64,000 nucleotides of DNA from the NCBI RefSeq assembly GCF_002105155.1, contig NW_019029024.1, forward strand, positions 202,001-266,000, in the 5' to 3' direction. Both the position numbers and the translations under genes were made by a program. This document shows, piece by piece, positions 1 to 64,000 of the stretch. Numbering within the stretch: position 1 is the first letter of the stretch; each line of letters begins with the position of its first letter. Under the pieces are notes generated by a model. The model was not told where the DNA came from. It did no database searches and worked only from the letters and a program-made list of their open reading frames with translations. This DNA comes from Lobosporangium transversale (Eukaryota > Mortierellomycota > Mortierellomycetes > Mortierellales > Mortierellaceae).

Positions 1-58
1 CCTCTTTCCTCCCTACAACCCATATACCACCTATATTAATTTATAATTTTTTCTCGTC

Positions 59-2185
59 ATGGCTTCGCCAGTGAATGAAAAGTCGCAGTATGGCGACTAT
101 GAGCCTGATCAAAAGATTGAAGCCAAAACTGTCGATCTTGCTGAACATCCCGAAGAGGAGGAGTTTGTTTATGAGCCCCAGCAGTTCACTTGGTAAGATG
201 ACTAGACGATTGTCAGTCCTAATTTGTTCTATTCTTGTTTTTATTATAAAAAATTAACGCCTCATTTCCAACGACTTGGTATTAGGCGTGCATCGATTGT
301 CGGTTCACTTTTGGGATGCGTTGTTGCTGCAAGTAACTTGTACTTGGGTCTAAAGATCGGTTGGTCCTTTGGTGCTGCCCTCTGGGGTTCCATCTTTGGT
401 TTCTTGGTCCTTAAATCCATGTCCAAGGTTACCGGCTCTGTGTTTGGACCCAAAGAGAACGCCGTCTGCCAAGCTGCCGCTACTTCCTCTGGAGGTCTCT
501 CCAACGGTTTTGTCACTGCTATTCCCGCCATGTACCGCATGGGTCTTATGGGTAGCAGAGATCCTCAGGACCATATTGCTGATCTTTTCCTTTGGACTGC
601 CTGTGCTGCATTCTTCGGTATGCTCTTTGCTGTTCCCCTCCGTTCTCACTTCGTCATCAACCAGGATCTCGTTTTCCCCACCCCACGTGCCGCTGCTGAG
701 ACCATCAAGAACTTGCACAGGGCCGGTTCCGCAGCTGCTAAGGATGCTCGTGATGCTGGCAGGGCTATGATGACCTCCTTCATCTTTGCAATGGTTTGGG
801 CTGTTATCGGATTCTTCATTCCTGGAATCTTCACGACTATTCACATCTTCTTCCTCATTGGCAAGGCTACTGGTTACGATGCATTGATGAATGCTGATAG
901 GGTATGGGGCTGGGCCTTCTCCTGGGATTGGGCCTTCTTTGGCGCTGGTTTGATGACTCCTGGAAGCACTGTCTTCTCGTTCTTGTTAGGAGAGCTGATT
1001 GCCTTTGGTATTGCTGGTCCTCTCATGACCTCTGCCGGCTATTTGACCGGACGTGGTGGCTTTCCTCCTCCACCAGCCATTGGTTCTGCTCAGTCATGGT
1101 TCCTTTGGCCTGGTGTCGGAATGATGGTCTTCACTGCTTTCACTGAACTCGGAGTTCGCTACGAGTCACTCAAGCATGGTATTTTGTCTGCTGTCCACGA
1201 AGCTCGCAACTTGATCCGCAAGCTGCAAAAGAAGGGAGCTGTGGAACAGAATACTGACTATGTTTCTAAAGATACTACTCCTGCTCACGAATTGATTCCT
1301 ACCTGGTGGTGGCTCAGCGGCTTGCTTGTTTCCGGCATTGTTACTATCATCGTCATGAAAGTGAGCTTTAATGTTCCCATCTATGCTACTTTTGGAGCCC
1401 TCATTCTGTCGTTCATGCTCGCCTTTGTTGGTCTTCAAGCCTCAGGTGAGACCGATATCAACCCTACTGGAGCTGTTGCCAAGGTCACTCAGCTAGTTTT
1501 CTCTCGTGTTCCTGGTGCCGATCTTGCCACTGTTCAGAAGACCAACTTGATGTGCGCCAACATTGCTGCCTCAGTCTGCTCTCAGTCTGTTGACATGGTT
1601 GGAGACCTTAAGACTGCCCAGTTGCTCAATGCTTCTCCCAAGGCCATGTTCTGGGCCCAGGTGGTTGGATCAGTCTTTGCTATTGCTGTTGCCATCCCTC
1701 TGTTCTTGCTTTACACCAAGGCCTACCCATGTGTGCTTGATTCAAGCATTAAAAACTGTCAATTCGAAACCCCTGCTGTCGTTGCATGGGAGAATGTGTG
1801 CAAACTCTTGACTGGTACGGGCTCCGTTCCAAGAGAGTCGATGATTTTGACCATCGTCTTGTGTATCCTTGGAGTCGTCAACGTTATTGTTCGTGTCAAG
1901 TTCGTCCCTGATGCATGGAAGCCTTACTGGATCAACCTGAACGCTGTTGGTCTTGGATTCATCAACCCTTCACCTGTTTACCCTGTCGCCATCCTCTGCG
2001 GTTGGCTCGCTTCTGCCATCTGGAAGCGCACCAACATCAGATCTCACGAACGCCTCATGTACTCTGTCAGTGGTGGTTTGATTGCTGGTGTTGGTATCGC
2101 AGGTTTGATCAACGCCGCCATGACCATTGGTGGTGTCAAGGAGGGCCCAGTCAGAGTTGGATGCTTCGACGAGGAATATTGCTAA
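59..2185 (+). CDS. OPT-family oligopeptide/metal-chelate transporter
   Basis: This gene encodes a polytopic membrane transporter of the OPT superfamily, which moves small peptides or metal chelates across a membrane. Two exons fit: 59-192 and 286-2185, with a GT-AG intron and phase that give about 677 residues. The short acidic N-terminus (EEEEFVYEPQQF) precedes a first hydrophobic segment starting RASIVGSLLG and the OPT-like stretch NLYLGLKIGWSFG. Roughly 12-15 hydrophobic segments follow. The layout is closest to the yeast YGL114W/YSL-like branch rather than the tetra/pentapeptide branch, but that sub-assignment is from memory of the family. The ATG at 59 is chosen because it opens the only frame that splices into the long exon. 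Substrate and compartment cannot be read from the sequence. A new gene starts 163 bp downstream in the same orientation. Confidence 0.85.
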
Positions 2186-2348
2186 GCTAATATTTATGAA
2201 GCTTAAGAAAAGAAGCTGAATGTGTACTGTACATTAATAAATATTTTTTAATTCTATTGAACATCTCGTCCCATATATTAAGCTTGTTTTTTTAAGAAAA
2301 AAGTCTTTTGCCTCAACAAAACACGTGTGCATAGAAACTTATAAATTC

Positions 2349-3666
2349 ATGGTCTCACCATTGTTCACTCGTTCTCTTAAACACGCTCGCTCCAATACTA
2401 CCCAACACTACACTCTATTTCACATGGCCACTCGACCTGTTGATTTCCTTCTTGTTGGGCTGGGTAATCTAGGCGAAGAGTACATAACCACTCGTCATAA
2501 TGGTACTTGACCCAATGATGTATGAGCTTCCATTGACATTGTTGCTTTATAATCTACTACATTAGCTTAATATGTCGACTTTTTCAAAAAAAAAAAAAAA
2601 AAAAAAAGCTGGATTTTTGTTCATAGATTATCTCGCAAATGTCATTGCTTTGGACCAAAAGTCGAATGTTCCTCCAGTATTCCAACGTAGGATGGCATTA
2701 TCAGGTAAAGCTAAATGCCTGAATTTTTTTTTTTTTTTTATTCTCAAGCCGATGTTACCAAAGTGTCTGCGTTGGGCTAACAATTTGCACACATTCCGAT
2801 GAACAATTTTATCAATTATAGCTGATGTTCATGATGTCGTTTTCTCATATCAAAAGGGTAGCGTCTCAGTAAGGAATTTCGTTTCTGGTCTCTTAACTTT
2901 ATTGCTACTGCGGCAAGGAATCATTCAAATTTGTATAGCTTTATTTATTTTATTTTTTGATTAGTAGAATTCGCTGCGGATAGTCCTTGCAAAACCACTG
3001 ACTTATATGAATGAGTCGGGAGTAGCTGTCAAGAAGGTCATGGATTATTATCAATTGACGGACTCCAAGAAGCTAATTGTGATTTCGGACGATATCAACA
3101 CTTTACCCGGGTCCTTGGCCATTCAAAGTAAATAAAACTGCAATTTGGCTTCAGTTATGTGCTTTCCGTTTTCCTGATCACCTCAACTATTTCTGCGTGT
3201 CATGTATTGTTAGATGGGGGCGATCTAAAGAGTCTGGCAGGTCAGAAAGGTCAAGAAAGCATTGCAACCATCTTAGAGACTACAGATTTTGTCCGCTTTC
3301 GTCTTGGTGTTGGAAAACCACCTTCTGGAAGCCCCACAACTATTCCTCAATGGGTGCTTGGTCCTTTCAGTCGCGACAATAAAGAGATGGTATATATATG
3401 TGATATAACATGGTCTTATTGTCTCTACTGGCGAAATCGCAATCTTTAGCCATCTGACGTTGTTTATTACTCACTCGTCTTTCTTCGCTATCATGTAGGA
3501 TTTGTTCGCGTATTTAATGAGCCATACAACGCAGGCTCTACTGAATTTTGTACAGACTAATGATTTGAAGCTCTGCAAGAAAAAGTTTGCGTCATCCAAA
3601 AAACTCCCATCTAGACTGGTACCCACAGAGAGCTTGGTCTATCCTGTGCATATCGAAGACTTGTGA
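2349..3666 (+). CDS. PTH1: Peptidyl-tRNA hydrolase (Pth1 type), probably mitochondrial
   Basis: The product is a Pth-family hydrolase, which cleaves peptidyl-tRNA released from stalled ribosomes. Six exons fit: 2349-2502, 2609-2704, 2822-2868, 2968-3127, 3214-3389 and 3499-3666. Family landmarks are GLGNLGEEY, TRHN with the catalytic His, KPLTYMNESG and SDDIN with the catalytic-pocket Asp. The loop that normally reads GHNG is changed to GQKGQ here. The ATG at 2349 adds a basic, Ser/Thr-rich leader of about 25 residues before MATRPVDFLL, which would suit a mitochondrial presequence; a cytosolic form could start at that second Met. The first intron ends in a 22-A run directly before its AG. The exon boundaries are my reading and fit the phases. 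Confidence 0.8.
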
Positions 3667-3860
3667 GTTTCAGAGAACCAAGAGAAACTCTCCCATCTTT
3701 TCTTATAATCAATAAAGCCTTTTTTTTTTTATTTTTTTATTTTTTTATTTTTTTTTTATTTTATTTTTTTTATTCAAGTTATTGTTTTATTTGTATCATG
3801 TAAGGGTAAGAATAAACTGTTTGGGAGATATCAAGTGGTTCACGGTGAGCTACCCATCTA

Positions 3861-5818
3861 TTAGCGAATAAAGAGTTTCAACCCGTTGGGGATAGGCTCG
3901 CCAAGACGGGCATGAAGAGCCATCTTTGTCTTGGAAGGATCTTGCATTTCTATCTTGAAGAACTTGGTAACTATTAAGGCACCGATGATTTTTATCTCCA
4001 TTATAGCCATGAATCGTCCTGGACAAGCGTGCCTGTTTAAAAAAGGTTTTTCTTTTTACGTTAAATTCATGATGAAAAAAAAAAAAAAAAAAAAAAAAAA
4101 AAGCATTCATAGGATTGAAAAAGGCGAATGTTTTTTACCTTCCCAGGCCAAAGGGCAGGAAATCAGGCCCAACTTTGACCGCAGCTTTAGGTTTGTCGAC
4201 GAACCGCCATGGCCTAAACTCTGTCGCATCCTCACCTACTTCAGGGCCTGTATGACCAGATCTCGTATTGATAATAACCTTTGCGCCCTTGGGAATCTTA
4301 ACACCATTTGAAAAGATATAATCCTTGAGCGCACGTTGATTTACAGTCACAGACAAAGGCTCAATGCGAAATCTAAACATTTCTCGTATAAAGGAATCCA
4401 AATGAACCATCTTCTTGACCGCGGCTACTGGCAGGTCTCTGTCATGTGCAGGGTCCAAATGGTCATTGATGGGCTCTCCCTTCTTCAAGCATTCTTGCCG
4501 GGCATGCTCGCGCTCCACTTGAATATCATTGAGGATCTGCTGCTGCTCTTCGAATAACTTGTCCATGGAGTGTGGAAATGCCGCCATGTAGTAGAGCATA
4601 CTGTTGGCGGCGTCTGCTGTCGTATGGACACTTATGATAATAAGAATAAGTATATGAGCGCAAACGTCTTCCAGGTCGACGAACTCATACTTGTCGGCGT
4701 CATCAAGCAAATGCTGAAGGATATCATTAGGTCGTTCCCATTCAACACCAGCCTCGCTCGCCAGAGCTTCAAGTCGACGGCGTTCAAGAATAACAGGCAT
4801 AGAAGCATCGATCAGGACTTGGAGATGCTTCCGGAGTGGGTTGTAGAGGGATTTGTGATGGAATCGAAGTGCAAGTGTGTGCCACTTCGAGTGTGGAGTG
4901 TTAATGTCAATCAACTGTCCAAATTCCATAGTGGCAGTCATAAATACCTCAATGACTTGACTGCTCTTGGCAATCTCAGGACCAACGAAAACGTGTGCCA
5001 CTAAATTTTAACAAAGTTAAAAAAATAAAATAAAATTATGTTCACTAATCATCAGTATACTAATCCCAAATAATGAAGGAGGAAAAAAAAGTGATCATTC
5101 CTACATAAAATACATACTTGCTTTTGCAATTGGCTCATGAATCAAGTGAAAAGGTTCCCTTGCTAGTATCTCCCCCTTTTCAACAGGACAACGGCTCAAT
5201 TCCTGTTCGAAGTTTTCCTCTATCACCCTTGCGATCTTTGGAGCAAACATGGGTAAGCGGGGATTGAGGCAGTTGCGGACAATAGCATGTACAGTTTGAA
5301 GGCCATTATCCTTGTTGCTTTTTCGAACAGTATCAAAATATGCCAATACGTTTGTGACCTCATCAAATGCTTCAAGATGAGAGAAGGCCCCAGAAGTGCA
5401 AACTTCGCGGATATAAGGTTCAGAGACGACGGTGTAAGGCGAACCGAACAGATGTATGTTGAACATTGAACCATATTCTTCTTCACATCGCTTGGCGAAC
5501 GCTTCTGGGTCCTCATTGTATTCATTATCATGTGAGGAATCGCCCGGTCTGAGAGGGACCATAGGGACCTACAAAAATAAAAATATATAAATAAGGAAGG
5601 GGATTAAGGTAACGATAGTTCAATGATGGTATAGGAATGAAATAGCAGAAAAGAGTACTCCTTTGCATTATTTTTACTTTGTCATCTGTGCACATTGGAG
5701 TTGCGACAGCCTTCATGGCCAAGAATGCTGCAGAGGCAAGTCCAATGCCAAGAGGAACGATGGCCTTCGTAGCTTCAATGGGCATGCTATGTATGGGGTT
5801 GGATGAAAGGCCAAGCAT
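3861..5818 (-). CDS. Cytochrome P450 monooxygenase
   Basis: This is a haem-thiolate monooxygenase, probably ER-anchored. Four exons fit: 5818-5678, 5568-5118, 5000-4139 and 4032-3861, giving about 541 residues, a normal P450 length. The N-terminus has one hydrophobic segment (IVPLGIGLASAAFLAM) that would act as the membrane anchor. The K-helix ExxR is seen as EMFR. A PERF-like FRPWRF follows, and the haem-binding loop reads FGLGRHACPGRF. An intron splits that loop after FGLG and within the Arg codon, and it contains a ~25-nt A/T run. HACPGRF loops are common in fungal P450s of the ent-kaurene-oxidase-like clans, but I do not assign a CYP family. The I-helix is atypical, with SVHTTAD where (A/G)GxDTT is usual. 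Substrate unknown. Confidence 0.85.
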
Positions 5819-6437
5819 TTGTTGAGTACAGTGGATGTTCTTTTGTGGGATAAAGTGGATGTAGAATGAATTTGGATGAATAAAAGATCAACGATAATAG
5901 AGAAAATCAATAAAGTTAATAAAAAAGAGAAAAAGAAAGCCTGGATATCGAGTTCTGTAGATATATATTTGTATCTTAGAGCTCAAAGATTGCACTCGAT
6001 ATTTTTTTTTTTTTTTTTACACATTTGGGAAGGGTTTCTGCAATGATCGTAATGATCCAGTAAGAAAAACGGAACGTGAAAGAGTTAAACGCAATGGGCA
6101 TTGTCGCAGGATTTCCGCCGAGGAATAAAATGATCTTCTGAGACGTGACCGCAGGCCAATGATGATCTCGAATCAAACTCGTCGCAGGATCCTCTCCAAG
6201 CAATCTTTCTTCTACAATCGTCCTGTTGATTCAAACACAAACGCAATGCTGGAAGAAAGTATGCATATTTAAGTGAATACATGAACGTATCCATGAGAAC
6301 AACATGGTCTGAGTATTACTTGGGTCATGTTTGAGAAGTTTTATTACTCTTATTACTCTTAATTTCTATTCTTTTTTAGTGGGTTAAATGATTATGATTT
6401 TATATGGAATATACATACACAGACACATCTAAACATC
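5819..6437. other. Intergenic region between P450 start and CRAL-TRIO gene end
   Basis: It contains the P450 5' flank, an 18-nt T run at about 6002-6019 and a minus-strand stretch (about 6200-6020) that can be read as short frames such as KIILFLGGNPAT. These lack a clear start, conserved motif or consistent splice phase, so I do not call a gene. AT-rich sequence near 6340-6440 probably holds the 3' end of the Sec14-like transcript. Confidence 0.4.
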
Positions 6438-7911
6438 TTAATTATCATCCTTGATATTATAAGTCCAGTTGATCTGTCCATTGACAGCGACACCCCGTCG
6501 ACGATAAACGCTGGCGGCGTGGATATATGGGCTGAGTCGGGCATATTGTTCCCTAATATTCTTGGCAATTTCGTCCCTCTCATCAGAGCTAGTTCCTTCA
6601 GATTCCTTGATCCAGGCCCTGGTGGCAATATCAAACTTTGCCTCAAGCTCATGGCGCTCCCTCAAAAGCTCCTCTTTCTTTGCAGAGTCCTTCATGTGGT
6701 CATTCTCGTTCTCTTGTGCAGAAATGTATTCATATGTCCAATCATCCAGACCGTCAAAGTGGTTAATGGGCAATCGATCACGTGGAATTATTTTGTGTAA
6801 CTCAGCATTATTGCGTGTGAACACAAATTTGGAAGCAACAACAGGATCAAGCAAGGGCTGGATGAGTTTCCAGAGACCCCAGAATACAAAAGGAGCACGA
6901 TGGACGACACAGACTCCGAGGGTCTCCGGGTAGTATGATTCGAAGCATTGAACAAAGAGACGAACGAAGCCCCAGTCCATGTTGTCGAGACCAAAGTTGG
7001 AGAGATCAAAGATTACAATGACATTTTCAGTGCCCTGAGGGAGAAGTGTACGGCCATGCTCCATATTCTGTTATACAAAAAAAAAAAAAAGAAATGAAAT
7101 GGTAAGCAAAAAAAATACATGACATGTGGCTTGGTTATATTCAAGGTTGGGCTCAAAACTTACATAGAGTGTGAAGCGATAAGTAGTCTCAGAAGGTTGA
7201 TCGGCCTTGTGGTGGAAGCGTGGATTGATGAAAGTCAGGGGGCGGCCCAAAGGATCTGCACCATGAAGGTACCCTTTACCCTTGTGCAATTGTTCAAGGA
7301 ACTTTGGATATTTGGCATCCAGTTCGACGTCTGACAATTCAATTAGTTCATCGAGACGCTCGACAATCCTCCATTTCAAAGTGTTCAAGAACATCTTGAG
7401 GGCATCATCCAAAACCCATTTACGAGCACGGATAAACTGAATGATATTTTTCAATAGAGAGGCATATACACAAATTAGAACAGAGATAAACATTTTTTTT
7501 TTTTTGTTGCTTATTGTTGTTGTTATTGTTATTGTTATTGTTATTGTTGTTGAATTTATTATTGTTTACCTTGAGTATAACAACGTCTGGATGATCCATC
7601 ATAGTCAGCTTCCAATAAGCCTTCTTCAGATCTTCACCCGTGAAGCGTGGTACAACTGGACCACTCTCAGAAGCAGGCTTCCCACGTCCAAACCAGCTTG
7701 ATTTTTGAACAAGGGCATTCGGTTCTTCTTGAGCTTGGCCTTTAAACGAAGTGGGGATGGTTTGATCAAATGCCGTCTTGCCATCGAATATGTCATAAAG
7801 ACAAGCCCAGAACTGCTTCAATGTCTCTGTTTGTTCAGGGGTCAAATGGCCAAGAGTACCATCAGTTGAGATGATGGGTTGAATGTAGGTAGAGTTATCA
7901 GTAGTGGCCAT
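6438..7911 (-). CDS. CRAL-TRIO (Sec14-like) lipid-transfer protein
   Basis: The product belongs to the Sec14/CRAL-TRIO family, which binds a phospholipid or other lipophilic ligand and moves or presents it between membranes. Three exons fit with clean phases: 7911-7570, 7436-7164 and 7067-6438, about 414 residues. The CRAL-TRIO N-terminal signature is rebuilt across the first junction as KFIRARKW. The lipid-binding domain follows, with HGADPLGRPLTF, VIVIFDLSNFGL, ESYYPETLG and APFVFWGLW in the usual order. A charged helical tail (KKEELLRERHELEAKFD) lies near residues 330-360. The first intron carries an ATT/GTT microsatellite that reads as poly-Asn in an open frame but is not coding. The ligand cannot be inferred. 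Confidence 0.85.
7505..7560. repeat. TTG/TTA microsatellite inside an intron
   Basis: An imperfect trinucleotide tract (GTT/ATT units) lies in intron 1 of the CRAL-TRIO gene. On the minus strand it keeps the frame open as poly-Asn, which makes a false exon extension. Confidence 0.8.
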
Positions 7912-9099
7912 GATTTACAAAGAATAACTGAAAAATAGAAAAGAGAAAGGAGAGTCTATCTGGTGATGAGGTCCAATTGAACGGCTACAACAGTGGGAAA
8001 AAAGCTGTAAAGATGGAGGGGGGGGGAATGGTGTTGGAGGCGAAGGGCGAGGTGGTTGGGGGAAGAATAAAAGAAAGAAAGGAGAGAAAGAGAGAGATAT
8101 GAGAGGTGGAGACCTATTTTATAATACAGTTTTCGATGAGCACTTGTTCTCCACATGCTCACGCATAGATTGTATTCATTCATGTTATGCATCGGAGCAA
8201 CAGTGATTGAAGAAAAAAAAAGTTTCAAGCCCTCATCTAATATTAATATTAACGAGCTAGCGACTGACATGTAAGCACCAAAGGGTCCAACGTGGAGAGC
8301 AGCATTTTAATTTGCTGACTATTTTGTATTCCCATAGACATGGCGTCATGGATGCTGTTTTTATGTATTTTTATATTTGCACCATATGGTTGCGATATGT
8401 TGAAAGTCCTAGAACCCAGAGCCTTTTCAATGTATTTTCCTCATTACTCTGTTTGTGTTATGTGATCAACAAAACAAGGCAGTTAATTATTGAAAAGATT
8501 GAGACGAAAGCTAGTCTTAAAAAGAGTTATTTTTTGCTTCTTGTTTTAAATATACTTGCCACTGACTAGATGTAGTGTGAGCGGGTTACATTGGGGGTTT
8601 CAAACTTGAACATTTGGTCAGATAAATAGGCGGCTATTTCTAAGTAACCCTTGACGGGGTTCACTCAACCTAAAAGAAAAAAATTGAGGGTTACCCCTTC
8701 TACAAACTGGAAGCGAAGATCCAGGGGAAATGTTTATTGAAAAAAATAAAATAAAAATTGGATTGTCTGTCTTATTTCGGCAAATGTCCAACTTTGAAAC
8801 CCCCCTAACATTATTTTAAGATTACAGGAACGGTATCTCCACTACTAAATGTACAGCTCAACAACACGACTGGATAGAAATTTTTGTCAAGAAAATAAAT
8901 AAAGAGCCGTTATCCCCGCCATGTTCTAATGCCAATGGAAATTTTTTAGGATGAGAGTTCTTTTCATTTTGTTCTGACAGTAACAGGATTAAGCCACAGG
9001 GTATTTCGACAATTTCAAACAGCTTACAGCTCCAATGCTTCTCTTCATTCCATTCATTACTTTTTACTACATTCTCTTCGTAAGCCCATCTAATAGGAT
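7912..9099. other. Intergenic region with a small inverted-repeat element
   Basis: This 1.2-kb gap separates the CRAL-TRIO gene from glycine C-acetyltransferase; the two are divergent, so both promoters should lie here. The part next to 7912 is purine-rich on the plus strand (GA-rich 7920-8110), which is a CT-rich 5' leader for the minus-strand gene. The only structured sequence is the inverted-repeat element at 8593-8805. No coding frame is convincing; the 85-residue frame at 8312 has no recognisable features. Confidence 0.5.
8593..8805. mobile_element. MITE-like element with ~33-bp terminal inverted repeats
   Basis: The left end (8593-8626) and the reverse complement of the right end (8771-8805) match over about 33 bp with a few mismatches, sharing GGGGGTTTCAAA and ACATTTG. 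The enclosed ~150 bp has no coding capacity. Short size plus terminal inverted repeats is what non-autonomous DNA transposons look like. I see no clean target-site duplication, so the transposon family is not assignable. Confidence 0.5.
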
Positions 9100-11038
9100 A
9101 TGCTTCGTCGTGCTGTGTCGCTCTCTGTCTTGAACTTTACTCGCCAAGCTTTAGTTTCGCCTGTTGTCTCTTTCAAAATTCAGACCAGAACTATGGCTAG
9201 CACTAAAGCAAAATTGCAGTTCGGTCAGATCCTCAAGTCAGAGATTGAATCCATCAAAGCAGCTGGCACTTATAAGTCTGAGCGAGTCATTGTCTCCCCT
9301 CAGAACTCTGCTATCAAGGTTGCAGGTGGAAGCGGTCAAGTTACTCCACAGATCAACTTTTGTGCTAACAACTACCTAGGTCTTGCAGATCATCCCGAGG
9401 TCGTTGCTCGTTCAAAACAATACTTGGATACCCATGGATCTGGCTTGAGTAGTGTCCGCTTCATTTGTGGTACTCAGGTATTGAAAAGAGAGAAAAGAAG
9501 AGTTTGTTTGGAAGTTGTTGTGCAATTTTGGGGAGTGGGGTGTCACTAAAAAGAAGGTATTGGCTAGATTCATTTTAATTCAATTTTTTTTTTATTTTAA
9601 TTTGGCTGGCAGAAGAAAAAGTGTCAGGACATGATGTGCAAAAAAGTGAGACTGGGGTGTACCGTGAGAAAATTTGCAGTAACTCTAAATAGGCATTTAA
9701 TTAACGAACAAATCATATTCGTCTGGGGAAATGCGGCGTTTGCTATGCCAGGTAAAGAAGGAACGGGGCTGTGCTAAACATGAATGATCAAATTACTTAC
9801 ATCTTATTCCCTATCATGATTTTTATGCATCATAATCGTATTAAAAGGATATTCACAAGGACCTTGAGAAAAAGATCACAGAATTTTACGGCACAGAAGA
9901 CACCATCCTCTATGCCTCATGCTTTGACGCCAATGCCGGCATCTTTGAGACCATCTTAACAGACCAAGATGCAGTTATTTCTGATGCTCTTAATCATGCC
10001 AGTATCATTGATGGGATCCGCCTCTGCAAAGCTAAGCGCTTCCGCTACAAAAATTGCGATATGGCAGGTGCGTATTACATGCTACGGGAATTACATCTTC
10101 TGGCCATTTTTTCTCAATGTAACCGAGGAAAAAAAAAAAAAAAAAAAAGAAATGGACTAAATAAGTCTTCCGTGATTCCTCTTTTCTTCCCTTCTTTTTC
10201 CAGACCTTGAGACCCAACTTCAAGAGGCAGACAAAGCTGGTGCCCGCTTAAAGTTGATTGCGACAGATGGCGTGTTCAGTATGGATGGCAAGTTTGCACC
10301 TTTGGACAAGATCTGCGATATCGCAGAAAAGTACAATGCCTTGATTTTTATTGATGATTGCCATTCGACAGGATTCCTAGGCCCCAATGGCCGTGGTACT
10401 GCAGAGCACTTTGGCGTCCAGGATCGCGTCCATATTGTCAACTCGACTCTTGGAAAGGCTCTTGGCGGCGCAGCAGGAGGTTATACAACTGGATGCAAGG
10501 ATATGATTGACCTGCTCCGTAACCGTTCTCGCCCTTATCTGTTCTCCAACAGCTTGCCACCAGCAGTTGTGGGATCTGCCAGTGCTGCCTTAGATTTGAT
10601 CGATAGCGCAAAGACAAACGGCTTGTTTGATAGATTGTGGGGAAATACAAAGCTATTTCGCTCGCTACTGACCGAAGCTGGATTCACTATCAAGGTGAGC
10701 ATTTGTAGTTGACTTTTCCCCTTTATTGACAGCTATTTACTCGCAGTAGTGTACTAACAGTATCTATTATATATTTCCTACGATTTTAGGGCGATAACCA
10801 CCCTATCGCACCCATCATGTTAGGTGATGCTCGCCTTGCTAACCAGTTTGCCGACAAGATGTTGCAGCGCGGTATCTATGTCATTGGCTTCTCATACCCT
10901 GTCGTCCCCAAGGGAGAAGCACGCATTCGTGTCCAGCTGTCAGCTGCACACACTGAGGAACAAATTCGTCAGGCTGCTAACGCCTTTATCGATATCGGTC
11001 AAGAACTCGGTGTTATTGGTGCCAAGAGCAAGCTTTGA
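9100..11038 (+). CDS. GCAT: Glycine C-acetyltransferase (2-amino-3-ketobutyrate CoA ligase), mitochondrial
   Basis: This PLP enzyme joins glycine and acetyl-CoA to give 2-amino-3-ketobutyrate, or runs in reverse in threonine breakdown together with threonine dehydrogenase. Four exons fit: 9100-9477, 9848-10067, 10204-10694 and 10790-11038, about 445 residues. The first ~35 residues ([17 protein letters not shown] and on) are basic and Ser-rich, as in a mitochondrial presequence. The fold-I aminotransferase landmarks are [43 protein letters not shown] and the PLP-lysine motif [11 protein letters not shown]. The C-terminal [20 protein letters not shown] also fits the alpha-oxoamine synthase family. 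The long first intron (370 bp) is unusual for this window. Serine palmitoyltransferase or ALA synthase are less likely given the overall match to Kbl. Confidence 0.93.
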
Positions 11039-11125
11039 GCTTTTAAGATACAGAATACATTTTCCCCCTATTCTAATATGGCTTTAGGTTCATTTCTTTA
11101 TTTCTCGTAACATTCTTTATTGGTG

Positions 11126-12750
11126 CTATGTACGATTCCTTTCTGGGATGAAGCGCTTGATACCTATCTCGGCGACTTTGTAGAGAGGAAGGGCGGTCCT
11201 TGGGTGAGATAACTGTTTTTTTGTAGCATGTGAAGGATATAGTACATGACATAAAATAACTGTCTAAAAATAAAAAGAATAATAACAATAGAAAATAATG
11301 CTACGGTAAGAATGAATGGAAAATGACTTCGAGACATTTGTGATATGATGAACTTTATGTTGAATACCTTTTGAACTTGAGAGACAACTCTATTAATGGT
11401 TAAAAGCCATTGCCATGAAAGAGCAGGATGAGGTTGACAGATACCAGGAGTCGAGGACAAGAATGGCTGTAATAAAGTACCTGTTAGGGGCTTTGAGGCG
11501 CCAATTTGATGTTCGTCTTGACTGTTACAAGAGATTACTTTGATGGCATATTGCGAATGTCCAAAGACCATGCCTTTTCGATAGAGTAGAAAATCTGATC
11601 CATATTTCAGTCCATCCTTAACAACCCAGCCCTGACTACGATAATGATGGTAAGCGGCATATCGGACAATGAAGGGATTGTCGACAGTAATTTCCATTGT
11701 TGGATTCACATTACAGGCTTTTATGAACTTGAGCCAGCATTCTTGTATAGACATAGTTACTGGTTTTGTTGTAGTTGTTGCTGCGGCGGTTGTGATATAA
11801 ATACACTCAATCGCAAACACGAGGAACATGGCTTCCTCAAGTGAGAGCTGAAGATGCTCATAGTTTTCCTCAGAATTTTTTGCATTTATGTTCTTTTTAC
11901 CATCAGTCGCTATAGCATCCCTGGATGTAATTTTTGATGGTGCGGCTGTGCTCTGTAACTGGCCACTAGAAGTAGTATCCGTATCTATTAAAGGTATTAC
12001 AGATGGTTTTAACGACGACGGTGAGGGGTCTCCGCTTGTTTGTGTAGGTAATAAGCCGCTTGGAGAGCTTGTCTTTTGCTCCTTCAATCGTGCGCGTTCG
12101 ATGCGCCGCTGACGAGTAATGTCTTCAAGTCGCATCCCTTTAAAAAAAAAGAAACAAAAGAGTTAGAAGTAATAAAATCTTTCTGAAATAGTAATCGGCA
12201 TGAAAAGTTCAAACAAAAGTCCCTAATTATTATTGCTATGGCTGTCGACTCCAAAGAACCTCTTTCAGGACTTATTTTTCCTACCTTGTGCGTCACCAGC
12301 GATTCTTTGCCTCCAGGTCGCCTCACTGCGAGAGAGTGTACCCTTGCCAAAGAAGCCCTGACGAAAGAGTTTCTCCATATCGTTTTCATTTTTGACCCAT
12401 ACAGATCTCCCAAGCGGATGGAACTCTGCCTGGATAAGCTCTGGAGGTATTACCAGATTTCCACTCTGAGGATACAGCTGGCGGGTCCATATGGAGACGT
12501 ATCTGAGTATCTCGTTCAGGGGTTTCCAACGAGAACGCAATATTTGTTTCTGGGCACACTGATCCTTGGTCTCCAGTGATGGCTGAAGTGAATCCTGCTG
12601 CAGGCATAGTAAGGGCAATGCTATGCCATACTGCTGTCTTTTGAGCGCATTACTCTTCTTGGTTGTCATGACATGCAAAAGCTTCAATGAAAAAGCTGTG
12701 CGAGACAACACATGAAGTAGATCCATAGCACCCCTTAACCATTGCCTCAT
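11126..12750 (-). CDS. SEN2: tRNA-splicing endonuclease catalytic subunit Sen2
   Basis: Sen2 is the subunit that cuts the 5' splice site of intron-containing tRNAs within the Sen2/34/54/15 complex. Three exons fit: 12750-12285, 12137-11368 and 11263-11126, about 457 residues. The N-terminal part holds RSVWVKNENDMEKLF and GFFGKGTLSRSE, typical of Sen2. The endonuclease domain has AYHHYRSQGWVVKDG, FLLYRKGMVFGHSQYA and, across the last junction, SQVQK joined to TVILC. The catalytic Tyr and His are eight residues apart (Y in LYRKG, H in GHSQ) and the Lys is in SQVQK, so the triad looks complete. The protein ends with IKRFIPERNRT, like other Sen2 C-termini. A Ser/Pro/Thr-rich linker lies between the two halves. 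Its start is 70 bp from the divergent AAA ATPase start. Confidence 0.92.
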
Positions 12751-12820
12751 ATATTTATAAGAGGAGTGGTTTTTGCTAGGCTTTTTTTTTTTTTTCTTTG
12801 ACTTGAACAATTGGTGCTGA
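12751..12820. promoter_or_regulatory. Putative shared bidirectional promoter, SEN2 / AFG2B-like
   Basis: Only 70 bp separate the two start codons, which face away from each other. The gap includes a 17-nt T/A run next to a GACTTGAACAATTGG stretch and a TATATTTATA-like box just inside. Both promoters must therefore overlap this gap or the neighbouring gene's 5' region. This is inferred from the layout; no transcription-factor site is recognised. Confidence 0.4.
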
Positions 12821-15800
12821 ATGGGTGAGAAAGAGGATTACCAACTTTTACCAGCAGACTACTGCGACCGACATACGGCTCGCTGCCGGATTTCATCAAA
12901 ACGATTCAAGGGATTGAAAGTAGGACAATGGGTTCAGCTGGAATCAGCAGAAGATCAGATCCTTTGCCGGGTTTGGCCAGCCCGTTATGACTGTGGGGAT
13001 AAAATTTTGGTCGATCGATATATAGCAAGAGGAGTGGATAGTACAAAAGATTTGAAAGTGAATACTGCAGATCATCAGAGTATCACCAATGTACCGAAAG
13101 GAACTCGATACAGTGAGTAAATCATTAAAATGCCTTGCAACCTCAGTGAGTTTTCAACTAATGCTTTATAAGGTCTGTGAGATCTGGAGGACTAAAAAGC
13201 TTGTTGCGGCATAATGTCACCTTAGAGTTAAGTGTGCTATCTGAATCATCAGTAAGAAAGGCGCAACAGCTTCAAGTTGATGTAACACTACTCCGTCGGA
13301 ATGGGCGCCTGAGTGGTGAAGCAGCTGTTTATGAGGAGACCACAGATATGTTGAAACGGAACGTAAGTGTGATGAGCAGGAATACATTGGAAGGAACTTT
13401 TCTATTTTTGATAGTCAAAGCATGCTTCTATGAAGATAGGTCTTTGTTGGCTGAATCAAAAATGCTTTAATTAGTTTGTTCACAAACTACTAGAGAATTT
13501 GATCCTCATGGAAGGCTTCACTATAGAGGATCAGCACGCAGGCCTTTCTATCGCGGTAGGCTTACACGATACTCGAATGAACCCATTGAGCTTTTATTTT
13601 ATTTTATTTTATTTTATTTTCATTATCGCAAATTAACATCGTCTTCCTTGTTTCTCTTTTATTTCAATGCATGTGAAGGTCAAGTCTACATCGCCATCAG
13701 AAGGCCCTCTTCTTGTAGTGAAGGGCACAATGGTCACGATCACCAAAGAGAGTCAGCTCATTACAGCATCAGCAAAGACAACAGGGACCACATGCTCTGC
13801 ATCCAAGACCACAGTTTCAAACAAAAATACTATGGATTTAGATCGCAACTTAAAGGTGCTTCCTGGCCTTGAGAAGCCGATTCAAGCTCTCCTCGAAGTT
13901 GTTTCATACCCCCTACTGTTTCCCGATCTCATTGCGCGTCTCAACATTGAGTGCCCTAAGGGTATTCTCTTGCATGGGCCTCCTGGTGTGGGCAAAACTT
14001 TACTAGTTTCTACAGTGGCGCATATTTGTCATGCTCAAATGATCACCATTTATGGACCCGAAATTTTTGGACCTTATGTAGGCGAAAGCGAAGAAAAGTT
14101 GCGCCAAAAATTTGATCAAGCGAGCCGGATCGCCATGGAGGATCTCAAGAGGCCTGTCATGATCTTCATTGATGAACTAGATGCATTAACACCGCACCGA
14201 ACGGATGCACAGGCCCACGAATCTAGAGTAGTTGCACAACTGTTAACGCTGATGGATGGTGTGACTTCTAGGGGAAGGGTAGTGGTTATAGCAGCGACGA
14301 ATCGACCTAATTCAATCGATCCGGCGCTCAGGAGGCCTGGGCGCTTCGATCGTGAAATTAAGATCGATGTACCCGGCGAAATGGATCGAAGAAGGATTAT
14401 TGAGAGCTTAATCAAGGATATGCCCCACTTGTTGAAAGAAGATGAACTGACGACTCTGGCTCGGATGACTAATGGATTTGTGGGCGCAGACCTAGAGGCA
14501 CTTTGTCGGGAAAGTGCTCTGGCAGCGATTCATCGGGAGACTATTGCTGCAGCTACTGGAGAGGCCATAGATGTTAGCGTGACCATGGGTGATTTTAAGC
14601 GAGCTTTCAGGATGAATGCGCCTTCATTGCAGCGCGGGTATGCTGTTGTCGTAGAGCCAGTACAATGGTCAGATATTGGTGGTTTAGAGTCTGTTAAGAC
14701 TCAGCTCCGCCAAGCAGTCGAATGGCCCGTGCTTTACAAGGACACATTCTCACGACTAGGCTTAAAAGCGCCACGAGGTATTCTGTTGTATGGACCGCCA
14801 GGATGTAGTAAAACGACACTTGTCAAGGCTATTGCTACCAACTCGGGAGCGTCGTTTTTATCTGTGAATGGTGCAGCCCTTTACTCATCCTATGTAGGTG
14901 ACTCTGAAAAGACTATTCGAGAGACATTTCATCAAGCGAGACTATCGGCTCCGTCCATTGTCTTTTTTGATGAGATTGATACAATTGTAGGGAAGAGAAA
15001 TTTTTCTGCAGATAGTGGTGGTGCCGGTAGGGACAGCGTCCAAGAAAGAGTACTATCAACTATGCTGAATGAAATGGACGGCGTGGAAAATGCGACAGGG
15101 GTTCTGATAGTCGCTGCTACCAACCGTGTGGATCTAATTGACAAGGCTTTATTACGACCAGGACGATTCGATCGGGTCATATATGTGAGTTTACATACCT
15201 CTAGCCCTTACTTTTATCTCTTTTTTTATTTTATTTTTTTATTTGACCACACATTTTACTAAGCATGATTACTTTTGGATAAATATGGCTAGGTCCCTCC
15301 ACCAGACTTGGTAGCCCGTAAACAGATCCTCAGTATCTACACAAAGGATATTCCTCTAGCTGACGACGTTGATCTGGACTTTATTGCACAAACGGTAACC
15401 GAAATAAGAGAGCATTAATTACTCCTAAAAGAGAATTTGTTGGAGATAAGCTAACATTTTTTTTTTTGTTTTTTTTTCTTTTTTTGACGCATTTAGACCG
15501 AGATGTACACAGGAGCGGATCTACAGAATGCCTGCAGAGAGGCAGCTTTAGTTGCTTTGAGGACACGAGCCCTAGCCAGGAGCGATTATACGACGGAGAC
15601 AATGCCGAAAGATGATTCAGTATCATCTCTTCAACTAGTTGTAAGTCAATTATGCTGACATTTTTGTACTAGTTTTTTTTCTTTTTCTGTTATCTAATGT
15701 TATTCAACTTCGTCTTTGTAACCTGTAGAATGCGCAAGATTTTAGACAGTCACTTGCAGGAATGAAGCCATCCTTAACAGCGGCCATGCTCTCGGAGTAC

Positions 15801-15827
15801 AGCTCCACTGGCCAGGGAGCATTCTAA
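12821..15827 (+). CDS. AFG2B/SPATA5L1-like double AAA ATPase
   Basis: The product is a type II AAA ATPase of the Cdc48/AFG2 group; relatives release shuttling factors from pre-60S ribosomes. Seven exons fit: 12821-13112, 13190-13362, 13475-13555, 13679-15184, 15293-15394, 15497-15640 and 15729-15827, about 798 residues in constant phase. D1 has Walker A GPPGVGKT, Walker [10 protein letters not shown] and [10 protein letters not shown]2 has the unusual Walker [17 protein letters not shown], Walker [10 protein letters not shown] and [20 protein letters not shown] is found in AFG2A and AFG2B; the GDSEK and QERVL pattern and the tail [13 protein letters not shown] favour the SPATA5L1 (AFG2B) side. 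The acceptor of intron 1 (13189) was chosen because it alone keeps the frame. It is convergent with a second AAA gene. Confidence 0.85.
13583..13620. repeat. ATTTT pentanucleotide repeat in an intron
   Basis: About seven copies of TTTTA lie in intron 3 of the AFG2B-like gene. This is a simple-sequence repeat with no coding role. Confidence 0.85.
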
Positions 15828-16015
15828 TTTGATCCAGAGCGTATAATTTCAACTATGTAACAATAGCTTCCTGTACAATATAATACATCTCATGTGTCAT
15901 GTTATATATTATTATGGCGACCTAAATAAAAAAAATACATTTATATAATATAAAAGATTTGCAACTCAACAAGGAGGTTTTTTTATTTTATTTTATTTTG
16001 CGCTCGATAGAATGA

Positions 16016-18849
16016 TCACTGGTGAAAATTTTCATATCGTAATAAGTCAAATTGGTTGACTGAAGGCCGGATCTCCGATGATGCGGTAAAGAAATCCTGA
16101 GGCTCGATACTCGTCTGCATGCATAAAGAGATAGTAGAAATATAGTGTAAAAAGTTAAATACTCGAACACAACTTTAATTCTTTGATTATAAACTAAAAA
16201 ATTACCCTATTGGCTCTTAATGCGAGCAAGCCAGATCTGCGAACTAGAGCCTTGATGTCAGCACCTGTGAAGCAGTTAGTCAAATTGCCCACAGTCCGTA
16301 GATCAACCGAACTTGAGATGCGAGTGGACTGCTTCAAGATCTGCAGAATAGCAACGCGTTCCTCGAATGTTGGTGGTGGAACGTACACCAGCCTATCAAG
16401 GCGCCCTAAATAGAGAGGACAGAATTAGGCAGGCAGAGTAAGGAGAGAAAGGAGTCAGGTCCTATTTCTTATTTAATGAGTACGTGATGGTCCATCCTAG
16501 AAAGGATGCAGCCAACGTTTAACCATACCCGGCCGTAAAATAGATGAATCAATGACTTCTGGATGGTTTGTAGCTGCAAGGACGACGACACCCTCTCCAC
16601 AGTTGTCCATCTCTAGAAGCAACTGGGAAATTATCTATAAAAAAAAAAGATTGTCATAGGTTAGTAATAAAGTACTTTCTCTTATCTTCTTACACTCTTC
16701 TATCCATGCCTTCCTTTCATTTTATTCTAAGCTTTTTTTTTTTTCTTTCTTTCTTTCTTTTTGTTGTTACCTGCTTTCCAAGTCCTCCGCTTGATTCTCT
16801 AGCTCCAAAAATGGCTTCAAGTTCATCTAGGAATATAATACATGGACTACATCTTGTAGCCATCTTGAACACCTTAGCTATGGCCTTTTCTGATTCGCCC
16901 ACCTCACCCTTAATTAGGTCCGGGACTACCACTGCCATAAAGTTTGCTTCTGACTCTGTTGCAACGGCTTTTGCTAACATAGTCTTTCCTGTTCCCGGTG
17001 GACCGTATCTTTGGAGATAAAGAGAAAAAAGAAAAAGAAAATAGATAAAAAAAGGACATTCTAATAAACGTTCAATTTTATACAAATTATCCATTCGAGT
17101 ATTTACAGTAAGACCCCTTTGGATGGACTAATACCCATCCTCTTGAAAGCTTCCGAGTGTTTATAAAGCCAGATAACAGATTCCTCTAATGTTTTCTATT
17201 TACATCAGGGAGATAAATAAAAGGATAGTTTGGTTACAAGATCTCCTGTTTCCACCAAGTATGATGAATGACAAAACAAAAAGAAAGAAAGAAAGAAAGA
17301 AAGAAAGGAGAATGCAGAGAAGAGGATAGTATTTTATTGTTCAATAATACCTTGACTTCCTCAAGACCCCCTATATCTGACCAATATACAGGATCGACTT
17401 TCTGTACACTTGTGCTTTGACGTAAGGCAGAGACCTTAATCGTCTTCATTGCCTCTATAAAGTCCTGGACTGTAAGTTGATCCATTGTTCGCTCATGCCG
17501 CTGATAAGCAATGATGGCTGCTTGTCTACAGAGTGCATCCAAATCTGCAGCAAGGTATCCATGACATTTTGCCGCAATAGGTTCAAGGCTGACTTGAAGC
17601 CATTCTTTCGTATCGAGGATTTCTGATGATTTGACATGGTCTATTGCAAAAGTAGACCCATCTCCCTCTGTCTGCTGCTGCTGCTGCTCATGTTCATACT
17701 TTTGTTCTTGGGGTTGTAGGGATATGCCATGATTGCGAGCACAGGCCGTCAAAATTAGGCATCGTTCTTCAGGTGTTGGGATATCCAGCTCGATTGAATC
17801 ATCAAATAGTGATGCAACTGAAGGGTCCAACCCACGAGCATCTTGTGTCAATCCCAGAACTATGACTCTTGGCGCAGCAGAGCCCTTTATGGATGGCGAG
17901 GATATGTGATTGGATGAGAATGTCGATGACGATGTTGATAGCTCTTGTTCTACTAAATCATTTATCCATGATTGAAAAGCATAAACTAGCGCGAAATCAC
18001 TTTCTTCACGAGGGAATATCAGTTCGATATTGTCCAATATGACTGTTATGAACCAGATAAATAAGCAGATTTAGGAGGGATATAAGCACTATTGATCATA
18101 ACGTAGGGTTCCTCCTTTCAAGATGAATACACGTATATAAGACAACCTGCCTACAGCTTTAGAATGATGTTTAATGGATCCAAGATACATTTTGAGACCT
18201 TTAAGCAGATCGCCTGGATACATTGTTGCTAATCCTCCAATAGTGATCGTCACTGTGCACGGGATGTCATATTTTTTACATAGCACCTTGGTCAGATATG
18301 TTTTTCCTAGATGTGATAATGATTCATATCCAAAAAAAAAAAAAAAAAAAAAAAAAAAGAAGGCGTCAGAAATATGGTATGGATCAACTCAGTCCAGTTT
18401 TAGCCTTCATGGAGCTGTATTCCTTTAGCTTTTTCTTATTATTTACCTACTCCAGATTCCCCTTTGATGATCCATGCCCGTGGAAGGCCACCGAGCGGAC
18501 AAAATGCTTTGCAGAGTTGCCCGTATTCCTTTGGTGAACTTTGAAAAAAGAGTTGAAATGCCTGATCTAATCGCTGAATAGCATCATTGTTTGGTAATGC
18601 CAGGCTTTTCATTCTTTCAACAGTCTGTTGCTCTTGCTCTAAGGACCCTTAAACCTTTTTGTATTCTAATGGCTGCGTTACTGAATGGGTCTTTGCATTT
18701 GCTTTCGTTGTTTTTCAAGAATTTATTGATCTGCCCATTCGAGACAGTCACTCCACTTAAAAAAAACGCGTCGCGTGAACAATAGGAACGCTTACCATAT
18801 TAGGAGTAATTACTATTTTTGTGTTATATCTTTTTCTTACTAGCCACAT
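16016..18849 (-). CDS. Second, divergent type II AAA ATPase (Cdc48/AFG2/NVL group)
   Basis: From Met 18612, eight exons fit in constant phase: 18612-18447, 18306-18151, 18042-17351, 17195-17107, 17008-16771, 16634-16529, 16405-16206 and 16114-16016 (581 residues). D1 is degenerate: Walker A reads GESGVGKT (split by an intron), Walker B-like ILDNIELIFP lacks the usual DE pair, and no Arg-finger pattern is obvious. D2 is canonical, with [40 protein letters not shown] and LRPGRLDR. The C-terminus IRPSVNQFDLLRYENF is the usual Cdc48-type tail. The intron after 18151 would be GC-AG. Upstream of Met 18612 a coding-like frame (NKFLKNNESKCKDPF) reaches back toward an ATG at 18849 but is one base out of phase near 18630-18645. 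The outer boundary given here includes it. Which paralog this is (NVL, AFG2A, other) is unresolved. Confidence 0.75.
17278..17308. repeat. AAAG tetranucleotide repeat in an intron
   Basis: About seven copies of AAAG lie in the intron between the D1 and D2 exons of the minus-strand AAA ATPase gene. Confidence 0.9.
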
Positions 18850-18924
18850 CTATGTGCTTTTCTAATTGTAAACTATGCTATTTTTTTTTTTTTCTTTCTT
18901 TTCTTTTCACTGTTTGTTCTTACT

Positions 18925-21900
18925 TCAAAAATGCCGATTGGCTTGTAAATATTGACTATCATCTCCCAGTTCTTTGGCTCGCTCTTTATCCTTTTTTCCT
19001 TCTCCCTCTTCTTCTTCTTCCTCTTCTTCTTCCTCACCCAGTCCATGATGATATCCACCATACTGCCCAAACTGAGCTAAACCGTACATATGCTGAGCTG
19101 GCGGCCCCATCATGAAGACATTTGGATGAGCTACCCAATCAGGTTGATTTAGATACCCAAGACCGTGACCATGCTCATGCGTATTACCGTCAAGACCGAG
19201 CCCCCCAATCAAATTCGAGTGAGAATGAGCCAGATGACTTTGGTCTGACGGGTATGAATCCTGGTAAAGGGGGTATCCAAGGGGTTGGGGCTGTTGCTGA
19301 TATCCTTGCTGGTGCTCATCATGGCCTCCAAAATGTTGATGTTGTGGCGGTTGGTGACCTTGATGATTCTGAAAAAATCCTGGGTACATATAGAACCCTG
19401 GCGAGACCGTATCATTAGCATGTACATGGGTGGATGAACCGCTATTGATGTCGGTATTGTCAACAGTATCGTGTCTCTTCAAATCCTGTCCACCCCTCTT
19501 GTCAGTGCCATTACTTGAGTGATTCATCAGATATGCATGATCCCCACCATGAACGTTTTCATTTCCATTGCCGACGGCTAATATACCATTGTCTACGCTT
19601 GTTGGCTCAAGCTCTGAAGATGGAATGGCGTTCGAAGGGAATGAAAAGGCTGTTGGGGATTCAACTTCTGAAGTGTAGTTATGCAGTGCTCCATAGATAG
19701 GATGGAAATGAGGATGAGTTTTTCCAATGGAGCCAAGGTTGGCTAGAAATGGGTATTGATTGTATTGGGACGGTGAACCTGCATATGGATGGTGCAATAA
19801 TGACCCAGGCCCTGAAGTAAATGGTCCAGGGCCCACCGTAGTGGCGGTATGGCCGGAGCCTGCGGCAATAGCGGAAGGAATTAAAGGCGAACTGATATTG
19901 ATGGGTGACTTTGAACTAGCCTCAAACTGAGATGGAGATTTGGCTCTGTCGCCTGATTTGTCTACTCCTATATGGTTCTTAGTTGATAATGGCGAGGCTG
20001 CAGCCTCTACTGAGCCATCTGTCGCTGAAATATCGGGGGTATGGCTCGAATGCGGACTTAACAATGCCGACGAAAAGGCGCTGGTGCCAATGGGGGGTGG
20101 ACCGATATTGACCTGGCCTGGCAGCGTTGGGCCAGGGATCATTGGATGATTTCCAAGAGGCATCATGGGAGGCTGGTGGAAGTTGGGAGGAAATCCATGC
20201 CCGTGCTGTGCGTGCATTGGATGGAGTTGATGTGGGGAATGGTGGTGAGGTGGATGTAGGCAATGATGATGAAGTGGGTGTGGAGAATGGTGGTGAGGTA
20301 GATGTGGAGGGTGGTGAAGGTGGTGAGGGTGGTGATGTAGATGAGGATGGTGCACAGGATGAGGATGCATTATTGGACACATATTGCCGTGTATCATTGG
20401 CCCATGTCCCATTGGCCCAGCGCGACCGTAGTGAACCCGAAGAGTACGTCCATTGTATTCTTGGCCATCAAACATTGCTATAAAATAAATCAACAGTTTG
20501 TATATTAGAGATATAGAGTGAGCATGTTACCCTCATCCTTTTGCCTATATATGTACAGTATGCGAACTTACCAATAGCATTCCTAGCACCCTCTGGAGTC
20601 GCAAATAATACAGATCCAAAACCTCTGCTCCTGCCATCATATCCAAGAGTCACGTCGGCCCGAATGATATCTCCTGCTTTGCGGAACAGATCCTTAAGGT
20701 CCTGCCATTGACACGTAAACGGAAGCTATTGAACAACAATGTAAAATATATATTGCTGAAGTTATTAGTCTAAACGATAAGGAGGGGAAGCCAAGGAGTG
20801 TCCAATGAACATGTGCACAGTGTCATACATTTCCAACAAATACTTGACGTCCATGAACAAAGTTTGGATTCATAGGAAGAGGGCTTCTCTAAAAGCAATT
20901 CATATATATAACCTGTTAGTTATAGATGATCACATTGGGATTTCCAGTTTTAGCAACAGCTCTTTGTTACCCTCATGCAAAGTGTATGAATAATTTCGTG
21001 CATACAAAGAACGGGCCCCCATAGTTTGGCCCAGATCCAGTCCCTCGAATCTGACTTCCTTCCAGACTATGGAGTCCATGTTCAAGTCCAGGTCGAGCCT
21101 CCTGTACATGGATTACGCGATCATGCCAATGGAAGCGATCAAACATTTCTGTTTACATGCAATGAGGAACATACCGTGTAAGCTTATTAGCAATAAGGAG
21201 AAATATAGGAAGAAATACACTAGAAAGAAATGAAAAAAAAAAAAAAAAAAAAAAAAAAGACTCACGAATCGCATTCCTGGCTTCCTCTTCAGTTGCAAAA
21301 ATAACGGTCCCAAAAATATGTGATCGATTATCAGGTCCTAGAATAACATCCGCTCGGATAACGCGGCCCGCTTTTCTAAACAAATCCTTCAAGTCTTGCC
21401 ATCTTACACGCGACGGAATCTAATGTAGAGCATATCGTTATGAGAATGACAGCGATAATAATAAAAAGACCAGTTTAAAGGGGCGGGAATGGTTGGAATG
21501 GTTGGCATTATCAAAATGGAAGAAGAAAGCGGTTGCCCATAGTAGTGTTGGCTTACATTTCCAATGTGAATGGTTCGTCTTTGGGCTGCATTGGTCGTTG
21601 TTGGTGTCTCTATAGCACTGTCGCCCTTAATTGATTCATTAACTCCTTCACGATGATTGTCAGTTAAATTAGTCAGATCCTGATCCGCAGCATTTGATGT
21701 CTTTTCCCGACCCTCAACGACTCCATGTACATTCAGTTTCTGGTCTAATATCTCTGCGAGCTTGTTCATATCCTAGTCGTTTTTTTTTTTTTTTTTTTTT
21801 AAGAAATAGAAAGATAAATAAAAAAAAGCTTCATTCCGTGATCAATGAACCAAAGGAGGGCCAAGCATTCTAGCCTCAAAGAATCAAAGTAAAGCATCTA

Positions 21901-22449
21901 TTCAAGTTACCTCAGGCTGCGATGGAATGGGTTTCCGTGGAGAAAAGTCTATGATGCTCCTATCCTACTCAATGGAACAAGCCATGGCATGTGAGAAATG
22001 CTACCTGTATTTACAACTTTATTTTCATCCGCATGCACCGTTGTTATTAATCATATAAAAGGGACGTGCCAATACCTCTCTAACTTCCAGGAGACGTCCG
22101 TGCCACTCGTATCCATTGAACATTTCTATTTTGATTAATAAATATTAATAGATAATAGGCATTTGAGGAATGCAGAGAAAATAAAAAAAAAAAAAAAAAA
22201 AAAAAATGCATAAGGGATTCACTCTTTGTTACCCTGAGCTTTCTTGGCGTCTTCAATTGTTGCGTACAATACAATACCATGTCCTTTGGATCGACCATCT
22301 CTTCCTATCATCACATTAGCGTGGTGAACTGTCCCTGCCCCTCGGAATAGATCCTATGATGATAAATCCCATGAGGGTGGAACATGTCAGAGATAGGTAT
22401 CGTAAAAGATCATCTTTTTTTTTGTTTTGTACTATATGAGTTGTATAGA

Positions 22450-22483
<34 letters not shown>

Positions 22484-22830
22484 CCAGGCTTTACTTTAAG
22501 ATCCTGCCACCCAACTGAGATGGACGCCCGTCAAGGTGGAATAGAAGAGTAGAAGGAAAGATAGAGAGAGAAGAAAGCATATAGGTAATGTTAGAACAAT
22601 ATTGGCTTTATGAAGGAGCACGAATATCGATGAAGGAGAAAAGATCTCGATCAATGATCATACCTGAGAATGGTATCTATGATATAACATTAGTTGATAA
22701 TCCATCTTGACTATTAGCAAAGCTTTATTCAATCTTATTTGCAAATAGAAGAACAAGAAGAAAAAAAAAAAAAAAAGGCTATGGCTGCACCTACATTTCC
22801 GACAAAAAGCTGTCGGCAGCGCAAGCTCAT
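18925..22830 (-). CDS. Three-RRM RNA-binding protein with His/Gln-rich C-terminus
   Basis: The product has three RNA-recognition motifs and resembles fungal Gbp2/Hrb1-type mRNA-binding proteins. Twelve exons fit in unbroken phase: 22830-22795, 22676-22664, 22514-22495, 22353-22233, 22125-22076, 21964-21911, 21772-21557, 21419-21266, 21148-21006, 20888-20829, 20725-20572 and 20477-18925, about 857 residues. Each RRM repeats RNP2 (QLFVGN, TIHIGN, QVFVGN), WQDLKDLFRxAG and an RNP1-like strand (KGHGIVLY, HIFGTVIF, RGFGSVLF). The last exon codes about 515 low-complexity residues: a His/Pro block right after RRM3, then Ser/Pro and His/Gln stretches and a run of about ten Glu near the end. Start: Met 22830 is the first Met in the exon beginning at about 22842; an additional upstream coding exon is possible. 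Function in mRNA packaging or export is inferred from the family. Confidence 0.85.
22495..22514 (-). other. 20-nt micro-exon encoding GWQDLK of RRM1
   Basis: The 20 bases between a CTCAG acceptor and a GTAAAG donor supply VGWQDLK in phase, the counterpart of RWQDLK and QWQDLK, which are not interrupted in RRM2 and RRM3. The following intron holds a ~25-nt poly(A) run on the plus strand. Confidence 0.7.
22664..22676 (-). other. 13-nt micro-exon encoding the RRM1 loop
   Basis: The 13 bases between an acceptor ending ATCATAG and a donor GTATGATC complete the RRM1 loop (N-IPFS-V) in the right phase between the exons at 22795 and 22514. The upstream intron has a good CTAAT branch site. The same residues (IPSR, LPFT) occupy this place in RRM2 and RRM3, which supports the call. 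Confidence 0.7.
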
Positions 22831-23710
22831 GGTCTCTCTTGTCTACAATAAAAGAAGAAATCTTTTTTATTTGGTCTCCGTTATCCTTGTTCTGTCTGTA
22901 TCTCAAGTTGAATGTGTATGCTGTGAACATGAATCGCTAGAAGTATAGAAACGAAAGAAGGTTGTCCATGTTTGTTCATGCCAGTTAAAACGAGTTACAA
23001 ACTAGTGAGGTTCGGCGAAGCCCTGTCCCATTTTCAATAATATAAAAATGCATGTGCTGTGGTACCTGGAACACACTGCAGAAGAATAAAAAAAAACTGT
23101 AACACCCAGAGAACACGACAAATAAAATTAAAGAAGGAGACGAACCGATGTCGAAGGGCAATGCAAAAACAAAAAAAAAAAAAAAAAGCGATGAAGCAGA
23201 AAAGAGAAAGAGGAAAAGAGAAAGAGAGTCTTTCTTTGTTTTCTCTCTTCTGTGTCTTTGTTTCCCTTTGGCCCTTGTGTTCTCTGTTGTGTTCGTGGTA
23301 AAATCAGCTGGACACAATGAGGTCACTCTATCTTTTTCTTTCTCTCCCTCTCTTTTTCCTCAACCAAATGACCGCGATGAAGAAGAAATAAAGACTGGAG
23401 ATTCTAATGACACATTCTTTCTTTTCTTTTTTTGACCAAGAAGAATGACAAAAAATGTGTTAAAGGAAGGAATGACAATAGAACAATAGATTGGGGCTAC
23501 AAAAAAAAAAAAAAAAAAAAAAAACAATAAAGGAGATAACACAATCTTGTCTCCTAGCCCATGATTGCTCCATCTGTCTTGTTGCTTGTTTCCTCTGTGG
23601 TGACTTGTATTTTGTTGCAACGCGTCAATAAGATTACACACAGAATTATGGTCATTCCAATAGCCATCACCATATATACTCCGTTTACTTTTTTTATTTA
23701 CTCTTTTTGT
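22831..23710. other. Intergenic region upstream of the RRM gene
   Basis: It probably contains the RRM gene promoter and 5' UTR exon(s) and, at the far end, the argininosuccinate lyase 3' UTR. It is strongly purine/pyrimidine biased (23160-23420) and has poly(A) runs near 23170 and 23501-23524. Open frames here are low-complexity Ser/Phe/Lys readings and are not called. Confidence 0.4.
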
Positions 23711-25236
23711 TTACTGCAGAAACGCCTTGAGGCTGTCGATCTGTGCCTGAACTGTGACGCGGCTGGTACCACCAGGTGTGCAGCGATTCTCAATACTCTG
23801 CTCAAAATTCCACACCTTGACCACATCCTCCTCAAACGAAGGATGCAGATTCTTAAAGTCTTGTAATGTCAAATCTGCCATCGAGCAAGAGCGCTCCTCT
23901 GCCAAACGAACAGCCTCACCCGAGATATGATGGGTCTCACGGAAGGGAACTCCCTTCCTAACTAAATACTCAGCCAGGTCTGTCGCTAACATGTCTGTGC
24001 TCAGACTAGCCAACATCTTCTCAGGCCTGATCTTGAGGGTCGAAAGAACCCCTGTTGTAATTTGGAGTGATCCCATCAATGTGTCATAGGCATCAAAGAC
24101 TGGTTCCTTGTCCTCCTGTAGATCCTTGTTATAGGTACTGGGCGTGCCCTTGTAGGCCATCATGAAACCAGACATCCCTCCAAACACACGACCCGACTTG
24201 CCACGCAACAGCTCCAAACTGTCTGGGTTCTTTTTCTGGGGCATCAAACTGCTTCCAGTACTAAAAATTGTCATCACAAACACGTGGGAAAAAAAAAATA
24301 GAAAGTCAGTCACACAATCGATTGATTCACAGATCTTTTTCTTTTTTCTTTAAAGAAGACAGATAAATGTCGTTCACAAATATACCTGTATGCATCTGCA
24401 AGCTGGACAAAGCCGAATTCGCTTGTACTGTATACGATCAAGTCCTCTGCAAAGCGACTGATGTGTACCATCGTCAATGAAGCCCAGAATAAAAACTCGG
24501 CCACAAAGTCACGATCACTGACACCATACAACGAGTTGGGCATCAATCGAGCAAAGCCCAGCTCCTTGGCCAAGAAGTCGCGATCGATCTGGAATGGGTT
24601 TCCTGCTAGAGCTCCAGATCCCAGTGGCAATTGGTTCATACGGTCCAACAGTTGTTCCAAACGTTGGCAATCTGCATGCCAAGACCAAGCATGAGACAGA
24701 ATCAAGTGTGACCAACGAATAGGCTGTGCACGTTGCAAATGTGTATAACCGGGCATGATCACATCAATCTCAGCCTCTGCCCGGGCAACAGCGGCCCCAA
24801 TCAACTCCTTGAGCACAACCACCAACTTGCGTCCTTCTTCACGAACCCAGATACGGAAATCTGTTGCCACCTGGTCGTTACGAGAACGTCCTGTGTGAAG
24901 TTTTCCCGAGATGTGTGTACCAATGATCTCGCCCAGGCGACGTTCATTCGCAGTGTGGATATCCTCGTCTCCATCCTTGAGTTGGAAAGTGTTGGCCTCC
25001 CATTCTGCAAGCACGCTGTTGAGACCCTCATGCAACTTGACTGCTTCTTCTTCAGTGATGATTTTTTTCAAGGCCAAGGCTTTGGCGTAAGCTTGGGATC
25101 CAATGATATCTGCTTTGTAGAAGCGGGAATCAAAGGAGATGGAGGCATTAAACTTTTCCATAAGAGGATCTGTCTTGCCTGTGAAGCGGCCACCCCAGAG
25201 TTTACGGGCAGCAGGGGCAGGTTGTGTGGTGGCCAT
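23711..25236 (-). CDS. ASL: Argininosuccinate lyase
   Basis: The enzyme splits argininosuccinate into arginine and fumarate, the last step of arginine synthesis. It is a cytosolic homotetramer of the fumarase/aspartase superfamily. Two exons fit: 25236-24386 and 24260-23711, giving 466 residues, the normal length. Landmarks include [50 protein letters not shown] and, just after the intron, the superfamily signature [12 protein letters not shown] with its catalytic Ser. The C-terminal EAVRLAEE and [13 protein letters not shown] are also typical. The start at 25236 gives the expected short N-terminus ([16 protein letters not shown]). The upstream neighbour is divergent, with a 384-bp gap. Confidence 0.97.
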
Positions 25237-25620
25237 GATATGATATGATAGGAGGATATGAAAAATGATAGTACTATACAGGTATAATCAAATAAGGGCA
25301 GAAGAATTACCAGAGAAGAGAAAGAATAAGGATTGAAGCGAATAAAGATTTAACAAGCAAGACGTTGAATGGGTTGGGAGAATGTCTTCTTTTATATCCG
25401 ATAAAGCGTTGTGAATCAGACAGCATTTTGAACAAAATAGTTGTGACGGCCTACTGTCCCCATGAGAAGATCCCATTTTTTTAAGGTTTACAACACTTAT
25501 TGACTCGCGCTGACCCATAACGATGTTGAACTCAAAAACATCAAGATCACTCCAGCTCAAAAAGTGAGCGAATGAAGGAGTGGACGTGAAGAGAAATAAA
25601 TCATAATAAAAGACAATCTC
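25237..25620. promoter_or_regulatory. Divergent promoter region, ASL / Myb-like gene
   Basis: The two start codons face away from each other across 384 bp, so both promoters lie here. I see no recognisable amino-acid-control (TGACTC-type) site beyond a single TTGACTCGCGC near 25500. That hexamer could be a Gcn4/Cpc1-like site suited to an arginine gene, but one short match is weak evidence. Confidence 0.35.
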
Positions 25621-27348
25621 ATGTCAGCACGCACAATCCATCCTCGTTCTTTTATTCTCAACGCCCAGCCCCATTACAATGTGTTCCTGAGATCCTTTCT
25701 CCAAAGGTGCAGCCTACTAGTTCCACCCCATCGATCCAGTCTATCCTTTGCGCTATCATCTGCTCCAGAACCGATATATGACACTCCTTTATTTCAACCA
25801 TCATCCCCTTCCTCCCTCTCTTACTCAACACACTCAACATCCTCTTCAGTACGGCTCCGTATCCATTCATCAGGCCCTAAACGGAACGACTCTGACTGGA
25901 CGCCTGAGCATGATTCGATACTTCTGTCCCTTCGCGCCCAAGGAAAGACTTGGACTCAGATTGGAGAAGCTCTTGGTCGCTCCCGACAAGCATGCAATCG
26001 GCGGTTTGATTCTGTACTCAATCCTGAAAGCGGTGAAGCCTTCTGGAAATCACAACCACACAAAAACCATTTGCTCAAGGAGTACGTCCGTCAGCGTCAA
26101 AGTTGGAAAACCATCGCTCACCATTTAGGGACTAAGGCATCAGCATGTGAAAGGCAATGGAGGATCCTGGCACGTCAAAGCCAAGCTCAGGGTCAAAATC
26201 AAGGACATAGCATGGATCATGAAGACGGTAGGGATGATATGGAACATCTTGGGCCTAGTAGAGTAAATGCGCTATCATCATTAGACAGGGTTAGCATAAC
26301 AAGCGTCAATAGAATTCGGTGGACGGCGGCCCAGGTACAACGCCTCAAGCATGCAGTGGCCGAATATGGCTTAAACAACTGGGAGACGATTGCAAATAGT
26401 GTCTTTGATGGACAATTCACGCCGACCTATCTTCGACGTCAGTATACAAAGCTGGAGCAGAGGAGGAAAGTCTGGAGAGAGCAACAAGATAAGGAACTCT
26501 CCTCGGCAGTCATGAATCTTTACAAAAGTCTATTTCCAACACTACCAACCCCATCATCGTCTGAATCAGTTTCACCAAAAATAATGGATGATGTACTCTC
26601 ACAAAACCAATGGGATATGGTCGCAAAATCTATATCCGGGGAACATTCGGCCTCGGAATGTAGGGCTCATTGGTTGAGGATGCAGCTATGGGCACTAAGT
26701 AGGCAGCTACGGGGCCGCAAAAACGTGTCAGTAGACGCAATAGATCATGATGGTGATGGAAACAATCATAATATACATCAGCAGAATGCACCTGCTAGTT
26801 CATCAGAATCATGTATTGCTAGTGCTTCCCAGGATGAAAGGGGATTATGGACACTACAGCAAAGCCAACGACTAGAATCAATCATCAAGTCTATGAAAGA
26901 AAGCGCCAGCATCTCCGACACAAGTAACACCATGTTTACCATCGATTGGGACAAAGTGTCGGCTTTGATGGACCATAAATTTACAAAACAACAGTGCAAG
27001 AGCCGCTGGAATCGTATGCTAAGGCAGGTTCAGGGTTCCACAACATCCGGACGATGGGACGAAGAAGAAATCGAGAACCTAGTGGTGGGCGTATACAACC
27101 TTGGACCACAATGGGCAGAGATTAGGCGGAACTGGGTCCATGGGCGTGCTCCGACGTTCATTCAAGGGAAATGGGTGAGCATCCGAAATAAAGTTTATAA
27201 TGAAATGGTCGTTCAACGATGGACTTGGATGCAGGCCAGCATAGAAATCTATGGGCAACATATTGGCGAAACACTGGGCAAGGTTGCTGAACGCTGGCCC
27301 TCACTCTGTGAAATGCCCACCAGGCATCAAAAACATAAACCAAAGTGA
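25621..27348 (+). CDS. Myb/SANT-repeat protein, possibly mitochondrial
   Basis: This single-exon gene of 575 residues has several Myb/SANT-like helix-turn-helix repeats. They start at about residue 92 (DWTPEHDSILLSLRAQGKTW, then IGEALGRSRQACNRRF) and at about 145 (IAHHLGTKASACERQW). Others start near 235 (RIRWTAAQVQRLKHAV, NNWETIANSVF), 400 (GLWTLQQSQRLESII) and 475 (GRWDEEEIENLVVGVYN). The tryptophan spacing fits Myb-type DNA binding. The first ~80 residues are Ser/Pro/Arg-rich with almost no acidic residues, compatible with a mitochondrial presequence; a nuclear role is equally possible. It has no introns, unlike its neighbours. No target genes can be inferred. Confidence 0.75.
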   Translation: MSARTIHPRSFILNAQPHYNVFLRSFLQRCSLLVPPHRSSLSFALSSAPEPIYDTPLFQPSSPSSLSYSTHSTSSSVRLRIHSSGPKRNDSDWTPEHDSILLSLRAQGKTWTQIGEALGRSRQACNRRFDSVLNPESGEAFWKSQPHKNHLLKEYVRQRQSWKTIAHHLGTKASACERQWRILARQSQAQGQNQGHSMDHEDGRDDMEHLGPSRVNALSSLDRVSITSVNRIRWTAAQVQRLKHAVAEYGLNNWETIANSVFDGQFTPTYLRRQYTKLEQRRKVWREQQDKELSSAVMNLYKSLFPTLPTPSSSESVSPKIMDDVLSQNQWDMVAKSISGEHSASECRAHWLRMQLWALSRQLRGRKNVSVDAIDHDGDGNNHNIHQQNAPASSSESCIASASQDERGLWTLQQSQRLESIIKSMKESASISDTSNTMFTIDWDKVSALMDHKFTKQQCKSRWNRMLRQVQGSTTSGRWDEEEIENLVVGVYNLGPQWAEIRRNWVHGRAPTFIQGKWVSIRNKVYNEMVVQRWTWMQASIEIYGQHIGETLGKVAERWPSLCEMPTRHQKHKPK

Positions 27349-27690
27349 TCACCAAATAGACCCATGGTGTTCTTAGTAAAAAAAAAAAAAAAAAAAAAAA
27401 AAAACGATAAATGATATGAATGATACATAGATATTTATTTTGATACATGGCTGACATGTTGGTATAGTATTCGACGTCGAGCGCGATATATGGTACTTTC
27501 CCCTTTCAGTTTGCGAGGTAGAAAGCAAATGTTTGTGGATTGCTCTGCCACCGAATTGAAGGCATGCCCATCCTGTATCTAATTTCAAGCTATTCCCTTT
27601 TTTTTTTTTTTTTTTTAAATGTCCTCTTTCTTCTTCACCTTTCTTTTGCGCATTAAAAAAGTAGCTACAACATGAGATTTAGAGCCAAAA
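27349..27690. other. Convergent 3' intergenic region
   Basis: It separates the Myb-like gene from the small minus-strand gene. It contains two homopolymer runs (about 27 A at 27378-27404, about 18 T at 27599-27616) and presumably both 3' UTRs. No gene seen. Confidence 0.5.
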
Positions 27691-28333
27691 CTATGCTACA
27701 ACGTTGCTAGCCTCAGTCTCAGTCTCAGTCTTAGTATCGGTCTCAGAGTGAGTGACACTGGTAGCAGTGATGGCTTTTGGATTCCCTTGTCCGCCAGGTC
27801 GCATCAACAATCTCATCTTTGCGACTTCTTCACGTGCACCTGCAACTCTCTTCTCCACCGTATCTTTGGCTTGATCAACCATTAGCTGTGCCTTGGCAGT
27901 CATCTCTCTGGAGCGCTGCTGGATCTCGGTACTTGACTTTTCAATGATTTCAGTCGACAGCTTCTGGACTTCCTCTGCACGAAACTGCAGGTAACCTGTG
28001 GTTTGGTTGGCGGTATGCAGAAATCCTCCTGCACTTGTCAACACTGCTCCCAATACATTGCTGTCATGTGCAAAAAAAAAGAGAAAGAAAGATAAAAGTA
28101 CAAATAAAGAGAGAGAGAATATGAGTGTAAAGTGAAGTGAAAAGCTGCATGGATGATTTGTGATGTAATTTCATGTGTTACGGCCAAAAAAAGGAAGGAC
28201 AGGGCTGAAGTAATTTCCCAACATTTATGCCAGTTGGCGCTTACCGGACAACATGGTCATACCACCAACCGAGCAGTGGCATACTCTGGACAATGCCCTC
28301 AAGAGTCCAAGAGTCTTGATGGCTGTAAATCAT
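27691..28333 (-). CDS. Small helical protein of unknown function
   Basis: Two exons fit: 28333-28245 and 28060-27691, giving 152 residues. The N-terminus (LEGIVQSMPLLGWWYDHVV, then NVLGAVLTSAGGFL) is hydrophobic and could be a membrane or lipid-surface anchor. The middle (about residues 60-115) is a charged amphipathic helix with an 11-residue-like periodicity (EVQKLSTEIIEKSS, MTAKAQLMVDQAKDTVEKR), reminiscent of perilipin or LEA helices. The tail is Thr/Glu-rich (TETETEAS). I do not recognise a family. An open frame continues upstream of Met 28333 without a Met, so the start is uncertain. Confidence 0.5.
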
Positions 28334-28797
28334 GGGTCCTTCAGGCGTGTCTTTAAAAAGAAGAGTCGTCGTTGCTGGGACCTGCAAATGGAGAAGCGGA
28401 AAGACGCGTGGCCGCAAGTTTTGGACAAGCGAAATGATGGCGGTGTGCCCACTGTGAAACCAAGGAAAAAGATACGATTGGTCAACAAATACCGTTTTGT
28501 TTGTGTTGGGTCGTACGGGTGGCTATTATTTTCATTTTTCATTTTTGCCCCTGTTGCACGCGACAAGGGATTTAAATGAATATGTCTTTTCTCTCTCTCC
28601 TATATTTTGTCCCAGAAGAGATTATCAGTCACCAATGTATCCCGTCGGATTCGATTTCCCACACATTTACGTCGGAAAACTAATATTGTGCTGTGTTTGT
28701 CCTGTCTATCCCTTATCCTGTGTTCCTGTACATGTATGCATTTGATATCCCCAAACCCTCATTTGTAGATCGTTGGGGGAAGAAGAGAGCTTGTCAC
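28334..28797. other. Intergenic region, no gene recognised
   Basis: It lies between two minus-strand genes. A minus-strand open frame (28566-28330) overlaps the presumed 5' leader of the small helical protein but has no family features. Weak coding-like readings near 28600-28690 could be a further 3' exon of the NTF2-like candidate; I could not fit the phase. Confidence 0.3.
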
Positions 28798-29670
28798 CTA
28801 CTCAAAGACAATGTTTGTGACTTCCGGTTCGTCCTTGTTGAGTGACGTCCACACTCGAAAAACTTTTCGAATGTTATAACGACCCTCAATTGTCAATGCA
28901 GGGTGAACATATCTATTTTTGACCAAAAAATATCGAAAGAGAGAGCGAGAGAGCAAAGTCGTTAAAATAAACAATAAAGCCATATTTTATTCTAAACACC
29001 CCTACAAAAAGAAATAGAAAAAAATGAAAATAAAGGGGAGAAAGAGAGATTGCTCATTGTGTATCCCTCCAAAGTCACTGCGCCAATGACTTTATTCAGG
29101 ATAGAAAAAAAAAAAAAAAAAAAAAAGTTGAAATAGTCTGCGGACTAAGGCTTTTTTTTTGTCGCAAAGTGTGAAATGTGTCGAATACCAAACCAGCCAA
29201 TTCCGACCTATCAGAAATAGAAATATAAAAAAAAACACTTCACCAACAAATACGTACTTTGCATCGTCAGTGAAAAAGTCTTCAAGGATTTCCTTGTGCA
29301 TCTCTTCATCGTAACTAGTCAAGCGATTAGCGAGCCACCAGATGAACTCCATATTTCGCTCTGTTGATAGTCAAAAGACAGAAACAAATATGTTATTTAA
29401 GAAAAAGTGTTTGTTATGCATTTTCTACCCTTCAGTAGAACTCTGGATGTGTAAAGAACAGAGGGATACTTCATCAAGAGACGATCCCTGTCTAAGACCT
29501 GAAGTATGCGAGTCTATTTTTTTTTTTTTTTTTTTTGGTAGTACGAAGAGAGCAATAGCACAATAACACATACCAGTGACTGCATCGTGGTTATTGCTAC
29601 TGATGTTACTTGTACAACTGACAGTGCTCCTTGATGAAGAGCCAAAGCTTCGGTTAGAAGATGTTCCCAT
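28798..29670 (-). CDS. Small NTF2/SnoaL-like candidate protein
   Basis: The gene appears to run from Met 29670 (MGTSSNRSFGSSS) through an exon ending at 29574, a second exon from 29498, a third containing MEFIWWLANRLTSYDEEMHK and ending at 29258, and a last exon 28912-28798. The join of the last two exons is well supported (DDAK with YVHPALTIEGR). The join between exons 2 and 3 is not settled. The pattern of an aromatic-rich helix, a DDA strand, HPALTIEGRYNI and VFRVWTSLN resembles the NTF2-like fold used by small fungal proteins of unknown role. The protein would be short for that fold and ends at NIVFE, so a further exon may be missing. Confidence 0.4.
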
Positions 29671-30944
29671 GATGACTGTAATGGAGAGTAAGTAAGAATG
29701 CAAATGTAACTGTGAAAAAAGTGTGGAATGCAATGAAGAGAATAGGAGTATAAAAGAAGTGAGGAAGTGAGGAAGTGGAGACAACAGGTGAGCACTCGGT
29801 GTCGGTGTGACGAACAAACAAATCGAACAGGGTTTGTGGAGAAAAAAAAAAAAAAAAAAAGTTTTTTGGGGAGAAAAGAGATCAGAGGAGAATGGATAGG
29901 ACAAAAAGAGACTTCATCTTCCTTGGATAAGAAAAGCTAAAAGCACGTCCACATCCTTTCCACTTGGAGCAATAACGACTGGGGAAGATAAAGGAATAGG
30001 GGGAGATGTAAGATGCATATAATGCAATGTAAAAAAGCAAAGCTAAGCTAAGCACTTCTGAGCTGAGGAAGCATTAATGGAAAAAGCACTCGACATCAGC
30101 ACTCCCACCCAATCAGCAGATCAGATTAAAGCATAAGTATCGTGATAAGATATAGAAAACAAGAAGTCAGTCTCTTTTTCGATCAGTCTTCCCCTTTCTT
30201 CCCCAACAAGTCCCTGAGATCAACATGCATGACAAAAGCTAACTCCTGTGCCGCCACCTTCGATCGGTATTTTATTTAATGTGTCATGCAATACAAAATA
30301 GGAAGAAAACAATCGACCTCAATATATAAATGTGTGTATTTCCACTGTAGTCAAATCCGTGTTATATCTCCAAGGCAAAACAACATTAATTCTCATCTAA
30401 AGACTCTAGAAATTGGATTTCTTATCGGCAGGGATTGAACACCTCTTCGTGAAGGCAAAATAGGACAAGGGAAAAGAAAGAAAAACATGCTTTGACTTTT
30501 TTTTTTCTTTTTTCTTTTCCTTTTCGTTTCTCAACTATCAAGTGAACAAAGGCGCTGCTTGTGGAAAGAAAACAATCAAAGTTTTTTCTTTTCAGTAGCA
30601 TAGTCGAAAGCACTTGACAACCATGTCTTTTTGGCGATTGTGATTTGCCTTGCCAGCGAGGTTGGGTGTCCGCATCCATCCTTTACGGTCATTCAAATCC
30701 AAAAACCAATTCGTTTTCTTTAACACCTGGGGTTGCATTGTTGCCTCAACAGGGCGGAAAGGTAAACTTGTGTGTATTATTTCTCTCTGAGAAAAGTTCA
30801 TACAAAACACTTGGAAGTAGCTCTTGTCTAGCAATCGTTGTGCTTTCAATCCTAGGGAAAAAAAATTGCAAAGACTGACAATGGGATACAGCACAAATAA
30901 TGAACAGAGCATAGGGAGTCATATTCTCAGCATTATTCGTATGC
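29671..30944. other. Intergenic region before the 18S-like sequence
   Basis: About 1.3 kb without a supported gene. The first part is the 5' flank of the NTF2-like candidate with a ~19-nt A run at 29842-29860. A minus-strand open frame at 30592-30912 reads LKKTNWFLDLNDRKGWM in a plausible protein style. It has no start context or homology I can name, so it is left uncalled. Confidence 0.35.
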
Positions 30945-31917
30945 TTGTCTCAAAGAAAAGGCCTAAGTATAAACGATTTGTACTGTGAAACTGGGAATGG
31001 CTCATTAAATCAGCTATAGTTTATTTGGTCATACCTTACTACTTGGATAACCGTAGTAATTCTAGAGCTAATACATGCTAAAATCCTGACTTCTGGAGGG
31101 GATGTATTTATTAGATAAAAAACCAACGCGGGCAACCGCTTGTCTGGTGATTCATAATAACTTTTCGAATCGTATGGCCTTGAGCTGGCTATGTTTCATT
31201 CAAATTTCTGCCTTATCAACTTTCGATGGTAGGATAGAGGCCTACCATGGTTTTAACGGGTAACGGGGAATTAGAGTTCGATTCCGGAGAGGGAGCCTGA
31301 GAAATGACTACATCCAAGGAAGGCAGCAGGTGCGCAAAATACCCAATCCCGACATGGGGAGGTAGTGCCAATAAATAGCAATACAGGGCTTTTTAGTCGC
31401 AATTGGAATGAATACAATTCAAATCCCTTAACGAGGAACAATTGGAGCGTAAGTCTGGTGCCAGCAGCCGCGGTAATTCCGGCTCCAACAGGGTATATTA
31501 AAGTTGTTGCAGTTAAAAAGCTCGTAGTTGGATTTAGGCCCGGCTGGGCAGCCTTGCTGTATGACATGTACTGTCTTGACTGGGTCCTCCCTTCTGGTAA
31601 GCTGTCGTGTTGTTTACTCAGTGCGGCAGGGAACCAAGACTTTTATTTTGAAAAAATTAGAGGTTTAAAGCATGCATTCGCTTGAATACATTAGCATGGA
31701 ATAATAAAATAGGACTTTGGTTCTATTTTGTTGGTTTCTAGGACCAAAGCAATGATTAATAGGGATAGTTGGGGGCATTAGTATTTAATTGTCAGAGGTG
31801 AAATTCTTTTCATTAATCAAGAACGAAAGTTAGGGGATCGAAGACAATCAGATACCGTCGTAGTCTTAACCATAAACTATGCCGACTAGGGATCAGACAA
31901 GGATAATTTGACTTGTT

Positions 31918-31955
<38 letters not shown>

Positions 31956-31973
31956 AGGAGTATGGTCGCAAGT

Positions 31974-32009
<36 letters not shown>

Positions 32010-32183
32010 AGAGTGGAGCCTGCGGCTTAACTTGACTCAACTCGGGAGGGCTCGCCAGGTCCAGACATAGTGAGGATTGACAGATTGAGAGCTCTTTCTT
32101 GATTCTATGGGTGGTGGTGCATGACCGTTCTTGGTTGGTGGAGTGATTTGTCTGGTTAATTCCGTTAACGAGACCTTAACCTA
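30945..32183 (+). pseudogene. 18S rRNA pseudogene, 3'-truncated
   Basis: The stretch aligns from memory with fungal 18S rRNA from the ATGCTTGTCTCAAAG region to GTCTGGTTAATTCCGTTAAC. Universal blocks are kept, such as GTGCCAGCAGCCGCGG, CTAATACATGC, GAGGTGAAATTC and GATACCGTCGTAG. It is not a working gene. The segment between CTCAAAG and TAAGTATAAAC is shortened, and the ACGGCTACCACATCC block is damaged (ATGACTACATCC). ATTCCGGCTCCAACAGGG replaces the invariant ATTCCAGCTCCAATAGCG, and CTCGGGAGGGCTCG replaces CACGGGGAAACTC. After GTTAACGAGACC the match fades and the last ~350-400 nt, ITS, 5.8S and 28S are absent. A 34-T run follows at 32265. Confidence 0.85.
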
Positions 32184-32263
32184 TAAAAACGTGACAAATA
32201 TATTTGTTTATGACTTTTTGGCGAGGACTCCATTTCCTTTCCTAAGGGGACTCAGCTCTAGAC

Positions 32264-32298
<35 letters not shown>

Positions 32299-32920
32299 CA
32301 TCCTATGGATCGCGAGACACCAAGGTTCGACATAGGAGAGTATGATGGCTTTATTTGATCATTTGATGGCTTGGTCAGTAGTAATACTATTCGCATCACT
32401 AGTATTATTCGTATCACTAACATTATTCGCATCACTGACATTTTCCGCATCACTTTGCACTTTCTGTGAGCTAGGTTTGTTGTTTTCTTTGAGCTTGATT
32501 AATGACCAATGCCCGACCTGCAGCGATAAAATAGTCGATCATTGCCCGTTTTCGTGTTTGATTACCGCCATCCTCTCTTTCTGCTTCACCTACTTTTCTT
32601 CTCTCACTACGCACTTTTTTTCTCTCCTCACTCACTTTTTTACTCATACATACACTCTTTGACACCTATTTATTTTTTACCTCTCTCTGCGTACTCGTTT
32701 ATTCTTCTCTTTCATTACGTATCTTTTTTTTTTTTTTTTTTTTTTTTTTTCACTCCTCTCTCTCTCTCTCTCCTGTTGCTAGTTACTCTTTATAGCTGCT
32801 TTGTTCAGGTGCTTGAAGACTAGTCATTGTATGCATAGACTACTTTTTTGGTTCAAAGATAAAGAGGGTTATTCACACAGTTCACTCATGTCTTTGTAAT
32901 CCTCATATTATTCTTTAGCG
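32184..32920. other. Low-complexity spacer between 18S pseudogene and nuclease pseudogene
   Basis: It contains a 34-nt T run (32265-32298), a four-unit tandem repeat (32388-32459), long CT-rich DNA (32560-32790) and a ~24-nt T run near 32727-32750. No gene is seen. Confidence 0.6.
32388..32459. repeat. 18-bp tandem repeat, four copies
   Basis: Four units of about 18 bp, each built on ATTCGCATCACTA with one to four changes, lie head to tail. They read as a six-residue hydrophobic repeat in one frame, but no gene is evident. Confidence 0.8.
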
Positions 32921-35900
32921 ATGGGAATCGTGGGTTTGTGGCCCTTCGTTCGAAACAAGGGCTACGAGGCAGATGTTTACTCTCCATTCCTTACCTCTAA
33001 GCTCAATGACAACACAATCTCCGGCATTCATCGTGTTGATATCATGGCATCATTTTACAGTACCATCCGTTTTGCCTATACCAATCACCCTCCAGATATT
33101 GCTCACACTATACTCGAAAGCAAAATAACAAGCTATGGAATTCCTCGATCCTCATGGCTGTACCTCGATGGGATAGCACCGAAAGAGAAGTTAATGAAGT
33201 ATCGGAAGCGGATGCTGGATCGCGAGATAGCGAGTCAGAAGGCTCAAGAAACTCTCAAAATATTGGAAAGCATCATCAAAGAACGACCTCAGAGTCCGTA
33301 AGAGCCTCTTTATTAAGATCAGGAAACTTATCAATGCAGCCTTTCGTTGGTCGCCAGAGCTCAAAGGATCCTTTGCCCATTACATGTGCAGCAAGGGTTG
33401 GAATATAAAAGAATGTCCCTATGAGGCTGATACGGCCATTGCGGACGAGACAATGCCCGGTGATGTAGTGATCTCCGCTGATGGTGACATGTTTGGCTAT
33501 GGCAACATCACGACAATCTGGCGGCCGTGCTCTCATCACAAATTTCTTGTGTACGATGTGTCCCGACTGTGCTGCAAACTCTTCAAATATCTAGAGATCA
33601 ACTCACAGTGCTATGCATTATATCCTCCAATGATTATAACCGCAACGTACCAACCCTTGGACTAGTCACCAATTTTAAGATTGTCAAGTCATTGACACCA
33701 GAAGGTAGCATTATACAGTAAAATTATGACGCTTACAGTTAGATTTGGAAATGCCATTCTATTTTATTTTGTTTTGTGAGTAGATCCGGCTACTATGGTT
33801 CAGAACTATCTTCAACACGAGCAAGTCATCAGCGAAGATGTCTCCACTAATCAGTTTGAGCCAGCTTTAGACGTCTTTGTGTTTCGAAAGCAGACGAAGC
33901 CACTCACCGATATTCCAGCTGTTGATGGGGCTATCACAATATATATCGATCTTGAGAAAAAGTTTAATGATCTTCGCGATTTACTAAAAGAGAGAAAGGA
34001 TGAGCAACGTGCTCTGAAGGATCAAAATAGGTAATGTACTATGGTAGTAATACTACAACAGCTGAAAAAAAAAAAGTAATAGCGAGCTAATATGCCTCTT
34101 TAATTCCCTTGTTTTTAACGATCCGGGTAATGATCACAATTGAACATGTCATCCAACTCTTTCAACAAATGTCGTACTATGGATCGATTTCCTGAACAGT
34201 GGCCGCCTCCTCATGAATCTGAGAGGAGATACAAGTATAGAAAACGCTTCTCGCTCAAAACTCGTACACGTCTTTTAGAACATGAGCCCCCGGAAAAAAT
34301 GAAACAGTATGTTCTGAAACCATGGACTTCGCGCGATCAGAGTGACAGTAAGCCGCCCAAGAAGAAGCAACGCAAAGAGAGGAAAAAATTGAGAGCTCTG
34401 GATAAAAGAAGGCTGGTCGAAGCAATGCAATCAGTGCTCCTATTCGGACCATTCGAATGGATATCAGGATTCGAATGCTATTCGAATCGAACCAGGATAT
34501 GGCTTATTCGAATCAAATCGAATAGGAGCACTGGCGGCTATAGATCAGAAGACCGCAAAGGGTTCAAGGGATACAAAGCCAGAACGTCAACGATACTCAT
34601 CCAGGAAATGGTTGACCATATAAGATATATCCAGGATGACGATTTCGACCCTAGTTTATATCAAGAGCGTGACTACGTCCTAAGAGGCTCGATTCGGACT
34701 GACGGTTTCCTTCTTCAACTTATTGCATTCAAACTAAAGGAGCTTAATGCAGTCAAATACAAGCGCCTGCCTGAGGAGAAGCTTCCGTCTCGTCTCACGT
34801 CCACCCTCGGAGGAACAGGAGATTTTCTCACCGAAATCAGAAATGTGGTAAAGACTAGGAAGGATGTGCTAGACCTTTGGGGAACGGAGCCAGACAAATC
34901 AAGATCCTCGGCCTAGATCTAGGTCAAGCTTTCATCGCTGGAGCCAGCGCTTTACTACCTGACAGTCTCAAGACAGATAAAGGCAAAGGGATCGATACGT
35001 CAATCAGGAAACCGACTGATAAAGACACTAAGTCACATTCTGCTACAAGGTTCTACAACTTGGCTATAAGCCAAAAAGCAGCGTACCAACCCACTTTGAG
35101 ACATCGACACTGGCAAGAATGGAAGAAAGCAAAGACAGTATATGACACCATGTCTGTTACTGGAATTGAAAGCTCACTACCCTCCCTTCGCGGCGACAAT
35201 GCCAGTGTCAAGGATTACGTAGCAAGGTTGGAGGAGGTTGAGGCTCATCTGGGTTCGTTTTACAATGACTCCAAAACCTGGAAGAAGAATAAGTGGGACG
35301 CAGGAAAGGCAAGAAGTGAAGAATATGGACATATGGTGAACAGCCCTCTCAAAATCATTGGAGGGACAATAGGGGAGATCCAAAAAGACGAAAACAAGAT
35401 GATTAATGGCATTGGCCTTGGCAAGTTCCAGTCCAGCAGAGGACTTTCATCTCTTCACGAAAGCTTCAAGTCATATTTTGTGAGAACGGTATGTAGTAAG
35501 TAGTAGACGAATCCTTTGTTATGGTTGTTCATAATGTGGTTCAAACATACTAATTGTTATTTATTCTTCTTGTTAGGCAAGGGCTCTAGGCTATATCGTA
35601 GTCGGGGTAAATGAATTTTATACCTCGAAAAGATGCCCGAGCTGCGAAGGATTCGTTTGCCAGGTAGACATAAGGAGGCTTTACTGCAAGAAGTCCATCA
35701 CAGAGACGTAATGGCAGGCCACAACATTGCCAATGCAGTCCGCGGCCAGCTAATCAACCAACAGCGACCCTCATATCTTCAACCACAGGATGAAGCTGGC
35801 AACTTTCTCTGGATGGTACAGAAAGTCCCGCTCATGGATGCCAGCAGTTCTGGAAGCGGAAGCCAGGGGCACAAGCGCCAACCAATGACGGAAGGGTCAG

Positions 35901-35926
35901 AGCCAAAACGAGTTCAAATAGATTAA
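32921..35926 (+). pseudogene. Decayed FEN/XPG-like plus TnpB/Fanzor-like nuclease gene (copy 1)
   Basis: The 5' part opens MGIVGLWPFVRNKG and continues with WLYLDGIAPKEK, like the N-region of FEN1/XPG nucleases. The internal XPG region follows in another frame (CPYEADTAIA, VVISADGDMFGYG, SSNDYNRNVPTLG). A basic linker (about 34140-34420) leads to VLRGSIRTDGFLLQLIAF, then a RuvC-I-like ILGLDLGQAF, NGIGLGKFQSSRG, a zinc-ribbon start YTSKRCPSCEGF and a RuvC-III-like HRDVMAGHNIANAV. Everything is in the same order as in the copy at 44.3-47.8 kb. At least three frame changes without fitting introns (near 33600, 34890 and 35690) and a 100-bp palindromic insertion show that this copy is broken. Two introns do look real (from 34031; 35489-35576). 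Function inferred only: an RNA-guided or structure-specific nuclease of a mobile element. Confidence 0.65.
34433..34532. mobile_element. 100-bp palindromic insertion in the nuclease pseudogene
   Basis: The ends are a perfect 14-bp inverted repeat (AGTGCTCCTATTCG at 34433-34446 and its complement at 34519-34532). The inside carries four copies of the palindrome ATTCGAAT. The copy at 44-48 kb has no such sequence at the matching place. The frame stays open through it. It looks like a very short foldback or MITE insertion; I see no target-site duplication. Confidence 0.6.
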
Positions 35927-36448
35927 TTTAGAAATTTTAGTAGACTAATTTTGCGTGTCAGCAAACACGCCAGTCGAGTGTGGGCGAGTTTTTGTATGTG
36001 TAATAAGGGCTCTCCGTTAGAGCATTTATGACGTAATTAATAAATCTTCATGAATAATGAACATCCATAAAAACATATTGTACTTGCAGCTAAATACAGC
36101 CAAAGTTGGATAAAATAAAATGTGGAACAAGTGTAATGAGATAGAAAGATGAGGTTTATTATCTATCAATATTCGTTAAATATACGGGTAAAAAACATAA
36201 TCAGACTAGAGAAGAGATTTATAACACTCTGTTTATTTTGGAGTGAACATCAAATAACGGACCATATTGGCGCTGCGAAGTAACATCTTTACTCTTTCTG
36301 CCATCTAAAGAAAGTTGATTTTGGTGATAATAGCCATTAATAAATAGGTGTGAGTTGTACAATAAAATTAAAGGCGAAGACAGAAAGAGAATGCAGCTGG
36401 AGGATAATTCCGCAATAATTACCTTGTCATTGTTTATTACTTCCAATT
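35927..36448. other. Spacer after the nuclease pseudogene
   Basis: It contains a small stem-loop 28 bp past the stop (35954-35971, arms GCGTGT and ACACGC) and otherwise AT-rich DNA. In TnpB/Fanzor loci the guide RNA lies at the 3' end of the gene, so this flank is where one would look; nothing in the sequence proves one. Confidence 0.3.
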
Positions 36449-36697
36449 CTAGCAGGTACAGTGACTGTGGCAGTTTCTACAGCTGTTACAACATTTTCCT
36501 GAAGGGTTAGACGCCTTGCATGTCCCACAAATGTAATTCATAGTGCTTGCACTATTAATCATATTGGACATTAATTTCTTGAAAGATATGTCAGTGAATT
36601 GTTTTGCAGGTTTAGTGAAAAGATGGTTTGGGAATGAAATAAAATTCAGGAAGATCACTTTCTTTTTATTTCTATTTTCTCCTTTGGTTGTCGCCAT
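36449..36697 (-). CDS. Small Cys-rich ORF, unknown
   Basis: An 82-residue frame starts at ATG 36697 (MATTKGENRNKKK) and ends in a Cys cluster (ICGTCKASNPSGKCCNSCRN). The CxxC pairs suggest a zinc-binding knuckle. The frame also extends upstream without a Met into the left direct repeat (about 36714-36748). No family is recognised; it may be a remnant of a transposon gene. Confidence 0.3.
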   Translation of the reverse strand: MATTKGENRNKKKVIFLNFISFPNHLFTKPAKQFTDISFKKLMSNMINSASTMNYICGTCKASNPSGKCCNSCRNCHSHCTC

Positions 36698-36713
36698 GTT
36701 TGTGCTCCCTTTA

Positions 36714-36748
36714 TTTCTTACTTCGCCATGTTTTAGTTCACTTTTTTC
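36714..36748. repeat. Left copy of ~34-bp direct repeat bracketing the Crypton region
   Basis: This matches 41865-41899 in the same orientation with two or three mismatches; the shared core is TTCTTACTTCGCCATGTTTT. Confidence 0.75.
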
Positions 36749-36781
36749 ATGTTTGTGCTGGCATAATTCAGTGTAGTGCAC

Positions 36782-37168
36782 ATGACCTTTACAGAAATTA
36801 CAAATGAATAAATTTATTAGGTATCACGTGCACTGACCATCGATTATATTGCACTACCACTTACGTATCATGCATTCAGCGTCCCAAAAAATGCACTGTA
36901 TACCTAGGCTATTTTTATGAAGTTTTCTAGGTACTCAGGCACCTTTTTTTTCACCTTTAATGCTGATTGGCGCAAATGAGATCACGCCATGCAAGAAAAG
37001 GTTGATTTGTAATGTCAGGAATGAATGAGGATGAAGCTGACAAAAGGAAAGGTGAGAACAATAAATTGAAGTCCATTTTGCTTCTCATTCTTTCATTCCT
37101 CTTTAACTAATCTATCTCACAAAACCACGTCATTATATCTATCTACCCGCTTTCATATTACTTAAATT
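36782..37168. other. Intergenic region, no gene recognised
   Basis: This 387-bp stretch has no coding frame. The last ~130 bp before 37169 are rich in TC and CAC motifs (CTTTCATTCCTC, CTCACAAAACCACG), as in fungal 5' UTRs, and probably hold the promoter of the ORF at 37169. Confidence 0.4.
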
Positions 37169-37831
37169 ATGTCTTCCTCTAACAACACTGCTTCCTCTTC
37201 CACCAGCCAAGTTGCTGGCAAAAAACGCGCTCGTGAGGAATTGGAAAACGACAAGAGCGCAAGTCGCCAGACCTCACCTTCCCTAGAAGGTCCACCTGCT
37301 GCCCTAGCGTTCCACTATGTGCCATGGGAACGTCCCACCAAAAATATACACGAAATCCAGAAGCTCTTTCTTGAGGGTCCATTCTGTACTTTCAGGGAGC
37401 GGGAAGACAGTGAGCTTTATCAGGATGGCGATGAAGGGAGTCCTCGCAAGATCCTCTTTCTAGAGGGAGTGCTAAAACGCGATTTGTCCAGCAAACCCGT
37501 GACGCGTGGCAAATTTGAGATTTTCGGGCTTCATGAACCATCGCTGATCAAGCAGCTGAAGCGTCGTGACCTCAGGCTGATCAAAAACACGGAATTGCAA
37601 CGGTTAGAAGCGTTAGCTAGGGCCTCGCAACGCGCACCGGCTGCTGTCGTTTCAGTTGCAACAGAGACTGACCGTCCAGAGTCGACGCTAGAGATGTCAG
37701 AACGACAGCTCCGAACGGTTCTCACTGAACTGGAATCAGTTAATGTGGACTCGCCTCGTAACAAGCTTTTGCAAGAAAAAGCAGCACTGTTGTTAGATGT
37801 GTATAGAACCTTTAAACCAGTTGCGGAATAA
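37169..37831 (+). CDS. Hypothetical single-exon protein next to the Crypton
   Basis: An intronless frame of 220 residues. It starts with a Ser/Thr-rich leader, then a basic KKRAREELEND patch, a central part with AFHYVPWERPTKNIHEI and FCTFREREDSELYQDG, and a C-terminal helix (MSERQLRTVLTELESV, LLQEKAALLLDVYRTF). No family is recognised. It is tail to tail with the recombinase gene (88 bp between stops) and lies inside the direct-repeat pair. It may therefore be a second gene of the same element, or a host gene the element landed beside. Confidence 0.5.
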   Translation: MSSSNNTASSSTSQVAGKKRAREELENDKSASRQTSPSLEGPPAALAFHYVPWERPTKNIHEIQKLFLEGPFCTFREREDSELYQDGDEGSPRKILFLEGVLKRDLSSKPVTRGKFEIFGLHEPSLIKQLKRRDLRLIKNTELQRLEALARASQRAPAAVVSVATETDRPESTLEMSERQLRTVLTELESVNVDSPRNKLLQEKAALLLDVYRTFKPVAE

Positions 37832-37919
37832 AGTGTTGTTTTCAAAAATATATATTATCATGAGTATAAAAAATTCGTACGGCGGTGCACTTTGGAGAGT
37901 ACATCAAAACCATAGCTTT

Positions 37920-40900
37920 TTATTTGCCCTTCTTCTTTTGGATAGACTTAAAGTACGCGTTTGAGGACCCAGCTTGCCTGATTGCAGTATCCATTGTCGT
38001 TTTTGCCTTTATAACTCTGTCGTTCAGTGTTGGTCCTTCAGTCTTCAGGACCTCAGCCAGAGTAGCAAAGATAATTCTTCGCTTGAGCATATACTGGTTC
38101 CTAAGATTAGGATTCCAGCCTTTGCGCCAGTCCTTTTGGAACCTATTCAAACTCCAAATCGATGGCTTTGCCCCCTGGGCCGTAAACCATTCATCCCAAA
38201 GAGGAAAAAGAGGGGTGACCCTTGACAACATAGAGAAATTTGGGGCTGCAGCTCTGACCTGGTCAATTGGGAGCTGCAAGTAAGTCTCTGCAATCTTATC
38301 CGCTAAACATTCCAACTTCATTGTTTCCATGGCTTCATTTATCCCTCCATCTTCCTCTTGTTCCTGCACCTCGGGGTCTACTTGGTCTAGTTGCTCATTT
38401 TGGCCTGGTTGCTCGTCTTGGCCTGGTCGCTCATCCTGCTCTGGTTGCTGCTCCAAAGCATCCATCCCCCTTTGTTCAAATCCCCGCGGCTGCTCCTGGA
38501 GATGCTGCCTTGGAGGTATATGATGTATAAGGTCATTCAACTGTTGTTCTTGCTCTTTCGCTTGACGCTGCTCTTGTTGCGTCAGAATGCGATGCTCGTT
38601 CTCCATATCACTAGCTAAATGCCCAAAAGACCTGGCGGTTGTCTTCGTAAGGTTCGACATTACAGTTTGAAGCCCTTGTACGATGGTTATCATCTCACGA
38701 TGCATATGACTGCATGTTCTAGACCAGCCAGCATTACTATTCTCCGCTGTAGCTTGGAGTGCGCCCATAAAATCATCACGTACGTAATGATCCAAAGATG
38801 ACACGCTCGATTTGATGGCTTGAAGCTCTTGATGGATGACTGGAGCATTGAAACGGAGACTGTCGTTTGTTGGTGATTGTGTCTTCTGCATGGCATCGTG
38901 AAGTCGCAAAGAAAACTCTTGGAACAGTTGCGACGAAAACACAGGGTTACTAGTGAAAACGTGGTGCTGGCTGTAGATACACAATGGATCGCCATTGCAC
39001 GCCATCAGAGCAACTGCATCTTGTAAAATAACCTTGCGCAAGTGGGCTAGGATAAGCATGATTCGCATGGCTGGAATGTACTCAGCTGGATAAGGTACTG
39101 ACTCATTGTCAGGACGATTCAGATCTTCGGGACGATCCATCATAACGTTCTCCATCCATCTGGCCCAATCGACATTGTCTGGAAACAGCTCCTCAATGAA
39201 TGGAAAGATTTGCTTCTGTAATTCAACAGGCGGTATAACGGTGTTCCGCGGAAGCCAGAAATCCTCATTCTCGTGGAGAAATCCGGCCATTTTAAATGGT
39301 ACAGTCTGCGCTACCGGACTAAGGTAATGCGTTACCAAGCGGCGATGGTTCCAATTACCATGTTGGGCAATATCTTCGATGCTAGCCCCATTGGCTTGCG
39401 CATGTTGCGCCCCAGCCTTACGGCCACTATGAGTAACCTTGGATGATGTGTAATGCGCTAGCTTCATCACCTCGCTTAGAGATCTGAGTATGGCTATGCT
39501 ATTGGTTAGGAAACAGAGTACAAAACTTCATGTAATGGCGTATTTGCATTTCTGATAATTTCACTTGCCTGTAGAGAGTCGCAGCATCCATCGCTTTGTA
39601 TTTGTCAGAGGCATGTACAAGGTACTGGGATTTCCAGTCATGCATGCGGAAATTTGGAGTAGATTCTTTCGTCTGTTGTGTAAGGTAAAGGGGTATTTTA
39701 ATCATGGATGAATATTAATAGACAGCTTATATGCTGAGTTAATCTTCAACAGCAACCCATAGAAGCAGCCAATACGTACCATCCACTGCTCGAATAGATA
39801 AAAAGCGAGGCATCCAACAGGGCAAATCTCTACGTCCTTGTTACGAATAAATACAGAATGGAGCGTATGATCATTGTTCATTTTTCCTTGAGGGATTGCT
39901 ATTACAATCCCAAGTGCGAACTGGTGTCCATTTCCAGCAGTCGCAAAGTGGTGGGGAAATAAGTGGCTCACTAAGGCATCTCGTATACTTTGTCCCCGAG
40001 TGATCATAAAATGATTAAATGCAAAACACAGACGATTACGCGCGCCAACTACTTCTGTGTCCTGGAGACAGCACTCAGATGCTTATAGCTCCTGCTCCAC
40101 GAGATCTTCATAAATTTCTTGAACATAGATAGAGGATATCCCGCACCAACTGTCAGTTGCAGAACGTCCTGGGACGACGTTCTTTTGTGATGCCTGTAAA
40201 TCAAGATAAGCCGGATAGAATAGTTGTAAGGCAGAGTTTTATGCAAGGCAGCTATAATAGAGTCACAATACCCACTATATTTTCTAAAACTTACTCCTTT
40301 CTATACCCGTCCAATAGCGCGATAACTTCAGGGACGCGTGTAGTACCTATCACATTTGCGGCCACGTTGTTATCCGAACACTGTTGAATGTAGAGATCTC
40401 GAATTCCTTTGAGATAAAACGCGATCGTTGGGTAAGCAGGATAATCGCCTTCATAGCTTTCTGTCTTGTGGACACGAGCGGGCAACACACTGAGATGAGG
40501 GTTCTCTTCATCTATTATGACTTTTGGAGCCAGGAGCTCGCGGACATACACTAGGACCTTTTCACGAGTGACCGTGTTATCGTCGCTGTACCTCTTGCGC
40601 TCGCACCATTCCTTGGGATGAATAGAATGAATTATAAGCTTTGAGCTATTTCTCCATATGGCATATATCCACCTTGTACCTAGTGACTAAGGAAATGCTT
40701 ACGTTCCAATGTTTCTGATAAGCTTTATACTGCTCTTGAGTGGACCTTGCTTGATTATTTTTACGGACGGCCGAGGCTAATAGTATTGACTCTCTCTCAG
40801 ACAGCGCGTTGCTAAGGTCATAGTCAGCCTGTGTAAGTGGTCGCTGTGGCCTATGCTGTTGTTGTGTAACGATGGGCGTTGAGCTAGCTGTTGAGGTAAT

Positions 40901-41236
40901 CGTTGCAGGATCATCTGTTCCAGCTTCGAACATATCTATGGCAGGACGCTTCCGTGTTCCTGGCTTTTCTTTCAACTTCCTCTTTAGCGGCATTACTGGG
41001 CAATAGATACAGCATTCAGCATTGTAAGAAGAGTAAGAGGGTTGATGGTCTACCAAATTAATTTTCAAAATAAAAAAGTGGGAGAAATGATGCTGGTTAC
41101 CTAATTCTCCATCCTCTTCATCCTGTTCATACAGCACTGCTTCGGGGTCGACGGCCTCATTCATCGACTGTAACTCTGCACTTTGTTGAAGAATGGCTTC
41201 AATATCCTCTGCCTCTGGTTCAAAAGTAACGTTCAT
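37920..41236 (-). mobile_element. Crypton-type tyrosine recombinase with GCR1_C-like tail
   Basis: The gene encodes a tyrosine recombinase of the Crypton group, which moves DNA through site-specific recombination. Exons that fit are 41236-41101, 40995-40703, 40611-40295, 40193 to about 40050, then about 40067-39780, 39672-39569 and 39483-37920. The middle reads ARNRLCFAFNHFMITRGQSI and LFPHHF, like the Ndc10/Crypton domain. The catalytic end has THSGRKAGAQHAQANGAS and GNWNHRRLVTHYLS, which supply an Arg and the nucleophilic Tyr. The C-terminal ~50 residues (PSIWSLNRFQKDWRKGWNP) match the GCR1_C DNA-binding module seen in such elements. A Gln/Glu-rich linker precedes it. The frame change near 40050-40066 has no fitting intron, so the copy may be damaged. 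One intron (39568-39484) is GC-AG with donor AG|GCAAGT. Confidence 0.8.
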
Positions 41237-42040
41237 AATCTGTTTCTAGCTCTGCTGATATAAAAAAAAAAAATAAATAAATAAAGAAAGAAGGCGTGAG
41301 ACTGAGGCCATAGAGGGTCGGCGTACGGCTCTAAGCAAATGGGATACATAATGGGTCCTTTGCTCAGAAGCACTCCTACTCTCTTAGAGGGTGTTGGTAT
41401 TGCGTTTTATTGAATCCATCTTTTTTTTTTTTCTAAAGGGGTTACGGGGACAAGAGACAGGAACGCCGAGAAAGTAAATGAGTGAGTGGGAAGGAGAGCT
41501 TACTCGGTTTAGAAGGGTTTGGAAAGGTGTTGGGTGTAGCAATGAAGAAGGAAGAAAAGGAATGCATGAATGCATGAGACATTTTTTTTTTTTTTTTTTT
41601 TTTTCCCAGTATAGCCTGGGAGGTATTTGCAGAGGTTACAAGCAGGATTACAATTGGTGCGAAAACACAATCACATATATACTTATTGAATACAAATTTT
41701 GTAATTTAAATTGTTAAGATTTCATTTTGTAATCCGATTACAGCAAACTACCGTTTCAGTAAATATCAGTAAAACAAAAGTAAGTAAAAAGTATATTTTC
41801 GGTAAAGTAAAAATTTACTGAAAAAAAAACTCCAGTACGTATGTTAAGTACATCAGTACAGGTCACTTCTTACTTCGCCATGTTTTAGCTCATTTTTTTC
41901 TATATACTTTGCCTTGTTGCTTGTTTCTCCACATGGGTAATTGGCTTGTGGCAGCCAAGCGTTCATAGCGGCGTTGTTTTTTTGAATCTTTTATGCGTTC
42001 TCCCTATCCTCCATGTAAGCGCAGAAATCCAGCATTGTCG
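41237..42040. other. Spacer between Crypton and foldback element
   Basis: It contains the Crypton 5' flank, a ~22-nt T run (41582-41604), AT-rich DNA and the right direct repeat (41865-41899). No gene is supported. Confidence 0.5.
41865..41899. repeat. Right copy of ~34-bp direct repeat bracketing the Crypton region
   Basis: Same orientation as the copy at 36714-36748, about 5.15 kb away. The match starts at TTCTTACTTCG and ends in the T run after TTTTAGCTCA. Confidence 0.75.
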
Positions 42041-42834
42041 AAAGTTCGTAGGCTCGTCACCAGCCTGGGGTCAAAGCCACGTGCTGCGAATGAACGTGCT
42101 GCAAGGCGGAATTGCCTGTTGAGGCAATTTGTGACAGCTCTTGTCGAAGCTTTTTACTCAGGCTGGAGACAAACATTGGTTATTAGCTGGGACGTTACAA
42201 ATTTTTTTGAAGTCGAAAAATATATGGGAGTTCATATGCTCTAACGGTCAAAAAAAGATTTTGAAGTCGAAAAACATATACGAGTTCATACAATTTTTTT
42301 CCTTGCCAAATGTTGTCGAGTCTTCACACCATGAGCACTACCCTGCCCGCACGCTTCAACATAAATGACAATTACTGTATGCATTCACTGTTCTCACGCT
42401 CTTTTCTCCTCTCTCATCTCCACCAACACTCTTGCATCCTAACTTTGCTATTCAGAAATTAAAGATAAAAAAAAAAAAAAATTAAAAAAAAAATAGAGTG
42501 CAAGAAAAATAAACTCGAAAAAAAAGACAATGAAAGCAACAAAAGTGAAGTTTGTAACAAATACGAAGCAGAAGACAAATATTGATCAGACGCTAGCTAA
42601 GATCTTCCAGAATATGGAAAAGCGCAGGCTTACTCTCAAGGGCTTTCTAAAAGCATGCTTCGAGTCGAACGACTCAGACGTGAATTTGCACCATCCCAGC
42701 TAATAACCAATGTTTGTCTCCAGCCTGAGTAAGAAGCTTCGGAAAGAGCGGTCACAAATTGCCTCAACAGGCAATTCCGCCTTGCAGCACGTTCATTCGC
42801 TTCGACCTCAGGCTGGTGACGAGCCTAGAAAGTT
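42041..42834. mobile_element. Foldback (MITE-like) element with ~155-bp inverted arms
   Basis: The left arm (42041-42204) and right arm (42682-42834) are reverse complements over about 150 bp at roughly 90% identity. Long perfect blocks are shared, for example GAATGAACGTGCTGCAAGGC-type sequence and CATTGGTTATTAGCTGGGA. The enclosed ~480 bp contains a direct repeat (42208-42238 and 42260-42290) and no credible coding frame. Long arms and a non-coding centre define a foldback element. The autonomous partner is unknown. Confidence 0.8.
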
Positions 42835-43939
42835 CACTAAGTACAAGTTGGATAATCTTAAGGGGTCAACTATATTAATTTGATTTAAATTTAAGGTTAG
42901 ACTTTATTAAACTCCAAACGATCTGCAAACTTTGCTTGACGCTAAATCGTGATTTAAGTTACGGGATCATGTGAACTCGTTGCCTCTTTTCATACATTAT
43001 CCTTCATAGCCCAGCGACCCTTTCCTGTGTAATCTTTCAGGAAAGGGTTGCTGGTACGGATAATGAGCGTAGGACTTCCTTTGTCGCCTTCGCTATCCAA
43101 CATACCTCACTTTTCCTAGCACATGCCTTTTCATACCATATATGTCAGGCTCGAATGTATATGACTCGAAAGCCCTTTAAAATATCTATCATAGGTTGAG
43201 GATCCCTACCTGCTCTATATCTTTTTATTATTATAATTTTTTTTATTTTTACAAAGTTGGAGGAAGAGGAAACTAGATGGGGAACCAGGCTCAGATTATA
43301 TCACCTGAAAGCCCTTCAAAATGCCTATCAGTGGCCAAAATCCAAACCTCCATCTCTTGTATCCGGCGAGTTATTCCAATACAACCATTTTTTTTTTTTT
43401 TTTAGCAGTAAGATGCCTCAACAACAAATTCTTCCTCAGTTTAGAATAAAACTACAACCTGGTCTAGTCCTGCCCTGTTTCCCCGCTTAAAAAAATCCCT
43501 CCCTCCCCTTGTTCTGCTTGTCTGTTCCTGACATATTATCCACACTATCATTCTCTTATTTCAAGCATGGTTGTTAGTTTGCTTAGACTAATATTTGGTA
43601 GTTGCTTTCTCCAAAGTAAATACTGGTCTTGTTTTTTTTACCATAATCTGAAATTAAAAGAGAGTACGTTCTATCTCGTCCGCCCTCTTTTTTTTTTCTT
43701 TACTAAACAGACGCTGTGTTAATTCCGACACTATGCATGTTGAAGGTGAATGTCGGCATTGACGATAAATTTTGCGTTAGCATTAGCATTATTATCTTGT
43801 TACCACATACATGTACCTCTTTTGTTATCACTTGCCTCTTTTATTACCACTTTTTCTACTAATTAGTTGCCAAGCAACGTTTTTTTAGGGATCTCATAAT
43901 GTATTTTTACAAAATATCTAGCTAGATATACAATATTTA

Positions 43940-43972
<33 letters not shown>

Positions 43973-44270
43973 GAAAGTGCTTCCTTGTCCATAATGCTGC
44001 ACTTCACTTGGTCCACAATTTGATCGCGCATTAGAGTAAAAAGCCAAATCAATTCCTAAATGCTTTCTCTCTATCATCTCTGCCCTTGCGATAGTCAACT
44101 GTCTTAATCTCCAAAGTACAGTTCAATTCCCGTTATCTGTTGATCTGTACGGTTTTTAAAGTTAGTCCAGAAATTCAGGGGCAAAAGATTAGAGAGGATG
44201 GATACAGGAGACGAAAATAAACAGAACTTACAAATTTTTTGTGGGTGTGCCGGTACCCAAATACTTGTGT
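42835..44270. other. AT-rich spacer with hairpin and homopolymer
   Basis: No gene is seen in 1.4 kb. It contains a strong hairpin (43012-43051, 15-bp arms AGCGACCCTTTCCTG and complement). Two loosely similar ~50-bp blocks follow near 43160 and 43300 (GAAAGCCCTT, AAAATGCCTATCA), then T runs near 43391-43402 and 43942-43970 (29 T). The last ~250 bp are the 3' flank of the minus-strand nuclease gene. Confidence 0.5.
43012..43051. repeat. Hairpin with 15-bp arms
   Basis: AGCGACCCTTTCCTG at 43012 pairs with CAGGAAAGGGTTGCT ending at 43051 around a ~10-nt loop. It has no gene beside it within 1 kb. It could be a remnant transposon end. Confidence 0.7.
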
Positions 44271-45752
44271 CTAGCGTCGTGCGCGCTTTGCAGCCGGAGC
44301 AGGCGACTCTTCCGTGGGCTTGTACTTTGCAGGTCTCTCTTGTCTCTCAATTTGAGCAAGACCGATTCTTGCGATGTTTCCCGCCCCTACTGCGTCACGG
44401 TCGAAGAATACCTTACATGTCCTGCAATATTTAGAGCGAGGGTACACCGTCTCTAAAAAGCTATCGCAGAGGGGTCGGGGACAGCGGGCGCTGGTGTAAA
44501 ATTCGTGCGCTCCTACAGCGAAGTGTCCTCGTGCTTTGACCTAAGCGTTTCAAATGGCAGTCGTTTATTAGCAAGGGTTTTATGGCTTTCCAGCTTTGCT
44601 TACTTTTTTAAAAACAGCCATACCTGTGTGACAAGATGTCTCGTTATAGCAGTGTGCTTGCTGGGAACTCCTTTACTACTTTCAAAGGACCCTAGGCCGA
44701 CGACAAGTACTCCTTTATCCCCAAGCATCTCCAACACTCGCTGTACCGCGTAGTCGAACGTAGCTCGTTGAGCCTTTCGTAGGTCCCATTTTTTTTTCAG
44801 GTGCCATCTGGACTCGTAGAACTCTTGAAGCACATCCAAATTCGTTGATCCTGTCTGTGTCTGAGACTCCTCGTTCATCCATTGAAAGTACTCATTATAC
44901 GTATCCCTTCCAAACACAGGGATGGCGCTCTCAACCTCAATCATTCCTTTTTCACGCTTCCTTTTGTTCAACAGGTGATTGAAGCGGAGGACAGGGAGGT
45001 ACAAGAACCTGCTTCTCACCTTTACCGTTTGCCGCAAGTTAGGGTTGTGAGGGTCCAGCGAGGAAAACGTAAGGGCGTTAACAATACCAGGATCACATCC
45101 GACGATAGTTGTGGTGTTTGCGGATGGGCATCGCCCTGGTTTGTTGAATGTGAGCTCAACGTTTTCAAGCAGCTTGGAGCTCCTCTTCCAGTTTATGTTT
45201 GCGTAGTCTTCATCTGTTAGGTCTTCACCGGCCGCCTTTGAACACGTCGTGTTGAGAAATCCCTGAGAAAGCTCCAGTTCTTGGATGGGGTCTTCTTCAT
45301 CTGCGTCAGACTGCTGCTGTCTCTTCGTCTGGGTTGTGTCATAGGCAAGTAGATTCAGAACTAGACCGTTGGTAGAAATCGTCCCTTTGAGTTTGAACCG
45401 AGTTAGATCTTTGTCCTGTGACTGCAGGGATACTTTGTCTTGATATCCACGAACCATGCGATCACCTCCAATGTCACAAAAGAGAGCCTGTATCAAAACC
45501 CCTTTTGTTCCCTGTACACACTCATACATTGCAGTCTTGGAAGCATTATTGAGAGGCAGAATACGCTCCAGCAGCTGCTTGGTATCTTCGTTCGCCCAGA
45601 GGATGTCAACTAGGGCGTGTTCAGACAGATACACATACCCGGGTGACCAGGGGGACGTAGGAAAGTCTGAGTATTTTTTCACTTTTTTGTTCTCCCGCAA
45701 AAAAAACTCAATGTCGCTCATATCTTCGTTTGTTTTCTCGACATCAAACTAG

Positions 45753-45785
<33 letters not shown>

Positions 45786-47779
45786 TGTGAATAAAGAGCA
45801 TTTGATTGCAGAATATGCATGAAAATACCCCTACACAAGCTATACCATTGCGTTCCTGTAGTGCTGCCTTAATGATGTCTGTACTTGGCCCATTAGTAAG
45901 TCTGACGCTCTTGGAAATGTGATCTTTTTGGGATCAAAGCCTTGGACGTCCCCCAATGTGATGTCTATATCCTTTATTGGGGAAAGTTCAGTGGTGGCCT
46001 TGAAATGTTCATAAGCGAGGTGATGATGGGGCGTTTCTACCGCCTTTCCTTGTTTTTTTGCCCTCACGTAAGCTGAATTGGGGCCACCTTGACCACTCAA
46101 AAGAAGGGTGGCGAGACGGAAGGAATAATCATTGCTATCCAAGACCTCGTCCAGTGCCTTTTTCCTCGACTTTGCTGCCCCTGGTAACCGCATGATCCTC
46201 TCAATGTCCAAGGCAATCGCCCAGTATGCATAGCGGCGTAGTCGGTTGAGGACAACAACTGCCCCTCGGATCTGGCTTGCAATACTATCCCTTTCATCTG
46301 CGTCCAGTCCGCCTTTCCTTGCCACGGAGGCCTTAAGGGACCCAATTGTTAAGGCCTTGATAGGGTGCTTACTGCTGTAGCTGTGATCAACCTTCGTAGC
46401 ATCCTTCAAGTTCCTAATTGGTGCACCTTCTTTTTTAGCCCTGTGGGGCTTCTTGCCTTTGTGCTTCCGCTTTTGTTTTTTCTGTTGCTTCTTTTTTGCC
46501 TTTCTCCGACGTGGTGGATGCTTAAGGCCCGGCCTATCGTGCTGACGGCAGTTACTGATATCAACTGTGCGCCCATTCATATGCTCGCCTTGTCAGAAAA
46601 GATGGGCCGGAACTGGTTCCTATGTGACCCTTCCGCTATATAGAATGATGGTACGCCTCTACATTATTCAAGAAAGGGGCTAACGATTAGTATTGGGGAC
46701 GTCTGGTTTCAAGGCCAAAAATTATAGCTTGAGCTTTCTTACATTCTGCGGCGCTGCGCTCGCCTTTGCTGAGCCATTCTATGGCGAAGATCCTTTCCAT
46801 TGAGTAGACGCTGCTTGAAGTTATCGAACTCATTGTTCGATGGTAACGCTTGGGCCGACGTTTGATGGCCGGAAGTAAAAATGCGGAGAGCTACACTGAA
46901 ACGGCCTTCCTCAGAGGCTACGTTCCTTCCCAACACCTTATTAGCTTCCTCGAGGTAATCTTGAAGCATTTTATTATAGTTCTCGTTCCACGCAACCTTT
47001 CGAACTAATCGAAGATTATTAACCGGGCCTAACGTCTCGAGGTTCCTTGAGTAGTCATTGCCTGCGATGGCACAGAATAACACCAGATGCGCGTGTGTTG
47101 GCAGTCTTAGTGCTTGGATAACGTTGTCTACGTCGTAAACCCCAAACTTCCGTCTACGGTGTGGAAGGGGTCGCACTAGGATGCAGACTCGTTCGTACGC
47201 AAAAAAATTAGAGTCTTGGGATATCACGATCCTATCATTCTCCTCATTATGGCGCCCTATGCATGGATCCGCTTCATATGCACACAGACAGACATCGAAG
47301 ACAGAACTAAGGCCTGTTGCCAGCTGATCCTTGTCCTGGACGCTCAGGGTGTGGACTTCCCGAAGACCCTTCTGGATGCGCCTCATGACTTGAGGACGAG
47401 TCCATACCCCACTCCGAGAATTTCTCTCGAAGGTGCTCATATTGTTCTCCAAAGCGTCCATATTTTTTTGTCTTATGGCTTGCCGTTCTGTCCTTGCTTT
47501 TTCTTTCTCAGTACAAGGTTCCCCATCAATATGTATAGTCAGGTTGTCCGTTGTGAAAAGATCCTTTATCTCGAGTGCCAGGGACCTTCCTACATCAATG
47601 ATGGTTTCGTTTTTCATCTTTGCATGGACAACTCTGCGGAGGATGTCGTAATAGAACGTACCGAGGAGATCTAAATGAACAGAATGGTCAGGATTTGCCG
47701 CCAAGAAAGTGCCCACGTCAGTTTCCGAAGGTAAAACCCCGCGATCCTCAACCAGTTTGAAGAAGGACTTCAGCCCCAT
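44271..47779 (-). CDS. FEN/XPG-like plus TnpB/Fanzor-like double-nuclease protein (copy 2)
   Basis: Exons read: 47779-46743, then 46580-45846 (central), 45748-44624 and 44540-44271; the first join is unsettled. Exon 1 (about 346 residues) has MGLKSFFKLVED, HIDGEPCTEKEK, CAYEADPCIG, RIVISQDSNFFAYE and AIAGNDYSRNLETLG, the pattern of XPG-N and XPG-I nuclease regions. The central exon is Lys/Arg-rich, then helical. The third exon holds FKLKGTISTNGLVLNLLAYD, RuvC-I-like TIVGCDPGIVNALTF (Asp codon at about 45092-45094) and VVGLGSFESSKG. The last exon has the zinc ribbon (SARCPRPLCDSF, then YCRTCK) and RuvC-III-like FDRDAVGAGNIARI. This is the TnpB/Fanzor module order. The same two-part order in the copy at 32.9 kb argues for one gene. 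Activity is not shown: it could be a mobile RNA-guided nuclease, and the FEN part has no role I know of in that setting. Confidence 0.65.
45753..45783. repeat. 31-nt poly(A) run in an intron of the double-nuclease gene
   Basis: On the coding strand this is a T run just upstream of the CTAG acceptor of the exon starting at 45748, an extreme polypyrimidine tract. Confidence 0.9.
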
Positions 47780-49855
47780 GGTCAATATCTAAGCGAAAAG
47801 AGAAAGAAAAAAGGAAAAATGGTGGTGATGAAAAGAAATGAAAAAGAAAAAAAAAAAAAAAAGAGCGACAAAGGTATAAAAGGATGAGCTTTTTTATGGT
47901 GTAAAGATTCAAAGCGAATAGATAAAGAATATTGAGGGAAAGATACAGGAACAAGTGGCAGTGGTAAAAGGGATGGGACTTTGAAGGAGGAAGACAATGA
48001 TCCCTTTTTATATCCTGGTTTGATGATGAGTTTTATCATTGTCTCATATAGTTTTGATATCGATCCTTTGCTTCACAGGCCACATCAATCTTTATTCAGT
48101 TCCTTTGTTTGGATTGGGGTTTTGTCCCAGTCAATAGCAGAGATTGACAAATAAATACAAGCTCTCGCATGAACGGCAGATTGGAAACAATAACATTGAG
48201 ATACCAAAGTGAGCATTCGAAAAAATCATCTCCATATACAGCATACAGTGTCGATGTCGATCCTTTTTACACAATTTTTTTTTTTTTTTCAGTTTCTTTT
48301 GTTTGCACTGGCTCTCGTTTTGTGCTTTGTGAGGAATTTAATGAATAAAAGAAGATTTATAATTTTGAACAGGGGTAATAAATGCATTAACAGATATGAC
48401 TTGGTGATTATATCCTTTCAAAGGTAACAACTAAAGAAAAAAAAAGTCTTTTTTTATCAGAGAATGGGTTCAGATGTCGTTCTTTGCTCCAACAGCCCCA
48501 GTACTATTGCGTTAAAGCAGAGATATTCGTTGTCTCTCAGGTTCCGGCATCAATGGCGAGATAGGTGATGTGCTTATTGCTTGGAGTAAAAGCTAGCTAA
48601 GCACCCTTTCTTACTGGACGGTGCCTTGTTAATGGTGATATTGCGCAGCGCCTTGTGGATGGAGGGAGAGCAGAAGCGAGAGTGGTGGTTTTTGGCGGTC
48701 GTTTGGTGTGTGTATGTGCGAACTTGATAGTTGATACCAATCACCAAAATATATGCATTTAGAATTACAGAAGCGAGATTAATACCGACGCGTTTCATCC
48801 TTTCCTAGGGATTGTTATAACCATGGCATGATTGTGGAGTGGCCGCCAAAATAAAGTTTGTTTATTTCTTCTGGAGGCACCAATGGAAAACGCTTGTGTT
48901 TTGTGTTTTGGAATTGCAGAAAATAAATAAGACGCCGCGATGTAAAATGTGTATATGCATGTACAGAAACCAAAGAGATGCTTCAGCTGCTTATTCGTGC
49001 ACACAGTGATTGACGAACAAAAAAGGAAAAAAAAAGCCCGCGATGAAAGAAGGCATGTACAGACAACAAATAAACACAGCAACTGTTTGCTCACATACAT
49101 TTTTTTCACCGTTGTGTCTGTATGTCTTTTAAGCTTTCTGTCTGGCCGTTTAACACAAGGAATCCTCAGAAAAAGAAATACCTCGCATGATTGGTGCCAG
49201 GTCTGAAAACACCAATAATGCAATGCTGTACGTGGAAGATAGGGTCTAGAAACTATACCATTGTTATGCAGACTCACCGAAATCAACTTGTGATCACATG
49301 CCCTCTTGCCAAGGACTTGAACAGGCATACCAACCCCTTCTTCCTTGCTCTCATAACCGCTCACATCCTTTCGATGCATTCTTTCGCCGTTCATGTCCAC
49401 TACATCTGAACCACACAGTTCACCACTCACTCCAACAGAGATATTTGTATCATCTTGGGTATGATATGTTGCTGTAGTTCCCTCTGGTTTCAACAGGCCC
49501 AACAAACTCTATTAGCAGTGTTTACCAACCCAGATATATCAAGAAGACGAGGAAGCAAATGATGTGACAAATCAAGTCTTGCCGAGCAAGCTCTATGGTG
49601 CGGTAGAATGAATCAACTCAGATTGCCCTCCTTTCAAGTCGATACTATGGCGAATATTATCACTGCTATTACACCAGTCAATAAATAAACAACACAATGG
49701 GCCCCCTAAGAGGATGCTAGTGTCATGCGAAAGCCTTCAAGAGTTTTTTTATTGGCACAAATAAAGAAGCCAGGATAGCTCCATGACAGTTTAGTTTTCG
49801 GTCATTTATTTCGACATCGAAATAAAATTTCAAGACAATGCCCATGAATTGCTGA
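47780..49855. other. Accessory region with weak exon-like fragments
   Basis: The part up to about 48100 is the 5' flank of the double-nuclease gene (CT-rich on the minus strand). A minus-strand stretch at 49510-49277 reads GLLKPEGTTATY and VQVLGKRACDHKLIS between a good acceptor (CTGCTAATAG) and a good donor (GTGAGT). It may be one exon of an unrecognised gene. A plausible preceding exon (LLPRLLDISGL) lies at about 49600-49525. I could not extend it to a start or stop, so it is noted rather than called. Confidence 0.25.
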
Positions 49856-49859
49856 ATTT

Positions 49860-50030
49860 TAAGCCCATTTATAATGGCAAATTTGCCAGGTTGACGGTTT
49901 AAGGGAATAGTGACCTCTGTTTGGACATAAAATTTATATGTAACTCTCGTTATAGAGACATTTTTTATATGGAAATGTCACTATCGGGTATCACTATAAG
50001 GGGGGCTCACTAATTGGAAGAGTAAGAGTA
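49860..50030. repeat. Possible transposon-end fragment
   Basis: The stretch contains loose inverted words (AATAGTGACCTCTG, CTCTCGTTATAGAGAC, TGTCACTATCGGGTATCACTA) ending in a GGGGGGC run next to the tandem repeat. Short repeated TCACTAT/ATAGTGA words of this type are common at Tc1/mariner-like ends, but no transposase is nearby. Confidence 0.3.
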
Positions 50031-50055
50031 AAAAGAGAAAAACCAATGCCTCATA

Positions 50056-50260
50056 GCAACAATCCCTTCACGAGCCGTAGCTGCACTCTCATTGCGAGAG
50101 GGAATGGGTTAGGCGTACCTATTGTTTGAAGTAAGGCGAAATGTAAAACAATTAAGAAGAAAAACAACCATTGCAGCAATCCCTTCACGAGCCGTAACTG
50201 CGAGAGGGAATGGGATAAGCGTACCTGTTTTTTGAAGCAAAGCGAAATGTTACACAATAA
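50056..50260. repeat. Two-copy tandem repeat of ~90-115 bp
   Basis: The unit starting GCAACAATCCCTTCACGAGC (50056) is repeated at 50174 with about 85% identity and one internal deletion of ~13 bp. Both units carry GAGAGGGAATGGG and GCGAAATGT. No gene is associated. Confidence 0.8.
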
Positions 50261-51967
50261 AAAAACAAAAAAGGCGTCCAGTGAGATGCGATTTGACGAA
50301 GATATGAGGGTCTTCTCTATAGGAGGTATGGTTTTCCTAGGTCTTGTTCACAAATGGAATAGAGAGACTGTTCCCTGCGAATAGAAGTGCAGGAAATGCA
50401 TGAGGCAAATAAGTGAAAAAAAAAAAAAAAAAAAAAAAAAAATGGAATTAAATCAAGGTTGGGTTTTTATTGTTTTTTTGGGGGGCATGTGTGTATATAC
50501 CATACTATTGACGCGCCTTGATAAAATCGTGCATTGCCACCATTTGGTTATGACACATTGTCATCCATCTTCAAACTCATTTCTCTTTTTCATTATGTAT
50601 CCTTTTATTCATTTCTTCTTTTTTTCTACCTTTCGTTTGTTACGCCAAAGTTCCATCACCTATTCTTCTTTCCTCTTCCTTATTTTCTTCACGACCGTGA
50701 CCATACCATCGAATAACAACTCTTTCCACACAAAAATACCCACTTGAACCACACCAAATTGCAAGAAAGTTGACCCCACGATCAAAAAGATGTATTCAGT
50801 CACGGCCTGAACTATTGTGCGTGATTGCAAGATACCTGCCTCAAAAGAAGGTCAAAGTTCTTATCTGCGTCTGTAGCTATGTAGTTTCTGGGTTCCCTGC
50901 CTCTACTCACTCGTCTTTCTCAGCTACAAGCCCATTGCTCAAAAGCACTGCCTGTTCGATGTTTGGACTCTATGCAATATCTCTCAATGTCTCTTCACTC
51001 ATCCAAGAAGAACGAGGAAGTTATTTCTATGGTGCCCTAACCCAGGACCCTACACCTGGACACCCCTGCTCTCCGTTTGCGCCACCACTGCTGCAGCTGC
51101 GCTACCTAGCCTTGAGGAGCTCTCTTAGACAAATGGTGGAGAAATGGCGTGCATCAATGATCTAAGTCTCTTTGAACAACACCGTAAATTTAAATCTACT
51201 ACTTAATCAGATGTAACCTTCATGAAAAGACAGCCGAACACTATGGATCTAGAATAAACATATGAAGACATTGGTTCTTTGGCTTCTGCCAAAGCAGTAA
51301 TCCTAAAGTGAAAATGAGCTGCTCTCGCTCAACTAACCTTATAGAGCCACACTGGGTACTTTATTAACGTGGAACACCAGATCAAAGGCCTCTCCATTGT
51401 TTAACATCTTTTTTCATATACTCTTAACCTATTAAAACCAAGCCCAGCCACAAGCGAGGATAGGAACCTTAGTCTGTGCAGGCTGCTTTGAAAAGCTTTT
51501 GCTCTCTTAGCTGGCACAACCTATTCAGACTTGAAGGAATTTAACCTTATTTTTCTTTTAGATGCAACAGGTGACGCTCTGGCAAACCACATGAGAACAC
51601 GTCGAATCGGAAAGATATACGCCATGAAAGCCAGTTTTTGGGCATTTGGCATTAAAAAGAATTGTTGATGTCTCCTCTAGAAGCACCAACTCCAATTCAT
51701 TCAGTAACACAATGAGCCCTGTTCCCAGTAGCGTGGTTCTTGGCAGCTGTACGCATCCCGAAAGAGCTTAATCTCTAGAAGTATATGTAAATAACAGACA
51801 TCATTCTAATCCTATTTTCAAACTGTGCCTATGGCGCGCCATTGGGTAGTACACTCACCACAAGTGCAGTCCAGTCCTGACACTTATACCCTATTTCCAT
51901 TTGGACTATTGAGGCCGATAAGTGTGACCTGGATAATCCTATATAAATACCAAAGTCGATTTTTTCT

Positions 51968-51999
<32 letters not shown>

Positions 52000-52559
52000 G
52001 GAAAAAGCAACCAAGTCAGGGGTATGCCCCCATTTCTCTTTGCAGATATTCACGCCTCTAACAATTATTTCTAATTGCTAAAGAAAAAAGAATGTCGCGC
52101 TCAACTAACATGATAAAAAACATGACGATCGAACCTCTCTGTCTTGAACACGGTGAACCTATCCCTCGTCAACTTTCACATAACTATATATACAGTACTC
52201 GTATATTTTAACAATATCAGAGTGCATTAATTTTTATTTTTTTTTTTTTTTTTGCTGTTTTTGACATTCGTTGTTCCGTGCCCTTCTGGATTCCACGAAG
52301 ATTCTTCTTTTTTTCTATTTTTTTTGGGTTATTGAGCTTTTGGTAAGACACCATGTGATGAAACAGGAAACCTAAAGGTCCTTTTGTAAACAAACCAAAC
52401 GCCCATTCTCAATAAACACTGTCGACTCTTTGTCCAAGAGACTGAGTATAAAAAAAAAGGCTTATAAAGGGGCTGAATTGGTCTAAACATCTTAAATCTT
52501 CATTACGACCCCCCCAGGAATAATAAGAAATCTTAATTACCATCCAAAACAGCATAGAA
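50261..52559. other. Long gene-poor stretch
   Basis: 2.3 kb without a supported gene. It contains a ~25-nt A run (50417-50441), a 29-T run (51971-51999) and an 18-T run near 52237. An open frame at 50770-51165 (131 residues, no ATG at its start) reads protein-like in places (CVIARYLPQKKVKVLICV). It could be an isolated exon or chance. The last ~400 bp are likely promoter and 5' UTR of the arrestin-like gene. Confidence 0.4.
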
Positions 52560-54171
52560 ATGGACGTGCTAAACAAGCTCGCTGGGGTCAAGAAACTGGC
52601 CATCAATGTCAATAGTCCAACACGATTGGGCCCAAAGGGAGAACCCCTACTCTATGGCACACCTGAACAGCCAGCTGTGATTTCGGGTGAGGTCGTATTT
52701 GAGTCGGATAGTGCCTTCAAGGGTCAAGACCTGACTGTCGAGGTCACCATGATGAACACCTCGGGATGGACAGGTGTTGTCTCTTTCCACTTTTTTTTTT
52801 TTTCTTCATGTAACAGAGTTCAGAACTGGAAACGGCATGCAAAGAATACCCATATTAAAGATTCTTTTATTTCTTCCCTTTTTTTAGATATTGCTGGCTA
52901 CCATCATTTTCCTTACAGAAGCTGTTCAGTGTTTGGTAAGAAGAGTATTTCGGTCGGGTTACGCTACTCATCCCCAGGGACCATCCAAGCTGGCAAGTAC
53001 AGGGCAACATTCAATGTACCTGTTAACATTACTGCACCTTCCTCTATGACGAATGAAAAGAGTTGGATGACTTACAAGGTGACAGCACGGATCCCTCGAT
53101 CCCTTCCAAACGCTGATATTGTGGAGGAACGAGAGGTCTGGGTCATCAACTCCAATATTTCGAGTGGACAACGCCAAGGAGAAAAGCTCATACCTTGTCT
53201 CGTTTACGAGACTGGGGATGAACTCGAGCCCTCTGAGACACTGGATAACCCGAAGGAAGAAGCTGAAGAGCCTATGCCTAAATGGATAGAAAAACTTCAC
53301 AACTTCTCATTGTTTTCCAAGAAGGAGAAGGTTAAAGGCCCTTTTGCCCCTTCCTCAGCTGGAGGCCTCTATTACACATTCGAGGTGCCCACTACCACCT
53401 TTATTGCAGGAGAGACTTTCCCGATCGCTCTTGAAGCTCTTCCGTTAATATCCAAGGAGGATTCCTCGCCAGCCACTGCTACTTCTTCTTTTGGAGGTAG
53501 CCCTCTCCCTACACAAATCGACATCCCTAAAATCCGTGTTCGACTGGAGCAAAAGATGTTTTATTGGCATGACAATGGCACAGCCAAATTTCCTGAGCCT
53601 AGGGAGTTTGGATGTGATTTCCCAGCATCCTTAATCACTGGCGGTGATGAGATGAAGAATGGATGGAGATTACTGCTCAACGCGACTCTACCACGATTGG
53701 GTGCTAAAGAAGTCAAGGTTGAAGGTCGGCTTGGAGAAGAAAATGCCACTGATGGGTTGAAGCCAAGTGTCCGATGCCGTAGTCTGACCATCAGACACAA
53801 CCTTTGTGTCGACCTGATCTTCAAGGATTTAGTGCGCAAGTTTAAAAGTAAGCGAGTGCAACAGCAGGTTCTTTGCATAACCCGTTACAATTTTTTTTTT
53901 TTATTATTAATGAAATTTTTTATTAATGAAATTTTTTATTAAGGAAATTTTTTATTAATGGATTTTTTATGATTTTTTTTTTTCTTTAGTACCCATCACT
54001 ATCACTGGGCCTGCAGGTTCTGAACCTGTCCCATCTCGATTCATTTCTGACAGTAGGTGGGTCTGCACAACTCGGCCAGGCCTGTTGGAGGATAAATTGT
54101 TGACTGAAACAGTTGTTCGAAGAATAGACGGGATCTTTACTGCCATAACTAGGACAGATCGAGGGGTTTAA
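52560..54171 (+). CDS. Arrestin-fold protein (alpha-arrestin-like), complete
   Basis: This is a two-domain arrestin-like protein; fungal relatives act as adaptors in signalling or in ubiquitin-driven endocytosis of membrane proteins. Three exons fit: 52560-52773, 52888-53847 and 53990-54171. The N-domain has ISGEVVFESDSAFKGQDLTV, HHFPYRSCSVFGKKSISVG and KYRATFNVPVN, and ends with REVWVINSN. The C-domain starts near GGLYYTFEVPTTTFIAGETF and contains IPKIRVRLEQKMFYW and LTIRHNLCVDLIF. The N/C strand pattern is the arrestin sandwich. No PPxY motif is visible in the translated exons. Intron 1 (114 bp) is a multiple of three and stop-free, so a retained-intron product would stay in frame. The second intron carries a four-copy ~16-bp repeat. 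Confidence 0.75.
53906..53970. repeat. ~16-bp AT-rich tandem repeat in an intron
   Basis: About four copies of ATTAATGAAATTTTTT with small changes lie in intron 2 of the arrestin-like gene. Confidence 0.8.
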
Positions 54172-54938
54172 CAAGAAAAATTATGTATACCATACAAGAT
54201 AAAGCAAATAAAAAAGACCTTAATTATAGATGTTCATCAATAGAGTTAATATGCATGAAAGCATGTAAGATCAAAATAAGTAGAAAAAAGGATAATAGGC
54301 TTGATCTGTGATAAGTTAGACATCTTCTACTTTGACAGCACCATCTTCTAACGCACAATAAATCGAAGCCCTGAAAGTTTAAAACAGTCCAAAGCCGATA
54401 TTTTGGGCACAGGCGAACATCGAAATTCCAATAATGAGGCTTTTGTCAGCCAATTGAGGATCTTCGGTCTATCAAAAAAAAAAAAAAAAAAAAAAATCAG
54501 AGCAACATTTCAATAGCATGTGCAATGCGTATTACCGCCGATGGAACACAACTGACGTCGGATGCGCATTTTGTGTCCATCTGTCGGGTTTCTACATCAT
54601 GAAGAAAATAAATAGGGCTCCGTTTGTTCCGATGAAAGGAGGAAAAATTAGAGTATACAATTGACCATGTGGCAAAGTAGATCGGTGAACCATTTGCCCG
54701 TGAGCATATCTTTTTTAGTCTGACCCCTGATGTCTACAAGTATTTATAAAAGAGAAGAGAACTGTTGCACGATCCCACTTGGTCTTTTTTTTTATAACCA
54801 TAAACAACAACGTTCAGGGCAACACACCACGACATAATCATTTCATAATCATCATTCTCAACCTAGTTTTCTCTTCTTTTCTTTTCTCGCTCATCCACAT
54901 CCATATTTTACTTTACTCTCTTCCTACTTCTATCCAAC
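54172..54938. other. Intergenic region between the two arrestin-like genes
   Basis: 767 bp with a ~22-nt A run (54476-54497) and a TC-rich leader with TCTTTTCTTTTCTCGCTC close to the next start. No gene is seen. Confidence 0.5.
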
Positions 54939-56042
54939 ATGCACTCACAAAAGGAGGATCTCACAGCGAGAAAGAAATCATTATCTATTCATATACACAC
55001 AGACTACATCGGTCCACATGGCATGCCTCTTGTTTATGGATCTACCTTAGACAGGGTTGGTACGATAAAAGGCACTGTCCAATTCTCTTCCAACTACGAC
55101 TGCAAAGGACGCGATATCCAGATTATTTATGAGGCATGGGTCGAATCGCATTGGACAAGTAAGCATGCTTTGTGTTGATAAAAAAAAAAGTTGGTTAATT
55201 ACAATGCTCGTAGAACAATTTCATCTCATCATTTTTCTCCTCTCTCCCTTCCTTTTCTCCTATTAACCTTTAGCTATTGAACATAAAAAGCCCATCCACC
55301 ACCATAGTCGAGATGTGTTTGGATACCAGACATGGTCCTTCCCTCTGATCCATACTAAACACAATGGCTCAACTGTTGTAGCTGGAGTCTACGAGAAAGA
55401 GTTTGAAGCAATCTTGGCTCATCCCATGAAGGACCTTTACCAAGTTCGTAAATCCGTCGACAGCGCTGATTCCACCTTTAACACTTCATCCATGCATACT
55501 GCTCAATCTTCTCCTTCTCGTACTTCATCATCATCCTCCTTCTCTGGATTGCGATCGCGCCTTGGTCGCCACGCTGCACCATCAGGCTCGGCATCCAATC
55601 CAGGATCCTTGTTATCGCTGTCGATATCCTCACCTGCAGCTAGGTCCATTCTCATTGGGGAGGAAAACGGGCTAGAAGTGAACAGGGTCTTACCTTCCAC
55701 CAGCTATAGCCCAGATGTAAAAATCAGGTACACCATCCGAGCAGTTCTCCAACGACCCTTTCCCAGTCTTTCAAATGTTGAGGCCTCTCAAGAGATTTGG
55801 GTCATCAATTCCATGCGGGATGCATCAACGGCAACACGGTTCGCGTCCTCACAAGGACAGCAAGAGCCGCAGCAACTACACATGTTGTTGCCGCTACAGT
55901 TGAAAACTCCACTGCCAAGGCCATCAACAAATCTGCATCGACGATTACCTCCTCGACCTTCTGCTTCGAGGTCTACCTCTGATGTACTTATTAACTCGTT
56001 GACACCTATGCCACCAACACCATATGGAGCTCAACAGGTACC

Positions 56043-56073
<31 letters not shown>

Positions 56074-56196
56074 GTAATCTTTGTGTCTTTTTACAAAGCC
56101 ATGATTTGGCCCCTAATGCGCTTTTTTTTTTCTCCTCTAGTTTGTTGCTTTTCTTTGCTACTTTTGTGCCTTCGTCCTCGGGTTCGGATTATGTAA
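54939..56196 (+). CDS. Arrestin N-domain-like protein, apparently lacking the C-domain
   Basis: It starts at ATG 54939 (MHSQKEDLTARKKSL). Exon 1 ends near 55156 after AWVESHWT, and exon 2 runs from about 55274 to 56037. GTIKGTVQFSSNYDCKGRDI, FGYQTWSFPL and SQEIWVINSM line up with the preceding gene, so the two are paralogs. A Ser/Arg-rich insert (about residues 150-210) interrupts the domain. After GAQQ a donor is followed by a 29-nt A run. A short last exon can be read in two frames after the acceptor near 56139, both without an arrestin C-domain. The protein is thus either truncated or ends in a disordered tail. The 3' end is uncertain. Confidence 0.55.
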
Positions 56197-56761
56197 ACGT
56201 TATGTTCCCTTCAAGACCTCTAGACCGGCCTGACCTTGAAATTTAGGAAATCAGGTGCAATTTTTGTGTCCCTACTCAAAACCAGATTCCGGTGACTGAC
56301 TTTGGACATATCCGGTCGGTCACGAATTTAACCGACCTAGAAGGATCTCTCGGCTTTTCAAGATGCCTAAGCGGAGTCTTCCCACACACACATATTATAT
56401 ATATATATATATAATTATCCCTGTCTAATAGTGTCTATTTGTCACATGCCTCCACTTTCCGGTAGCGGAGTAACCTAGGGGCTCTATTACCTTACTCTCT
56501 CTCTTATTTTTAAACATTTCAGTGGCATCATTCTTCCTTAATGAATCCCCTTAGATAGAAATAGTTATTATAATGATAATGATAATGATAATGATATGAA
56601 TAGAAACTTAATAATGCTGATAGAAACAACAACTACATATTATATGATGGCAGGTATGCATTAAATTCAAAAGCCAGAGTCATTTTATATGAATCATTTG
56701 ACAATTAATACGCAAAATACAAGAGCTAAGAAAGAATGATAACGGAAACGATCAACCACAG

Positions 56762-56792
<31 letters not shown>

Positions 56793-57027
56793 CAAATACA
56801 TGACAAGCAGAATGACAAATGGGCCACGAAAAAAAAAAAAAAAAAAATGCAGAATAAATGTGAAAGTAAAAGATAGTTATCATGATACTAAATGATAATG
56901 ACAATAGTAATAACAGGAAAAAAAAAAAAAAAAAAAAAAAAAAGGTACCAACTAGATATTCCTTTTACTTCCTTCGCTGCCATACGCCTTTCCTTCCTTC
57001 CTTCCTTCCTCTTTTGACTTATTTTTT
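56197..57027. other. Intergenic region with microsatellites and A runs
   Basis: It contains a possible short inverted-repeat element (about 56223-56323, ends GACCGGCCTGACC and CCGGTCGGTC), a TA repeat (56393-56413) and a GATAAT repeat (56571-56596). Three A runs follow (56762-56788, 56829-56847, 56920-56943), then a TTCC repeat (56990-57010). No gene is seen. Confidence 0.6.
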
Positions 57028-60000
57028 TTACGACGGTGCTTGAGCTTGTTGAACTTGAGAGATATCATATTGTAATTTGTTGTTATCTTGGTATTCATTC
57101 ACAGCTTCATCTGCAAAGTCCATCAAGTTGCTCAAGTGCATATATGTTCCCAATGGCCACATAATCTTGGGAAACCGCACGACCTTTTCCTCGTAGACTG
57201 GTGCACCATCTACCATGCCTACCAATAATTTCTGCTTTTGTTCCACAAACCTTGAATAAGTCTTGCCACCACTACCTCCAATCTCTTCAGGATGGATACA
57301 CCACTTCTTAAACGCCTTTGGAAAATTCTTCCGCACGATATCAGGCGTGAACGCAACTTCGCATTCTTCCAGTTTAGTCGTCAGGTTCGTCCACTCCTCT
57401 GCAATCTGCAATAACTTGGCTGCTAACTCTGAACTGATCACTACATTGTCCTGTGCCGTTGCTGCAGAATCCCCTCCTGAGGGTCGTTTCTTGAATTGTT
57501 CAAATGCTTGCATCTCCTTTCGAAGTCGATAGTTTGCATAGCTATGGCATTTGAAATAGACTAAGGCCTCTAGTAGATAACTCAGACCGTCCAATCCTTC
57601 GAATTTATCGCAGCATTGGACAGAGAGGGCGGTCGAAAATTGCTTCATGCTACTCCAACACTTCATTGACTCTCTGAGAACTAGATCCGGTCTGGACGAA
57701 TGCATCTGCTCAAAATGTTTGTCATTATAGTGGAACGCTCGCATAAACGCATTGCTGCTGAGAAAATAGACAATAGCGCCCAAACGTGGATTATTCTGAA
57801 CGCGGGTGATTTCATCTGCCTTACGCTTAAGTCCGATAGCCAGTGTGCGATATCTAAAATAAAATAAATAAAACCGGAAAATATATTTCTCTTATTAGAA
57901 ACTATACCTTGTTACCCTTTTTTTTCTTTTTCTTTTTCTCTTTTTTATCTTTACCTGTTATACTCTCTAAAGTATTTGGTTTGCCCGTCCATTGAAGGCT
58001 CATTCGGCATAACTGACATTCGTCGTGGTCCTTCAAGCGATGAGCTCCCTGCTGACCCAGAGATGACTGCGCTATTCGAAGACATGGCAGGTGAATCGGT
58101 TGAAACCTTGGGTGTATTCACCTCCGCTTCTAACCGCCTACGTTGATAGTCCTCCATCGTAAACTTTTTAACTGGCGTCGGCTGTACCACTGGTGTCGGC
58201 TGTACCGCTGGTGTCGAATTTATAGTTGACTCTGGCTGCGGTTGAGATTTTGTAATGCTGTCTAGTGATGAACGAGTTGATAAGGAAGCAGTACTGCTCT
58301 TGGTGTTCTGGGAACTCTGAGAAGGAGAAGAAAGAGCAGGAGGAGGAGCAAGTTGAGATGACGACTTTGTGATAGGTGTAGATGTAGAGCCACGAGGATT
58401 TTCGGCTTTCCGGCGGTTAAACAAAGGTGATTCCCGGCCTCTGTCCGCATTTTCTTCAACAATATCCAGCGATGTAGGTTTAGGATGGCTATTATTAGTG
58501 GATGCTGCCACTGGAACAGGCAAGGATGACATTTCACGTGAAGCATGCTTGTCCTTGTCACGCCTGTCCACCACTTGTTTGTTCTTTGAAGGTGACCGTG
58601 AGCGTTGTCGCTTCCTGTCGCGCCGTGGGTCGCGACTTCCATCCCGCTCCATGCTTCTACTCCTATTTCTGCTTCTGCTCCTCTCCTTACTGCTCCTACT
58701 TGAGCTCCTACTCCTGCCCTTGCTCCAGCTGCGACTCCGAATTCGACGGCTTTTAATAGGCCTCTCCTGATAATCCCGACTAGAATTGTGCACTCGTTTT
58801 ACTTTGGATGACGTGTTTCTTTCAGTCTCATAATCTCGTCGACCGCGATTCGATTGAACAAGCTCATGGCTATCGCCACGATCACGGCTTCTCTTTTGTT
58901 GCCTTGAATATGATCGTGATCGTGATCGTGATCGACTTCGAGAGTCTCCATGTCGTGGACGTCGTTTTGCCGTTCGGCCACGGTCATCCTTAAGAGTTGA
59001 ATGTGATCGCCGATCAGTGTTGTCCTTAGATCTTCCTTCTCTCGCATGGTCATCACGAGCATCATCTACATGGCTCTTCTTTGATAGTTTTGATGATGAT
59101 GATGCTATAGCTGTAGGATCTGGAGACATGCTACTCGAATAACTCCTTCTTCGGCGCAAACTGGCCTCTTTCTTAACGAGCATTCTCTTTGTGGAAGCTC
59201 CATTGCTGCCCTCAGTAAGATCCCGTGCTTTGTCTTTGACTTTTCTTCGATCCTCAGTATCATCGTCTTCGCTCATTGAATTCATCCTTGCAAGCTTCTG
59301 TCGCTTACGATCAATTGTTGACAATTGCGATGATTTTGAGTCCTTAATGGGTCGACCATCCTCAATCCTACTAGTACTACCAGAATTCTGTCGCCGTTCC
59401 TTATCTCGTTTCCTACGTTTTATAGTTGCCTGTGACCGATCCGATTCAGAACTTGAATCCGAATCTGAACCTGAATCTGAACTACTCGACTGCTCACGAT
59501 CACGCTTTGTCTTCTTTCTTCTAGGGCCCTCATTTTCGGAATAGTGCTTCTTAGAAACACTTTTGCTCTTAACCTTTAATGGCGATGCCTGTGGTGAGAG
59601 CGAGCGTCCTGTAGTAGCATTGGATGCGGACTTGGACGAGACTAAACCATTCAATGACTTGAGCCTGGCTTCGAGCTCAGGCAATAAATACTGAGGTATA
59701 TTAATTCTAACAACAGCAGGCGATTTGGATAGATGAACTTTGCCAACCCGTGGTAGTTGTTTTGCCTGTTCCGATGTAAGTAGACAGCAGTACTCCTTTG
59801 ATACTGGCCCCTTCATCGCCGTAACTCCTACAGACCTTTTCCCTCCTAAATCCCCTGTCTTTGAGCCCCTGCGCTGCGCAGATTTCCGTCTAGGAAACAT
59901 AAAAGAAAGAAAAAAAGAAAAAGAGTAAGCAATGAAAGATCCATGATAAAACAAGGCTCTCATTATCCTATGCCTTTATAGTAGCACAAAAAGACTCATC

Positions 60001-61485
60001 TTGAAGTATTATCCATGAAATCTTACCCAATGCTGTTGTAACGCGCATTGGGAATTGCGTCTGCTTCACTCAAAACAATTCCTTCTGAATCAGGTACAGT
60101 GGATTGATTATCTGACTCGTGGCCTGATTCTGAGCTGCTATCATCACTACTGACAGCCAGATCTGGTGGAACTGAAGGCACTTTCCCTGGCTGTTTCCCA
60201 CCTGTGACAGGTCTAGGAGGTAGAGTCCACGTTGGCAGTGTTGGGCTCATGACTGTAGGGAGCTTTGAAATCATCTAAAATGAATATGAATGGGGGAAAC
60301 ACAGGGATAAACTATATTTTAGCCCGTGTGTTACCTACCAAGGGAACACAGTGAGGCAAATAAAATTTGACGTGTAACTTTAAAATAATTCCGTCCTTAC
60401 CTCAATGCTCTCACGCAGCATTTCCGGAGGAGATAGTGGAGCACACTGTGGTCAGACCAGAAAAGACAAATAGATTGCAACAACAAAAGAAGAAGAATGG
60501 TTAATTTGAATTCGCCTATAGCATAGGCAAAGCGATATGCATTCCAAAAGCTTCTAGGAACAGGAGCCAAGAAAGCAATCCACAAAGCCAACCTGGTGAT
60601 ACACGATCTTGTTTGATCGGATATTGGGGCTAACATGTTATTGGTCAATGGAAATAACAGTAAAAAAAAAAAAAATTAGCGGATACGTAGTGAGTAATAA
60701 CAGTAGCAAACAAGGGATCTTATAATAACATCTTAACACAGCGATGCGCAACAAATAGACATGCATTGTTGCATAGGAGTCTCGCCAATGGGTGCACAAA
60801 AAATTTTTGCGTGAGATGGTAAAAAAAAAAATGGACAGTGTCCCTTTCTGTATTATGGTTTTTAAAGGAGAAAGGATGACAACACCAGATTGCACATTCA
60901 TGTTCACACACACGCTTGTACGTGGGTGCACAGGTACAAGCGCACATGCCCCCCTTGCTTGCTCTTTTTTTTTTTTTTTTTTTTTTTCATTCATCACACA
61001 CATTGCACATGCTTTTATTATTTAACTTACCCAAGTAAGGGTCCAAAACCCGCGGCATAGCCAGAGATAGTCCTTGGGGGTGAAGGCGGTACAGTCCAGT
61101 CAGGAGTCTTGTTAATGATATTATTGCCAGGTCCTAATAAAGGTTTTTCTACAGATCGCTCCTTTAACCCAAATGGGCGAGGCATGAAGGTCGCATACTC
61201 GGATACATTGAGGAGGAGATCAGGCCCTGCATTAGGACTCCTTGAGAACCAGTAGCGCCTAAATTCTGCCATCTTTTGATCCAAATCATTGCCACTGTTG
61301 TTTTCATTAGCACCCATGGGTAATGACGATGTGGGATTGGTATTGGATGCGGAAGGAGGAGGGGTGTCAACCATATTGACATAGCTGTTTGGATTAACAG
61401 ATGTCGGAAGCGAGCTTGAGCCAGGACTGGGACTGGAAATCGAAGGACTAGGCCAGGCTGTCCGAGCAGAGGCAGTAGTCGTCAT
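57028..61485 (-). CDS. AF4/FMR2-like (AFF/Ebp1-type) transcription-elongation scaffold
   Basis: Six exons fit in constant phase: 61485-61031, 60629-60593, 60445-60401, 60274-60027, 59889-57955 and 57853-57028, about 1181 residues. The last ~270 residues resemble the AFF C-terminal homology domain: FREYNRYRTLAIGLKRKADE, GAIVYFLSSNAFMRAFHYND and LLEALVYFKCHSYANYRL. The N-terminus has MAEFRRYWFSRSP and MPRPFGLKE. The middle 600 residues are Ser/Arg/Lys-rich with RSRSRSRSYSR repeats and acidic Ser blocks. AFF proteins are scaffolds of the super elongation complex, and a yeast Ebp1 with ELL/EAF is the fungal counterpart; that link is from family knowledge. The 37-nt exon was placed because it alone restores phase. 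Nuclear location is inferred from the basic tracts. Confidence 0.65.
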
Positions 61486-63290
61486 TGAAAAGAGATGAGA
61501 TTTATCTTGTAACAGCAAAAGTAGCCTTGTCTCCTACTCGATTTTTTTTACTTCTTCTTAATGTAAATGCAAAGTCTGGGTCGCTGGAAATGGATCCTTC
61601 AGCAAATCTGGGAGTGAGCACCCAAACCTTCCAAGACCCCAAGACGAAATGCTTCGGCAATTGGTGAAACACTTTTATGGATTTTTTGAACTTTTTTAAA
61701 TAAAAAAGAAATAAAAAGAAGGTTTGAATGGGAAGACCAGGCGGGGCGGGGTTTCTTTTTAAACGTTGCGTGCAGATAATGAACGATGGTTGCGATGCAG
61801 TTCCATGCAGCGCAAATCAAACCTCGTCCTTGGTAGTAAAAAAGGAACAGGAGACAGGTGAAAGGAGGAGAAGGAGAAGGGAGAAAGAGGGAAAGAAAGA
61901 AGATCCAGAAAGAAGGGAGAAAGCGAGAGAAAGGTGAAGAGAGAGTGTGACAAAGAGCAGAAGAAAGAAAGAGAAAAGAAAAAGGATAGCAATGGTTGTT
62001 CTTTTCTTTTTTTTTCTTTTTTTTTTTTTTCCCTTGGCTGCAACTCTCGTTCAAAAGGAATTGCAGCTGTGTATACGTGTGTATAAAAAAATATACGTTT
62101 CTATAACACACACAACACTATGCGGAGATTGCAGAGGGATTGATCAGAATTTGATGAACACAATATTAAGGTAGTTGGATTCAAATGAGGAATGAAATGG
62201 AATAAAGATGAGATGGTTTATGTAAATGTTGTGGTATATGATAGTAGAATTGTCAGAAGGAGTTCAAATGGATCAAATGTGAATAAAAGTGTGTCTTGTG
62301 CGTGTGAACACAATTGAATTGTGTGAGGGTGAAAATTGGAAATGGTGTGAAAATTAAAAATGAAATGTGATCATGGACTACACTCAAAGGCCCATTGGGT
62401 TTGATCCGATCGCAAAGTATTAAAAGAAGAAACAATTCACACAATTACGATTGCAAGAAAAAAGAAAAAAGAGGAATCGATCTATGACAATCGTGAAGGA
62501 AAAGAGAGGCTTTTTTTAATGATTGAGGAAAGGGCGAACAAGACCAGAGTTTTTTCTTTGTGCAATTTAGGGGAGAGGACAAGTAACACAGAACACAGAA
62601 ATACAGAAAAAAAAGAAGTTCCTGACAATGTCTAATGTGCATGTGTGTTTTAATGTAGACAATGCTTCATGATAATGGCTAGAATCATGAGTGGAAATGA
62701 GAATGTTTCTTCTCTTTCTGTTAAAAGAACATTCACAATGACCTCTTGTTTTCTCCTTCCTCCGTATACTTTCTTCTTTACATGAATACATATTCTTTTC
62801 AACGGATGAGCAATAAGAGACATATTACTATTACAGTTATTCCAACGCAGCTATGCAGCCTATCTGGTGATCTTTTTTATTTTTAATTCTTCCAAACAAA
62901 TGATCGACCTTTTTTACCTTTGATTAAGTTTGTCAACCTGAATATGCTCTGGTTATTCCCCGTCCGTCCGGTCTCACGTGCAATCGTGGAGCTCATCCTA
63001 ATATCCCACATACTCACACAGGCAACAAATGTTTGTATATTCATATCATTTGCTCTACATGGAGCAAAACAATTCTACATTCTGAAAGAGCCAACTTGAA
63101 GAGCTGAGTAAAATGTATAAATATACATTGCTCGATTATTTCTTTGACAATAATAAAAGCATAGAAATAAATACATTTTTGTCTTTAGTCAAATAAATAA
63201 AAGGACCCTGCAAAAACATTTTGCATAAAGCAGTTGAATAGAATAAACAAATAAATAAAGGGGAAGCAACAAGGAACAACAAGGAACAGC
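61486..63290. other. Intergenic region upstream of the AFF-like gene
   Basis: 1.8 kb with strong strand asymmetry: GA-rich at 61850-61990, then a T-rich block near 62003-62032. It probably holds the AFF-like promoter and 5' UTR. Open frames on the minus strand here are low-complexity Ser/Phe/Pro readings and are not called. Confidence 0.5.
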
Positions 63291-64000
63291 ATGAATGAAT
63301 GTCTTCCTCCTCTATCCTACATAAACCATAAACATACTTCCTGCCTGCTATGTGTCTCCTCCCCTCTCTTACATGCGGTGCTCTGCGATAACCTGCTACT
63401 GCTTTATCTCACCTCACGCGCTCTCAGTTCCCCACCACTCTTTCTCTCCATCATTGAAGAACAATTGGGCTATCTCCCCTCTTCCGCTTTCTGCAAAGAA
63501 GATTACCTGTCCAATAGGAATGCATTGAATGGTGGCAAAGTAACACATGAAATCGTGTCAAAAATATGTAATCTCGCATCTTATTACATTGGTAATCCAA
63601 ACCTTGACAGGAACAGGTATCATTATCTGGAGCTGCTATTGAATATAAAATACAATATAAAACAACAAGTAACTAAATAACTGACAATTAAGGACCGTGG
63701 TCATGGTATTCCAACAGCAGCAAGACCCTTGACTCTTCTTTTTTATGTCAAATAGATATTAGAATCTATCTCTCTTCTTGACTCGCCTTCCTTCAGACCC
63801 TCATTCTGGAATAAGCAAAGTAATAAACGAATACTTTACGTCTGAAGGCTATTCTAAAACAATAAATTTCTTTATAATTATATCGTTCATCCCCTTAAGC
63901 ATTATGGCTTCATAGGCAGCCTCGATATCAGCAACTACACAATTATCGACCTGGATATGGTCATGATATGGAACTAGAGTACTCTCGATCGTATGAAGAA
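63291..64000. other. Right end of window, no supported gene
   Basis: A 129-residue open frame at 63291-63680 starts with ATG and reads LGYLPSSAFCKEDYLSNRNA and NLASYYIGNPNLDRNRYHYL in its second half. It has no motif, intron or neighbour support. It could be the first exon of a gene that continues beyond the window, but the evidence is not enough to call it. Confidence 0.3.

Follow-up and report, generated by a model that had tools for sequence, protein, structure and literature searches.

The window analysed here, a stretch of 64 kb from the 42.7-Mb genome of Lobosporangium transversale, contains a single decayed copy of a dispersed element of 5.8 kb, whose gene probably encodes, as one spliced product, a 5' nuclease of FEN/EXO1 type, a linker and a complete protein of Fanzor1 type; the resulting enzyme is predicted to make a guided cut and then to trim or resect the 5' ends. 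Fanzors are eukaryotic RNA-guided nucleases, relatives of the CRISPR-type RNA-guided cutters. Computation supports the fusion and its conservation among fungi of the Mortierella type, as well as the catalytic residues in each half and the setting in a dispersed element. The earlier note had recognised here a gene of a mobile element joining a FEN-family to a Fanzor-type nuclease, and this part of its reading was borne out; copies are dispersed in the genome, and the order of the halves is conserved in related ones. The further idea of the note, that one half may trim what the other cuts under guidance, stays a prediction.

Gene structure and decay of the window copy

The gene lies on the minus strand, where a frame of 346 codons (47779-46740) carrying FEN/XPG motifs is followed by the frames 46592-45840, 45748-44600 and 44540-44271. 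As had been described from the letters alone, the motifs MGLKSFF, HIDG, YEADPC, ISQDSNFFAY and GNDYSRN all belong to this 346-codon frame, and VGCDPG, a four-cysteine ribbon and FDRDAVGAGNI are present downstream of it on the same strand. The copy belongs to a subfamily that we call A; comparison with the other A copies and with a second subfamily, B, gave four exons and three introns, the latter identical in place and phase (2, 0, 0) between the two subfamilies. Exon 1 (46743..47779, minus strand, as are all parts of the gene), identified by profile and structure matches as a nuclease domain of the FEN/XPG/EXO1 family, ends in phase 2 before the donor GTAAGA. Intron 1 (46659..46742, GTAAGA...TGTAG) has its place and phase 2 in common with subfamily B, and its GT and AG sites are kept in 18 of the 19 aligned A copies, the 19th (L026) being without that stretch. 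Exon 2 (45846..46658), placed by copy comparison and by subfamily B, encodes the conserved linker FYIAEGSHRNQFRPIF, a basic stretch and the start of the Fanzor half, which continues in exon 3 (44624..45748; copy comparison and structure match) with the DPG of RuvC-I (about 45086-45094). Exon 4 (44271..44540; Pfam PF07282, E 4.1e-6, and motif test) provides the alternative catalytic Glu (E-x6-C), the C4 zinc ribbon, the DRD of RuvC-III and the stop. Intron 2 (45749..45845, GTATAG...TCTAG) and intron 3 (44541..44623, GTATGG...CTTAG), both in phase 0, each have a subfamily B intron at the same place. The splice from 46743 to 46580 drawn in the earlier note had to be replaced: there is no acceptor at 46580 and the phase fails, and the other copies together with subfamily B put the acceptor exon at 46658, so that exon 2 runs from 46658 to 45846.

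The window copy lacks one base at 46579..46579 (minus strand) that is present in 18 of 18 other aligned copies, and its frame stops at codon 373. Because the frame is broken near 46579, this copy should not, under the proposed gene structure, yield the fused protein; the locus keeps the motifs of both halves, as first described, but not the intact fused gene. The ATG at 46580 exists in the window copy because of the one-base deletion alone. A coupling of the two frames through the stop-start overlap ATGA seen in this copy was considered and rejected, none of the 18 other aligned copies having it. Nine other A copies are in frame across the linker stretch by a stricter pattern test, the remaining nine being unmatched by the pattern. 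No aligned A copy, out of 19, keeps the frame open over its full length. Among the four B copies read, L038 is open past the DRD to codon 1,209, L037 has one stop, and L039 and L040 are broken; the tail frame of L038 differs from that of L037.

The dispersed element and its copies

The whole subfamily A element spans 44134..49911 on the minus strand, with its 5' end at 49911 and its 3' end at 44134, as delimited by blastn against 19 other copies. Twenty A copies (L017-L036) were read with their flanks, and the blastn comparison of the window locus with the 19 copies allowed 15 left and 19 right ends to be read, which recur amid unrelated flanks. Many of the A copies sharing the 5.8-kb element have internal gaps or insertions. 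In the genome, the right end motif had 38 matches and the left one 41 with at most two mismatches, the reversed controls having none. The FEN frame gave 121 match rows and the RuvC frame 145, many of these rows being pieces of one copy. Two A copies, L019 and L020, have identical 40 bases past the right end and unlike left flanks, which may reflect recombination, a repeat as target, or read-through.

Upstream of the gene, the 5' non-coding part of the element (47780..49911, minus strand) has no recognised gene, and the one 237-codon frame scanned in it had no credible Pfam match; among A copies, the 421 bases adjoining the gene on this side diverge about 2-4 times as much as the exons measured. 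The 3' non-coding end (44134..44270, minus strand), the expected site of a Fanzor guide RNA, shows low divergence among copies, and its RNA folding is no better than that of shuffles (z +1.5), a result that lends no support to a guide RNA at this end.

In subfamily B the FEN half is about 31% identical to that of A, and the RuvC half is of its own. Across the genome, the RuvC half lies downstream on the same strand in 30 of the 31 listed FEN copies matched over about 300 residues or more. This count takes in two stop-bearing rows of a third group (C44:263594 and C72:57345) and leaves out two rows of comparable length that are riddled with stops (C51:1174658-1175692 and C44:173478-174392) as well as the FEN copies broken into several match rows. 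Exon 3 of the sole exception, C56 (L025), is about 700 bases short. An antisense piece of an A-type Fanzor, covering residues about 77-249, lies upstream of the FEN gene in many B elements (in L037 at about 1958-2470, minus strand), and its stop codons are mostly shared among the copies.

Elsewhere in the window, a decayed relic of a second FEN half at about 33300-33700 (plus strand) is 56% identical to residues 220-265 of the B query. Two pieces of a eukaryotic small-subunit rRNA gene, which looks incomplete, lie at 30921-32380 (plus strand) and correspond to positions 4-1116 and 1188-1491 of the 1831 of the Rfam model RF01960. Comparison of the window with Rfam at curated thresholds returned 18S fragments only, and no tRNA was found in it.

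One protein or two

The comparative evidence argues that, at the level of the family, the fusion of the FEN and Fanzor halves as one protein is real, because of the linkage in 30 of 31 copies, the common introns, the missing start codon in subfamily B, the annotated proteins, the agreeing trees and the models that match known structures. In subfamily B, exon 1 ends in CCCAG before the donor GTAAGC and exon 2 begins after ATTAG, giving ...QPQPR-FYIPKRAKPNRYRPVF..., and in L037 no Met codon stands ahead of the Fanzor half in the joined frame. The linker of subfamily A recurs at the same place as FYVAPGSHKNQYRPIF or similar in the proteins of Podila (P0003) and M. antarctica (P0005) and in two of M. 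alpina (P0006 and P0007), and is conserved less closely in subfamily B.

It is very improbable that the element instead carries two genes, one for a 346-residue FEN-like protein with its own stop and one for a Fanzor starting from the ATG at 46580, whose products would cooperate unlinked. Such an arrangement would accord with the open frames obtained when exon 1 is read on (349 codons in 10 of the 14 listed A copies, 341 codons in 14 of 15 B copies), with the ATGA overlap of the window copy and with annotated models of the L. transversale genome, such as P0009, that consist of the Fanzor half only. Nevertheless, the ATG in question was made by a deletion in one of 19 copies and L037 does without any before its Fanzor half, while the linker is conserved in frame, as are the splice sites, five fused proteins are annotated in other species, and the L. 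transversale models P0001 and P0057 join the end of the FEN half to the Fanzor half.

Relatives in other genomes

Proteins with both halves are annotated in Benniella (P0002, 1160 aa), Podila verticillata (P0003, 1260 aa), Mortierella antarctica (P0005, 1136 aa, partial) and M. alpina (P0006, 1186 aa, and P0007, 1502 aa), so the FEN-Fanzor order that the earlier note proposed to look for in related genomes is indeed there. Another Benniella protein, P0004, has both halves and no linker. Among the proteins of Lobosporangium itself, P0001 and P0057 both comprise the end of the FEN half followed by the Fanzor half, whereas P0009 is confined to the Fanzor half. A search with the P0003 FEN region found four proteins, P0003 included, all of them carrying Fanzor sequence; stand-alone FEN relatives could not show up in it because proteins were limited to 0.55-1.75 times the query length. 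The Fanzor half found 55 proteins among the 7,996 candidates that had the most words in common with it, the named matches coming from Lobosporangium, Mortierella, Dissophora, Gamsiella, Entomortierella and Modicella, which by family placement we take to be Mortierella-type genera. Trees of eight sequences, built for each half, both pair subfamily B with Benniella, Podila with M. antarctica, and the two M. alpina proteins with each other; the position of subfamily A in them is unsure, and its FEN branch is long. Given the proteins of the relatives and the agreement of the trees, the fusion appears to be old and its halves to travel together.

Nothing in the viral sequences searched pointed to a viral origin: the 69 and 60 pattern matches in viral contigs included no relative by tblastn, and Foldseek against viral models listed flap nucleases of viruses as well as viral proteins of transposase or TNB type, with no row named as a fusion.

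The FEN half

A profile of the FEN half searched against the PDB matched 14 distinct sequences at E <0.01, all 14 named FEN1, Rad2, EXO1 or XPG (best 7.7e-8), and the structural models of this half match FEN1/EXO1 structures and have the fold of the FEN/XPG/EXO1 superfamily. The Pfam families XPG_N and XPG_I gave no match above cut-off for the window copy, and XPG_I reached E 0.15 for P0003. In the profile searches proposed in the earlier note, the Fanzor half was recognised by PF07282, and the FEN half by the FEN-family matches of its own profile in the PDB but not by XPG_N and XPG_I; the structure prediction proposed at the same time gave models resembling FEN1/EXO1 and Fanzor structures. 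Across seven diverged FEN sequences, seven acidic residues (D37, D85, E169, D171, D189, D191 and D242) never vary, and neither does a Lys/Arg pair; the acidic positions correspond to the metal-binding residues of FEN1. The metal motif was found in 12 of 19 A copies, as SQDSD in ten and as SQDSN, a D-to-N change, in two (the window copy and L019). Shared changes among A copies number 19 silent to 51 not silent in the FEN half and 25 to 25 in the RuvC exon, a random change being silent in 23-34% of cases. By these counts the FEN half looks relaxed among the copies of subfamily A, with no sign of purifying selection, while the RuvC exon does show such selection.

The Fanzor half

The PF07282 match on the last frame, which corresponds to the TNB zinc ribbon, is the only one above the Pfam cut-off among the frames of the gene. 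Models of this half match Fanzor structures over the whole fold, REC-WED-RuvC-TNB. The Fanzor1 pattern D-X(125,275)-[TS][TS]-x-x-[C4 zinc finger]-X(5,50)-RD, given by Bao and Jurka (2013; PMC3627910), occurs in the window copy, in the B copy L038 and in 21 of 62 database proteins, P0003, P0006 and P0007 included, when run with a first knuckle of C-x2-4-C, many of the other 41 proteins being fragments or missing their C-terminus. According to Yoon (2023), Fanzor1 is further marked by DPG at RuvC-I and by an alternative Glu that precedes the first Cys by six residues. The window copy has DPG, in place of which P0004 has D-S-G, and E-x6-C is found in the window copy, L038 and 17 of the 62 database proteins, again with P0003, P0006 and P0007. 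The first zinc knuckle is C-x4-C here, and the CxxC pattern, run with spacing looser than that of Yoon (2023), matched none of 64 sequences; CxxC was the search pattern of that survey and not a definition (Yoon 2023).

Ends, flanks and mobility

Subfamily B elements begin with TATAGCCCGTTCCATT... and end with ...AATGGGACGGACTATA; these termini form inverted repeats of about 16 bp, and TA stands beside nearly every end read. The ends of the window copy and of subfamily A, ACTATCCCTT... and ...AACAGATA, show by eye no inverted repeat beyond a few bases. The left end of B is nearly the same as the terminal repeat of a 7-kb element that contains a 621-codon DDE-like frame; over the 30-35 bases compared, the two ends of this 7-kb element are mirror images. 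Six pairs of such ends lie about 7 kb apart, and the one element read whole is L041 (C37:189826-196909), with its DDE transposase-like frame; the Pfam matches of this frame are weak and below cut-off (HTH_Tnp_Tc3_2, 0.0093; DDE_3, 0.095).

The flanks of subfamily B are asymmetric. A G stands beside the TA in 18 of 19 distinct left flanks, in 2 of 18 distinct pattern-fitting right flanks and in 9 of 32 control ends (Fisher 1.9e-7 for left versus right and 2.4e-6 for left versus control), these B-type ends having been checked in part for membership in gene-bearing copies. The flanks come from 20 of 27 B-type left ends and 20 of 29 right ends, and the control consists of 20 left ends with a sibling repeat and the 12 ends of six 7-kb elements. 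In these alignments the one-sided G looks like a target-adjacent motif: a motif needed on the left for guided cutting of the empty site would produce it, and a symmetric TA-targeting transposase would not. Other readings remain, namely an asymmetric transposase or a left end that is one base longer. The published target motif of SpuFz1, a Fanzor1, is CATA. The two branches of subfamily A differ in the base that precedes TATCCC, where the element starts: one branch has C in 13 of 15 distinct flanks, the other T in 15 of 16, after 3 of 35 left ends with an unclear start had been set aside. The left-flank bases (AC in A1, T in A2) may either reflect a shift in target motif or belong to the element itself, and we do not count them as evidence.

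A 2.8-kb stretch at C42:320740-323556 has B-type left and right ends and exons of the Fanzor half and lacks the FEN half. It is probably a deletion derivative, and its existence suggests that the FEN half may be dispensable in cis for some copies.

Proposed mechanism

We propose that the Fanzor half, as in other Fanzors, would take its guide from the right end of the element and the flanking DNA, and would cut an empty donor or allelic site beside the left-flank motif (AG-TA in subfamily B). The attached 5' nuclease may then trim or resect the 5' ends of the break, or the displaced strand of the R-loop, and repair would therefore copy the element back from the occupied sister or homologue. Movement itself would be due to a Tc1/mariner-like transposase acting in trans. 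A bolder form of this proposal, which we put forward tentatively, is a homing machine of two nucleases in one polypeptide, in which a guided Fanzor break followed at once by resection of EXO1/FEN1 type would turn end-joining into copying of the transposon, with a short motif that shifts between subfamilies, AG-TA in B and possibly AC-TA and T-TA in A. If this form is true, selfish DNA has invented a guided cut-and-resect enzyme.

A fused, RNA-guided protein whose FEN half no longer cuts and serves for DNA binding or bubble recognition would be in keeping with the relaxed FEN half of subfamily A, the D-to-N change in 2 of the 12 copies with the metal motif and the FEN-less derivative on C42; we consider it unlikely, as the seven acidic positions and the Lys/Arg pair, which mere binding would make superfluous, are invariant in seven diverged FEN sequences. 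Less probable still is that the fused protein works without an RNA guide, as the element's own transposase or excision enzyme. No other gene was recognised in the element, and the mobility of subfamily A, which has no clear inverted repeats, is explained by neither half alone; however, the left terminal repeat of B is common to a 7-kb element with a DDE transposase-like protein, and the Fanzor half retains the complete Fanzor fold with its active-site motifs. The reading that we prefer is a guided cut followed by 5' trimming or resection. Results that speak against it are the 3' end, which shows no stable RNA fold, the relaxed FEN half and long FEN branch of subfamily A, the interrupted frames of all 19 aligned A copies and of three of the four B copies read, and the FEN-less stretch on C42. 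The biological role of Fanzors was stated to be unknown in 2023 (PMC10432273). That a fusion to a nuclease processing 5' ends has been kept through deep divergence within a single group of fungi strongly hints that break processing is part of this role, an idea that the natural FEN-Fanzor fusion opens to direct testing. The fusion would also provide a natural model of guided cutters with control over the repair of their breaks.

Comparison with known systems

The earlier note knew of no described protein joining the two nucleases, and the literature searched, to which the supplementary tables of surveys, possibly listing Mortierella proteins, did not belong, has no description of a FEN-Fanzor fusion, and none was met in the consulted parts of the Fanzor papers PMC3627910, PMC10711439, PMC10432273 and PMC11423790. 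The C-terminal half resembles Fanzor1, as represented by SpuFz1 of Spizellomyces punctatus and PpFz1 of Parasitella parasitica, in its whole fold, the DPG of RuvC-I, the DRD and the alternative Glu six residues ahead of the zinc ribbon, as well as in being carried by a DNA transposon, with TA at both ends in subfamily B. It departs from Fanzor1 in the added N-terminal domain of 340 residues of the FEN/EXO1 family and in a first zinc knuckle of C-x4-C instead of CxxC. The five fused proteins measure 1,136-1,502 residues against the 600-700 given for most Fz1, to which the RuvC insertion of PpFz1 makes a notable exception (PMC11423790). Unlike the FEN1, EXO1 and Rad2-XPG nucleases, the FEN half is borne by a transposon, fused to a predicted RNA-guided nuclease and below the Pfam cut-offs of XPG_N and XPG_I. 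According to Bao and Jurka (2013; PMC3627910), Fanzor1 is carried by Mariner, MuDR, Helitron and Sola elements, and the virus-borne Mariner PGv-1 has a separate GIY-YIG nuclease beside its Fanzor. As in those elements, the Fanzor here is the cargo of a DNA transposon; unlike in Mariner PGv-1, where the second nuclease is a separate protein of GIY-YIG type, here it is of the FEN family and fused. Fanzor1 and FEN nucleases were already known singly, and what appears to be new, judged by the literature searched, is the joint protein of a Fanzor1-type nuclease and a FEN/EXO1-family domain.
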